Positions 1 through 64,000 of a stretch of 64,000 nucleotides of DNA are shown here, in pieces; within the stretch, counting starts at the first letter, position 1, and each line of letters starts with the position of its first letter. The notes beneath the pieces are model-generated. The model saw only the letters and a list, made by a program, of their open reading frames with translations. It was not told the origin of the DNA and made no database searches. The position numbers were made by a program, and so were the translations under genes. The stretch is taken from positions 1,116,001-1,180,000 of the forward strand of contig JAGMVK010000013.1 in the NCBI GenBank assembly GCA_020747065.1, given 5' to 3'. Source of the stretch: Cadophora sp. MPI-SDFR-AT-0126. Lineage: Eukaryota; Ascomycota; Leotiomycetes; Helotiales; Ploettnerulaceae.

Positions 1-922
1 CCAACATCGACTTCTGGGCTTGTTCAGATCACAGGGAACGTGGCTGCTAGCTCCACGCAATCATCTTTCGCGTTGATGGTTTCAATTCTCTTGCCCTCAA
101 TTCTGGCTTTGTTACTCTGAGTGAGCTTGGTGACATTCAAGGTACTCTTGCTTGGATTTTTCCTCTTTCTTTTGATTCTAGCGAATTCCATTTCCAAAAC
201 ACAATTCTGCGTCAGCGATCGATACCCTTCATTTCCCAGCACCCAGCACCCAGCATTTATAATTATATATCTTGACTTGACGACCACATGACAATCATGA
301 TATACACGATCCTTAATCGGTACATATAATTGCAATTTCACGATCCTTACGACACACACATTATAGCATATGCAGCGACGGCATTACCACAGAGATACCC
401 ACGGTCTTTACGCATTATTTTCGGTCTTGAGTTTTGAGGGAATAGATCATGGGTTTCGGGATTTGGATACGGATATACGGATTGAAATATACCCCCACAC
501 ATTCATTTAGCACGGATTGGATTGGATTGGCGTTTCCTGAAAGGAAGGATCGGAAAATAATAATTGGTGTTTCGGGCTTAGTGGGAATTTCGTATCCGTT
601 TGAGGATAAGTCAGATTCATCTATCAGGGGAAGGAGAGGAGACAGGTTGGGATGGCCTCAAAGAAAAGCTGGTGAAGAGGGCAGCGAAGTGGGAGATGGG
701 AAGAAAGGAAGCAATGAGATGACGATTTTTGCTTCTAATGTCCTTTGTTTAATGGTAATTGGTTTCTGGTGGGGGAAGAGAGAGGGGTACCGTTTGTAGC
801 CAGACAGAAACTTAATTTTTAAGGAAAATGAGGAAACTCTTGGTCGATTTACCAGTCGTTGCATGATTTAAGTCACTCGCCCGAATTGCTCGATCGATGC
901 GGAGTATCCATATGTACCTGAT
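1..922. other. Intergenic, no gene supported
   Basis: Short open frames on both strands show no domain, no start context and no splice structure. The stretch is probably the flank of a gene outside the window. Confidence 0.5.
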
Positions 923-1191
923 CGTCGGCGTAGCACCCCGCCAGGAGACTCATCATACCCCCTCACCCCTTAGTCGGGGCATATACCTGGACATTTGGAG
1001 GAGGTTAGACGTTTACGCGTATATCTGAGTTCCTTGAGTAAAAGACAAGGGTGACTCTAGGTCAGCTTAGCGACCTAATCAAAAGATATATAAGTGTGAA
1101 CAAACGTCTACCCTCTCCCAAAGTCCAAGTATATGCCCCGACTAAGGGGGAAGGGGGTATGATGAGTCTCCTGGAGGGGGCTACGCCGACG
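923..1191. repeat. Foldback (MITE-like) element with long inverted arms
   Basis: The left arm (923 to about 1015) starts CGTCGGCGTAGC and is repeated in inverse orientation in the right arm (about 1106-1191), which ends GCTACGCCGACG. The arms match over about 90 bases with a handful of mismatches and small indels, separated by roughly 90 bases that include a small palindrome (AGGTC...GACCT). There is no ORF inside. This architecture fits a non-autonomous foldback or MITE element. I see no convincing target-site duplication, so the family is not assignable. Confidence 0.8.
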
Positions 1192-1484
1192 ACTACTTCT
1201 ACAACTCGAAACCTTAAGACATGAAATTGCGTTTTCACTAGCGGTGTTTGAGCTTATGGTGGGATTGGACGACGATTGTGGCTTGCTTGCACAGCCTGGT
1301 CGGGTTTTGATCTGCCCTCAAAGTGAGCCTTCCACAGCTTTGCACAGCCTTGTGCCGCTTCAACTCGCCCCTCACCTTTCCTTCCAAACGGACAAATAAA
1401 GCCCGTCGAGGTCATCCATTTCATCGAAGAACTTTAGCCCATCCTTTCTCTCTCCTATTCACAAACCATTCGAGCCCCCCAAAG
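1192..1484. other. Upstream region of the four-helix membrane protein gene
   Basis: Non-coding as far as I can see. The coding frame stays open back to about 1323, but the ATG at 1485 (context AAAGATGG) is the first methionine followed by conserved-looking protein sequence. Confidence 0.4.
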
Positions 1485-2894
1485 ATGGAGCCCATATCCC
1501 TGGCGGAGACCGAGCCTAAAGTTGAAAGTGTATTCAGTCGGTCGCAAGCCATACAGCTCGAAATCCTGAAGGAAAACATTTCCGAGAAATACGGTATTGA
1601 CGCCGACTTCGTCGAGGAGTTTCTGAAAGCACCTCCAGGGAGGCAATGGCCAATATTCACGCTCCTATATCCGAAAGCAGCTTTTCTTATAGACAGCATT
1701 GTGGATGTGATTCGCGAGGTCGATAAGATCTTCGTATCCGAGTATAACCGTCACTATGACCTTCAGCTCTACGGTATCCAGAGCTCGCTTCTGTACCCCG
1801 TAAATGATCGGATAGACCTATGGCAGGAGAAGTTCGACGACATTATTGTGGCAGGACCTAGCAGCGGTCTCTGGGGCGATACAGTACGGGACTTCAAGGA
1901 AGAAGGTAGAAAGACGGTTGACGGTTCTTTAATAGACCAGATGAACTCGAGTTTAGCTGAGTTACCAGATGTTATATTGAGCCAACTGGAAAAGACAATT
2001 GGACATATCAAAGTCCGCTTCGACTTCCTGGCCAGTCGAATGGCCATGCTTGAGAGGTATGAGACTGAGTACCTGAAGGAGTCGCAAGGTAAGTTTATTT
2101 GGTTTGATTTGTAGCAAGACCTTTAATCAGCGCTAACAATTTTCAGAACTTAGAAGGAGAAAGCCTAACATATCTCGAACTTCGTCCAGCTCGAACGAAG
2201 GTGAAGTAGAATCAAGCGTCGTCTCCGGTACCCATACAAGTTTCGATGAAAATGAGGACGACAAGATCGAGGGACAAACAACCGGTCTCGAACTTCCCAG
2301 ACCTGTTCCAAATACAACTAGAATTCACGGCCGGAGACTTCAACGTACGGAACCATCTTCAGTCTCTCATACTGTTCATGCTAACCCTTCTAAGCCGTTT
2401 ATCCTATCTTACCGGCAACGAATCGTCCAGCCTCTAACCAGTCCCCCTTCACAAGTAACGGCACGAATAAATGGCAGGGCTTCACGCCTAATTGGTTATT
2501 CCTTGGCGAAAAGACAACAGTCCTCTGCCTCCTCCCCAGCCTGATTGTCATAAGTGCCATTTTGTTCGGAGTAGCAATTACCAGGTCCCCATCACCAACC
2601 TGTGCTGTCCCCATAAACAACGATGAGAATTTCTTCTCCAATATCTCACAAGCGATCCTATCGCTGTCGTCACTCTACTGCACTCTGATACCACTTCTAC
2701 GGAGCCGCGAGGTGCCACTGAATCTCTTCTGGTTTCGAGCTTGTATTTCGCTTAGCGCTGTGACAGGAGTGGCATCTGTTGCGGTATATGCTTTTCAATG
2801 GCAAAGCTCTCTTGCTTTTGGGTTTCTATGTAGCGTTTTTCAAGTTTTTGCAACGCTTCAATTGATCGAAGGACTAGACGCTACTATAAGTTGA
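1485..2894 (+). CDS. Hypothetical fungal membrane protein with C-terminal transmembrane helices
   Basis: I do not recognise a named family. Three exons, 1485-2088, 2147-2344 and 2395-2894, joined by introns of 58 and 50 nt (GTAAGT...CAG and GTACGG...GCTAAC...AAG), give 433 residues with an exact frame. The first about 200 residues are soluble, charged and predicted helical. A Ser/Thr-rich, probably disordered middle follows (about residues 202-295). The C-terminal third has about four hydrophobic segments, for example VLCLLPSLIVISAILFGVAI, ending near the stop. Topology therefore suggests a cytosolic N-terminal domain tethered to a membrane. No catalytic motif is visible. The in-frame alternative start at 1323 would add a basic, low-quality leader and is less likely. 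Confidence 0.72.
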
Positions 2895-3671
2895 GGTAGA
2901 GTCTATGAAAGCTAGTCATAGAAATTGAAATCCAATTTTTGTCAATGACGCATACAAAGTTTGCCTGATCAAGTCGAAGACTGAAGTCGAGCACCAGCAC
3001 GAAACCCTCGCCTGGACCGTGATTCATTCGTTTTAAACAAAATTGTATTCTATCCCGGTAGAGACTGGAAACTCTGAGACAAACGAGCACTTGTAAAAGT
3101 ATCTCTGGTAATTCCCCCAAGTTTAGAAGCTGTCGTTGTATGAGCACTGAGTTGGTACATGCGATGGTTTCCACTGTTACTGTGGACCTTTGAAAAGGCC
3201 TCATAAATTAGCGAGCGAGGCATGCCTTCTGGCGCTTGGGACCGCGAACATAAATAGAACCAAAGAAGGAAAAGTCCTTCCAAATGCATCTATCAAGATC
3301 AATGATTTTCTGGTCCTGGATTCCTAAATCTTAGTATTTCAAGTTGCTTTGTGGTGGTGATGTGATTCGGTTGCGTAATTGCACCCTGGCTGTCGTTCGT
3401 TGCTCGTGGGGATGGATTGACTATCGAAAATTTAGGCTTGTGGTTACGAGGAGACTTGAGTATCTCACCTTCGTAATATTGAGGTTTCTATGAGTCAAAT
3501 ACCCATCAAATTCCCCAATACAAAACTAACTTCATTGCCATCTCCAAACTCCTGCCAAGGAGCCAAGAAAGCCTCATCACGTGGTGGAGGTTTCATCCGA
3601 ATTAAGCCACATCTCAGGACCTCATCCTAAGCATCTGAAGCACTGTCAGCGTCCATACCGTATTTCCAGAT
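2895..3671. other. Intergenic, no gene supported
   Basis: Short reverse-strand frames (about 2884-3289) have neither domain nor signal features. The region separates two same-strand genes and probably holds the terminator of the first and promoter of the GH92 gene. Confidence 0.45.
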
Positions 3672-6289
3672 ATGCCGCGAGTCAAAACCAGCCATGTTGC
3701 TCGCGCAACATGTGCTGCGGCGGTGATATGTCTGTATTTCTTCTATTCGACCCCCTGGTCATCGACATCGAAACCTGGGGTGTGGCGTGGGGGCGGGGCA
3801 GATGTCCTTGATCATGTCAACATGTTCATTGGGACTATCAATGGAGGTGAGTTCCAAATCTGACTGATATGAACAACTGCTAATGTCGATATAGGTCACG
3901 CCTTCCCAGGAGCTTCACTGCCGTATGGTATGCAATTTTGACAACTACAGAAATATGGTCTCAGGCGGCTAACCAAAACAGGCATGGCAAAAGCCTCTGC
4001 AGACTGTATTGGTGAAGCTCATGGAGGATTTGCATCAGATGGAAGTGATATCTCCGGCTTTAGTCACATGCATGACTCAGGTACAGGTGGAGTGAGTTAT
4101 CTCCCCGTCCTAATCCAAATCCACAACACGCGTGACTAAAATGCTCTAGACTATATCTCTCGGAAACTTCCCGATATTCCCGCAGTATTGTGAAGATGAC
4201 GATGTTTCCAAGTGCAAATTCGCCAAAAATCAGCGTGTAGTGGGACGAGGGAACTACGATGCATCTCCAGGCTATTTCGATATCACTCTCGCTGATGGCA
4301 TTCATGGCGAGGCTACTGTGACGGCACATACTGCCTTATATCGATTCACATTCCCAAAGAATGCTTCCACGACTGGAGCGCCTCTTCATCCCGTCATAAC
4401 ACTCGATCTGAATGATCTCGCCAACACGCGAACTGGCGATGGAAAGGTGTCAATCGATCCCTTGACCGGCCAAATTCAAGGAAGTGGTATCTTCTCACCT
4501 AGTTTCGGCACCGGAAGGTATGAAGCTTTCTTCTGTATGGACTTTAATGGTGTAAAGCTACCATCGAGTTCGATATGGGAAGGCATAGGGACTCTCGTCA
4601 ACGAGACGACGAAAGACTTTGTTGGATATTCCCATGGAGGAACCTTATCTATGTTCAACCCACCGCGAGCGAATGATCATATCTTGGTTAGAGTCGGTCT
4701 GAGTCTCATCAGCTCGAGTCAAGCCTGCCGGAATGCAGAGTCCGAGATTCCAAAATTTGACTTTGGTAAAGTCAGAAAGGCAGCTGAGAATGAGTGGAGG
4801 AAAAAGTTCGACGTCATCAAAGTGGTACCGGGAGGTGTCGACAAAGACCTTCAAGCCATTTTTTGGAGTGGTTTCTATCGAACAATGATCAGTCCTCAGG
4901 ACTACACGGGCGAAAACCCGTTGTGGAACTCGACTGAACCCTATTTCGACAGTTTTTACTGTATCTGGGACTCATTCAGATCTCAGCATCCATTTCTCAC
5001 TTTGGTGGATCCCATCGAGCAATCCAGAATGGTCAGAGCACTCATTGACATTTGGAAATTTGAGGGTAAACTGCCAGATTGCCGGATGAGTTTATGCCAG
5101 GGCTTTACTCAAGGCGGCTCCAATGCCGATGTTGTCCTGGCTGATGCCTACGTCAAGAAATTGGGCGGAGATATTGACTGGGACCTGGCTTACCGAGCCG
5201 TTGTATCTGATGCCGAGGACGAACTTGAAAGATGGGACTATGCCGGTCGAGGGGGTCTTCACAGCTGGAAGCGACTAAACTTCATACCTATTCACGACAA
5301 AGATGATCAAGGATCGGGTCTCAGAACACGCAGTGTCTCTCGCACAGTCGAGTTTGCCTACAACGACTTCTGTATTGCGGCTATGGCAGAAGGACTAAAT
5401 CATAAAGAAGATAGTAGGAAATATCTCAGCAGGGCTGGGAACTGGCGTAACCTGTTCAAAGCGGATCAAAACTCGTCAATTGATGGCGTAGACACAGGCT
5501 TTGTCGGATTCTTGCAACCAAGGTATGCCCATCCGTCGAGTTGACGAATTAGTTTGCTAATGAATGTCCAGAAATGCGGATCTGACATGGGAAGAGCAAG
5601 ATCCAGCTAGATGCTCTCCACTGCTCAAACCAGACTCCTGCTATCTCGATGGTGGCGGCGGCGAGACCTACGAAGGCGCCTGCTGGCTCTACACATTTTT
5701 CGCCCCCCAAGATATGGCAGCGCTCGTCACCCTTCTTGGTGGCCCGGACGAATTTACTAAACGTCTTAACTTTCTCCACGAGAGCGGACTCCTGTATATG
5801 GGTGACGAGCAAGCATTCCTGACCGTATTCCTCTATCACTACTCCGGCCGTCCAGGCCTGAGCGCCAAACGTGCTCATGCATATATCCCCAAGGAATTTA
5901 ATAACACTATCAACGGTATTCCAGGGAACGATGACTCTGGAGCCATGGGCTCATTTGTCACTCTCACCATGATGGGTGTATTTCCTAATCCTGGTCAAGA
6001 CGTGTATTTCATCACGCCTCCTTTCTTCCAGGAAATCAGCATCGTCAATGCCCAGACAGGAAAGACGGCAACGATTAAGAATACCAACTTTGATACTGAA
6101 TATAAGAATATCTATATTCAGAGTGCAATGAGAGATGGGAAGCCCTGGACCAGGAATTGGATTGACCATAGCTTTTTCGCGGAGGGAGGAGTGCTGGAGT
6201 TGACGTTAGGGCCGGAGGAAAGTCAATGGGGGACAAGGAAGCAGGATTTGCCGCCGAGTATGAGCACGAAAGTTGAAGAGGCCATATAG
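3672..6289 (+). CDS. GH92 alpha-1,2-mannosidase family protein, membrane-anchored
   Basis: Five exons (3672-3846, 3895-3927, 3982-4091, 4150-5522, 5572-6289) give 802 residues, normal for glycoside hydrolase family 92, whose members are calcium-dependent exo-mannosidases acting on alpha-mannosides of glycans. Seen in the sequence: N-terminal motif NMFIGTINGGHAFPGAS, the loop GFSHMHDSGTGG, the (alpha/alpha) barrel segments MSLCQGFTQGGSNADVVLAD and YEGACWLYTFFAPQD, and the C-terminal signature GIPGNDDSGAMGS that carries conserved Asp residues of the family active site. A hydrophobic stretch at residues 15-27 (ATCAAAVICLYFF) after a basic start suggests a type II signal anchor or uncleaved signal peptide, so the enzyme probably acts in the secretory pathway or outside the cell. 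The substrate linkage cannot be read from sequence. Confidence 0.95.
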
Positions 6290-6974
6290 AAGTGGTCACA
6301 GGGCACTTGGCAAGTAGACCCTGGGAAATGTAAAGACGAAAAATTTACCACCGATCCGCGAGTCCGATACGTTTCTGGAGCTTCGCAATCTACGTACAGT
6401 CAGTGCTGACCAAGGTTATCAATGAAAATTACACTACAGTCACTGATTTGAGTTGTGGATCAATCGAGTTCCGGCGTTGGTGTGGGTTCTATACATCCGC
6501 TGTATTACTTGCTGTACTTCGCCGCAAAATATATTACAGCCCGATGCCAAAGAACTGCCGACACGGTAACTATAGTTAGGACTGCCTTTTGTGCAAAGAG
6601 GATGCTGGTAATAGAGAATTAGTGTTGCGCGTTTAGCGAGCAAGCCCCTGAATTCAACATCAACGGAGCTCGCCTCAGTGTATTTCAGTTAAGTGCGGGG
6701 TAATAGCGGGGCATCCCTCATCAGCTGTGCACCACCCAATTCAATTTCTCCTCGGATAACATGGATAACGAAGAAGTTGACTTTAAAAATCCTCGCTGGA
6801 GAACTTAACATGCCGGAAAACGCACCGCAATCTGAGGTCCTTTCTCCCCAAAATTGAACTTGCTGTTTGTACTCACACAGTCATGGAAGGCTTGATTGAC
6901 GCCGGACCTGATATCATTATGGAACGATAGTCTAGTCATTAGCAAACTCCTATTTCATGACCATTATTTTGGAT
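6290..6974. other. Convergent intergenic region, no gene supported
   Basis: Lies between the 3' ends of the GH92 gene and the coiled-coil gene. Only short frames without features; it should hold two opposing polyadenylation regions. Confidence 0.45.
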
Positions 6975-8108
6975 CTAACTTCTGCGTTGGGTCAAATTCT
7001 CCTGCAGACGAGCACACTGCTGCTGAACAAACTCGAACTGCTTGTTTTTATCGGCATTATCTGCCAGAGCCTGACGCGATTTCCGTTTCTCCTCATTCAA
7101 CTCGCTCCGCAATCTATTCAATGCCAAAGTCCTCTCCTCCAAGGCTCGAGTTTTCTCTTCCAGTTCAGTCTGCACCGCAGCCTTTGCTCGCTGCAACTCC
7201 GCATTTTCTTGTCTCGACGAAGCGAGCACACTCTCCAGATTCTGTTGCGTGTGTCGAAGAGTCTCTACCTCACGGCACAATCTTTCCAGCAGATCTTTGT
7301 ATCTTGCCTGATGTTGTGAATTTGTCCATGCATTTTCTGCAGTCGCGGCTATCGGTTCCTCAGATGACCCAGCAGCAGCTCGTACAGCTGGCCTTTGCAG
7401 CCGATTTGAGCTTTCGACTGGCTTTTGTTGCTTGTGTATCTCAGATCTCAGGTTCTGTCTCAAAATTCGTATTTCCTCTTCCTGCGCTTGATTCCTCGTT
7501 CTCAGATCCTCAGCCTCCTTGTTCTTCCTTCTCTCAATATCCGCAATATGCCGGAGAAACCTATCTTTCTGAGCCCTTAACTCCGCATCTTTCTGATTTT
7601 GTACATTATTAAGCTCTTGCTGTATCTGTGCCCTGGCAGCATTATGTTCCGCGTCATTCCTCAGGATTTCTGCGAGGCTATTCTGTAAGACGACTTGCTT
7701 CTCCAATTGATGTTCGTCATCTTTTCGCTGCAGTTCAATCTGCAATCTGCCAACTTCCCGAGAACTCCTTTCGAATTGTTGGGCTAGGAGCTCGGCTCGA
7801 TTTGTGGCTTCCAAGCGTTGTGCGTCGGAGCGTCGGAGTCGGCGGAGGGCATCTTGCTTCATTCGAACCGTTTGGCTGAGCTCATTCCGAAGGGTTTCGA
7901 CTTGGGATGCTTGGACGCTGGTGGTACTTGGTGAGTGGAGATCGGAGGGGGTGTATATTGGACTTGGTCGTTCGTTGATGGGTTGAAGTGGGCGTGACTT
8001 TCGACGAGGGAGTGAGTCACTGTTATTGTTGGTGTTCGTGGGGGCGTTGGTGTCGCCGAGTATGTTTACCCGCGCCAGACTAGCTTTCTGCTTGAGTTTG
8101 TGAAACAT
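6975..8108 (-). CDS. Coiled-coil protein, function unknown
   Basis: A single uninterrupted 377-residue frame from the ATG at 8108, which begins MFHKLKQKASLARVNILGDT. The frame stays open up to 8285, but that upstream part reads like untranslated sequence. Residues about 35-70 are rich in Ser, Pro and Asn and look disordered (LPRRKSRPLQPINERPSPIY). From about residue 75 to the end the protein is almost all charged heptad-like sequence (repeated LR, EL, RLQIELQRKDDEH), with one break near residues 245-275. This is a long parallel or antiparallel coiled coil of the type seen in spindle-pole, septation or cytoskeletal scaffold proteins. No globular domain is visible, so no specific role is assigned. 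Confidence 0.75.
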   Translation of the reverse strand: MFHKLKQKASLARVNILGDTNAPTNTNNNSDSLPRRKSRPLQPINERPSPIYTPSDLHSPSTTSVQASQVETLRNELSQTVRMKQDALRRLRRSDAQRLEATNRAELLAQQFERSSREVGRLQIELQRKDDEHQLEKQVVLQNSLAEILRNDAEHNAARAQIQQELNNVQNQKDAELRAQKDRFLRHIADIERRKNKEAEDLRTRNQAQEEEIRILRQNLRSEIHKQQKPVESSNRLQRPAVRAAAGSSEEPIAATAENAWTNSQHQARYKDLLERLCREVETLRHTQQNLESVLASSRQENAELQRAKAAVQTELEEKTRALEERTLALNRLRSELNEEKRKSRQALADNADKNKQFEFVQQQCARLQENLTQRRS

Positions 8109-8558
8109 GATATAGCATAGAAATATCCTGAGATATCCATTCCACATCGATTCTCGACTTTTGAAGCTTTCAAGAAATGTAATCCTGGGGAGAGAGTCAG
8201 GCTGGACTAGAATGCCTAACGCCAAGAACGGGCTTGCTGCTGAACGCACACTGCATGAGGTTGCGACATTGGAACGAATGAACACTTCTTTTCAATGCGG
8301 CAAGGCGGAGAATGCGCTCAATGATGCATGGTCATTTTTCTCACCGAACATTGCATGGTTCCTACAAATATTTGGGGGTCGCAGGCTGGGTAGTGCGGGA
8401 TTTTCAGGCATGTGTTAGACAGCATCGCGGAAGTCTCAGCACTTGAGAAGATTCAGGGCAAATATTATAGTATCATTCAGTTACCAAGCACAGTGTAGCC
8501 AGTCAAAGAGATGGTATCCGCCAAAGAGAATTTGGAGACCAAGGATGGGAAAATGCTT
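8109..8558. other. Intergenic region between coiled-coil and ubiquitin-like genes
   Basis: Holds the 3' end of the ubiquitin-like gene and the promoter of the coiled-coil gene, both read on the minus strand. A plus-strand frame at 8161-8418 shows no recognisable features. Confidence 0.4.
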
Positions 8559-9347
8559 CTAAGAAGTGCCTCCGCCTCTCAGCCTCATCACAAGGTGGAT
8601 GGTACAATTCTGCACGTGTCAGCAGGTATTTGCTGGAAATGGGACTCGATTCTTTACCTCGCCGAAGTTATAGCTCTCCAAAGTTCGTTCTGTTTTCGAC
8701 GATAATCAGATGTCAAGTCATAAACAGCTTAGAAGGGACTTAATACCATCTTCGAGCTGTTTCCCACCCCAAAGGAACCGGTAATATTCAATCTCAAGAG
8801 CCTTTTCGTCACCAAGTTTCTTTCGAAGCTGTTTCACTTTCCATTGCAGGCCAATTCCATGGATTGTGAGTGTTTTTCCATCTAGGTCCCTGAACATCAC
8901 ATTGTTAAGCACGATGGGCCCAGAGTTGTTGGTAGTATAGGGAGGCGGATTGATTGCGGGAGCGACGGAGCGGGTGAAGAAAATTGTATCGCCCTGCTTA
9001 GATTAGCCATTTATACAACTTTGTGACAATTATGAAGACAACTTACATCCTGAACACCATAAGAAGATAGAGTTGAGTTCACTGTAGGGTTCAGCCTCGT
9101 GGAATTCCCACCATTCTCGAGCACCTGAAAACTTACAATCAGACAACTCTTTATCAGCGAACGCAAGAGAAATGTTGTTCCACCCTTGAGGATTTGCGAG
9201 TTGTTCAGCAATCAGTTCCTTGAGGCTTTGAACTGTATTGGATGTCGGAACTCCATTCAAGCGTCGGCTGAGTCCTTCGTTCGAGTTGACCTCTTCGATG
9301 TAAAGAAAATTCCTCGCACAATCGTCGTCGGGCTTCCAGTCAGTCAT
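8559..9347 (-). CDS. Tandem ubiquitin-like modifier ending in RLRGG plus a 3-residue tail
   Basis: Five exons on the minus strand, 9137-9347, 9047-9081, 8747-8993, 8658-8689 and 8559-8609, with introns of 55, 53, 57 and 48 nt, give exactly 191 residues. Two ubiquitin folds are visible. UBL1 (about 13-90) ends with KELSDLNSTLSSYGVQDGDT, the usual end of a ubiquitin fold. After a Pro/Asn-rich linker (about 92-112), UBL2 (about 113-188) has GKTLTI, KQLEDERTLESYN and TIHLVMRLRGG, close to ubiquitin itself. The C-terminus is RLRGG (184-188) followed by Gly-Thr-Ser, so a protease would have to expose the di-glycine before E1 activation. Two-domain modifiers with this ending are known in vertebrates as ISG15 and FAT10. 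The gene is divergent from an RBR E3 ligase 146 bases away (392 if the later E3 start is used). That it is conjugated is inference. Confidence 0.88.
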
Positions 9348-9493
9348 GATGGTGAGGATACTTTGTATGTATTATTGTGATACTAATTCAATGGAAGTAT
9401 GCAGGGTACAGTTCGGATTTTAGGAAGTGAAGAATGGGCTGTGGAGGTTCCAAGTGGGGTCAGGCTGTAGGATTCGGTGGTGTTCGGTGAAGA
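9348..9493. promoter_or_regulatory. Shared promoter region of ubiquitin-like and RBR genes
   Basis: Only 146 bases separate the two head-to-head start codons (up to 392 if the E3 starts at 9740). This implies a bidirectional promoter and possible co-regulation. I see no clear TATA box or known operator in it. Confidence 0.55.
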
Positions 9494-11119
9494 ATGAAGC
9501 TTGAAGCTGTCTCGGAATTTGTGACGTGGACTGCAGCAAGGCTACATGTAAGTGACATCGAGCCCAAGACTCTCAGTCTGCCTCGTGTCACAAATCTCTT
9601 CGGTGATGCTGGACGTGGCTTTGAGCCAATGTACTCAAAAGATTTTCCCTTGGCACCAGGCCGTTCCTCGATTGCGGTTTCTCAAGTCCTCAACACTCGA
9701 AAACCAAAGTGCAAAATCTTTTGCTTAATTCAATCAGCTATGGATGAAAATGATTTTCCTGCTTGGAAGACATGTTGGCAGGTCAACTTACTTTTCCACA
9801 AACGTGTCTCATCGAAACCGCTCAAATGCATTGTTTGTTCGAAGACGAACACAGAGGCCGACGGAAGCTTGAGATCGACGTTTTGGGTTGAAGCTACGAG
9901 ATGCTCTGCGGGCCATAGACAAGTAACATTCTCCGAGACACAGTTACCATACGCTCTCGGAATTTGTGCCATTTGTGACCAGAATTACATGTTGGATGTG
10001 GTGAAAGGGAAACACGGTTGTAGAAGAGAAGGCTGCAGGAGAGCTGTGCGAGTGCGAGAGGCAGAAGTTCATGTTAAGCTGGAGTCAGATTCGGATCTAC
10101 TACAGTGAGATCATTAGTTCAAATGACTATTCTTACTGATGTGATGCAGGGCATTCCTCTCTATTTTCAAGCGGTATCGAGTCTATGAATGCGCTATTCA
10201 TTGTGATGAGGTTCCATACGGCTCAAACTCGGCTATTGCTCTTAAGCCTCCAACACCACAATGTAAACATGATCGAAATGTTTGCAATGCTTGTCTCAAG
10301 ACTACATTTGAGGGAGCAATTCGAGGCGGCCGTCTCCAGGACCTGGTGTGTCTCGATACCGAGTGTAGGAAACCTTTGCCACTGGGTTCCTTGAGACAGT
10401 ATGTCTCCGCAGAGGTTTTCAAGATGTAAGTTCTCTCCTAGGGTATCTGCTACATTCATTTTAATATCCTACAGATATAACAAGAAACTTGCACTTGCTC
10501 TGATCTCTAAGGACGAGAAGTTCCGCTGGTGCGTGTGTGGTCATGGCCAGATACATGCCTTCGGAGGCAAGTAACGGCGACCTAAAATACGATCACGGAT
10601 AGCTAATATATTTTACCAGAGAGCAATCCAGAATGGAATTGCCTTTCTTGCAAGCAACGGCATTGCTACATCTGCCGAGACGAGTCATCCGAGCTCTGCC
10701 AACACTTACGAAGCAATGATGCCAAAAAGCAGATACAGAAGAACCAACAAAAGCAAGCTGCCATAAAAGCCTTCGAAGTGTCAGCACATAAAGCTCGAGA
10801 GAATGAAACCGCAACAAAACGAGAGATCGCGCGAACAACGAAGAAATGTCCAAAGTCAGGATGTGGCAACAGGATCGAACGAAACGACGGATGTGGTCAC
10901 TTTACTTGCAAGAAGTGCTCCACTGAGTTCTGCTGGTGCTGCAAGGTCATTTGGAAAAATAAGAAAGTGCTGCATTTGTCTGGATGTCAGATTGGGTCGA
11001 GGTCTACGACATCAAAGGCCAGTTTGGACAAGACTGGATACGCAGTTGGCTGGGATACGGACCTCGGCTACGATGTTTCGCTTGACAGGGGACTTTGGTT
11101 GATTGAAGGACATCAGTAA
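9494..11119 (+). CDS. RING-IBR-RING (RBR) E3 ubiquitin-protein ligase
   Basis: Four exons (9494-10104, 10150-10425, 10475-10566, 10620-11119) give 492 residues. RING1 has C218, C222, C242, H244, C249, C252, C271, C276. IBR follows with C315, C317, C334, C337, C342, C345, C353. RING2 has C403, C408, C418, H420, C423, C426, C431, C434. C418 (NDGCGHF) sits where RBR ligases carry the cysteine that accepts ubiquitin from E2 before transfer to substrate, so catalysis should be intact. A charged helical linker (about 355-400) joins IBR and RING2. Residues about 118-190 hold further paired cysteines (CIVC, CAIC, GCRREGC), perhaps another zinc site. The third intron uses a GC donor (GCAAGT at 10567), required by frame. 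RING1 spacing C-x3-C is one residue longer than usual. The start is uncertain: ATG 9740 would give 410 residues and still keep all domains. Confidence 0.9.
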
Positions 11120-11456
11120 TGAATTGGCTTTGATCCATTGCTGAATCTCATGGCAGAGAGTGTGTAAACTAAATTTTAGCTTAAGAACAGTAGTTTTCGA
11201 TGTCCGAAACTTTTCGGAGCCCGATAGAAACCGAGAGTTGTGGAGCGTCACGCCCTTCACATGAAAACCCCCATTCTTGACAAGACCCGATATCCCAGCG
11301 GAACCCATTTTTGGCTGGTCCACAGCCCAAAGAGAAATTGACTTCCGTATATGATGACACAGAGTTTAATACCGTTTGTTCTACTTCCTTTACATTCATA
11401 CGAAAGTTGAGAATATCTCCATCTAGAGACTCGGGTGCTGCACCAAATCAATTATC
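11120..11456. other. Intergenic region upstream of threonine aldolase
   Basis: No gene seen; contains the end of the RBR transcript and the promoter of the aldolase. Confidence 0.4.
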
Positions 11457-12635
11457 ATGGGGAGCATCGAAATTCCAGCAGCCAATTCCGGCTTAGAACA
11501 CGAGACCATCAAAGTCGCATCCACCTGGTATGGCCCTGGTCCAGCCGCATATGACTTCCGGACGGATACCATCACGACCCCAACTTTTTCCATGCTGCAA
11601 GCCATTGCCCAGACCTCACTCGGCGACGATGTCTATCAAGAAGACGACACAACAACATCTTTTGAGGCATATATTGCCGATCTCGCAGGGAAAGAAGATG
11701 CCCTTCTAGTGATGTCAGGGACTATGGGTAATCAAATCGCTCTGAGATCTCTCCTCACTCAACCGCCCCACGCTATCCTTTGCCACCAGCAGGCTCATAT
11801 CTATACGGCAGAGGCAGGAGGTTGTTCGTCTCTATCTCAAGCACATATCCAGACGGTCACACCAGCCAATGGCCTATATCTCACTCTGGAAGATGTGAAG
11901 AAAGCAGCTGTCATCAGTAACAATATTCATGTCTCGCCAACCAGAGTAATCTCTCTGGAGAATACGCTTGCCGGCACAGTAACGCCTCTTGCCGAAGTGC
12001 AACGAATTTCGGAGTTTGCACGAGCAAATGGGATTAAAATGCATTTAGATGGGGCACGTATTTGGGAGGCTGTCGCATCAGGAGCTGGTACTTTGAAGGA
12101 ATATCTTGCATGCTTCGATACTGCACAGATGTGTTTCTCAAAAGGCTTGGCTGCACCGATGGGTAGTATCATTGTTGGCCCAAAGTCTGTTTTGCAGCAT
12201 TGTCGCTGGGTGAGGAAAAGTATCGGAGGTGGCATCCGACAGGCAGGCATCATTTCTTCGGCAGCGAGAGTCGCAGTCGAAGAGACTTTCATTGCTGGAG
12301 GTGGGCAACGATTGAGGGATAACCATCAAAAAGCCAAGAATATTGAAAAAGCTTGGTTAGAAAGAGGCGGGAAGGTTGTGAGACCAGCAGAGACGAATAT
12401 AGTTGTTTTGGATTTAGCTGCAAGCGGAGTTGAAGTGGACGACTGGATTCGAGTTGGGAAAGAGGAGGGTGTTAAGTTGATGGGTGGAAGAGTTGTGGTT
12501 CATACCCAGATTGTGGATGAGGCATTTGTGAAGTTGGAGAAAGTGATGAAAAAGGTGCTGGCGGAGAAGAAGGCAGGTGTAATCTCTGACGAGCAGTCGG
12601 TGTATAGAATGAGTGCCAAGCGAACTACCTCTTGA
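11457..12635 (+). CDS. Low-specificity L-threonine aldolase
   Basis: Intronless, 392 residues, the usual size of this PLP enzyme, which cleaves L-threonine or L-allo-threonine to glycine and acetaldehyde (yeast GLY1 family). Seen: YDFRTDTITTPTFSMLQAIA and LGDDVYQEDDTT at the N-terminus, the cofactor region MSGTMGNQIALRSLL, HLDGARIWEA with the Asp that contacts the pyridine nitrogen, and CFSKGLAAPMGS, in which K229 is the expected PLP Schiff-base lysine. RKSIGGGIRQAGI is also typical. Position 11457 is the first ATG, in the context ATCATGG. No targeting peptide is evident, so it is probably cytosolic. Its neighbours include an amino acid permease and a DAO-type oxidoreductase. Confidence 0.95.
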   Translation: MGSIEIPAANSGLEHETIKVASTWYGPGPAAYDFRTDTITTPTFSMLQAIAQTSLGDDVYQEDDTTTSFEAYIADLAGKEDALLVMSGTMGNQIALRSLLTQPPHAILCHQQAHIYTAEAGGCSSLSQAHIQTVTPANGLYLTLEDVKKAAVISNNIHVSPTRVISLENTLAGTVTPLAEVQRISEFARANGIKMHLDGARIWEAVASGAGTLKEYLACFDTAQMCFSKGLAAPMGSIIVGPKSVLQHCRWVRKSIGGGIRQAGIISSAARVAVEETFIAGGGQRLRDNHQKAKNIEKAWLERGGKVVRPAETNIVVLDLAASGVEVDDWIRVGKEEGVKLMGGRVVVHTQIVDEAFVKLEKVMKKVLAEKKAGVISDEQSVYRMSAKRTTS

Positions 12636-12966
12636 TGAATTACAGATCAAAAGATGTAGATAATATACTTGAAAAGGCGGTATAAATTACGGTCCATGTC
12701 TCCTATCTTCTAGATTGTAACTCGCTATTTACTTGGTGACGAAGGTGGCAGGACAAAGAAGAGGTTACAGAAAGGAAAGGGTATCTCGAAGTGGGGGTTG
12801 CAAATAATTGTCCCATGGCACGAAGAGGTTATATAGTGCCAAAAGTATTTCTTTATTACACAGAGCGGCTCTAGCGCGCCTCCGCGACTTTTGTCGCTGA
12901 CACAACGCCTCTATTGCAACAAAACTATTGTACGCCAGTTTGAGATGTGAACTTCAGAGACCTATG
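12636..12966. other. Convergent intergenic region
   Basis: Lies between the 3' ends of the aldolase and dehalogenase genes. No gene seen. Confidence 0.4.
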
Positions 12967-13800
12967 TTACGAAGTCATCGCGATGACTTTATCTGCCATT
13001 TCAGGAAGCGCATCACTCATGACATCAATCTTTGTGTTGAAAATCTCCAAGCACGGCTCTTTGTCATATACTGAGCAATAAGCGCCTCGGAATCTACACG
13101 TATTTGATTAGTTGATAATTCACAACTCCAAATCCTTACAGCCAAAATGGAAGAACAAGGTCAGAACATACCCCGCATGCACAGCAGCACTAACATCCCA
13201 CATATGCGCCGCTGCAAACCACTTCTGATCCTCATCGGCAAACATCTTCAACATCGGCCTGTACGAAGCCATCGACGGCTTATAAACGCCCTTCTTCGCA
13301 CCCGTCACGGGATCAATCTCCGCGAACTGATCGCAGCTCACGAAATTCTCAATCGGCATTTCAAGTCCAGCCCGCAAAAAGTACCCTCTCACTCTCTTGA
13401 CATCTCCCGTCGTCAAACACCATACTGTCCATCCCGCCCCTCTCAACTTCTCCATCATCTCCACACAGCCTGGTCGAAGTTCGAGCTCTGAGTAGGCGGC
13501 TTGACAAGCGTCACGCTCAGCATTTGTAGCAAATTCCCGTGGATTCGAGATTCCGGCCATATGTAATGTGCGATAGAAGACGGCTTTGAAGATTTCGTTG
13601 TAGGGAGTGTAACGGTCCGAATACAGAAGAAAGTAGAATTCTAGCTCGGCGGCTTCTTTCCATGTGTAGCCGAAGTGTTTGGCGTTTACATTTTGAGCCA
13701 GCAGTCGTGGTCCGAGGATTTGATCAATGCGATCATAAAACGCGTCAAAGGATACGCAAGTTCCGACAACGTCGAAGACGATGTGCTTTTTGGGTGCCAT
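12967..13800 (-). CDS. HAD-superfamily hydrolase, haloacid dehalogenase-like
   Basis: Two exons, 13172-13800 and 12967-13093, with a 78-nt intron (GTATGT...GTGTAG), give 251 residues, normal for the L-2-haloacid dehalogenase-like branch. Motif I is HIVFDVVGTC, with Asp10 as the likely nucleophile and no second Asp at +2, as in haloacid dehalogenases rather than phosphatases. Motif II is WCLTTG, motif III the lysine in GVYKPS, and motif IV lies around AAHMWDVSAAVHAG. A helical cap (about residues 20-100) sits between motifs I and II. Fungal proteins of this class usually have unknown substrates, so dehalogenation is not claimed. The splice replaces a short read-through tail by FRGAYCSVYDKEPCLEIF, which continues the fold. 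Confidence 0.88.
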
Positions 13801-14679
13801 AGTTTTGAAGGAGCGGTGTTTCGGTCTTCAAATTTTGAAGTTCTAATAGCGATTGAATCTTCAGAGTAGACTTTCCTTCATGACATAGAGCAGGCGTGTC
13901 TTTATTCTTGTATAGTTCGATAAGCTACCAAGAGAAGTCGAAGGCTCCCCCCACTCTACCCACTTTTACGGCCATCACGTGAATACGTGATTCCGATACT
14001 TGAACAACCTGTAGAACGAGTCGTCGTGAGATGGCATACGTGTTCGATAGACCATTTCATGCTCCGAAAATATTGGGTGCCGACGAGAATGGCGGGTACT
14101 CCGTGGCTTTCTCCAGCGGAGTGGTTCCTCGGAGTGGGTCAACGGATCCACTCCGACGCTTGACCTCCTCGTAGCGGGTTCAGATAAGGGCGATATTTGA
14201 CGAGTTCAGCCAGCTAAGTAAAACGGAAGATAAGGAGTTTAATAAGAGATATTGGTTTCGGAAGCGGAGTAGTGCTGAATTCGCAAGCAGTCCTGAAATT
14301 GAACGAGTCCAGGTGAGCGGAGGGCTTCGCTTAGATTACGGACATGTTTGCCCTTTAAACGAAAAGGAGGTGCTTGTGTCTACCCGCCTCATAGATTCAA
14401 ATGGAGCCAAGTATCTAGGATCCAGGACTTTGAGGAGGACAAGAATTGAAGGTACCACGAGTCTGTGTTCTCGGCTTCTCAATAGAGCTTTCTCCCACAT
14501 CACTTTAAATCTTCGTTTCATTATACTTCAGCTCCGAGTCATAAACGTCAAGGGCAGAAATAGCATGGCATAAATGAATTCATTTGCTCGATCTTCTATT
14601 TGTCTATCTGAAGCTTCAAACTAAATCCAAACCCTAGTAACATTTCGAGTGCGCAACATTTTTCTTCGAAGGTCTCTAA
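13801..14679. other. Intergenic, no gene supported
   Basis: No supported ORF. A hairpin-like sequence, CGGAGTGG...CCACTCCG, lies near 14130-14156; similar CGGAGT words occur at 14110-14125. Weak frames at 14313-14573 carry no features. Confidence 0.4.
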
Positions 14680-16671
14680 CTACCACAAAATATTGAATCT
14701 CCTCAGCCCCCGCTTTGGCTCGGGCACAGGTTCCGGATTAGCATTCGCGATGTCAATGAAACCCTGAATGGTATATTAGCTACAATTCTAGTCAAGTATA
14801 ACAGTCCGCTTGAGAGGACAAGGGACGGCAACTGTAACTTATCAAACTGAGAGAGAAGAGGGGCCTGCTTACCTGGATCGGAATATCCTCCAACGCAACG
14901 ATCTTCGTCTTCTTGATAAACTTATACCCAAAGTACAGAATCGCAAAGAGAGGAATGTTGATATAAGACGACACGAACGTCTCGTTACTCCAATGACCAT
15001 GGATGAACGTCGCGTATCCTCCCGTAATCAACAAGAGCGCAAAGATCGTCGCAGAAACCCACGTAATGTAAGGTTGCAATGGTGCAGCCCACGGCAATGA
15101 ACTTCGAGATATACCCTGTTTCTTGCATCCATAATAGAACCTTAGGTATGTTACGCAAATTGTGAGCCAATTCACTAGTGTCGAAATTGACACGAGATCT
15201 TGGAGCCAGTCGAATGCGACACTGGCGCCCTCTGAAAGCGTCATGAAGCCGAGACACATGAAGACGCTGAAGAAAGCCACTGCGAGGTATGGGATGGCGA
15301 AGCGGTTGAGTCGGGTGAAAATCTTGGGGGCACGGCCGTCCATCGCTAGGCCATAGAGAACTCGAGTGGCTCCAAGCATTTGGGAGTTTCCGGCGGACCA
15401 GGCGGAGGTGAGAATCACGGCGTTGATGATGGAAGGCACGACTTTAATTCCGGCTCTTTTAGCGGCGACTAGGAGATGGTAAGTACTGTGTCCTCCAACC
15501 TTAGGAATCGGTTCATGTTGAGTACTTACTAACAAAAGGCGATGTTGTTGCCGTGCCACTGTAGCGAGCAAGATCGGGGTCATCAGAAGGAACCGTCAAT
15601 CCGACCATGAAAATCGAGATAACTGGAGATCTAAATCAGCAGTCTTCGGGATTGCAAGCATCCACATGCATACCGTAGAACAGCAAAACACGAACAAAGA
15701 TGCGCTTCGCAGCATCAGGTATCGCGCGTCGTGGCGACTTGGTCTCCGCAGCAGCCATCGTGATGTTCTCGATACCCGAGTAAGCATACAAGGCATTGTT
15801 GAGAGCAGTCCAGACACCCAAGAATCGGCCCAACGATCCAGTGATTCCCAGATATTGAACAAAAGGACCAGGACGGCGCCAGTATTGAAAGCCAATGGGC
15901 TCGTGATTGGGCCCACCACCACAGGTAATTACAAGGGACTGGATGAGTTAGTCCAGCTCCTGATGCCGGAGAATACCACATACCATAATATTCACACCAA
16001 CAATCAAAGCAATCTTCATCATCGAGAACCCAAATTCCAATTCTCCATAAACTCGAATGAACAGACTGGATGTAAGAATCATCAACAAACCGAAGACAGT
16101 AATCCAGATAGCAGAATTGATGGTCAACCAGAACTCTACGAGAACTGCAGCCGCAACCAGCCTAGGGACATCAAGAGTTAGCACACATGGCAGCTTTAAA
16201 AAGGAATGATCTCTAAACGAATATGACCAATACTTACTCAGCAGGAATCGAAACAATATACGAATACACCAAGTTCCAACCATTGGCAAACGACAACGCC
16301 GGATCGACAAAATACTCCGCATATCTGACAATCCCACCATTCAGCGGCACCAGCGCTCCCATCTCAGCAACAGCAAGCACAACACTGCACGAAGTCCCGC
16401 CCATGACCAGATATCCGATGAACGCACCCAATGGACCAGACCTCGAGATCGCTCGTCCCGAACTCAAGAAGAGTCCTGTACCGATCGTCCCGGCGAGTGC
16501 TATCATCTGGATGTGTCTTTGATGCAGTCCCTGTCGAAGCTCCTTCACTTCGCTGAATTCGCCGGGGGATTCGAGGTCGAGCTCTGGCATGATGAAGCCG
16601 GCTTCATAGGCTGGTGATTTTTCGTTTGACGCCGCCATGTTGCCGGAGGATTTTTCGTCTGTAGAAGACAT
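14680..16671 (-). CDS. Amino acid permease, APC superfamily (fungal YAT type)
   Basis: Six exons (16238-16671, 15984-16161, 15674-15938, 15530-15622, 14873-15468, 14680-14763) give 549 residues with about twelve membrane helices, the size of fungal plasma-membrane amino acid:proton symporters. Seen: the N-terminal signature LRQGLHQRHIQMIALAGTIG with GTGLFLSSG, then GGIVRYAEYFVDPALSFANG, the conserved GGGPNHEPIGFQYW, ENITMAAAETKSPRRAIP, the extracellular loop PSDDPDLARYSGTA and NAVILTSAWSAGNSQMLGATRVLYGLA. The soluble tail ends near FNILW. Without the last splice the tail would read into an unrelated frame. Which amino acid it moves cannot be read from sequence. It lies on the same strand as the DAO-type enzyme upstream. 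Confidence 0.93.
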
Positions 16672-17414
16672 CGTGTATCTGGCTCAATGACGGGGAGAAT
16701 GGATCTCGAGGATGAGGAGTCTCGATACGTGATGATGGAGAAGCTTTGATCCAAGAGATGCCCAGAGGTTTTTTATAAGATCAAGCTTTCGGAGTAAGGC
16801 AAGGCATCTTTGTCTCGACATCCAAAAAGAGTAATCACTCACGACAGCACTCCGAGTCGACGAACATCGTTATCTTCCCTCTCCCCCTCGCCACCCCAAA
16901 TCGTCCTGATAGAGGGAAAGATACAGAAGTGGGGATAGAGGTCGACCAATCAGATAAATGGTGTTTCAAACGAGAGATAAGAGAAAGAAGGGGACGTGGC
17001 TTCTAAAGGATGTAAGGAGGGGACAATAATCATTTTGCGTCGGCCTAACAGCCGGAGTAGGCTGGCGTTCCTGCAGCGTGAAGATTTAGTGGAAAGCTTA
17101 TGGGCGGTTTAGCGAGGTCCATCCCTGAAAATGACTCGGAGTGGACCACTCCACTGGTTCTCCTGTCATTGTGGCTGCGCGGAGTTTTCCGTCGGGCAAG
17201 GCGACAGCTAAGTGAGAGGACCTTTAATGGAATTGAGAGACACAGAGATAGCGAGAAGCACACCATCAAGCCGTTACCATGTGTTACAACATTGTGAATT
17301 CGACAGTCAATGAATACTTGAACAGAATCGAGTGATGTTCTGTTGCCTTTCTTTTTCAAACCTATGGATTAGGGGATTGATAAGTCTATTGGCACCCATT
17401 GAGCAATTTCTCGT
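16672..17414. other. Intergenic, permease promoter region
   Basis: No gene seen. Contains pyrimidine-rich stretches (about 16873-16905) just upstream of the permease start, plus the 3' end of the oxidoreductase gene. Confidence 0.45.
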
Positions 17415-19052
17415 CTACGCCATGATGTCTCCCCCATCTTGACTACCCAGCGACTTCTCAATTCTCTCCGTCGTAGTTTTGAACAAGCTGGGCATACCCG
17501 TCTTCTCAAAATCCCACCCTTGACTAACCATCTCTGCAACACCTTTAGCAGCGAGCCAAATGACCGGCATTCCATGGCCATTGAAACCCGCCAGAACAAA
17601 CTGCTCATCCTTTTCCGTTGCTCCCCACGGCCACCACCACTTCTTGCTCTTCGGCTTTTCTTTCTTCGGAAGCACGCCAATGTGAGGATTCGAGTCGAAG
17701 CTGTAGCCCATCACACCAGACCAAATCTTATCGACTTTCGCACCGGTGTTTTCCCATCCGTGGAAGAATCGTTGCATGTATGTGTCGAAGTGGTCCTTTC
17801 CAGGCTCAATCAATGTGCTGTCGTCGACGTTGTTGTACCACTCCTCTGGGAATGGTTTGAATTTCGAACTGGCTCCTCCGACTACGATGCTTCCATCGAT
17901 CTTTGGCGTGAGATATGCAAGTGTACTATCATCTTCGCGAATGATGTAAGAGTTGGTCAGATGTGGTGCTCGAGTATCGGCGGGAACGGTAATGTGCGAG
18001 CAGATTCCCTTGCAGGGAACGATCGCATTTCGATATTCAGGAAGAAGTCCAGCAATGTGTGCATTGTTCGCGTACACCACTTTCTTGGCATGAGTAGTTC
18101 CCCGCGGAGTCGTGATAATGAAGCCGCCTTTCGGATCCGGTGATACACTCGTGACTGGCGTGTTTGTTTGGATATTAAGCAGCTTTTCCTCGACCAAAAT
18201 CTCAGCAAGTCTTAGGATGAGTTTGTAAGGAGATAGAGTTCCCGCAGTGTATGTCGCACATGCCTGCGCTCCCTTGATACCAGAGATATTCTCAGCATCT
18301 TCACTTCTCGAGAAGAAAACGTCGTCCATATACGCTAAATTCCGCGAAGACATGAAATCGTACACTTCTCTTGCTTTAACAGCCGCGGTCTTGTTGATCC
18401 ACACATCCACCGTTCTTGTGAGCGTGAAATCGCAGTCAATGTTCTCCTTCTCGATCAATTTCTTGATGGCCTCTAAGTGCGCCACTTCGAATTCCGCAAT
18501 CTCCAATCCAGCTTTTAGCCCTGCTCGCGCGATATACTTTGGTATATGGCCGTACATGTCTGGACGTAAGTGACCTCCATTTCGGCCTGTTGCTCCTGAA
18601 CATATGCCCCGCGCTTCCAAAAGCGTGACTGAAAGGCTGTTCCGACACTCGCCCTTCTTCAGATGATATGCCGTGGCAATACCCGCATATCCTGCTCCAA
18701 TGATCACAACATCGCTCGCAGGCGGTAAATCTGGCGTCGAGCGAGCATCATGAAGTTCGTGTAGGTTCTCATGCCAAAAAGACGGTGTGGGATTCTCGAC
18801 TGGAAGATAGCTCGCAGGAGGCTCCGGTAAGAATTTTTTGTCGGAGGCCATCTCGCAAAACTTATTGACTTGAAATGGACTGTACTGGATCTGAAAGTCG
18901 AAGCTCTTGGAAAGGACAGCGCTTGATAAATGGAAACAAGAAAACAAAACGAGAAACAATGCTTTGTACACGAACTGACGAAACATACGATTCATCGGAG
19001 ACGCGAAGTACCGAGTCAATCCTGAAGTGTAGTCACTAATAGGTGGCGACAT
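17415..19052 (-). CDS. FAD-dependent oxidoreductase, DAO (D-amino acid oxidase-like) family
   Basis: Single exon. From the ATG at 18851 (MASDKKFLPEPP) it encodes 478 residues; the frame continues to an ATG at 19052 that would add a hydrophobic leader (YKALFLVLFSCFHLSSAVL), giving 545. Seen: the Rossmann FAD motif VVIIGAGYAGIATAYHL, the second flavin signature GATGRNGGHLRPD, and the C-terminal FAD-contact segment FVLAGFNGHGMPVIWLAAKG. These place it in the DAO family with fungal amino acid or opine oxidase-like proteins, which oxidise C-N bonds of amino acids or secondary amines. The exact substrate is unknown. The long form, if real, would be targeted to the secretory pathway or membrane; the short form would be cytosolic or peroxisomal, though no SKL-type ending is present. 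Confidence 0.9.
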   Translation of the reverse strand: MSPPISDYTSGLTRYFASPMNRMFRQFVYKALFLVLFSCFHLSSAVLSKSFDFQIQYSPFQVNKFCEMASDKKFLPEPPASYLPVENPTPSFWHENLHELHDARSTPDLPPASDVVIIGAGYAGIATAYHLKKGECRNSLSVTLLEARGICSGATGRNGGHLRPDMYGHIPKYIARAGLKAGLEIAEFEVAHLEAIKKLIEKENIDCDFTLTRTVDVWINKTAAVKAREVYDFMSSRNLAYMDDVFFSRSEDAENISGIKGAQACATYTAGTLSPYKLILRLAEILVEEKLLNIQTNTPVTSVSPDPKGGFIITTPRGTTHAKKVVYANNAHIAGLLPEYRNAIVPCKGICSHITVPADTRAPHLTNSYIIREDDSTLAYLTPKIDGSIVVGGASSKFKPFPEEWYNNVDDSTLIEPGKDHFDTYMQRFFHGWENTGAKVDKIWSGVMGYSFDSNPHIGVLPKKEKPKSKKWWWPWGATEKDEQFVLAGFNGHGMPVIWLAAKGVAEMVSQGWDFEKTGMPSLFKTTTERIEKSLGSQDGGDIMA

Positions 19053-19680
19053 TCAATTGCCGTTCTACGGCCACAAACAATGTCGCCATGACGAATAGTA
19101 AAACTCCGAAACGATGTGGAGCCCGGGACAACATTGTTATCTTTTCTGGGGCAATATCGTGCACGGATATACTCCGATCAAACGATCGCAATCTTGAATG
19201 ATCAGATATCAGGGTCAGGGATCATTGTTATCGTCCGAATTTTCGTGTTCGTGGTACTGGAGAATTGACTTCGAGCCACCCACTTACTCCGAAGCGAGCT
19301 CCGTAGTGTCCCAACGAAATAAGATAGTTGACCGACATTTCGATAAGTGCATTATTGGAGCAGGGTGTGAGCCGCTTACTCTAGTCAGGAACTGAAATGC
19401 TTATCTTTTATGGGTCTTCATCACCCCATAATAAGTCCTGGTGGTCCAGCGTCTGTCATTTCTGATCTTTCATTGGCGCATCGGTATCCGAGCTCCTTCG
19501 GATCAGATAATGCGCGAGCTTCGGCGAGAAGGCTAGGAGAGACTTTCGCACTCATGGATTCTGACCGCTTCTCAAACGCGAATCAATCTTACTTTTCTTG
19601 GCGAGCCAGCTTCGATGTATACGCGTCGATGAAGATCGAAGTGCAAATACACGTAAAATGCAAGCAGGTAGCCTCTTCAA
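19053..19680. other. Intergenic, no gene supported
   Basis: Short plus-strand frames (19198-19395, 19410-19745) have no features. The region holds the oxidoreductase promoter and the end of the Zn2Cys6 gene. Confidence 0.4.
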
Positions 19681-22151
19681 TCAGCCGAGATAGTTCTGCT
19701 GGCTCAACTCCAACCAGTCGCCCTGTGTCCAGTCCACGGTATTGAGCCAATCCAAGTCATCCATGGCAATCATCGCCGGGTCAAAATCATTCATGAAGTC
19801 AATCCCATTCTGAGGCTCAGCTGTATGCAAAGGTGCCTGTTGGAGCGGATCATGCGGCAACATCTGCGGTTGAGGAGTCTCAGAAAGTCGTTGGACGGGC
19901 AAGGGAGTTCGTTGCTGCCCTGTGAATGTTGGTCGAGGTGCATCGATCGCAGTATCGATAATTCGCTTGACGACTTTCTTGAATTTGCCACATAGCTGGA
20001 CGTTATTATCTGTTGGCCGTATCCAGCTTAAGAAAGCGATGAACATTGTTAAGGTCTGGACTACTTCTGATCGTGAGAGTTGTACGGGAGTAGGAATCGG
20101 TAGAGCTTCTGTTGCTGGCATTGGTGGGGCGAGATTGCTGGCTCTGAGAAGCTCGAGACATAGAATTCCGGCGCATGGAATACCATATGATAGTATCTGT
20201 GAATCGAAGTTAGTACAGCAAGATGGGTCGAAGGCGGAAGACCTTGACTTACAATCCAGTCGAACGAAAAATTATAAACTCTCAACTGCTCTCGATCTGA
20301 CCAAAGTGAAAGCACAACTGATATCATCTCTTGCGCGATATTGAAAAGTTCTTGTCCATTTGAGAGTCCCCGTGAGACTAAGAGCCTCTGCAAGAGAAAC
20401 GCGCACTGTAGAACATCCAGTTGAATTCGTGTGATCAAATAGATCTCATGGGGGGCCCTGGTCTGCACTTCACCAGCATGATTCTGTTCTAGACTTCGAT
20501 ATCGAATATGTTCGGGATATGTATTCGTAATCTGTTCAAGTTGAACCACCAAATCACTACATTCCAGTTGTTAACAAGGAACGGCAACGAAGTTTGTCAA
20601 GAGACTTACTCTATTTGTGCCTTCGTGTATTGTATGTTTGCACTCAAAGACAGGCGGAGGATCTCTTCTCTGATAGGCGACAAAAGCGAGACAGCGCGAA
20701 GACAGGTCACTGAAGAAATTTGCTTATCGGTGTTCCAGCCATCAGAATCCAGCCGTCGTACAGCCGCAGCAAGGCGTTCCGGCCCCGAGTAAAGATCTTC
20801 CTCAGACAGATCAAGTGGTTGAGGAATATGGCAGTATCTTTGATCCAGAATGGGAGGTCGGCCGAGAAACAGGCTGTCGCACTTGTCTAGGTGGAAGAAC
20901 GAAGTGGCAAGGCGCGCTCGATGCTGAGAAAGTGGAGTGACTTCAGGAGAAAAGGATTGTCGATGCAGTCCACTGGTGACAATCGCACTTCCTGTGGCCC
21001 CGAAATGCATTCTCAAACGATCACCTGAATTAAGCCGGTCATTAAAAACACCCATGAATAGGAAGTTGAAGCGACTTACTTTCATCACTGATAATCTGGC
21101 TGTGTAATTTCGCGAAATTCTTCATGAGCACCACGATAACCTCATTAATCTCCGAAAAGTCTTCGCAAAGCTGCAGACAAGCCTTTGCACCAACTCTCAT
21201 TTTCTCAGCAGAGGTATTTCGATTCCTGCCCTCCTGCTCGGGCATATCGAAAATTGGATCCCAATCCTGCTGATGCTTGAAAGCCATACCGGCCCATGTG
21301 AACAAAATTCCGATCATCTCCCATCGTAGCCGAGGACCGCCAAACCAGTTGACCCAATTATTATCTCTTTCTCCTGGATTACTGGACTGTGGTAATGAGC
21401 TCTTGCCATTCTCGATCAACTCATCCGCAAGCTCTAAGACCGAGGCTCGTGAGCGATCATTGCCCAAACAATGGCCGTACTCAGTCCAGAGCTGGTTCAA
21501 ACAGTGCCGGATCATGACTGGCGATATCCAAATATCGTGAAATGACTCGATGTTTTTCATTAGAATTTCACACGTTCGAAACGTTGGAAAGCCGAGGAGG
21601 GTAGTGATGGCCAATTCCTGCTGAGAATTACTCATGTCAACACCTGGACCTCTGGGGCTGACGAATGTGGCTCTCAAGCTGGACTCTTCTGCAACGGTGC
21701 CAATGGCAGGCCCAAAACTGGCTTGATTTTCAGAAAATATAGCCGAGTAGCGTGTCGTTCCATAAGAAACCCCTTCCTTCTCAAACAGCGTATTCTGTGG
21801 CCCGTGACTGCCATTTTGATAACTTGCACCAGACAAAGATGGGGAAGCTGTGCCGGATGATGAAGTCCTTGTGGAGTTGTTATTGATATGAGGTGGTTCC
21901 ATTGGCGAGAGTATTGAGCTCAATGGATTCGATTGAGAGTTGTTGAATCCTCTGGCACCCTGTGAAGACGGCGGAGGCGAATATAAATCTGGGTTTTTGG
22001 TCATGGGAGCTGGATGGTAGACGCAATCCAATCGCCGCATTATACACCTCGAGCATCGGGGGTGTCCATGGTCGCATCTCACCTTCGTCTTTCGACATGG
22101 CTCGCATGCCTGCGGCTGTCCATTTCGACGAATCCTAGCTCCAACCGGCAT
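19681..22151 (-). CDS. Zn2Cys6 transcription factor with fungal-specific domain
   Basis: Four introns of 53-56 nt would be typical; I can place three cleanly plus one more near the C-terminal exon: exons 21080-22151, 20610-21024, 20253-20556 and 19681-20196, 768 residues in total. The binuclear zinc cluster at residues 16-43 has six cysteines in ACEPCRKTKVRCDHGHPRC and CIMRRLDC. A Ser/Asn-rich linker follows. The fungal_trans-type regulatory domain covers about 180-650, with SFFHLDKCDSLFLGRPPIL resembling the conserved core. The C-terminal end is acidic and hydrophobic (DFDPAMIAMDDLDWLNTVDW) and looks like an activation domain. It is nuclear by family. It lies next to the amino acid permease and oxidoreductase and could be their regulator; that is inference from position only. 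Confidence 0.93.
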
Positions 22152-22719
22152 TTCAAGATCGCTTGAGATACAGCTACTGATAGGGCTAAATTTGTTGAAA
22201 GCTGGTGAGGAGAGTCGACCCTGGGTCTCTGAGACGGAGCAATGGACTAGAGCCCAAAATACATCAGCAGACTGCCTAAGCTAATGTCAGAATGCTCTGT
22301 GGTGATCAGGATAGAGAAGTGAAGAACATGAAGTTGATGATGTCGGAATAAAGTGGGAGGGTCCTGATATTTGGCCCCTGTCTAGCTCCGATAAGCAGTG
22401 CCCCACAGCGCCGAGGCGGGGAAATGCTTGCCCTTACCCACCTCGGCAGGTGAATCGAAAGCTGACCAGAGACAGATCTTGACGCTACTGGGTAGATTGT
22501 AATATAGCTAAGTCAGATAGTGATACCTCATATACCATATAAGACGAAATGGGCTCCAATATGAGCCCCTGAGTTGCTTTGATCGAAGTGGAAACTGTCA
22601 AACATTAAGCGAGCATCCCTGAGTATATTTACATTGGAAGCGAAACGAAGCAGTACTTCATATAATGCATATATTCGTTAGCTCGAAGTCTAAATCTATC
22701 AAAACACCCTCTACCAACC
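22152..22719. other. Intergenic, no gene supported
   Basis: Upstream region of the Zn2Cys6 gene and 3' flank of the peptidase gene. No gene or clear motif seen. Confidence 0.4.
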
Positions 22720-25243
22720 CTACAGGAATCCGACAACACCAGCAGTCAACCCAGCAAGAACACCCAACAAGGCCAAATTTATGCCCCCAGCCCTACCAAT
22801 ACCAGCACTCTCCCCCAAGGCCCCATGACTACTGTTGATAACCTTTTTGAATACTGGATCTACATTTCCCATATTCGTGCCATTCATGGCCACGATGCTG
22901 CCCTCAACGCAGAACTGCTGAGGATTCGTCCACGTTGCATCGACTGTCCTCTTCCACACCAATTCCGGACTGCTCAACATCTGCGCTGTATAGAATATCC
23001 TGCAATTTGCAGGCTGCATGAGGAATTGCAGCGGAGTTTGGGAGTCAGTGGCTGAGAATGCATTCTTGCCGTTTACAGCACCGGGATTCGCCACTGCGGT
23101 GAGTCGTTGGAGTGCGTAACCGTCTGCGAGGAGACCGGTTTCGCCTGCTAACAAATCTGCTTTGCGTTCCGCAGGTGCAAGTTCGATTACTGCTGCTGCA
23201 GCGATCGCTATTTCGTCGAGAGGAAAGACTTGTGCACCTTCAACACCTGCGATCGATTGCATCACGCCTGTCTGTGGACGGCCTCCGATGACAGTGGCTT
23301 TGACGTTCATCTGGAGAATCATGAGGTATGAAAAGAGTGTGCAAGTCGATCCACATGTCCCATCAGTCAGAAGCACTACGTTCTCAGGAGCGAATACTGA
23401 AGCTGGGGGGTTGGAGCGGTTGCCGGTTCCAGTCAGGTTGAACTGGGGATCGGTTTGGTTTAGTGGCGCCTGCTGGTAGGCAGTGAAGAGGTCACCTTTC
23501 AGTGAGACAGGTGCAATGATTTGCTCCACGGAGTTGAAACTAGCCCCTCCAGGAGTGAAGACGCCACCAGGTACTAGGTTGCTGACAACAGGGCTCTGTG
23601 ATAGAGCAGCAATGGCCGCTCGCTGTGCTGGAGTGCTCGCAGTGAAGTTGTTCGGGATAGCTCCAACAATTCGAGCCATGTTGACGAGACTGTCTGCGAG
23701 GCGCAGATTATCTGCTTGAAATCTCTGCACAGTTGGATACAGCTGAAAACAATCATTAGCCTCAACACTCAACAATAAAAGGACTATTCAAAGTTACGAA
23801 CTTGAGCAAAGAGTTCATATCCAGCGACAACAAAGCCACCACCATTAGCCTGCAGATCAATCACGAGTCTCGTTTTCCCAGCCGCCTTGGACTGAGCGAG
23901 GAAAGATCCGACGGTGCTTTGAAAGTTGGTAAGATACTCGACGGCGCCAACATTTCCTTCGGGAGAGAATCCAGAGACAGCGAGAACAGCGACATTCTCG
24001 TATCCGGTTCCATTGAGGAAGTACCCCGATGTAGTGTTCGCACCACTGTCTCGAACACTACGAGAATAGGAAATCAGCATAAATCCACCAGACTTCTTTC
24101 AGCCAGCCTAGCCTTGACTCACATGGGAAGAGGATAACCCGAAATTGTTGGTGGCGGTTTTGGAAGTGTCGTATTCGTCACCGGGGTCGTGGTAGGAGTC
24201 GTCATATTCGTAGGGATCTGATTATTCGGATTACAAAATCGTTGATAATAATCCTCCCCATTGCTGATCCCTGAAAAATTCGCGCCGGCTCTTATCACTG
24301 CAAAGCTCTGTTCCGTCCTCTCTTGTCCATTATCGTAAGTAAGTGTCACGCTGGGTCCCTGGAAAGCGAGTGAAGCAGCGACTGTCAGAATTCCACCTGG
24401 GCTAGCATAGGTCGGAAATTGAGAGTTCCACTGCGAATCAGGATCTTGGAAACTGCTGAATTGGAGATTCATGTCGGTGATGTACTTGGCGGCATCTACG
24501 CCGTTGATTTTCGTGATAGCAGGAGCTGTGTCGACTGTTCCATTGGTTCCATTTACGGCACCTACAAATATCAATCGGACTGTCCGAGCCACCGGAGTTA
24601 GGCATCATACCCAAGTGGTACAACTTCGGCACGGCTTTTCCATCTTTCGACACGGAGACAATATCCGAAGCCAAATTATTCCTGAATCCGAAAGCCTTGA
24701 ACACATCCGGCCGATACGCAAAGTGACCGTCGTGCGCTGAAATGATCAACTTCACAACACTCAGTTGAAAATCGTACTCGCTCTTGAATCCTCCTGCCGC
24801 TGCAGTTGACGAAATATTACTTAGGCCACCCTCGATATCCGTCGCTGGTAACATATACGATGATGGTGGATCTTTCAAAAATGCGAGTGTACTTTGCCAT
24901 TGTACGAATGCTTTTAGGCTCTTGACCATTGCGACCGCCGGATCTGGTTTATTCGGTACGCTCTGGAGGCAGTCGAAAGCCAATTGTGCCGAAACTTGCG
25001 GAGCAGCTAAACACAAGTTATGAGCTTACCCTATGACATGGCCAATAACTCTCGTCTCCGTATGGACATACCTGCTCTTGGGTTTTGTGCCATAAACGCC
25101 GCTGCCGCAGGACCAACCTGACCACAAGCCTGTGGATTACTTGCATTTTGAGCATTAACGATAGTACCGACAACAAACAAGCACCAGCTTATTCTCGCAA
25201 GCACCGCGGATAGCTCAGCTATCCTGAAGCCAAGGAGGCCCAT
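22720..25243 (-). CDS. Secreted S41 family serine peptidase, probably GPI-anchored
   Basis: Five exons (25072-25243, 24611-25006, 24123-24561, 23802-24057, 22720-23742) give 761 residues. An N-terminal hydrophobic segment (ISWCLFVVGTIVNA, about residues 18-31) is a signal peptide. The middle includes a likely PDZ-like part (ITKINGVDAAKYI). The S41 core has VIDLQANGGGFVVAGYELFAQ and VVLLTDGTCGSTCTLFSYL, where Ser553 is the expected nucleophile, followed by GRPQTGVMQSIAG. S41 is the tail-specific or CPAF-like protease family. The C-terminus is a small-residue hydrophobic stretch (INLALLGVLAGLTAGVVGFL) with no basic tail, typical of a GPI signal, and Cys and N-glycosylation sites are frequent. 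So this is probably a cell-surface protease. The third exon junction depends on a 49-nt intron (24562-24610), which keeps KLYHLGAVNGTNG in frame. Confidence 0.9.
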
Positions 25244-26835
25244 AACGGCGAAAGAAAAAAAGAAAGAGGGGAAATAAAGGAGGGAAGGAGAAGCGAAGAG
25301 AAAGTCAACAAAGAATCGACCTCAGAAACCAACAACACGCATCACTCTCAATTCCCATCTCCAAGAACAAGAGGAGTTGCATGATTTAAGTCTCTTCACC
25401 AGTTCGACTGAAGACTGGTCTATCGCAAGGATTGGAGTTAAGTGCTTCGGCCATGTCGCACACAAAACGCCATGCACCTCAAATGAACGATAAGCCCCTC
25501 GAAGCGCTTGGCATCGTGATTAAGGCGATTCTGCCTGACTCCCGCAGGCGTCGATTGGATATGGCGTTTTTAAGGTTGCAGCACACTGTTGCAGATCAGC
25601 GGAGCTTGACATATCCGCACGGCTTTGTGGCTGTTGGTGGGGGTAATTCAACAAACCCACCAAAATATGCAGCATCCCCAAATCCTACTCCCATTATGCC
25701 TGGCCACTTCTGAAGCGTGGGGTAGCTGGCGGCTAAGATCCGACTGAGCGAGTGTTCGGTGCGAGTGTGAATGCATTGCGACAGTCCGGGAATCTTGAAT
25801 GGATTAGCGAATGGCTTTGGACGTTTTAAAAACGCATGACGCCAATACGATCCATGAAACTTCGCCGAAAATGCCAAGAGATCAGGTTGGGTCAGCCGCC
25901 GCCACTAGCTTCGAGCTTTGACGATGAGCGAAACATGTTTCTAGATATTCTGGGGGAAAACTCGTTCAAAAGTATGATGGGATGAGATACGGTGTACAAG
26001 CCTGGTGACAGAATTTGGTGTTGAAGTGGCTGTTCGAAACGATGAGCACTTGATCTTTAAGTACAACTTTAACTGCCCAAGTTTCCAGGGAGCAAGAGTC
26101 AAATGCGGATAGTACGAGCTGTCGCATCTGATCATGAAATGGAATGGCTTGAAATGAAGCTTTGCACTGCCTGAAAATATAAGGTACCTCTTAAATCTTG
26201 GATAATCCAGTCCGTTTAAAAATGTCACTAATTGACAATAACATTGGCAGTAGGTCGGGAAGTAGCACCTGTTCCAGCAAGCTGCCTTTTTAAACTGGAC
26301 ACTTGCCGAAGTCAAACTTCTAGAGTAAGCTTGATTGGGTAGTCATGGTTGCAGTCAGGGTATTTAATACTTTGTGACTTAAAGCCAGATGGAATATCAT
26401 GGATTGGCAATGCTTTTCGATTGAGCAATGAACCTGACTCAAAATGCAAAACACCTGCCCTAATATCACCGTTCTCCTAGTACCCATCCTCATCCACCAG
26501 CAACAGTCTCTTCATATCCTTGGCCGTTTCTATCCTATTGTTTTGCTTCGATTTGACTGTCTATTCTCGATTCTGTTTGTTCCACGTGCAGACCTCAGAG
26601 CCTTCTTCATTTCATTCTCCAATATTATCTTGTTTGTTTCTTCTCCCCGCTCGAACAATCGAGCACACCACTTATTAGCCCTCGCGATTCTATCCATCAT
26701 CGTTGCGGAGCCGTTGTCGTCTGAAATACTATCATTTAAGAAGTACTGATACTGATCAGTGATTTCTCGCGTTGAACTACAAATGGCGAATATCTTTTTA
26801 AAGCGAAAGAACGGGAAACCTTGGAACATGTCAGC
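25244..26835. other. Intergenic, no gene supported
   Basis: About 1.6 kb. Frames at 25432-25713 (+), 25596-25877 (-) and 26444-26749 (+) overlap or lack start context, domains and splice signals. Part of it is promoter of the peptidase gene. Confidence 0.45.
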
Positions 26836-27594
26836 TCAGCGACCACGAAGGTGACCGGAGTGCCTCTTACAGCAGTTTTCATATGTAGAATTGGTTGTAA
26901 TATCGACGTAAAGCTCCTCTAGCATGTTGTACTTGAAGAGGACTGATCGAGGCACGGTATCATTCGCGATGTCACTTCCCAGATGGACTTTCTTCATCAA
27001 TAATCTTTGGAGGGCGTTTCGTCGCCGGAACCATTGGTTAAATGTCTGAGAGTCATCGATCGACCATGTGTTGCTTCCCCAGAGGAAGCGAACTGACTCT
27101 ATATAAGTTTGTCGACAGACGGAGAGAAGGTCAATATGTAGTCGCTTCGTAGGACCATTACGAAGTGCATCATAACAGATGGCATGGCGATGGTGGCAGT
27201 GTCTCAAGTCAACTGTGGCCAGTTCCGTACTCGTTTGCTTGACCACTTCCTCGTATAATTCCATCCGCGAAAACTTCCACGCTTGCTGTTCCGTGATTGG
27301 TGATTCGCAGACCGTGTGGAAGAATCGTAGGTCGGGACCATGGACGCCGTTGTGGGGTCGCTCTTCCATTACATGTATCAGTTGGAATCCAAGCACGTAT
27401 CCCCAGATCTCGTTTCTCAATTCTCCTGGCAGACTAAGCAGAGGTCTGGAAAGTCTATTCCTTTCCATTCTTTCAAGATTGTCAGCATAACAAAAGGCTA
27501 TATCCCGTGCGACTTCCACTTACATCGTCTTCGTCGTTCTATCCTTCGGAGCAGTAAAAGCTTGACTACGAGTCCTTTTTGGGAATGGTGCCAT
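26836..27594 (-). CDS. DUF7730-like (F-box-like) fungal protein
   Basis: Two exons, 27524-27594 and 26836-27469, with a 54-nt intron (GTAAGT...GAAAG), give 234 residues. The start MAPFPKRTRSQAFTAPKDRT is basic. It is followed by LLSLPGELRNEIWGYVLG and later LLSVCRQTYIESVRFLWGSNTWSID. This pairing, an F-box-like helix pair and then a CRQ-x-E-x4-ly-x-N motif, is typical of a large, mostly uncharacterised family in Pezizomycotina (DUF7730/2EXR-like). Such genes are numerous and variable. No catalytic residues are evident and the function is unknown. The protein ends rather early in a Cys/Arg-rich tail (ENCCKRHSGHLRGR), so it may be a short member. Confidence 0.75.
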
Positions 27595-29078
27595 TTTTTA
27601 TGGAGCGTATTGCATACGGTGGGGTTTGAGGTCTGTGGGACTGAAGCGATTGAGTCCTAGTGAAGGTGGAAGAGGATATGAACGAGGTAGAGATACCTAG
27701 AGAAAATGTAAGCAGTCTTGCGCAGTCTCAGTTGTTTGCTTACTTACTTGAGCTCCTCTCGGTTTGATCCCAGGCAATATAATGAATGCTGATCGTGCGA
27801 ACGAATGGAAGATGGAAATTATGTGATGCTATGATGCTCTCGGGGTCTAATCTGGTCCAAGAACGGATGTGCCGCCAATCTTCGAAGGAGGAAGGAGCCA
27901 CCTAGTTCCAAGAATGGAAAGCGTAACCTAATTAAGAATTATTAGACGAAGTTTATCAATCTTGATCAAAGCAAAGTTCTCGCGTAGTCTAGAAAACTGG
28001 TCATTGACAATAGTCCTAAACTTGGCAACAATTATCACGCATACGACCAACTTTTTCTTTCATCATTGACATACTTTCGAACAGAGAACACGAAACGTCT
28101 AAGCAGATCTCTCCTTGCCCTCTCAAGGACGCCATCCCCATTCGTTCTCTCGAACCTGTCTAGCGGCGGCTCTTCAATCTCCCTTCGCGCTTGACTTTTT
28201 CGATGCGCATTTTCTGACCGCATGGCATACTGAATCTTAATTAATTGCTCACTTCTATATCCCCATACACAAATGCTGTCTCCCCGAATACGTTTCCAAG
28301 TCCCATTGTCCAGACCTCCATTACACGATGATACCATCATTGCCGCTGCTATCCTTCCCGCACTCACCCAATTCCCTTCCTCTCACGTAAGATACACATC
28401 CATCTCACAGAGCCGATGACGAGATCCTAAACGTTCACTCTTGAGAGAGAGCATGCAAAGAGGAGTGAATAGAGATAATGTTATCATGGCAGCATGAGAG
28501 GATATATCAGCACGGTTTCTTTGAAAGTGAGTAATAGATATGTTGGACGGTTTGAAAATGACACCAAATGCACCAATGACCAGAATGTCTCTTGTATGAA
28601 TTCATGTGATTGCACTCAAAACCACCACAATGGCAATAAGCCAGCGATAGGTAGTAGCCCGAGTTTCGAGTTCATGGTAAAAGAAACACATAAGCGAAAA
28701 GATACAAGATCTACTGCTCTCTCGGTTGCACGCTTTCTCGCGTTCGATAACCCAAATGCTAAATCCTAGACTAGACTCTCGCTGACGGAATAAACCAAAA
28801 CTTCTTGGAAATGCTCAAACGCCGCGAGATGCTTCGTACTTCATCATCATCATAACCACCACTGCCAAGCTTGTCTTCCACCCTCCATCTTTGCACGTGG
28901 CATACCGCTTTCATTGAGTCATCCTATATGCCTTGTTATCCCATTCTCACGACTTTCCTCCATCGATGGTCTTCAAAATCCGCAACATCCACCTTCAGCC
29001 ACCAAGCCGCACGGCACGAGGTGCCTGATGCAACCTCTATATTGAGTGTTGCTACATTGTACCTTCAAGACACATCAA
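27595..29078. other. Intergenic, no gene supported
   Basis: About 1.5 kb with only short overlapping frames (28035-28367 minus, 28494-28769 plus, 28871-29182 plus antisense to the U-box exon). No domain or signal seen. Confidence 0.45.
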
Positions 29079-30168
29079 TCACCAATCAACAGCCCAACCG
29101 TTCTCCTGTAAGAACTCCTCACACGCAGCTCTCAACGCCAGATTCGGCCGCAGATCAGAGACTTGTAGTGGTTCGCGAGTGAGAGGGTCGGTTGGTGAAC
29201 GACGCAGATGTTCCATTATGGATGAGCGGTCATAGGATTGTCCTGTCTTCGTCTGATAATCGTCAGCTGGGTGTAGAAGTAGCTCACCAGTGAAAGGGGA
29301 GAAGGACGGAGGCAAATGAAAAAGACAGAACGTACCACGACAGGATCCAACATAACCGAAAACGTAATATCATCCACACACCAATCCGGCACCTTCCTCC
29401 TCCTCTCCACACTCTTACACCCCTCAGCACTCTCCCACACCCTCCTGACCTCCGCAATCTTCTCCTCCCACTTCCCCATCACCTCCTTCGCCCTCCTCTC
29501 CCTCTCCTCCTCTCCCAACTCCCTCAAACCCGCCACCTCCTCATCCCGACTCCTCTCCAAGCCCCTCACTACCTCCCCAAGCAACCCCTCCATCCCCCTC
29601 AACCTCTCATCCTCCCTCCTCTCCCAATCCTCCTTTTTCGCCCGCAACACCAGTTCCGTAATGGGCCCGATACTGCTCGCGCCCTTGCCCCCGGAGATGC
29701 ACTCCTCGACGCAGAACTCGTGGGCTTTCTTGGCGGATGCGAGCGCAGATGAGGGGTCGCCGAGGGCGATCTGCGCTTGAGCGAGCTGGAAGTAGGCTTT
29801 CATGTTGTGGGGGAGGAGGGAGATGGCGTGGCGGGTGTCGAGGATTACGCGGGGGTAGAGGTGGAGTTTTAGGAGGGCCATGGAGCGGTTGGTATAGAGG
29901 AGGGGGTTGGAGGGGTCATGATTAATGCTGTATATCAAAATAAGTCAGCTTGGTTTCATGGCTTTTGTCATCTTTTGACACTCGAGCTGAGTGAACCGTT
30001 AATCAGATCAGGAGAGTGCTGCATAGTAAATAGGCAAGAAGACTGTACATACGCCTTCGAATACAACGCCTCGGCCTGCACATAATCACCCGCCTGGAAG
30101 CACTTATTCCCACTCTCCTTATATTCCAGAGCCTTCGCCGGGTCGTGGGGGATGTCGGCGTTCACCAT
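29079..30168 (-). CDS. CHIP/STUB1-type TPR and U-box E3 ubiquitin ligase
   Basis: Three exons (30053-30168, 29336-29927, 29079-29252) give 293 residues, close to the length of animal CHIP. The N-terminus has three TPR units (ALEYKESGNKCFQAGDYVQA; NPLLYTNRSMALLKLHLYPR; AYFQLAQAQIALGDPSSALA), the type that binds Hsp70 and Hsp90 C-termini. A long charged helical hairpin follows (about 125-205). The C-terminal U-box has IPD-like VPDWCVDDITFSVMLDPVV, then TGQSYDRSSIMEHL, DPLTREPL, PNLALRAACEEFLQENGW, all matching the CHIP U-box that recruits E2. The role is therefore chaperone-linked ubiquitination of misfolded clients in the cytosol. The introns are 125 and 83 nt, a little longer than in neighbours. 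The coding strand of the helical region is strongly purine-rich. Confidence 0.94.
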
Positions 30169-32569
30169 CTCGGCTTATCTTCTTCCCAACTGGCTGTATC
30201 TTTGTCTTTGTATTTGTAGTTATCCAACCTGCAACTGTAACTCTTCGATCTGTGCGCCTTCTCGATAGTTTGCTCGTAGAATTGTCTTGTGAACTCAGTG
30301 TATCACCCCCGGTAATCTGCAATGCCCGGCTTGCGTGTATGTGTTTGTAGTTGGAGAGATCGAGGAGGCAAGATGCAATCAATACTACGTGATAGAGCTT
30401 GGAATAGTTTCGAGGCTGTGATTCGCAGAGTTTCAATCTTCGATATCGTGTAGAAGAGGAAGAGTTGCAAGTGTCAGATGCTGTAAAACGTAGATTGATA
30501 AGTGAGTTGTCTTTCGTCGAGGTTGGCCTCAGTTTACTGTTGTCGCGGAAGGTGGGGCTCAGCCTCGTCAAGCTTCCGAACAACGCGGGGAAAGCTATGT
30601 AACAGCTGTAAGAATTGCGGCGAAGTGTTATTTGTGTTATTCCTTCTTGCAGAGGACAGAGATGGGGGAGAGTGCGTGTAGAGGACGAAATGAGGGAGTC
30701 AGTGACTCAAAAGTGTTGGCGAACGAGTGGTGGCCAGGGAGTGTGTTGTGAGGTGCGCTGTCAGCCTTGTTAGTTAGTAAGACAGAAGATTCGAGAATCT
30801 AGCGAGAAGCGATGCGTGAGGCTGAATCTGGACACTGCGGGCGGCCGGAGTAAGATTGACTTCATCTCATCTCTACCCATCCGTACTTATGATCCCGACT
30901 TTTCGGAAATGAGCTGTGAAATATTTTTGATCGGGTGATGCTTTCTGGTTTACAAAGGTTGCGGGGGTTGTTTTTGCAAATATCTCAGAAGGTTGCAGGG
31001 CGCCACGGTCATCTCGGACCGAGATTCGCTCTTCGCAATGCTTCAGGCTTCATTTCGAAAGGAAATCTTCATCAGAAGCACTTTTGTACCGGACGATCTA
31101 CTAGTAAAACGATTTCATCTTCTTCTGTGTCACGTGATAACATATCGGACATGACTATGGACTTCGGCATTCCGTGGCAGACAAGACACGGTATTTGCTT
31201 ACGACAGACATCAGGTCGGGTGGGTGAAGGAGGGGAAGGATCATCAGTTTAATATAATTCTTATATGACGGTGGTGTTTACGCACTTTTGAATCGTGTTC
31301 AATGTCGTTGTCATTCCGAATAACTTCATCAATTTATTCCGGTTGTCATTGACCATTTCCCCTTTTCCTTGCAATGAAATCGAACCATACCGTCAACTCA
31401 CTCCTCTCCCAGTCTTAGAAATACAATACTAAAAAGTTCCAGACAGTGTAATCGCAAATCTCAAGGTGTCAGAATTCCCATAGTCCAGGATGGCAAGAAG
31501 GCTGAAAATTCGTCCCCGGCTTGTTTCCATGGCTGTCTTCACAAAATTCGAGTCTCGCTACTGCTCTTATAATCAAACCGTTCCCCAAGTCTTACACCTC
31601 GGAAAGACTCCCCTTTCAGGTCCCCTCTTTCCACCCATTCAGATGGTGAATATTTCCTTGTCTCGTCACATTCTCCTTTCGTCCACTTTTTCAGCGGTAT
31701 ATAAATGCATCATCAGTCCTTGAAACTTTCCTGTAAAAGTAAGTCCCTCATATTCTCCGGTCTCAGGTGGGATTTGCGCCAAAGCAAACAGCCAGACCGC
31801 AGATAGTAATGCAAGTCCTATGTCCTTTGGACTGCCTTCTAGCTGTTGAACTAGCTCCATACAGAGGTTTCGGCAATCACACACAGGTGAGTCAATATCG
31901 AAAGATCCTAAACTCCGTTGTCACATACCTGCCCATTATCAAAGTCCAGATGTCGATCCCAGGTAGAATTTTACTGACGTTTAGAGTAGAGATAGGATAC
32001 TCCCACACCTGCATATCTTGGTTGAATACTGCATTCATGTCGCAAGGGAAAGACGTGTTGATCAATATTGAAAGTCTTTAGCGTTTCAAGACACTTCAAT
32101 CGAAACTAACCATGGTCTGGAATTCTTTAATGGGAAAAGACTCGTGAGTGCTAGACCTTTATACTTGCTGGTCTGCCATAGCAGTACGTATAAGCTCTCC
32201 GCCCAATAAGCATGTGAGTGAATAGAAATCTCGTAAAACAATTAAGTCTGCATCCAAGGTATCCACAGATCCAGAGCAATGGAAATCGCCCCATTGCTAC
32301 TTAGTCCTGTGAAGCTACAACAAATTAAGAATATGGCTGGCCGAGGCCATGGTGACTCTTGTCAATACCGAAACCAAACTCAAGTCTTCAATCTGATTTG
32401 ATGTCATCAAAATCATCCTTACTTCTTCGATCAAAAAAGACCATACTATCATCTTGAAGCTCTGTTAGCTATATACAGATAATATAGAAGCAATGACCTG
32501 TGCAGATCAAGTGGCCGATCTTGTTTATCCACATGTACTCAGCCAGCCATTTACTCCTCAAGCCCAACC
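30169..32569. other. Intergenic, no gene firmly supported
   Basis: About 2.4 kb. The first 500 bases flank the CHIP gene. On the minus strand 31666-32040 two open pieces (MNAVFNQDMQVWEYP and ALLSAVWLFALAQIPPETGE) could be exons, but the obvious GTATGT-CAACAG splice between them puts a stop in frame. I therefore do not call a gene. Confidence 0.4.
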
Positions 32570-32854
32570 TCAGCTCCCACCACTCCTTTCCCCGTCCCGG
32601 AAATCCCCACTCCCCAACCTCTCCCGCTCCAATGAACCCGATCTTCTATCCGACCTCTCTCCCTCACTCCTTCGTCCAGACCTAGCACTTCCACAACCCT
32701 CGAATTTCCTGCCCTTCCTTGAGAACATCACCCCTGCCTTCTTACACTCCTTAAACTTGATTTTCTCATCCTTTGCTCTCTTGCACTTCCTCGCTTTAGA
32801 CGCGAACACCAAGTGTCCGCAGCCTTCGTACTTGATGAGCTCGATTTTGCACAT
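32570..32854 (-). CDS. Small cysteine-containing hypothetical protein
   Basis: A 94-residue frame from the ATG at 32854. The N-terminal half, MCKIELIKYEGCGHLVFASK followed by CKRAK and FKECKK, has Cys and His spacing (C-x9-GCGH...C...C) seen in many short fungal proteins of unknown function that start with MCK or MC-x-I. The second half is a low-complexity Arg/Ser/Gly tail (GSARSGRRSEGERSDRRSGS). No signal peptide is present. The frame extends upstream to 33031, but that extension has no conserved features. It might bind a metal through the Cys/His set; this is inference. The antisense strand is also open because of the biased composition, so the call is cautious. Confidence 0.5.
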   Translation of the reverse strand: MCKIELIKYEGCGHLVFASKARKCKRAKDEKIKFKECKKAGVMFSRKGRKFEGCGSARSGRRSEGERSDRRSGSLERERLGSGDFRDGERSGGS

Positions 32855-33553
32855 GGTTGGTTGTAATGTTGATGTTTTTGTGGACGTGTGAAGATAAGAT
32901 GGGAGGAGGACATGGTGGCTGATGGAGGGGCGATTTATGGGGTTTCGTCCCGGTGGTAGGAATTGAGTCAATTGCATGGCGACAGTTCCTTTGGATGAGT
33001 TGGATATCGTGAGTGGTGATTCAAAATCCATCTTTTGAATCGTTGTACTCTATGTTTTGTCGCTGAGTATTGTGATTGTTTACTTGTTGTGATTTTAGCG
33101 TCTTCGCTTGGCGAAGCGAGCCTCCTGAATTTTGTTGATTTTCCACTGGAAAGGATGCTAAATATTCCATCTCGGAAGAGTGAATGGCGAATAAAAATTC
33201 ATATTTGACATGCTATCCGGTTCACAGTTGGTATTTCTTTGCTTCGACGAATCACGAAAGGCGGAAGTCGAGCAGTAAAGTAAGGAGAGGGGATCTAACT
33301 GCCCTCCATCGGAAGTTTGAAAGCCTGAGGTTTCTAGAAATCTTGACATGGGAGCACATCATTAATTTACAGCAGCTCACATTCAACACAAGCCTTGGGC
33401 TCACTACCACGCCAAATATTCTTGATCTTCAAAGTTCACGAGTAGTCCACATCGATAAAATTGCACAGTGGAATGCTTAAACTCAGGACAAAAGGAGGTG
33501 ATATTCTGGCTGAATACATCGTGATCCCATTTTCTTCCCTCTCATCCGATATC
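32855..33553. other. Intergenic, no gene supported
   Basis: Between the small Cys protein and the HsbA gene. Short frames only. A GC-rich palindromic word, CTTCGCTTGGCGAAGCGAG, lies near 33103-33121. Confidence 0.4.
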
Positions 33554-34133
33554 CTAAGAGAAAACGGCGATGGCGAATGCAAACGAGGTGTCAATGGTGC
33601 TCTGATAGCCCTTGAGAGTGGTGACATCGGCAGCTACAGCCTTAGCCTGAAGAGCAGCACCAAGCTTGTCGGAATCCGCAAGAAGGGTCTGCAGCTGGCT
33701 CAAGACAAGAGGGTCGAGGGCTGAGGCGTCGAAAAGGGGTTCCTATAATGATAAGCATAAGGTCAAGACAGACTAGATATATCAAAGATACCTTATTGAC
33801 CAAGGCCGTGAGCGTGGCTTGGATTTGAGGAGTCAGAGTGCCGATAGCGCTGGTGATGCTAGAGCTTTGGGCAGCTGTGAAGGCAGCTGAAGCTGTTGCA
33901 TCAGTGGTGGCCTTTTTGATAGCTGTGTCCAAGTTGGTCCCGTCAGTGGAGATGGTGATTGCGCCAGTCAATCCTCCGGTGTAGGCATTGATATCTGCAG
34001 TCAAGACAGTCACGGCGCTGCTAACGGCTGTGAGGTCCGTCAAAACCAGAGCGGCGTCTCTTTTATCAATGGGATTGCATGTTGCAACGCTGAGACTGAC
34101 CACGATGGCGAAAAGAGTCTTGAAGTGAACCAT
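33554..34133 (-). CDS. HsbA-family secreted cell-wall protein
   Basis: Two exons, 33792-34133 and 33554-33742, with a 49-nt intron (GTATCT...ATTATAG), give 176 residues. The N-terminus MVHFKTLFAIVVSLSVATC is a signal peptide. The mature protein starts with a probable KR processing site (NPIDKRDAAL) and continues as an all-helical domain (VLTDLTAVSSAVTVLTADIN; ITSAIGTLTPQIQATLTALV; LVLSQLQTLLADSDKL). This pattern matches the hydrophobic surface binding protein A / cell wall galactomannoprotein family. Members coat hydrophobic surfaces or reside in the wall. It is short of Cys and has no Ser/Thr tail or GPI signal, so it is probably freely secreted. A second HsbA gene lies 1.6 kb away on the other strand. 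Confidence 0.85.
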
Positions 34134-35732
34134 TTTGAGAGGAAGGATTTGAAGTTTGATTGGAAATGATATGGATGAAAAAATGATGGCGGATGAAGAA
34201 CGGATTACCATCCTTTTTTATATTCAAAAGAATCCGAACTTTCACATGGTCCCAGAGCAAACACACCTCGGTATTTCTCCTAGAAGCGCCGCTTGGGATC
34301 GGAAGTCAATGTTGAACTGTCGTGATACTAGGTTTTCTACACATCAAAGTGTCAGCGTGCAGTTTTGCTCGGGGCAGGATGCCATTTTCTACCCCATATC
34401 CCAGATGGAAGGGAACATGTCCGCGACGAAGACCAACCGAGACTGGTCTGAGATCGAAGCTTAGCTGTTCTTCGGTGAATTTCCCAGATTCGTGACTGAC
34501 AACACGACCCCGCTTACCGTAGCTCTGCAAAAGGCGGAGTAGGACACTATTGTGGGCATTTCCCCAGATTCAATCAATATTTCCCGGTTATATACCTCTC
34601 ATGAACGCCTAATTACGTATCGCTAACGATTCGATGCCCCTGAAAATTCGTTTAGGGGTCGTTCGGAGGCTCCCGTCTTGGTGCGATAGCCGAGATCCAC
34701 CCTTGCACTTCCCCAGCTTTTTAATCTCGGTGCTGGGTAAGCGAACATGCATCCCCAACTGTCTCGTGCTCGGAGCAATTCCTTCGCCTGTAAACCCTTA
34801 GTGCATATTTGCAGACCTAAGGAGTATGGTGACAATTTCGTGGGCTATGGCGACTACGGTGTCCAACTTGGGACGCATTATTCTGGGCTTCGCGAAAATT
34901 CAATCAGGGCGCCGCACACTTGCAGTGAAGCTTCCGCAACCCGAGGTCAGGTCTTCTTCCTAACTTCCATTCGAACAGTCCATGTGAGCACTTGGGGTGA
35001 CGGCCCAGTGTCAGTCCTGGGGATAATTTTACGCTGTCATACCCTTCGCCAGAACAAATACCCCAAACGATGCAAACAGTTCCGTGTACTTCCCAGGTGA
35101 TGGAATTATTCACACCAATTGAGAATCGATTCGAGACAGGGGTCATCCAGGGCTAGGCATATCTCGTTCAAGCTACCCCGGATTAGCCATTAAATCACTC
35201 CGTCCAACAAATTTTCACAAGGCGTGATTGAAGTCCGACAAGAAACCCTGTCATGCACACCAACTCGGTTTCAATATCGGGACTCACATCCCTTTCTAGA
35301 AATTGAGCCTTTTCTAGAAATTGGAGCTCACTCACCCACCAGAAAAGAACCAAACAGGTGTCAGAAGGCCAACAAGCACCTTCCTACTCCAACTTCCCCC
35401 GCATCAATTTAGTAGTCCGTTAATGGTCTTCCAATTTCAATACGCGACTTTCATGCGTTAAGAGGAATTCCGTGGCGAAATTGGCATATGCCTCATTTAA
35501 ATGATATGCCTGTCACCAACATGATCCGAGGCTCTAAAATCAACAGAAACGAAGCCCCTGCGTTATGTGGGTGATTTCGACGTCGAGCTTTTGTTCATAA
35601 GACAGCCGGGAAGCCTACTTCTTCCAGATATCTGCAAGAGCCTCTGATTACTTGACAGCCACTCCTTTCTGTCTTCGATCGCTACATTCATTGAAGTTAA
35701 TTACACGTTTTCCGACTCATAAAACCGTCAAC
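34134..35732. other. Long divergent intergenic region between two HsbA genes
   Basis: About 1.6 kb between the two start codons. ORFs at 34156-34464 and 34747-35146 are short and featureless. Near 35293-35327 the word TTTCTAGAAATTG occurs twice in direct orientation, 18 bases apart. Pyrimidine-rich stretches precede 35733. Confidence 0.45.
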
Positions 35733-36767
35733 ATGAAAGTCAACACTGCATTCACTCTGGCTACCATGGCCCTGGGTATCACTGCTGAGCCTGTCCTCAT
35801 CGGTCGCGGTACACCAGTCGAACGAGATGTGCCTGCCATTACAAATGTCCTGAATGCGGTCGGATCGGGCCTTACTGCACTTGACACCGCGGTCAATGCC
35901 TTCTCTGGCGACTCAGCAGATATCGATAGCCAAGCAGCTGCTTTGATATCCACCATCAACAGCCAAGCAGCATCTGTGCCCTCCAGCGGTGCCCTCACAG
36001 TCGGCGATGCAATTGCCTTGGCTGCCCCCGTTCAAGCCCTACAGGTTGTAGGCCAGACCCTCGTTAGCGACTTGATTGCAAAGAAGTCATCCTTCGAAGC
36101 TGCAGCTCTATGCAGCGATCTCGGCTCAATAACCTCCGGCATCCAAACCGCCTCTTCGGGTCTCATCGACGCCATCGTCGCACTTGTCCCAGCGGCTGTC
36201 CAGTCTGTAGCTATCCAGCTTGCTGCCCCATTCAACGCAGCTTTAGCTGAAGGTGTTGCCGCTTACGCTGCTGGCAACTGCACGGATGCTTCATCGACCA
36301 GCACTTCTTCCACAGCTTCTTCCACAGCATCTTCAACAGCTTCTACAACATCATCGACATCTGAGGCTACTTCGAGCAGCGCTACAACCTCTTCTTCCAC
36401 AGCAGTCGAGACCTCGGCACCTGGAACTGCCTCCGCTTCCCACACTCCCTCGAGCAGCACTCCGTCCGAATCTAGTGTTGCGACTTATCCAGCCTCGAGC
36501 AGCACCCCATCTAAGTCCAGTGTCGCAACTTATCCGGCTTCGAGCTACCCCACATCCGCATCTGCCGGGGTCTCTGTGCCATCCTCAGTATACGTTCCAG
36601 GGCCGTACCCAACTGGAACAAAGTCAAGCTCCGCAGGATCTAGCACAGGAGTCGCCGTCAAGCCAACGACATCAACACCAGCCACTTTCACTGGTGCTGC
36701 CAGCATGAACCACGTTGCCAGCTCCATCTGTGTGCTTGCACTTGCTGCTGCGGCTCTGGTGTTGTAA
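35733..36767 (+). CDS. HsbA-family cell-wall protein with Ser/Thr-rich stalk and GPI signal
   Basis: Single exon of 344 residues from the ATG at 35733 (context CAACATGAAAG). MKVNTAFTLATMALGITAEP is a signal peptide. Residues about 32-185 form the helical HsbA domain (ITNVLNAVGSGLTALDTAVN; ALAAPVQALQVVGQTLVSDL). After NCTDASS comes a Ser/Thr/Ala-rich stalk, surely O-glycosylated, with a perfect-length 45-bp tandem repeat (36451-36495 and 36496-36540) encoding ESSVATYPASSSTPSK-type units. The C-terminus (MNHVASSICVLALAAAALVL) is a GPI attachment signal. The protein is therefore expected at the cell surface or in the wall, unlike the shorter relative at 33554-34133. Its start lies downstream of an in-frame ATG at 35652, which reads no signal peptide. 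Confidence 0.88.
   Translation: MKVNTAFTLATMALGITAEPVLIGRGTPVERDVPAITNVLNAVGSGLTALDTAVNAFSGDSADIDSQAAALISTINSQAASVPSSGALTVGDAIALAAPVQALQVVGQTLVSDLIAKKSSFEAAALCSDLGSITSGIQTASSGLIDAIVALVPAAVQSVAIQLAAPFNAALAEGVAAYAAGNCTDASSTSTSSTASSTASSTASTTSSTSEATSSSATTSSSTAVETSAPGTASASHTPSSSTPSESSVATYPASSSTPSKSSVATYPASSYPTSASAGVSVPSSVYVPGPYPTGTKSSSAGSSTGVAVKPTTSTPATFTGAASMNHVASSICVLALAAAALVL
36451..36540 (+). repeat. 45-bp tandem coding repeat, two units
   Basis: Two head-to-tail 45-bp units starting CGAGCAGCAC, with a few third-position differences, plus a partial third start (CGAGC at 36541). They lengthen the Ser/Thr stalk of the GPI-anchored HsbA protein and could vary in copy number. Confidence 0.8.
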
Positions 36768-38360
36768 GGCTATCGTGAAGCGACTTTGCATCTCTGATAT
36801 CAATGGCTGATAGTAATGGGAGTAGTCATTTTGAGAAGGGTTTACGGATAACAGGCATTTGCAAAGCGTGATGTTGACGGTATGGATGCAGACGGCTCAT
36901 GCTTGGCATTCATTAGTGATGGCAGTCATGTATTTAATTATTAATGCTATACTTTTGTAATCCCAAGTGAAATTGATGAGCAGCTGTGTCTATTTTCGTG
37001 CACCTAAAAGCAGTTTACATTGGGCTGATTTTGACATCTACTTGTGACCGTAAAGGTCAATATGAGAGAGTGGACAGCTTTTCTTCAGGAGTGGTACTAA
37101 TGACGTCGAAAGGAAGGAGTTTGGAGCGTTCAAGAATGTGTCGAAACCTTCGGCCGAGGAAAGTACGTTCTTTAAGCACATCGATGAGAAGAAGCACCCG
37201 TCATCGAGACTGTTCAGCTGTTGTGACGAGCGATTCATTCCATTGAAAGAAAAATCATACCCGCTCTACTCCCTTGAAGTAGACTTATACCGCCTCGCGA
37301 GGCTGGCCAATTTCGTCTCCGGTGAAGCGAATTGCCCTGCGCACCAAACTGCCACCAAAATCCGACTCGCTTCACCGGTCACGAAATGGCTTAGCCTCGT
37401 AAGTAAGTGATCATATGCGGCTGTGAGGGGAGGTGATAATTGGCTGGAAGAGGAAGGAGGGAATAGAGCAAAGAGTGGCAGACGTGGAGTTGGACAAGGA
37501 AAAGAATAATTTACGTCGTAGAAATTGCTGTAGTACTGGAAAGTCGAAGTCCGTCTCAGAGTCGGGCAGGGTCTGCTTCCCCGTGTGCCGAGGCTCTTGT
37601 CTGTCTAGATATGAAATGGTTTAGAGGGAAGCTCATTTATGACAGGCATATAGGTATTCGTCAAATATTGGCCGTCTCGTCTTCTTTCCCTCAATTGGAG
37701 CGTGAGACTCGGCCTCCTATCAATTTTGCTGCTCATTCTCCGCACCTTTCACTCATCCTCGGTGCGTTTTCGCTCATCCTCCGCCCGTCTGCGTTCAATT
37801 TCTGTGCGCTCGTCGGGTCCCTCTGCACTCCTTGGCTCTGTTCTGCCCTTTCTTCGGTTTGCTTAAAAATGTGCTACTCCTGCTCTGCCGCTTATTTGCC
37901 TCCGGGAGCGGAAGGAGGATCATAGTGCCACTTGTGCTAGACTTTGGTGATATGGGCGAGTTTCAGACAGCTCGCTAAACTTTCGGGAGATTTGGAGTCA
38001 TGGCGGAGATGGAATAAATTATCAACAGGTCAGACAGGTGATTGCAGAAGTTTACTGTCGCGCGTTTAGAACGGAAGACCTAAGTCGAATCATTCTCCAG
38101 GGGTTTAAAGGAGATATGTATGTCTTGCCATCGATTCCTTTCTTTACAGGCGAAACCATTTCAATTAAGAGCATAGCAGTGATATCCACAACTTCAATAC
38201 TTATTCTGTATATCCTACGCTACAGACACAATTCGTCAATCAAGATGGGATTTTATTCACTGATCAAAACAGTTCACTCCGGCCTTTCCAATCCAGGCAC
38301 AAAAGGAGCCGGTCCTACCCAGCAGCTGTAAATGATTTGACGGTGGCCGATAGTGACATC
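36768..38360. other. Intergenic, no gene supported, contains a hairpin element
   Basis: About 1.6 kb with short frames only. The inverted repeat at 37298-37399 is listed separately. Confidence 0.4.
37298..37399. repeat. Imperfect inverted repeat (hairpin), 33-bp arms
   Basis: Left arm 37298-37330 (CGAGGCTGGCCAATTTCGTC...) and right arm 37367-37399 are reverse complements with about six mismatches, separated by 36 bases. GTGAAGCGA forms the inner end of each arm. It is not a simple terminator and may be a relic of a small transposable element. Confidence 0.7.
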
Positions 38361-39530
38361 CTACCGGTGTTTTCTGATCTTCGTGCCATTAATAAGTACT
38401 GTCTCCGCAGACTCATTAGACCGGACACTCCGGGCAACACCTGTATATTCAGATGCTTCCGAGCAGACACTTCCATCGTCTCGATGTGATGTACCTCGAT
38501 TTCTGGAGACCCGAGATTCTCGATCTGACTCTCGATATCTTTCTGGCTCAGGCTCTGTACCAGGTGTGATCTTGAAATGCAAGATTCAGTAGTTGAAGTC
38601 GGTCTCTATGTGACGATCATGCGCGCCCTGAAGCTCAGTTACTCGACGGGAGATGGCTTGTGACTGTTGTCGTCTCTCAACTTGAGAATCTCTAATAGTC
38701 TGAGAGTTTCTATTGGAGCGGGAGTCTCTAGTGGAATTTGAGACCCGAGAGGATCTTTCAGATTGCACACTTCTGTCTGGTTGAGATTATCGACTCGACG
38801 TGGAACTAGGCAAAGAGAAGACAGAGCTGGCACTAGATTCAGAACGACGACTCGACATGGAACTCGGCACAGAGAAGAAAGAGTCGGCACTCGAATCAGA
38901 ATGACGGCTCGATCTGCTAGACTGCTCTTCCGTGGCATGAGAGGACTGAGGTGGTCCCTCAGAAAGCAAGCGTCTGTTGGATTGAGTATTTCGACTCATC
39001 GTGGAACCAGGCAGGGAGAAGAAAGATCCAGCACTCGATTCGGAGCGAGGCTTGGACCTAGTAGACCCGGCTTCCGAGACCCGAGAGCTGGAGACTCGGG
39101 GCCTGTCTGACTGGTGGCGAGAGACCTGAGAGGCAGACTCTGATGGGCACACTTCGACCGCTTCATCATCATGAAAAACCTGAGATCGCCACTCGTCGAC
39201 TCTTTCTTTAATTTTGTCATTACTTCGTCCATCTTCTGAGCATTCACCATGGCTCGGTTCCAAACTCAACAAGCATTCTTCCATGGATGAAAATTTCTCG
39301 TGCTGCAACGCACCGTCCCGCTTCGGGAACCTCCTTTTACATTTGGCGTCACCGCATGAGGTTTCTGACTTGCGAAGACCGTTCCTGACAATTTTAAGAT
39401 CCTTATACTTACATGCTTTTTTCTTGCTACCAGTACGGTCACCTTTCTGTTTCTCAGTAGCCCGAGTGCAAAAGTCGCACGACCATTTCTCATGATTGCT
39501 GGCGTAGAGTCTAATACCCACCTTACACAT
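38361..39530 (-). pseudogene. Decayed Ser/Arg-rich repeat protein ORF
   Basis: One minus-strand frame from the ATG at 39530 carries a Cys-containing start (MCKVGIRLYASNHEKWSCDF, then C-x-FC and paired Cys near GDAKCKRRF). It then has Ser/Arg-rich repeats (SSAGSFFSLPGSTMSR; SSADSFFSVPSSMSSR; SSASSVFSLPSSTSSR). The frame meets TAA at 38787. The same frame stays open and Ser/Arg-rich to a TGA at 38586, then again to 38361, with composition like the coding part (ERSSRVSNSTRDSRSNRNSQ; ERYRESDRESRVSRNRGTS). Both stops can arise by one C-to-T change (CAA to TAA, CGA to TGA). This suggests a longer protein broken by nonsense changes. The alternative is a genuine 247-residue protein whose 3' flank is fortuitously open. 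The function is unknown. Confidence 0.5.
38790..39055 (-). repeat. Degenerate 57-bp-core coding repeats
   Basis: Three related units begin near 38790, 38850 and 38990, each with CGACTC..GTGGAAC..GGCA..GAGAAGA..GA and a GGCACT or AGCACT core. The first two are adjacent and the third is separated by a diverged spacer. They encode the SS-x-FSLPSST repeats of the Ser/Arg-rich ORF. Confidence 0.65.
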
Positions 39531-40078
39531 CGCAAACTCTTCCTGTGGAATGTCGTTAGCGTTTAACTCTGCTGAGCCGATATGGCAATGCGATCTATAG
39601 GGCTGGGTTGATGCCTCACATTAAGAGCTTGGTGTTGTACCGGAAGATGGATTCTCAACCACACTAGAATGTCTTTCTTGTAACGGTAGAATGGGTGAGT
39701 TCTGTTGTTGACTTGGAAATAGAAAGACTTCTTGGAGAAACTAATTCTATTTTATATAATTCTTCTCCTTATATAGTGAAGGGAAGAGCCTGGCTGAATC
39801 ACAGGCAATACAGCGTGGGCATGACAGTGGAAAAGTGAATTGTGATTGTAGGCTTTGGGACCTACTCCTTTCTGAGGGATTAGATCGAAACTTGTACTCG
39901 ACGCCTTTGAGAACTCTGTTCCGAAGAATCGACAGATTGTGTTGACATTGTGTTGAAAGACTCAGAGAGATGAAAATACTCCACCCAAGGTTTCATTGGA
40001 GTGTGGTCCTACTTCCTGTCCAGACTTGCAAGACACTTCCTCCATTACATTGGTCAATGAAAACATGTAGGCTACCCC
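39531..40078. other. Intergenic, no gene seen
   Basis: AT-rich stretches near 39740-39780. No coding features. Confidence 0.4.
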
Positions 40079-41633
40079 TTAGACACTATTACCAGCCTTC
40101 TCCACTTCCGCTTCGCCATTCCTGATACCGTTCTGTCTACGGCCGTCATCATCTGGGTATTTCGTATTCTCCCACTTTTCCCAAAACTTGGCTCCACGCA
40201 TTAATGACGTGACATTCTCCCAGATAACGATGAAAGCAACCAGCGCCATGATAATAGACAGAAATGAAGTGATATCTAGTTCGTGAGAAAGTGGGAGACA
40301 GATGATGATAATCGCGCAGATTGGTCGAAACATCAGACGGAAAGGCTACGAATTCAGTCAGCAAAGAAAGTGAGGACAGAATCAGCAGACAGACCTTTGG
40401 AAGCATAAGCGTGCCTGGTGCATCATTGGATCGATGCAGCAAAGCTATGATATACAAGCAGAATAATCCGATGCCGAGTCCACCACAGAGCAGCCACAAT
40501 TCAGGTTCGTGGACTTCGGTCACTTTAGTGCTTGCCGCGGATACGTGACCTGCAACCAAGAGACTTGCGAGCATAGGCAAATGAATGGTCACCCATGCAA
40601 ATGACGCATATATAGAGTGTTTCAATGGATGATGTGATTCAAGTGAGCCATCGCCATGGATGTACAACCAGTTCAAGCAGAACGCGATGACCAGAGTCCA
40701 GATGGCCCGAAGGAGCGGCAAGTTGAATCCTATAACAGCAGGAGATCCCACGATGATTTGATAGAGAAATTCTCCGAGAACGATGATGTAGAAAGCGGCG
40801 AAGCGGTCGACTTCATGGGGTATGTCGACCGCAGTGGTATACCTCGTGTTCAAGAGTTTCTTGGCAGCTGGTGAATATGCGAAAATCCAGATTGATTCCT
40901 CGACCGTGATTCCCACTGCGGCGACTGCAATTTTGCTCCTGAACGAAATATCCTCGACGTAAAGAGGAATGTAGATGCAGAGCGCCAAGGTGGATAAACA
41001 GAACCAAAGCCGCTGTTGGGCACGGTGGTGGTAGCTGGCGAAGGAGTAGATTAAATGAACGGTGTTTGTCGTCAGACGGCCTACCATATAGGCACCGAGG
41101 GTTGCACGAAGAGCTCCAATATCTTCATCGACGAGAGTTGCATTATTTCCATAGATGACAAGTAAAGCCATGATCCAGAGAATTAGCACACGCTGGGCCA
41201 GGTCATCGTTATAGAATGAATTCATCAATTCTCTGAGATCACTCCATATGTGCCATGACGGAGCGAGAATCAACTTCAGGGTCATTAGCTCGAATTTCAT
41301 ATCCTGGGATTAGTCTTCCTCACAATATATTTTACGACTGCAACGCCGGAGGGATGCTCAGCCAAGTTCTCGGCAAAATTTGCGAGAATTGCAACATAGA
41401 GAAGGTCAAGGAACAGTTCAAATCGTCCTGTAAGATTGTCAGTACATAATTCCAAAGCTCCGAACCAGCATTAGAAAGTTTGTTCGGGTTGACTTACCTG
41501 CCTGTCTTTCATCCTCTTTTCTTTTCTTCAACTCCCCATCCTGAAACCACTGCAAAGCGAGGGGCTGACGGAACAAGGCACGTGGAGTTGCCACTTTCTG
41601 TAATTGTACCGTCTCCGACATTGTACTGGACAT
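40079..41633 (-). CDS. LtrA (low temperature requirement A)-like membrane protein
   Basis: Four exons (41498-41633, 41324-41427, 40395-41273, 40079-40345) give 461 residues. The LtrA signature RFELFLDLLYVAILANFAEN falls in exon 2. It is followed by ILAPSWHIWSDLRELMNSFY and LQRV-like AQRVLILWIMALLVIYGNNA, then about ten hydrophobic helices and a charged C-terminus (WEKWENTKYPDDDGRRQNG). LtrA proteins were named from a Listeria gene needed for growth in the cold. The fungal relatives are widespread and their transport or signalling role is not established. The protein is predicted to be an integral membrane protein. Intron 3 (40346-40394) uses the donor GTCTGT, less usual but required by the frame. 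The start could be either ATG at 41633 or the one 12 bases downstream. Confidence 0.9.
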
Positions 41634-42083
41634 ATGGAATGTAATCGATGATCAAGATGGAAGAAAAACGATCACTTGGACGGCATGCTGGACGAAAACC
41701 CTGAAAGTTGTAGTCATTCAGCTCGGAGATTCGCCAAGACGGAAAACAACCAGCTGATTAAGCCGCCAAGGATGCTTAAATGAAGCTATTCCCGAAATGT
41801 ATAATGTACTCGATGCTTCCGCTGCCAATCGCCTGTGAGCGAGCGCGGATCAACAAGCCTAGACCTTGGAAATTCCGAAGCCAATGGGAGCGCTCGACAA
41901 ATAGGATAATTTCCGCTCCGCTTCTCCTTGGCACTGTTGACATTGGTGGCAGCATTCAACCCATCAATATCAACACCACGTACTTAGTACTGGAGCCATG
42001 ATAGACGATGAAGCGATGAATTAGATTTGTAATGGTGTGCAATTTAAATGGACTTTAGACTTAAAGAATATGCAAGCAACATA
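41634..42083. other. Intergenic, no gene seen
   Basis: LtrA-like gene promoter side and 3' flank of the AIM6-like gene. Short frames without features. Confidence 0.4.
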
Positions 42084-43614
42084 TCAAGGACAGATACCCC
42101 ATCCAAACGCCGAACAGAACCTCCAATCTTTCTTGCTCGCCGTCCACAACTCATCAACATTGAGCACACCAACACCCTGTGCAACCAATTGCCCCCAGAT
42201 ATTATTTCGAATACCCACGGGCCATCCGGGGGTATCCCAATAACGACTCACTAAACCCGCTTCACTAGCTGCCGAAGCTTGCTTCCCAATCTTCATTTGC
42301 TGCGAGTGAGATAGCGAGAACCAAACTTTGCCGACAGCTTTCGAAAAGTCGACGCTGGCATAATAGGAGTTCGACGAGTTGTACTTTGGAGTGGATGAAT
42401 TGACATCGTTCTCCAATTCGAGAAGGGGTGCATCGAAGAAGATGTCGCGATGAGGGTTGGTGCTTGCGTTGTTGACTAGTTCCAAGGTAGCGTCTCCTGT
42501 TGCCACCTAACGAATTGAGAAATCAGTTCTCTGATTCAACAGGGAAGAAATTAATTACAAAGGAGGTCAAGGAGGAATTTGTTGGAAAGCTTTTCAACTT
42601 AAGAGCCAACGTACAATAGTGATTGGACCCATGACTTTTTCAGTCTTGGTGGAGTTCCAGTAGGTGAGATATTGCTTATCTCGAAGCGGTTGAAGCTGCA
42701 CCTGCAAGAAATTCCAAATATTGGTATTATCAGGAGATTCCTTGAAGTCAACCAGCAGGACCATGGTTGAATTTGGGTTCGCCTCAAAAATCCCATTCAC
42801 AGTTCCTGTTGAAGTGTTGGCAGGTGGTGTGTTGGCCATAGGTCGATTCACCTGATCCAAAATATAGAGTAAAGGATCGATATACATGTCCTTCAAAGTA
42901 CGTTCTGGTCTCAGTGAGCCCCGAGAATGGCCAACGTAAAGCTCACTTGTGTTCGTTGCTTGGCTTTGTTCCGCCGATACCCAGATGTCTGCCTCGACAC
43001 TCGAGCACCCAGCAGATATGGCGTCCAGCAAGGGTACATGACGCCAGTAATCGTTGTGGCTATGGCATGGAATAGCGAGCACGCCGCGTGTGAAATCGTC
43101 GGGGAATGGAGTCAGTGATTGGAGGGATGCGAGGGTAGATGAAGGATATGACATGTTATTGATGAGTCGAGCAACTCCACTGACAGGGTTGGAATGGTAG
43201 GAGAAGCGTCGAAGAAAATCGGTGATGAGAGCGAGCCAAAGACTATGTGAGGTGGAATGTTAGTTCGAAGAAATCTATACTGTCCAACGTTGCATCTTGG
43301 AGAGAGTCCACCCACATGATTCCTATGGAAAGAAATATCGTAAAGCTAAGCGGAACATTTCTGTAGTATGGTATCCATTTCCAACACCTCCTCCGGAGCG
43401 ATGGAGTTGACTTATGTCGCACGAATGATACATTATCTGGGTGGAATAGTGCTCGCTCCAGATCATCGTGTGATGTTGAAGCAGAAGTAATTAGTATTTG
43501 AGAATCTGGCAATTGTTGGGATCCTCTGAAATGCTTTTGAAGTAAGTCCGATTTACTGGATGCCGAACTGACAGCTTTTGTGTGCCACCAGCGAGAAGCA
43601 ACATTACCTGACAT
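42084..43614 (-). CDS. AIM6-like PLC-type phosphodiesterase family protein
   Basis: Three exons (43316-43614, 42615-43242, 42084-42506) give 449 residues. An N-terminal soluble part (about 75 residues) is followed by one membrane helix, VPLSFTIFLSIGIILWLALI. The helix is completed only by the 73-nt intron at 43243-43315, which strongly supports that splice. The luminal or outer domain has IPCHSHNDYWRHVPLLDAIS, SVEADIW, LYVGHSRGSL, DPLLYILDQ and VLLVDFKE, matching the fungal Aim6 (altered inheritance of mitochondria 6) family in the PLC-like phosphodiesterase superfamily. HSHNDY and EADIW correspond to the metal and catalytic His/Glu/Asp region. The C-terminal VGVLNVDELWTASKKDW is also typical. 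Biochemical activity of this family is not established. The first exon is poorly conserved looking but open and in frame. Confidence 0.9.
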
Positions 43615-46390
43615 CGTTGAATGGATACTAAGTTGAGTAATATAAATATGAAAGAGAGAAGTGAACTGAGGAATGACGGAGAGTAAGAGTAGGTGATGGA
43701 TGACTGACAAAATATCTGTGGGATGAATCATGGCCTTCATATACTGACAGATTGAGCTCACATATCTCCGCTTGAGCAGATAACTAGTAGCATCAAGGGT
43801 GTCTTAAAGTTTACTGAAGTGCCGAAAATAAAACGATCCTCGAAAAGGATGGGTAGTACTGGACATGACGCGGCATTGTAATGGCACGCCCCTTCCTCTG
43901 GACCAGTACATGTCGGAGGAACCTGGTGGATATCAGCATTTAAAAAACGAGTTCCGAGGATCCCCCATAGTCGTATTGCAGCCAACATAGCCTTCACCAC
44001 CAATGACAATGGTAAATATATCTCATTTCACGTTTTGGTAGATAAAAATCCGTGTGGAAAACTATTCATGAACTGCTCCGAGCCTATTTTCAGTTCCAGT
44101 CAGTGCTTTCAAGAGACGGAGCCCTAATGTTAGCTCTCGAACAAGGGTAACGGCGATCCAATGAGTCGAGTGCAAGAGGGATAGACCATCTGGTTGAGAC
44201 TACTGAGAAGCAAGAAGACTGAGAGGCTGCAATCGTACCATCCATGTGGGGACCGTAGCGCAATCATGTCGACTTTGTTAAGGGTGAATCGTGAAATTTC
44301 TGTGTTCAGGTCGATTCAGGTCGGACTTTTCCCTTCCAGTTCCAACGATGCACTGACATAGCGATAATATGATAGCTTGTATCAAGTGTCTGCTAGCCTC
44401 ATTTGAATTTTCATGGCTAAGGCCTGTGAGAAGCAAGCGTTTTTTTATTACCAGCCAAGATTGAGCGAGGAAATTGTGCGCATCATGGCTTTCTACTTCA
44501 AAAAAATAAAAATTACCAGAATATTTTAATTGATAGAAGTAACAGTGATTATTTTGGGCTCATTGGTGTAGTATGCAACTCAGAGGATCTGAATGCAACA
44601 CCACCTGTGGCTTAGAGGTCGCTTTGGTGAGCTAGTTGAGTGTGCCCCACCAAGCAGCTAGCTACATCCTGAATTTGCGACCATTGTTTTACGCAAGGCC
44701 CCAGGATGGATCAACTCACTGGTCTCTACATGTTAAATCAGCATCATGGTCTCTCGCTGAATTTGATGCAGCTTGACGCGGCCATGTTGACATTCACACC
44801 GTACCAGGCAGCATGGTTCGCTTAATCTAGAGGGGCCAACATGATTTCCCAAACATCAGGGGTCTAATGAAAGCCCGCCATTTATAGAAAATGGTGTAGT
44901 TTGGAGACTTCGAAGCCTTAGACATTTCAATTGAGCTCATTCATGATTTCCACTTTGAAATCTCATCATTACAGGCGCGGAGGTGCAAATCCTCAGGCAG
45001 CGGTGTCACACGTGACTTGATTTTTTTCCCCTGAGTTCTTGTTGTTTTCTAGGTTCCATGCAGAAAGCCAAGGGAAAATAACGCTGCACCATGAAATTAC
45101 CCATAGACGGAGTTCGCAAGCTTTCTGCTCTCGATCATTACTCAGCCAATGTTGGGAATTGATGAATGAGGCCAATTGACTACCCCGCGTTTCGAGTTTG
45201 GAAACAATCGACGCCCATTTAAGTAAATCAGGTGAAATGTCTTAGCTTTAAGCTTTCTATTTCCAATATCATAATGACCTTAAAAGTATCCATATACCCA
45301 CTTCTTCCAATCAACGGACGAAGGCCGCGTCCTTATTCTCAATGAAGTCTCCCGTTGATCTGTTTCGTTTACTTCCACTTCTGTCAACACACGAGAATAT
45401 CCACCAAAATCGAATCAAAATTGGTTTCATCACGGCACATCTCGGTTAACTATCGATCGTCTTAAATCTCGGAAATATGGAGAATTAACGCCTACGAACG
45501 AAAACTAAGACACGAGGCACAGCCTCATCGCGTCAATCTTTTCATGAGCGTCACGGCAGGGTCCGTCTATTTCGAATTTTGCTGCCTAGAAGACGCACCG
45601 ACATAGAGATGTGGATATTTATCCCCTCATGAACTGAATCACTTCCACCGTTTGCTGGGTAGTCTAGACGAGGGTAGGCACCTACTTGCCAGATGATGAG
45701 CTTGTTCTGACATCCACTTAGTAAACCAAGGCGACCCCCTTTCACTTTGCCCTGCTGGTGGTAAAATGTCTCAGCGGGCTAGTGGATGCGATAAACTAGA
45801 TAGAGATCACCTTGTTAAGCTCCAAAGATCTGAAAATAAGTTTTCAACGATGCTTAACTTCGGCTCGATGTGGAACCACAGGGGAGCCATGCGACTCCTT
45901 TCCCGCTCTAGCTAGAAGTACGGATCAGTAATCACAGCTGCCATCTAGTTAGGCTGTCAAATTAAGCTTCTGGAATCTTGGTGGCTGGCGTTCCTGCGTA
46001 ATTCGAAGGCAAAGCTTACTTCATCTGGAAATATACGATGTGTTAGGGCTTCACTAGGATTCGCGATGTGTGGAGCTGTTTCATAAGCCTTCGTACATGG
46101 CTGGAAGAATTAAAGGAGAGCTCGGGCCAAAATGAAAGTTCCGACACTATGAGGTTTCATAAAACACATGTTGCTTTGAAGAACACTTAGACTGCCTGGT
46201 ACGGATGGATCTGTGTGCCAAAGAATGGAGTATTAATACCCCTGCGCTCTAATGGTGTTTATCAGACGGCATTTCCCTAACTAGAAATTTACGAGAGTGG
46301 ATAGGTCTGACTTTGGGAAGCGTTAACACCAGCGTCGAGGAGCTAAATGCTACAATTCAAGTCCTGGTCGTCTGCCGCACACCCGCGTGT
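43615..46390. other. 2.8-kb gene-free region
   Basis: No frame of useful length has a domain, signal peptide or splice support; the 83-residue frame at 43758-44009 and those at 44993-45175 and 45551-45745 are short and featureless. Homopolymer-rich AT stretches lie around 44440-44540. It may hold non-coding RNA, relic repeats or long flanks; nothing in it can be assigned. Confidence 0.5.
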
Positions 46391-48482
46391 CTACCACATG
46401 AACCGCTGCACGTTCCCCGGCTCCTGCTTCCACTCAAACCCTCGATATAGAAACAAATACCCAGTGACAGCACTGATAACCAGAAACCACGAAGTTTCAA
46501 GCCAAAGCCTGTAGTCATGTCCTTTCCATCCCCAGAACTTGACCCAAAACACGATCTTGTCGGACATTTTCTGTCCTGCTGCGCTACTTTGTTCATTTGA
46601 TCGAGATTGTTGAGATGGAAGTGAGGGAACATTCAAGCGCCAGATGACCCATGGAATGATAAAGTATCGAGGTTCGACAAGTGGCGCTGTGATGAGTGAT
46701 AGGGCTGTTGTGACGAGCAAGATTAAGGCGAATGACGTTGTGGGCCCCTCCGATTCAGTAGCAGTGTTTCCTCGCGCTATTGGTTGATCGTCACTGTTCT
46801 TTGATGACTCTCTCTTCTTGAGTGTCGCCGGAGACATAGAGCTTTGTGAACATAGCGTCAAGTATACAAGATACCCGCTGATGAGGTAGACTGGTGCGAA
46901 AATGTACCGCACCAACGGATGCTTCAGAATCGTGTATCGGAAAACATAAAACATGTAATGTCGGTTATCCGCCAAGGTGAATGGATGGATGATCGTGTTG
47001 AACTTGATAATGATGAGGGTCGCTGCCAGCGCGATACAAGCATAGAACGCCACCAGTATGTACTGCCACAACAGGCGCGGAAACAGCGGTAAGGAGAGAA
47101 GCTTGAAGAGTCGGTGCAGGAAGGAGATACCCACAGGGACTATAAGGGGCGCTGAGAAGAAGGCAACGAAGGGCCAAATGTAAAGCATCTGCGGGAGGTG
47201 GATGGTAGCCACGTGATTCGCCTTGTCCCCTAATAAACTTAGTAAGTGCTAAGGCTGATAGGGAGGGGATTTTGGTTTACCTAATACAACGCCACCATTC
47301 CAAATAACGAAACCAACAAAGGAGAAGAGAAGACCAATATACGGCCATAGTCGAGTGACAAGAAGCAGAGGGTGAAACACTGCTGCTACAGCGATACTGA
47401 CTGCACAGAGAACGCAGTCTGGGTAGTGTTAGCAAGGTAGGGCTCAAGTACTAGGAAGTACGAACCATGAAGACCAGCATCCTTCAGCGACACATCATGA
47501 ATCTGGCCACGACTGTAGCGTTTGAAATAGAACAGACAGATATCCTTCCACCTGTACGGTGCACTATCCGACACAGGATTAGGAGTCTGGTTGGTCTCGA
47601 TCGTCCTCACCACCTCCAATCCACCCATGAATACAGCAACCCAGAATATATTCGTTTGCCTCATCCACAGAGAGAGAATCCCTGTAAGGTACAGCCATAT
47701 CAGTCCCTCAGCTGAATTTTCATATGCTCCCCTCCGCTCCAAGAACAGTCGGTACATCCTCAAAACAACGCAAGTTGACAAGACATCAGTGTAGAAGAGA
47801 CCAGAGAAGAAAAAGAGTAGAGGGAACAAGGCGATATTTAATGCGGTGTGTAGCTCATCTGGAGACAATCTCTGGGGTCCATATGCCCAATTTTGCATTC
47901 GAAATGCGATGGAGGAATTCCGAAGACCTGGTGGACCCCGGGTTCTGGTACGGGATATGAGTGCTCTGCAGTCGCAGGCGTATGAGAACACCATGATCAG
48001 GGCGAACACGTTGAAAGATCGCAGTATTGCGGGAGAACATTTCCCATATGTTGAGAGCTTGGCATACAGAGTCGAGAATATGTATCTATCAGGCATCAGT
48101 TTAGACCTTTTCTCGACCGGGGTATGGAACATACAGTCCTGGAGGGGTGGTAAGTTTTGGATCCCAAACATCATATCTCCCATTACAATAAGCTTGAGCT
48201 TGTGGGATATGAAAAACTTCGTCCTAAGAGATATATCAGCCAGTACGTTCATTTCAAAAGAGAAATTGGACCAACCAAGTATGGCTCTCGAACAATTTTA
48301 GTCACCTGACTTAGCCAGAACTTTGCCAGGCCGTAAAGAGCCACATACGTGACGAGCACAGAGACTTGAAAGGACTTAAGGAGTCGTATAGGAGAGAATG
48401 GTGTATCGAGCATAACGAGCGAGCTTGCAATCCAAGCGAGCACTTTGTTTGCCCAGGGCAACGAAATGCTCGAGGCCAGCAT
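46391..48482 (-). CDS. ALG10: Dol-P-Glc:Glc2Man9GlcNAc2-PP-Dol alpha-1,2-glucosyltransferase (ALG10)
   Basis: Five exons (48276-48482, 48135-48223, 47466-48085, 47281-47418, 46391-47229) give 630 residues. ALG10 is the ER multi-pass enzyme that adds the last glucose to the lipid-linked oligosaccharide used in N-glycosylation. Diagnostic sequence recovered only after splicing: [17 protein letters not shown] with the catalytic-loop acidic residues, then [18 protein letters not shown] across intron 2. Also seen are [70 protein letters not shown] and the C-terminal GNVQRFMW. About a dozen hydrophobic helices are present. Each of these is a recognised ALG10 landmark. The length is somewhat greater than the yeast enzyme, with a polar insert near [13 protein letters not shown]. 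Confidence 0.96.
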
Positions 48483-48962
48483 GTTGAAAAGAACACCTGG
48501 CGTGAAAGTTTTGGTGGCCTTAGAATCGGAGTGCCATGTGGATGTGCGGTGCTGGGAACATCAATTAGTATATGATGGAGAAACTGAAAGAGCTTAATGA
48601 CGCGCCGTGAAATGAAGCTCGCGAATATGGGATGAAAAGGAGATGCAGGAAGAGGCTCATTCGCTTCGACAAATTTGAGGTCGGGAAATTTCAGCCAATG
48701 ACGGGGCGAATTCTGCTGATTAAGCAGCGTCGCATTACTTCATACAACTTCCACCACTTCTCAGATCGTGTTATTCACAGGAATTTTTATCCACAGAGCA
48801 TAATTTTCTTATTTTAGGAAATCGAATAGCCCCAAACAAGAGAATTGTCATCTCCCAAACGCCAACTGTATGCAGGCCAGGCAACATGGAAAGCCAGCGA
48901 AGCGCCAAGCTTGGATGAATCGATCTGGGTATTAGAATACAAGACACAACAAAAACGACAAG
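48483..48962. other. Intergenic, no gene seen
   Basis: ALG10 promoter region and 3' flank of the FAD monooxygenase. No coding features. Confidence 0.4.
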
Positions 48963-50583
48963 TTATTCTTGTCCGACGATAATTCCATTCGGTAACTCCA
49001 ATCCAATCGGCAGACCCTTGGTAAATTTGGCACCAAATGCTTCACCACGCTTCAAGGCGAGCTGCTCCTCCACGTCCATGGGGATATCGTATCTGAAAAT
49101 CAATTAGCCCGAGAAAACGGAATGAAGGGATGGTTAGACTTACGCATTCATTTCCTCGATCGTAAGCTTCGCCTTCTCATCCTCTACTTTGTATGTCGCT
49201 ATGTTCTTGTTCGCGGAGAAACCTGCAAGTGATGATATTAATCACGGGTTCGTATAAGAAACAGCTGGGATGCGTACCAATTCGCTCGTTGATGTTATAA
49301 GCAGCTCGAGCAGCAGCAGATTGAACCCGAGTTACTCGCGGTAACCGGATGTTGTTGTAGACCGACAGACTCTCGTCAATGTCCCCACGGAAATACTTCT
49401 TGCTGAAAAGAACGCCCAATGCTCCGGCATCCTCAATAGCCATGCAAGCACCCTGACTTTGATGAGGCATCATCTAGAGACTGTGTCAGTTCGTTTCGAC
49501 TTGAGCTTCAGATCCATGACTCACAGGATGGCCAGCATCCCCCAACAGACACACCATGTTCTTGGCAAGATATGGGTATGGCTTGCTGTTGATTTGTCAG
49601 AAGGAATATCTCCAGTCTTGTACAAAAGGTCAACTTACTGCATCCACAGTCTCCAAGGCTGAACTTCGATACCAATAGCAAGATGTGCCTTAACCTGAGC
49701 ATCCAGCCCCGGATACGGAGCAAGGAGCTCCTCAATTGGTCGATCTTCGCTTCCCCAACTCTGATTGACATAGTCACCCTTCTCGCGAGGAAAGAAACAG
49801 TAATAAGACAAAAGCTTGCCTCCATTACAAGGCGACAACACGATCTTGTCCCACTTTCCTTCTTGACCACCCCAGTACTCGAGGGCTTCGTTCTTGGAGT
49901 AGTCGACCAAGCCTAGTTCAACAGCCTTTTCTGTCATTACGTTTGCGTGAAGACAACTCTGGTCCGAAGGCGTCTTGCTGGGTGTGATGCCGAGAACACC
50001 TCTGACTACCGAGCCGATACCATCAGCGCCTATGATCAGATCGTGAGTAACTTTGACGCCGTTCTTAAAAGTGATGGCTCCTGTCGCGAGGTCGATATCT
50101 TGACACTGAGAAAGTCAGAAAGTGAGATGCAAAACATAGACTGGCTGGCAAATTTCTTACAGCATGGTTCACCAGTAACTTTGCAGGGGTCCCCTCTCCG
50201 GCTTCTTGTAACGCGCAGTCCTTAAGCATAGAATGCATGTACTGGCGATGAAACATGTTGTACACATATCCCCACCGTTTCTCATAATCATCCAAATCAT
50301 ACACACTGACAGGTTCGCCAGTCTTCCAATCCCGATTGATGAGGTTTTTCAAGACGACTGGGTCCCCTTTTGCAACATCGACTCCCCATTCGTGCAGCCA
50401 TCTCGTTCCATTCGCCGCACATGATACTGAGGCGCCAACTTCTCCTGCAAAATCGTGTTTTTCATAAATCGTTACATCGTGACCCGAACGGCGAAGCGCA
50501 ATGGCAACGCAAAGTCCTCCAATACCTCCTCCAATAACGCCTACATTTAGCTGCCTCCAGCCGCCGAGATCGTTAGAGCCCAT
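48963..50583 (-). CDS. FAD-dependent aromatic monooxygenase, salicylate hydroxylase-like
   Basis: Six exons (50161-50583, 49639-50105, 49525-49585, 49278-49473, 49144-49222, 48963-49092) give 451 residues, normal for class A flavoprotein hydroxylases. Seen: VGVIGGGIGGLCVAIALRRSG, the Rossmann GxGxxG FAD site; DLIIGADGIGSVVRG, the DG motif that contacts FAD and NAD(P)H; and [25 protein letters not shown], the GD motif with the ribityl contact. The last of these is intact only after the 51-nt intron at 49474-49524. These enzymes insert one oxygen into phenolic rings using NAD(P)H, and many belong to aromatic breakdown or secondary-metabolite clusters. The substrate cannot be read. No polyketide synthase or similar core enzyme is in the window, so breakdown of a phenolic acid is the simpler idea. 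Confidence 0.92.
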
Positions 50584-52554
50584 TTTAAGTTACGCCTAAG
50601 AGTCCTTTGTTGTTGGTCGATAAGTGAAGAATGGCTGGAAAGGGAAGACGGTCGGGGTCTTTCAAAGTGGGCCGTACAGAAATTTGGGAATGATGATCGT
50701 GAAGAATTGAACTGAGCCCCTTTCGAGCGGCTCATATATAATGAAGACATCTTCTCAAAGAGCATCTATGCCGCCGACGTCTTGAAGCGGTTTGAAGCGG
50801 ATAGATAGTCAAATCAAATTCGATTGGAACGTATCCGCACGGATGTTTGTTCGATATCAAGAATTCGAGCGAGGCACCTGGACGCATGTTGCACCCACCT
50901 GCACGGCTTAGTGAGACGTCAGTCCGGACTTCTTGGAGGCTTTCCTCATTGTGGCTCCGTACCATAGGGATGGAGGACGAGTTGTGATCCACGATTTCAA
51001 GGGTTGCGGGCAAGGCTTATCGCAGGTGCACTACCCGCTGGCGGCGGCTAACGCACTTGCCGGCGGAACTGTACCATACGGCCAATGAGGAATCACAGTA
51101 TCAACGCTAACGGAAGCGGAAGCGGAAGCAAGGTCGAAGTCACTGGAGAGGATTATTGGTGGCAGGAATCAAGAATAAAGAAGGTCTTGCGATCATCAGG
51201 TGTTAGCACGTGGTTGTCATCAAAGCCATTGAAACACTGCCGATGGCTTTGCAAGCGTGCATATCCCCAGGGAGAACTCTAGGTTCAAAAGAACTATAGC
51301 TGGCTGCTTACACTTCCACTGTCGGTTTTTTTTCGCACGAAGTTCAACAGCCCCGTTCGCCACGTCTATATCCACATACACTTCATCTGCCCATCAAGAT
51401 TTCCTCATCTTCATCTTTTCCCAATCCCTTCCAACTCATTCCACTGAAAATCCCAAAATCTCCATCGCTTCCCTATTCGTGCGAGCACCTTTCCGGGTCC
51501 GCTTTCATCTTTCCTCATCGTAAGCAAGGAAACAAGCTTAATCTTCCCATTCTAAGATTGATCCTCGGGCATTCAGTATTGCTCTTGACTGAGCTTGGTT
51601 AGTTGTCGCTCAGCATCTCTGTTAAAATACCGCTCAGAATGAAAGATGCTTCAAACCTAGTCCGGCTCCCTAGCCTTGGTGGAGGGTCGTGGCAGATCTT
51701 CATTCAAAGCACCAAAGTTTTGGAATATTCCTCGCTCCATTTGTAAAAGACTCTTAGAAATTGGACTTGATTATTGTTGTGACTGGAGAAATCAACAATG
51801 CAAGCCAATCTGGATAACCAATCTCATTCGCTGATTTACAGTCAGCCTGGATCCTACCTCGGCGCTACCAATATAAGCATTCTTCTGGACCCCAACATCG
51901 AAGAAGCTAAATGAGTCGAGAAGTCTTACATTAGCTTTAAAAGATAGTATTTGCCTCCTCATGTGGACCCTGCCCGCGATCTGACATCGGCATTGGGCAA
52001 CACTGGAGGATATGTGATCCTGGCTCTTGCCTTGTGCTATTTTGTGAAAATTGAAGACAGGTATCATACAGCTATTGGATGAAAGCTGGGCCCCTATCGA
52101 ATGTGTCATTCTTGAAGTGAAGCCCTGAGGAATTAACCTTGGCAACCACTGATATGTTGTTCTCGCTTATGAGGGGGTTGTCAGGGGTTTGATGGCCGCC
52201 CAAGACGGAGATTTCTTATGTCAGGACAGCAAACTCCATTGTTGCCTGCGGTCAGTTCTCTTTGAGACAATGCTCTAGATGTCAGGTATTGATAAGACAA
52301 GATATCAGGTTCCAGTCTTGAAAAAGCAAAGAAAAGTGGTGTAGCTTAAGACTAACCACTATTGGCATGATGCGCTATCAGACCCCGCAGTTTTGTTCAT
52401 CGGCCCCATAAATTCGCATGTCCTTGAACTCAAGACTTATCACCAAAGATCAACCAAACTTCTCTTTCACATAAGTTTTTATTTTACTTTGAACCTTTTA
52501 CCAAACACAAATCCAATCTGCTTCTCAGTATCTGACCCCTACCCCTTATCAAAC
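50584..52554. other. Intergenic, no gene supported
   Basis: About 2 kb. Contains short GGAAGC repeats at 51110-51128 and a pyrimidine-rich stretch about 51360-51520. No frame with features. Confidence 0.45.
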
Positions 52555-53208
52555 ATGATCTCCTTCCTCCGCGCCACCACTCCCCCTCGTACAAACACCG
52601 CCACTCACAACCCCATCACATACGAAGGTGGTATCTCCTCCGTGGAATTTCACGCACCCAACTCAAAATACATCATGACGCACAAATTGCCTCCTCAATC
52701 TTCCGAGAACGGAACATCAATCCTGCAACCACCCTTCCACCTCCACATCTACCAAACCGAACATTTCAGCCTCCGCTCCGGAACAGGTCATTTCTACCTA
52801 GGCCTCGACCCCAAACCATTCGTCACAGTATCCGAAAGGCCCGATGCCCCAAAGACAGTTACTATCCCATCGGGAAGGTACCATCGGTTTGAGAATGCTT
52901 CTGAGACGGATGAGTTAGTTCTTGACATTCATTTGACTCCCGAGTCGTATGAGAATGAGCAGAGGTTCTTTAGGAATTTCTTTGGGTATTTGGATGATTG
53001 TAAGAAAGCGAAGATGGAACCTAGTCTGTTTCAACTGTTTGTCTTTCTGCATGCTGCGGACACTCCATTGGCGCTGCCATTACCAAATGAGTGGTTGGGA
53101 ACGATTGTCAGTCGAATTCTTCTCACCGCGGTCGCATTTTGGGGACGGTTTATGTTGGGATATCAGGTTAGCTATCCGCAATATCATGAGGTGAGAAAGT
53201 CGAAATAA
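52555..53208 (+). CDS. Cupin-fold protein
   Basis: Single exon of 217 residues from the ATG at 52555. An earlier ATG at 52393 in the same frame would add a leader that reads like untranslated sequence. Residues about 20-130 form a cupin beta-barrel: KYIMTHKLPPQ, PPFHLHIYQTEHFSLRSGTG with the HxH...E metal-type motif (H-L-H-I-Y-Q-T-E), then TVTIPSGRYHRFENAS with the second His. The metal ligands are thus present. The C-terminal part is helical with one hydrophobic stretch (IVSRILLTAVAFWGRFMLGY) that may be a membrane helix. Cupins include dioxygenases, isomerases and binding proteins; I cannot choose. It lies between an FAD monooxygenase and two Zn2Cys6 regulators. A run of 12 G follows the stop at 53215-53226. 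Confidence 0.82.
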   Translation: MISFLRATTPPRTNTATHNPITYEGGISSVEFHAPNSKYIMTHKLPPQSSENGTSILQPPFHLHIYQTEHFSLRSGTGHFYLGLDPKPFVTVSERPDAPKTVTIPSGRYHRFENASETDELVLDIHLTPESYENEQRFFRNFFGYLDDCKKAKMEPSLFQLFVFLHAADTPLALPLPNEWLGTIVSRILLTAVAFWGRFMLGYQVSYPQYHEVRKSK

Positions 53209-53214
53209 TGTTTT

Positions 53215-53226
53215 GGGGGGGGGGGG
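53215..53226 (+). repeat. Homopolymer G run just after the cupin stop
   Basis: Twelve consecutive G six bases after the stop codon; likely length-variable. Confidence 0.9.
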
Positions 53227-53453
53227 CGTCGTCATGAAGGGAGGGGAAAATCATCATCCGTTGGTGAAAAATTTCGCCGGTACTTCCTACAGAGAGAAGG
53301 ATACATGTCCTCATTGACTTCAATTCATTATAATTGTTGTAGCACAGAAACTGCCACTTTGAAATCACAATTCCCAGTTGTCAAAAATATCACGCTAATG
53401 GGGACCAACTCCCCCAACCAAAGCCAAGAGCATACGTATAACCAACCACAAGC

Positions 53454-55807
53454 TTACAGGCCCCCAAACAAGCCTCCAGTGGCCTCGCTATCAAAGGTGA
53501 AATTTTCTGATATCTGTAAAGCAAAAGTATCCCAGTCCGCGGTCAGAACATCCACGTTCTCAGGAGCAAATGGAAACTCCGAATTCCACCAATTCTCAAT
53601 ACTGTCAGCCTCAATCCTCGAAAAGTCAGCATCGGCGGAAATTGGACTCGTTTGTTGCTGCTCTTGGTCACTGTGTACATCCAATACTAAAATACGGTCA
53701 ACGTATTGGCTCGTCGCTCGTCTTCTCTCTTGGGCGATCTGTTTTCGGCGTTTTATGATGGCCTCGGAGAAACTACTGAGGACGTCGTGGTAGTGCTCTG
53801 CTTGGGGACTTTGGTGAGAGAGCTTTTGGAGCACGTCTCGCACGCCGGTAAATGCGTTCTCTACCTCGGAACTGACTTCGATGTTGGCGAATAGGGTAAA
53901 GCCGAGGACGAGACCGGCCGCGAAAATCCAGGCTCTGAGTTTTCTGATTAGCAGTGGAGCGAACGTGAGGGAAGGGTGTTCTTACTTCAGGATACACATA
54001 TTATCGATAATCAGGCCAGCTGACATCGCATTATGACACGTCTGAGCCATATAGACCGCCACATCGATCGACGCTTGCGCCAAGGCCGATAAATTTGCGG
54101 GCTCGGAACTGACGTCGATGTTGATATTTGACTTCGATGAAAGCCGCGACATCAAGTACCTGATCAAGAACGGTCGAGTAAGAAGCATGACTGTGAAGTA
54201 GTAGACACAAGCAGTATGGATATTACCGAGCACCTTTTCGTGCTCGGTTGACCCGATAGATGTTCCAACCGAGCAGATCCGCATTTCTGGCGACAGATTG
54301 GTTGCACTCCACGTGCTTAACTTTTGCAGCAAGGCTTGGGTCGCTTCGAAATCCAAGGTAGTCTGTTGCATAATGTACTGGAGCACCTCTTCGATTATCG
54401 AGCATATCTCGAAATTCGCGTTTGTAGCCGTTCTCGAGACTGTGCGGTCGTCGCTGTTCAAATTAGTGATGGCCATGTCTGGCCTTGCTGACAGTGTGGC
54501 GGATGGCCGAGCTAGAATGGAGCTGGTTATCACGTCCAGTATCCGCAAGCTCTTCCACGTTCGTAGACTTGAAGTAATTCAGCATCTGCAAGGAATTTTG
54601 GGTCGTACGAGACTTACCGGAGACTTTTCTCCGAGTGAGCAAGAGCAGAATATTGATCCGAATCGTGGAGACCCAACGCATGCGCCGCCCGAGCGGCAAT
54701 GCCCAGATACATAAAGGCAGCATTCCTCCTACAAGCACCAAGCAGATAAAATGCCATAAGCAAAAATGAATGAATCAATCTGATGCTTGGATCTTGAAGC
54801 ATTCCTTCAAACGCAATCTGCTGACCACGTGTGAAGTATCTCTGCGAGTAATTCAAGCTGAGAGTATTCGACAGTCGGCATTGACCCCCGATAGCGAAGA
54901 CGAGATATAGTAAGCCTTTGCTCTCGTTCATGTTTTCCATATCAGTGAGAAGTTCGTACACCTCAGACCTCGTATAGAGGTCCAGGATACCACTAGACTG
55001 AAATTGTCAGTGTTGACAGACAGAACGTCTCCTCGAAGAACCCACTGCGAGAAAGAAATTATCAACCAGGATTCGTTTCTGCTCGATATCTTCCTCAAAT
55101 TCTGGCAATCCTGCCCCCGGGATTTGAGCTTCAAGCATAACATTGCCGAGCGTGTTCTCTGTGAAATGGGACGGCCCCATGTGCTTGGAGAGAATTTGCC
55201 GAAGAAACTGCAAGAACGCCAGGGCAGCAGCATTTCCGACGTAGACTGCTTCTGTCAGCTCAATTCGTATTAGAGGAAAAAACAAGATGACAAGTCGCTT
55301 ACCTTTTTCTCCTTTGGAATTAAAAAGTAGTCGACTCCGAGGGGCGGAATTCTCCTCCACGGGACAGGGGGGGGTATCATAATCGTTCAAGACCATTTGA
55401 GATCCAGTTACACGAGCATCAATCACGTCTTCGCGATTCGGAGTATCGAACCCATAATTTCCATCTCCAAAACCCTGGTCAGCGCCAATTGATGCGTCGA
55501 TGACCTGGTGTTGGTCAAGCTGGCGGGTGCTATCGCTCAGAGACCTGTGATCAAATGAAAAGTTTGCCGTCTGATTCTTCCCAGCATGTTGTGGCAGTCC
55601 AGCATCATCATTCATCCGAGAAGCCGTTTGTGAAGTCCGCCGTTTCTTCTGTCTGCCCTCTGTATAGATACAGGAAGACTCGGATGTCCGCCGAACACAC
55701 GGCCCACATGGGACTTTGGAATCACATCGCTTTTTGGATGATTTGCACGGTATACATGCTTTGACTGCGCGCTGACGGTCTTCGTCTCTTATCCGAGGTC
55801 GTGGCAT
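53454..55807 (-). CDS. Zn2Cys6 transcription factor with fungal_trans domain
   Basis: Five exons (55303-55807, 55046-55251, 54618-54997, 53986-54567, 53454-53943) with introns of 51, 48, 50 and 42 nt give 720 residues. The zinc cluster at residues 18-46 (ACIPCKSSKKRCDSKVPCG plus CVRRTSESSC) has all six cysteines with a basic linker (RQKKRRTS). The fungal_trans domain follows, with AALAFLQFLRQIL, YLGIAARAAHALGLHDSDQY and the conserved RLRTWKSLRILDVITSSILARPS motif (normally R-R-x-WW-x-L-x-x-LD). The C-terminal hydrophobic stretch AWIFAAGLVLGFTLFAN and helical FSEAIIKRRKQIAQERRR are usual for this class. The gene is head-to-head with another Zn2Cys6 gene (56385-58323) across 577 bases, which suggests shared control. 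Confidence 0.93.
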
Positions 55808-56384
55808 GTCGTCTTATGCTTAAGCTACTTAGTAAACGAAACCTATGTGTAATGAATTGTGTCTGGCGGGGCGGCCATGAGAGTCTGGTGCTGACGGAGG
55901 GGGCGGGTATCCCACTTTTGTACCTGGGAGTATCAACTCCACGAGAGGGTCTTGACTGGGGATATGTAGTAAATACGTCGCATCAGAACGTCTTGAAGAT
56001 TATTGTTTGTGATGGTCAAGGAAGGAATATGACTGGGCTTTGAGCTGAATGAAGACGGCTTCCTCAAGATAAGAGATTGGGTTGGAGATCTCGTGAGGGG
56101 AATTCAGCTTACCCATCGGCTAGGTACCTAATGAACAAAACATACTCAATTATGCGTCTAATCGCGTATCTCTCATACCCGATTCGCCTCTAACCCCCAA
56201 CTTTGATAATCTTCAACATAAGACTTCAAGTTAGGGTTCTACCATCGGCCTTCAACTGCTCGAAGTAGCAAACCCCACTCCCTCCAGTCCGAAAATTTGA
56301 GATCCTAATTGTGTTCTTCATCGTATCCTAAGGTTGAGATTTTCATGGTTTCAACAGATAGCTACCGTGAGCGTTGACAAGAAA
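55808..56384. promoter_or_regulatory. Divergent promoter region of two Zn2Cys6 genes
   Basis: 577 bases between the two start codons. No gene is in it. CG-rich words (GGCGGGGCGGCC near 55864-55875) are present, but I cannot name a bound factor. Confidence 0.5.
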
Positions 56385-58323
56385 ATGCGACATACACAAA
56401 GAGCTCCTCGGAGCTGCAAAGAGTGCTCTTCGAGAAAAATTAAATGTGATAAAGGTATACCATGCAAGCCATGTACCAAAAGAGGCCAAGCTGCTCGATG
56501 TACTCGAGAAGTTGTTCTGGTTCGTGGGGTTATCACAGTGTAAGTCATCACTCTCGGAAAGGCGATCTCGAAGCCTTTTGAGCACTTCGAAATGGCTGCT
56601 GACTTCAGTTTACCTCAGTGCCAGGAGTGAAGGACCTCAAGCACATATACCAGCCTTGCCGCCTGATCAGAAATATGTATCAAGTTCATCTTCCAGGAAT
56701 CATGAACGTCAACTTGCTCCAGCCGAGCTCTCAACCGATGACATGATCAATCATCCGCAGAAACTCATGTCTCTCGTCTTCCCAAGCCAATTCATATCAG
56801 TTGTCCAGACATGGGACGATATTTATATGCCAAGTCGGTCGCAAAGCTTGAAGCTCATTCAACATGGCAAAGTGTGGACGTCTTGGATTCACTGCGCTGT
56901 TAACTACGCCAGGTTTGGAAACGAACATGAAGAATTTTGGGAGTTTCTGGAATCGGGGGGTCGACTTTGGGAAAGAAATCCATCGTGGCTGGCGATATAT
57001 TTCGCTCTCTTGACAGTAAGTTGGAAGAGAAAATATGTTTATGGACATGGCTGACGATTGCATCAAGGCGGCAATACTGACAAGCGATGAAGACAACATG
57101 GACCCTTCGATCCTTCCCCACGGTAAATCCGAAATCTATATATGAAGCAGACAAGTGTTGACAATCCCATTATCAGGCAATCTAAACTCGTTGTTGCACA
57201 CCTGGTACAGCGCAAGCTTGTATTGTCTCGAAGTAGCAAAGTATACGAGATGCAGTGATTTTATGCATGTACAGGCTATTGGAATCTTACAAATGTGTTG
57301 CAATGCCGTTGGCGATATCGTCTTCCGGAATCGATTAATGGCAATCGGGATCCAGATCGCGAACGATCTCGAAATGCCATATAAGGCCGGACCAGAACAC
57401 TCGATCATCGATGCTGAAGTCTCAAAGCGATTGTGGTGGGTATTCGTCATTGGTGAATGGTTTGGTTCCAACCTCTTCATGCTTCGCGTTCTGTTTTGCT
57501 CACCCAACTCTAGGCTGAATCCAGCGACGCATCGACCGAGCTTATCCGAGGAAGATTTTGACGTGGAATTTCCTTTACCAGTTGATGATGATGAACTAGA
57601 ACGAGGATTGACTTCCTTCAAGCCATCACCAAAAGTCATCTCACCTTGGTGGTACCATATCATCTTATGCAAGACAGCATTGGTCCATCATCGTTTCACT
57701 CAAGGAATCCGTAAGACAACCACAGATCTCGAAGTCCTCGTCCGCATAGCCGACGAAGGATTAGCAGATATCATCGAGTCACTTCCTGCTCATCTTCAGC
57801 CACGAGAGGAAAATATGCCTCAGTCTACAGACGTCGACGATCGATATCCATGGATCAGGTGGCAGAGAGTCGATCTCATCATGATGTTACTACTTCTGCG
57901 GTCAAAGATTAATTACGAGTGTCGGAACTTCTGGTCAAACTCTCCTCCAACGTCACTGCCACGCAGGAGTCTATGTCTCCGGTCGGCTCAGTCAGTGATC
58001 ATGCTTTCAGAGGGGGAGGATATGCCGATTTATCAAAGACGTTACATGTACGGCTGCGCAGCTGGATCCTTTTTTCTAACCTACTGACGATAAATCGCAG
58101 GACTTATACTTTACGTCTCTATGGAGCAGGTCTAATTATCGCATCTGAAATTCCCCGATCAACAAACACAAACGAATCGTCGGGTCTCATAAACAGCTTG
58201 CTCACTTGCATTCAGCTGCTAGAGCAGTCGAAAGACCTCAACATCGTTGCTGAAAAGGCAGTGGAGCACTTGAGGTCATTCCTACTACGCATAAACAACG
58301 AGATAATATGTCCGAGTTCATGA
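56385..58323 (+). CDS. Zn2Cys6 transcription factor
   Basis: Five exons (56385-56539, 56619-57015, 57068-57122, 57177-58047, 58101-58323) give 566 residues. The start MRHTQRAPRSCKECSSRKIK leads straight into the zinc cluster at residues 11-39 (six cysteines in C-x2-C-x6-C-x5-C-x2-C-x8-C), followed by REVVLVRG. The fungal_trans domain is visible as YSASLYCLEVAKYTRCSDFM, HVQAIGILQMCCNAVGD and VSKRLWWVFVIGEW, with the KRLWW core. The protein is somewhat shorter than usual. The frame upstream of 56385 has no stop back to 56334 but lacks an ATG in a better context. Paired divergently with the factor at 53454-55807, and near a monooxygenase and a cupin. Confidence 0.92.
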
Positions 58324-59318
58324 TACTGGAAATGGATCAAGTGGGGCATTTTTTGAGCCAAGCATATGTACCGCAGAATCAACGGCTGTAATCTAAATGT
58401 AAATGTAATTCAGAGTTGTGTCGCATTACGCCTGTAGCTTCACTCCTCAACTTCTCACAGTACCATGTTGTTATATCCTTGAACTTTCCTTTCTCCCTGT
58501 AAATAGCTTCCACTAGATCCGATGAGGTAAACATCATGTGCAAGTGTGTCGTGAAGCAGTGGTTTTGGATGCAAGCCCAGCAATTTTTCATCTCACTAAG
58601 CCCTTCCAATCCAGACTGTTATTCGCTAAACAGAAGCCTCCGGAGCTAGAACAAGTGGCAGAGTTCCAGAGCATCGTTGCCAGCCCTAGTCCACTGAAGC
58701 TAAAATCAATCACCTGATGGCAACATTCCACAGTTCAGCTGTCGTGTCCAATGCCACCATGAGTCGTGTAAAACATATCAATACAGAAGCATGGATTGGT
58801 TAATCTCAGATCAATAAAGCCGCCAATTACTAGCCCTTTGACGCGGACTTGCCACACTAGATCAAGATTTCGAGTAATGTTCGCTAACCCGAGTCATGGG
58901 GACGGGGAGGCGAAATGTGCAACCAAAAAGACCACCCATCACGAGCCTAAAATCAACTCTGAAAACTCGAAGAATTAAATTTCAGTTCCCAAGCTCATAT
59001 GTGATAAAGTTGTAGTGAAATAGCTCTTCATCTCAGCCACGGGACCCAAATTTGGGAAATACCGAACCAGCAATTCTGCACCAGCGACTAGAAATCAAGT
59101 ATCTTGACCGACTTTTCGAGGTCCTTCTGGAAATTTTCAGACAATTATCGTTCTATGTTGATCCTTCAAAAGAAAAGAGATTTCCAAATGAATGCGTAGG
59201 AACAAAAACACATTTCGAATATATATGAACAATCTGAGGCAACCAAAGGAATAGAGAAACACAAGAAGTTCATACCAGTGGAGAGAAGAGCGAGAAGCGA
59301 ATAGAGAGGTGAATTGTC
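58324..59318. other. Intergenic, no gene supported
   Basis: About 1 kb with short featureless frames; contains the 3' end of the Zn2Cys6 gene. Confidence 0.4.
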
Positions 59319-59666
59319 TCAATGTCTTTTATTCGGGTCTGGTCTTGCTGTCGTACGTCTTTTCTTCGTTTCTTCCCCCCTGTCCCTCAGAGCTTTGGAC
59401 ATAGAGAGAACTGACGTAGAACCTACTAACAAAGACATTACAGTCTGCGGGAGGGCCAATTCGGAACAATTTGGAATTTGCCAGTATCGTTGTGGCCATA
59501 TCAGGAGTGCGCCAGTCATGACGCCGAGGACTTGGATCCGCTGCTTCTGTACCTGGGGAATCGTCGGAGTTGGACCAAAACTTTGAAGTCCTATGTGGTA
59601 CGGCACAGCAGCATCAGGAGCGCAAAACTGCAAGAAAGTAGCACGAAGAAGTACGCCATCAGTCAA
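59319..59666 (-). CDS. Possible small hypothetical protein
   Basis: An open 115-residue frame from the ATG at 59666 with one moderately hydrophobic segment (VLGVMTGALLIWP) and a basic C-terminus (KKRRTTARPDPNKRH). No family is recognised and the frame may be fortuitous. GT and AG words inside could mark small introns, but none is compelling. Low confidence. Confidence 0.28.
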   Translation of the reverse strand: MTDGVLLRATFLQFCAPDAAVPYHIGLQSFGPTPTIPQVQKQRIQVLGVMTGALLIWPQRYWQIPNCSELALPQTVMSLLVGSTSVLSMSKALRDRGEETKKRRTTARPDPNKRH

Positions 59667-59864
59667 ACTATGCAGTTCCCAAGAGGTTTCACTAACAGAT
59701 AAAACCAGAGCTAATCATAAATTCATAATCATAATCATGTCATACAAACCAAAAGTTCCAAGTCAAAGTCAAACGATCCTAGATCCAAATCAACGCGGAT
59801 AACAAACGCGAATAGCGCTTCATCTTACCTCCAAGCGATTCAAACAACATTACCGCCTTCAAGT

Positions 59865-60511
59865 CTACCCGAAATAGTAAATGATATACGCAGACCCAAA
59901 ATCCACGAGGAAAAATCCAGAAAATATCGCCATAGCCGCAGCTCTCGAGTCATCAACCTCAACATAAGCTCGCCAACCTAGGAAAATCATGGCAAAAAAG
60001 AACAGATATATCAACGATACTGCGTCATGTCAGTTCTTTCAATCTGATTCCTTTGATTGAGCAGAAGACACGAAGAACTTCATATCTGTCCCGATGTCGA
60101 CTCACAACCAGGCTCTAACCCAAAGACGTCCCTCTTCGGTTTCTCGATCACACTCGATTGCACTTTCGAGATTGAGTTCCCGCCTCCCTTCTTGGACTTG
60201 GAGCGATTCACATGACTGAACAACACCGTCCCGGCTTCGCGCCCAAAAATCTCACGATATGTCTCTATATCAAAAGATAGCATCTCCTCACCGCGACCGA
60301 GTTTCCATTTCGATGCTATTTCTTCAGCATCATCTGTAGGAAGGGAATGGGCTGTGTTGAGAGAGTCGTGAAATATGTCCGGACTTCGGAGGGTGTAGCT
60401 GTTTGGATTGGGATGGGAAGTGATGGCGAGGTCGGGGCGTCTGGGGATTTGGATGATGGGGTTGTCATGATTGCGATGTTTGAGGAGAGAGGGAATGGGA
60501 AAGATGGACAC
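59865..60511 (-). CDS. Hypothetical small membrane protein with two C-terminal helices
   Basis: Two exons, 60106-60511 and 59865-60019, with an 86-nt intron (GTGAGT...GACGCAG), give 186 residues in exact frame. The N-terminal two thirds are soluble, with HNPNSYTLRSPDIFHDSLNT-like polar sequence (residues about 30-70) and a charged stretch (VNRSKSKKGGG). Exon 2 encodes two membrane helices, LSLIYLFFAMIFLGWRAY and AAAMAIFSGFFLVDFGSAYI, separated by VEVDDSR. It ends IIYYFG. No known family is recognised. The hairpin-like pair of helices suggests an organelle or ER membrane subunit; this is only a guess. Confidence 0.65.
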
Positions 60512-60706
60512 TTTGGCATATGATAAAGTGGGTACATCGGCATGCAGTACGCACAGCTGAGGCGTAGATTGCTAGCGTGATAGCATGTACCATCTCCTCA
60601 CAGTATACTCGATAGGAAGATAATGACTTCCACCAAATCATACCAAGAAGGCTATCGCCACGGTGTCAGGACTGAGCAGGGTACTAACATCAAATCATAG
60701 TTACTC
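60512..60706. other. Short intergenic or 5' region with intron-like sequence
   Basis: Contains GTGTCA...GTACTAACATCAAATCATAG (60664-60700), a good branch-site and acceptor pair, suggesting a 5' intron of the small plus-strand frame at 60707. An ATG at 60623 in front of it does not join in frame. Confidence 0.35.
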
Positions 60707-60991
60707 ATGCAAAAAGCTGAAGATGTTTCAGGCCCTGCCAAAGACTCGACTTCCGCCAAAGTCCTTGGCCACTCGACCCAAGCAAGACTCACGGACGATG
60801 CTGCTCCATTCATCAGCCTCGCAGAAATGCAGACGTACAAGGAGCGAATGATTAGCACATACCAAGCGGATATGAGATATGATAGATCATTGGGATTAGA
60901 CGGGAAGTACCTATTGGATAATGCAAGAATCTGTGACTCGAGCGACGACAGGAACTTTATTCCCAATTCGGATCTTGTACCTGACACCTGA
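60707..60991 (+). CDS. Possible small hypothetical protein
   Basis: A 94-residue hydrophilic frame (MQKAEDVSGPAKDSTSAKVL ... TYKERMISTYQADMRYDRSL), directly after a convincing intron acceptor with a TACTAAC-type branch site. The start may therefore lie in an upstream exon. No domain is recognised and there is no membrane segment. Composition looks like real protein rather than random frame, but support is thin. Confidence 0.38.
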   Translation: MQKAEDVSGPAKDSTSAKVLGHSTQARLTDDAAPFISLAEMQTYKERMISTYQADMRYDRSLGLDGKYLLDNARICDSSDDRNFIPNSDLVPDT

Positions 60992-63900
60992 AGATTTGAA
61001 AGACGATTAAATACAGACCAATTGAGCAGATGAAGCAGTTCGAGAGCTACATTGAGGTCAATAACACCAAAAAGTCAATCGAAACACGAATCCTAACTTT
61101 CAAACTTATGAAGTGTGTATCGGGTAGGATCAAGAAACTGTTGGCTCCTCAACGAAAAGATAAAAAAGGTTTTGAGAAAGGCCAACTGTATTTACCAGAG
61201 AAAACACTACAACCCATAGGGAAATGCATTCCCTCGTTCGATGTAGACAAGGATTCGAAAAAGGTACTCTTTCAGAGCAGCATAATCAAAACTGTCTAGT
61301 CAAAACGAGCGTAAAACAAACGCAACGCAAGGCCAAAATGAACGAAAGACTTGATTTCCACTACGTTCAAACAAGATACTTAGACTTCAGAAGAGATCCA
61401 GTGATGGTTCAGCAGAATCTCAAGGGTATATCGCTGTTGTATCAATCTATTGCCGGAACCAAGCAACAAATTCAATGCAGCCCTAGGCAGGAGCCCTACA
61501 AATTCTTCGAATGTGGTCTCTATATCTCTCCGTGTCCAAAACTTTCAGGAAATGAACGTCTTCTCCCATTAAGAAAGGACCCATCCTCTGTCTTGCCTAC
61601 GATGGATCAACCAGTTTCAACATAGCTTCAGGGATCGTCACTCTCATCCTCTAGCTCAATGGGCAGGTTGTTCATGCACCTATATGCACAGCTCAGCATG
61701 CCTCAAGCCAGAGCACCCATTACTGACTGAAAATATTCCATACTCCGGTTTGTATCAAACGACCGATGTAGAGTCCCTGGTTCGAGTATAGCAAAGAGCA
61801 AGAAGTCTACCCTCGACTTCTCTCCTGTATGCACAATTGTCCCTGACGAACATCCACCATCCGCCTCGGTGTAAACGTATCTCCCCGTCCCAGCCATTCC
61901 AACACTCCAAAGTCTTGTATATCTTTCCTCTCCACTATCCAGGTATTTTGATCTCCTCGGTATATAAATTGTACCACTGGCTCCTGTAAGCTAGAGCAGC
62001 TTATTAACCTCGATGCTCGAAATTCGCATTCGCGTATTGTTTCTATGAGAGAGAGCAAAGTCGTCTTTGCGATGCTTCACCCAACTAGTTTCCATCGATC
62101 TGCGAAAGTAGTATGGCATGTCAGCAAGCTCTTTTCCATCTGGTTGGATTCCAATACAAACCAGAAAATGCTCGCCCCAGTTCCTTAGCGTTCTGTTTTT
62201 GCTTGTATCGACTTTGACGCGCTACTCCACTCCGTCGCATTCAAGCACATCCTGTGGAGATATAGCGAGCACAAGGTCGAGAAAAGAGAAATCCACAGTC
62301 GCAATTGCGAAGATCAGTGCTGTGTGAAGTGAGCGCCCGACTTCGTACGAGAGCGGGAATCAAGAAAGGCACTCTTGGTTGAATGAGATCAAGGCAATGG
62401 TGTGGGGAGAGGACGTCCGGTTCTTAAAACTTAATCCATTGTCTGCTCATGCAAGGCTCTGCATGTGAGGCTGCGCTGGGGTGTAGAACACTACGCCACC
62501 AACACCAACACCAGCACCAACGGCGTACAGAGTATTGACCGATCAGAAACAATTAGTGATGCTTTCCTCCTAGCCACAAACTGCAAATTGTTGATCTCGA
62601 AAGCGAATCCCCATTGCATGCGGTATGATCACTGTCCTAGTACGAATTCCTTAATTGGATCTCACGAGGTCACACCGAGAGGAGTTTGGAAAAAAAGGGA
62701 AGATCAGTCAGAGATAACCGCCTATTGAATTCGACTAACACCACCTATCGTGTCATTATCCTTCCTCAAACCCTCCCATATCTCCATATCCTCCCCCCCC
62801 CCTTCTCCCCCCCTCTTTCCTCCTAGATCATCCCATCCTCACGCCATTTGTGATCTTCTTTATCTCTCATACCTGCCCCAAGTCTCTTCCTCAAAGGTGC
62901 CTTCCATCCCTTCTCAATCCTGAGCTCCTTTAACCCTTTCAGGACAAGCCAGAACCACCTTCAAGTCGAGACAAGAATACGAGCAGACAGACAGATACGC
63001 TCGCAACAACACAACAACCACTCTAAGCGAAACGAAGCGCACAGGAGATCCTTCCATGGACCTAAGGCGATTGACCCTGGCCTCATAAGAGACACACAAT
63101 TGCAAGAACAAGTTAAAAATGCACACATAAACACATTAGAAAGAACCGAAAGAACCGAAAGAAGAAAAAAAAAAACGCTTTTAAAATCCCAGATGCCAAA
63201 CCATCAGTCCAGCCCGTCGCCTGATGGGCACTGAGCCATGTTTACTCCTTGATTCCCCATTCAACCCGTCCATGAGCGTGACGAGCACATCTCCCATGCC
63301 CTCCCAATCCCAATCCCGATTCCAATCCGAATGTCAATGCCGTGGTATCTTTGGTTATGTCCCAGTCCCTTTACGCCTTTCCGATTTTCACGCGCCGTGC
63401 TTCCCAAGTCCCAACCAAAGTCCAAGTCCCAAGATATGGTATTCCCGATTGCCTTCCGTGCGCCCAGTCCGTAAGTGGCTGTTGATGAATGTGAATGAAG
63501 TATGCATGTTAGCATCATAAGATGATGGATGGATGTCGATGACGACGTATGGCGCGAGTTATATGTAAACAAAGTCGATGAGTTGCAAGATTGAAGGAAG
63601 AAATGACGCGCTGATCGGGGACTGAGTGAGTAAAATAGTGACCGTCATCGAAGTGCCGCATCGGATGAGACCCTTCGTCCAAGTATGTCGTCGGCGACTC
63701 CCGTCTTCGCACCCACTAACTTCTCTCTGGCGGTCTCTTCTTTCCCTTTCTCCCTTCGTCGTTCTTCCCCTTGACACACACTAGACACGCGCAAAAGACA
63801 ATCATGCCCCCAAAAATAAGTTGAACCACCCGCGACCACTTCTCTCAAACACTCATATTCAACTCATGCTGCAGAACCTCAGTCGGATAATATCCACGAC

Positions 63901-64000
63901 TCTCACTCACCGCATCCCAGCGTCCACACTGTCTCCCATATCCAAGACCATCGGCTGCACTCGATAAACTAGGCAACATATAGCTAGTGCCGTACTCCTG
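60992..64000. other. Gene-poor window end
   Basis: About 3 kb. Several frames (61224-61625, 61807-62058, 62465-62728) have no features. Low-complexity tracts include a C/T-rich stretch at 62750-62830 and short TCCCAA-type repeats at 63301-63440. Polypyrimidine tracts often precede fungal start sites, so a gene may begin beyond the window. Confidence 0.4.

Follow-up and report, generated by a model that had tools for sequence, protein, structure and literature searches.

The window, a 64,000-nucleotide stretch of the genome of Cadophora sp. MPI-SDFR-AT-0126, a root-mycobiome isolate, contains two divergent neighbouring genes, one for a tandem ubiquitin-like protein (the modifier; 8559..9347, minus strand) and one for a predicted RBR ligase (9740..11119, plus strand). 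The modifier gene consists of five exons encoding 191 amino acids. Exon 1 (9137..9347, minus strand, as are all five) encodes the bulk of domain 1, which continues in exon 2 (9047..9081), and exon 3 (8747..8993) encodes the end of domain 1, the linker and the start of domain 2. Exon 4 (8658..8689) is followed by exon 5 (8559..8609), in which RLRGG is encoded at 8571-8585 with GTS and the stop codon directly behind it. The introns are 55, 53, 57 and 48 nt long and all are GT-AG. The five-exon model with an RLRGG-GTS end had been put forward in the initial annotation, and it was confirmed at the level of the gene model, being letter for letter the hypothetical protein BKA64DRAFT_756715 (P0001) deposited for this strain (identical over 191 amino acids).

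The Pfam ubiquitin family matched the modifier in two stretches with a whole-protein E-value of 1.2e-22; thus, the match is not due to chance. Scored singly, domain 1 gave 1.7e-7 and domain 2 gave 3.2e-14. A predicted model and a fold search also supported the ubiquitin fold. Among the fold matches listed for the whole modifier, which include ISG15 structures, TM-scores by query were 0.34-0.40, low values that arise because the two domains are placed otherwise than in the matched structures. In the PDB, the best 60 of 406 sequence matches were ubiquitins, polyubiquitins, or their fusions or variants. Domain 1 ends in GDTIFFTRSVAP without a Gly-Gly, and in domain 2 the terminal RLRGG precedes GTS. 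We rejected a polyubiquitin identity for the protein, since with no Gly-Gly in domain 1 not every repeat ends in this pair.

An exon-level search of the genome (38 contigs, 54.0 Mb in total), in which 10 and 8 candidates were scored, detected no second copy of the modifier or ligase gene. Two other tandem arrangements were observed. A 402-amino acid open frame (L029; G000:C13:371478-372575) contains four SUMO-like domains in tandem, every one with a Gly-Gly end (QVGG, QTGG, QLGG and QQGG-GI), with Pfam Rad60-SLD at 4e-79 in four stretches; its best PDB match is a SUMO2 chain, and it would be unusual as a concatemer of SUMO. Another frame with tandem ubiquitin-like domains (L030; G000:C1:3440360-3440776) has a first domain ending in RLRGG-GDGRF and a more divergent second domain without a Gly-Gly in the same frame, and no IBR match lies within 400 kb of it.

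The ligase gene consists of four exons on the plus strand (9740-10104, or from 9494; 10150-10425; 10475-10566; 10620-11119) and encodes 410 amino acids, or 492 if translation starts at the ATG at 9494. The third intron (10567-10619) is GC-AG. An alternative GT donor also leaves the frame open but yields the reading FGGKSNPEW, where relatives have, for example, LGESNPEW or QGERNPEW; around this intron, relatives match the protein from the GC-AG junction. The deposited ligase model of this strain, P0008, splices otherwise at 10567-10619, loses the reading frame where the IBR begins, after FRWC, and has no RING2. The ligase is therefore hidden in this strain's public annotation.

The initial annotation had placed the two start codons 146-392 bases apart. 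In eight of the 14 other RBR rows (P0007, P0009, P0011, P0012, P0013, P0015, P0017 and P0021), the first residue coincides with the 9740 start or lies a few residues away from it. The start of P0016 is a little further upstream, P0010 is a truncated sequence, and P0014, P0018, P0019 and P0020 are longer with starts of their own. Additionally, the rows of 12 relatives align over only 82-84% of the 492-amino acid query, as expected were its first 82 residues not common to the relatives; the strain's own deposited model P0008 does include these residues. Because relatives start near 9740 and coverage reaches 82-84%, the start at 9740 appears likelier than that at 9494. Thus, the upper figure of the annotated range, 392 bases between start codons (9348..9739), is favoured over the lower figure of 146.

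The divergent neighbour is, by sequence, a predicted RBR-type E3 ligase with the catalytic cysteine of RING2. The Pfam IBR model matches it with an E-value of 1.8e-10, and the RING1-IBR-RING2 order of cysteines and histidines is present as an alignment pattern, with the first RING1 ligand pair being C-x2-H or C-x2-C. In an alignment of 12 of the 15 RBR rows (A4; P0008, P0009 and P0021 left out), all 12 rows have IBR models. The catalytic cysteine (codon 10892..10894, plus strand, within DGC-G-H) and the following -x-His (H338) are invariant in 12/12 rows, the window reading GC-G-H. The cysteine annotated at the outset as an intact Cys418 is thus present, but its numbering depends on the start, and the relatives favour Cys336 (ATG 9740) over Cys418 (ATG 9494). 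Fold matches of the ligase include HOIP, ARIH1/2 and parkin, the RING1-IBR part matching at modest Z. Exon 1 (9740..10104) encodes a conserved N-terminal Cys/His region, for which no Pfam match was found. It contains eight nearly invariant residues (C30, C33, C55, H59, C76, C79, C94 and C99 in P0007 numbering) spaced C-x2-C, C-x3-H, C-x2-C and C-x4-C, and it is absent from P0010 and from part of P0011.

Relatives of both proteins were sought in a database of 5.8 billion proteins with searches that see annotated proteins sharing short exact words. The modifier alone yielded six proteins, the ligase 15 and a profile of six modifiers 23. Eight named fungi yielded both proteins, and in all eight they come from contigs identical in length to the base, which we took to mean the same contig: Cadophora sp. 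MPI-SDFR-AT-0126 (1,609,245 bases), Cadophora sp. M221 (101,716), Acephala macrosclerotiorum (48,918), Amniculicola lignicola (78,686), Clohesyomyces aquaticus (232,372), Lophiotrema nucula (1,534,206), Lindgomyces ingoldianus (3,533,513) and Thozetella sp. PMI_491 (895,767). These fungi span the Leotiomycetes, Dothideomycetes and Sordariomycetes, with the class looked up for Cadophora, Acephala, Amniculicola, Lophiotrema and Thozetella. In Cadophora sp. M221 the pair carries consecutive locus tags (IFR05_002745 and IFR05_002746), and in Clohesyomyces the protein numbers are two apart (564734 and 564736). The check proposed in the initial annotation, whether the pair stays adjacent across related fungi, was passed at the level of a shared contig, which was found in 8/8 named fungi with both proteins. 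Adjacency proper is seen only for the window itself and for Cadophora sp. M221, where it follows from the locus tags; in the other fungi the shared contig alone is seen.

Partners were not found among the annotated proteins of several species. The modifier went undetected in seven of 15 RBR species (Cadophora DSE1049, C. gregata, Lasiosphaeria, Rhypophila, a Naviculisporaceae, Sporothrix and Tricladium), as did the ligase in two of 10 modifier species (Leptodontidium and Oculimacula). Because the search sees only annotated proteins with short exact words, we treat these as non-detections rather than losses. In Thozetella, a second, shorter modifier-like protein (P0036) lies on another contig.

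As a guide to chance, multiplying contig size over genome size (50 Mb assumed) across the seven other species gives 6e-16, a figure that is not a probability of the event since the species share ancestry; its useful part is that four of the linked contigs are only 49-232 kb long. In both of the trees, built from 15 ligases and 12 modifiers, the four Dothideomycetes group as a clade (100/100), and Thozetella is separate from the Leotiomycetes and Dothideomycetes. The Leotiomycetes are resolved as a clade in neither tree, the order within the Dothideomycetes differs between the two, and the long rows of Tricladium and Sporothrix are placed unreliably. Such trees would fit a pair that was inherited jointly from an ancestor shared by the three classes and was then lost many times, and a joint transfer of the pair could also have produced them. 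The confidence that we express below does not rest on them.

In the Cadophora genome, E1_4HB and E1_UFD gave one match each at the same place on C12, indicating one Uba1-type E1. The initial annotation had proposed a check for a co-occurring E1; searches with E1_4HB and E1_UFD revealed no dedicated E1 for the modifier in the genome (15 ThiF matches were unsorted by gene). The nearest open frames flanking the pair match a GH92 glycosidase, no family and a beta-eliminating lyase. Adjoining the pair, at 6978-8291 on the minus strand, is a 438-amino acid open frame without a Pfam match that appears coiled-coil-like by eye. Two scans of viral contigs for relatives gave 26 and 31 pattern matches, none of which was confirmed.

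To define the modifier family, we removed P0037 and P0038 (ordinary ubiquitin-like or polyubiquitin, judged by eye and name) from the 23 profile-search rows, leaving 21. All eight readable ends have the form R-[LV]-x-G-G plus one to seven residues: RLRGG-GTS, RLNGG-VRDLS, RLPGG-LLLGSI, RLPGG-F, RLKGG-A, RLPGG-IVR, RLRGG-YAS and RVLGG-DNLDTIT. Six are from linked species, one (P0022) is from a metagenome and one is the second Thozetella copy (P0036). The other 13 rows have no readable tail, since they are either fragmentary or come from gene models that end or depart from the others near the third intron; P0006, which ends in SGG and 12 further residues, was left out of the readable tails. When domain 2 is compared with the fungus's own ubiquitin, Arg42, Lys48, Arg72 and Gly75-Gly76 are kept in 8/8 readable rows; Ile or Leu occupies position 44, and seven of the eight rows have Leu at position 8. 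Arg72 is the residue by which Uba1 distinguishes ubiquitin from NEDD8. The Arg74 position varies (R, N, P, P, K, P, R and L), and therefore some orthologues may be poor substrates of the ordinary enzymes.

At the level of sequence, then, the locus combines two ubiquitin-like folds, a conserved Gly-Gly precursor end, a predicted RBR with its catalytic cysteine and a conserved linkage. The explanation that we prefer, and consider somewhat better than an even prospect, is a fungal ISG15-like two-domain modifier that is processed after Gly-Gly and activated by Uba1, with the neighbouring RBR as its own E3. We infer each biochemical step as follows. A ubiquitin-type protease would take off the residues after the Gly-Gly, and ordinary Uba1, aided by the conserved arginine at the Arg72 position, would activate the exposed glycine. 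An E2 from the general pool would carry the modifier, and the neighbouring RBR would accept it as a thioester on Cys336 of RING2 before handing it to targets. The dedicated modifier-ligase pair proposed in the initial annotation thus found support in its genetic part, by the shared contig in 8/8 fungi, and in the Gly-Gly tail of 8/8 readable ends; its biochemical part (processing, a thioester on the RING2 cysteine and specificity) is putative.

The two-domain protein could instead act unconjugated and regulate the RBR through non-covalent binding, for instance as an in-built activator much as ubiquitin or NEDD8 act on RBR ligases, with the ligase conjugating ordinary ubiquitin. Such binding is illustrated by solved complexes of parkin with phosphoubiquitin, of parkin with phosphoNEDD8, and of HOIL-1/RNF216 with E2-Ub/Ub, and the surface of domain 2 is ubiquitin-like at positions 8, 44 and 48. 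A regulator of this kind needs no Gly-Gly, yet the Gly-Gly and its short extension are kept in every readable end as the preceding residue varies freely. We consider this explanation rather unlikely.

The inter-domain linker of the modifier contains a PPxY motif, PPPY, at residues 98-101 (8937..8948, minus strand). PPxY motifs are classic ligands of the WW domains in Rsp5/NEDD4 ligases. The motif is present in the linker of all 12 near-full-length rows and of 13/15 rows judged to cover the linker (the exceptions are P0033 and P0036), and the residues around it diverge; P0029, which lacks the end of domain 1 and was not counted, has RPPY at this site. The conservation may point to a second partner of the modifier, a WW-domain protein. 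A 707-amino acid open frame in the genome has three WW domains at C1:3023048-3023608, an architecture that we take to fit Rsp5, making it a candidate. In our preferred explanation, the linker may thereby connect the modifier to a further partner with WW domains, of which the HECT ligase Rsp5 would be one example. The same motif and the three-WW frame would equally suit a modifier that is solely an adaptor or substrate of Rsp5, the RBR sharing promoter and regulation only. That explanation by itself accounts for neither the linkage to one RBR family in three classes nor the Gly-Gly end, and we regard it as improbable.

It is similarly improbable that the linkage reflects a frozen bidirectional promoter and that the two products are functionally unrelated. 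Shared regulatory DNA alone can hold head-to-head genes together, and on such general grounds the arrangement might persist without a common function; however, both products belong to the same pathway and the linkage is present in three classes. The other IBR loci of the genome also bear on this explanation. Merging matches that lie within 3 kb of each other reduces the 23 IBR matches in the genome to 19 loci, and for none of the 18 outside the window was a ubiquitin-family match detected within 100 kb (the nearest is at 122 kb), in a search that misses split genes, since the window's own exon-split modifier is absent from its matches. Lastly, we reject as highly improbable that the modifier is a relic of a degenerate polyubiquitin or of a ubiquitin pseudogene. 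The 38% identity of domain 2 to the fungus's own ubiquitin might speak for this, but domain 1 has no Gly-Gly end, the frame is open throughout in the window, and a two-domain layout with its own linker and tail is conserved in three classes.

Taken more broadly, we hold it to be an evenly balanced proposition that the ISG15-like modifier and its head-to-head cognate RBR form a conjugation pathway that is patchily distributed in three classes of filamentous ascomycetes, lies outside vertebrates and bacteria, and is possibly tied to Rsp5 through PPxY. That distantly related fungi carry both genes on one contig, back to back in the window, suggests a protein-tagging system not described before. 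Ubiquitin-like conjugation itself is known, and as a unit the pair of fungal genes does not appear to have been described: among the best-matching open-access literature, mostly seen as titles and abstract openings, no description of a fungal tandem modifier with an RBR was found. If the proposal is true, a conserved fungal modifier with its own ligase would represent a convergent or hitherto missed branch. Moreover, the gene linkage itself names the E3, so that the specificity between modifier and ligase, difficult to demonstrate in other systems, can be tested directly.

Two-domain ubiquitin-like proteins tied to conjugation have so far come from vertebrates (ISG15 and FAT10) and bacteria (BilA). 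FAT10 consists of two ubiquitin-like domains, Parkin is an RBR ligase, and the ISG15 linker is short and is not known to carry a PPxY motif. The fungal ligase resembles the Ariadne-type RBRs (ARIH1, ARIH2 and Cullin-9) in its RING2 Cys-x-His, by best PDB sequence match, and in its RING1-IBR fold, at modest Z; unlike them, it has the N-terminal Cys/His region and a family-specific C-terminal stretch. In the account of PMC9722776, the ISG15 precursor has residues beyond LRLRGG, HHARI/ARIH1, an RBR, is among its E3s, its E1 is UBE1L, its deconjugating protease is USP18, and its orthologues are given as vertebrate only. The fungal modifier is similar to ISG15 in its two tandem ubiquitin-like domains and in its C-terminal residues after RLRGG (with position 74 varying in fungal orthologues). 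In contrast to ISG15 with its own E1, the fungal genome shows one Uba1-type E1; the fungal linker also carries PPxY, and the genes of modifier and ligase are arranged head to head. FAT10 has a diglycine end, uses UBA6 and is described as having had Parkin as the sole E3 confirmed at the time (PMC10424871), and it is stated to be translated in mature form (PMC11354881), unlike the fungal modifier with its tail after Gly-Gly. The mechanism that we propose thus has direct precedent, since HHARI serves ISG15 and Parkin served FAT10. In the bacterial BilABCD system, the two-domain, ISG15-like BilA is reported to be genetically linked to an E1, an E2 and a JAB/JAMM protease (PMC11354881). The fungal pair similarly places a two-domain ubiquitin-like protein in genetic linkage with a conjugation enzyme, but the partner detected is an RBR E3 in place of the E1, E2 and protease of the bacterial system.
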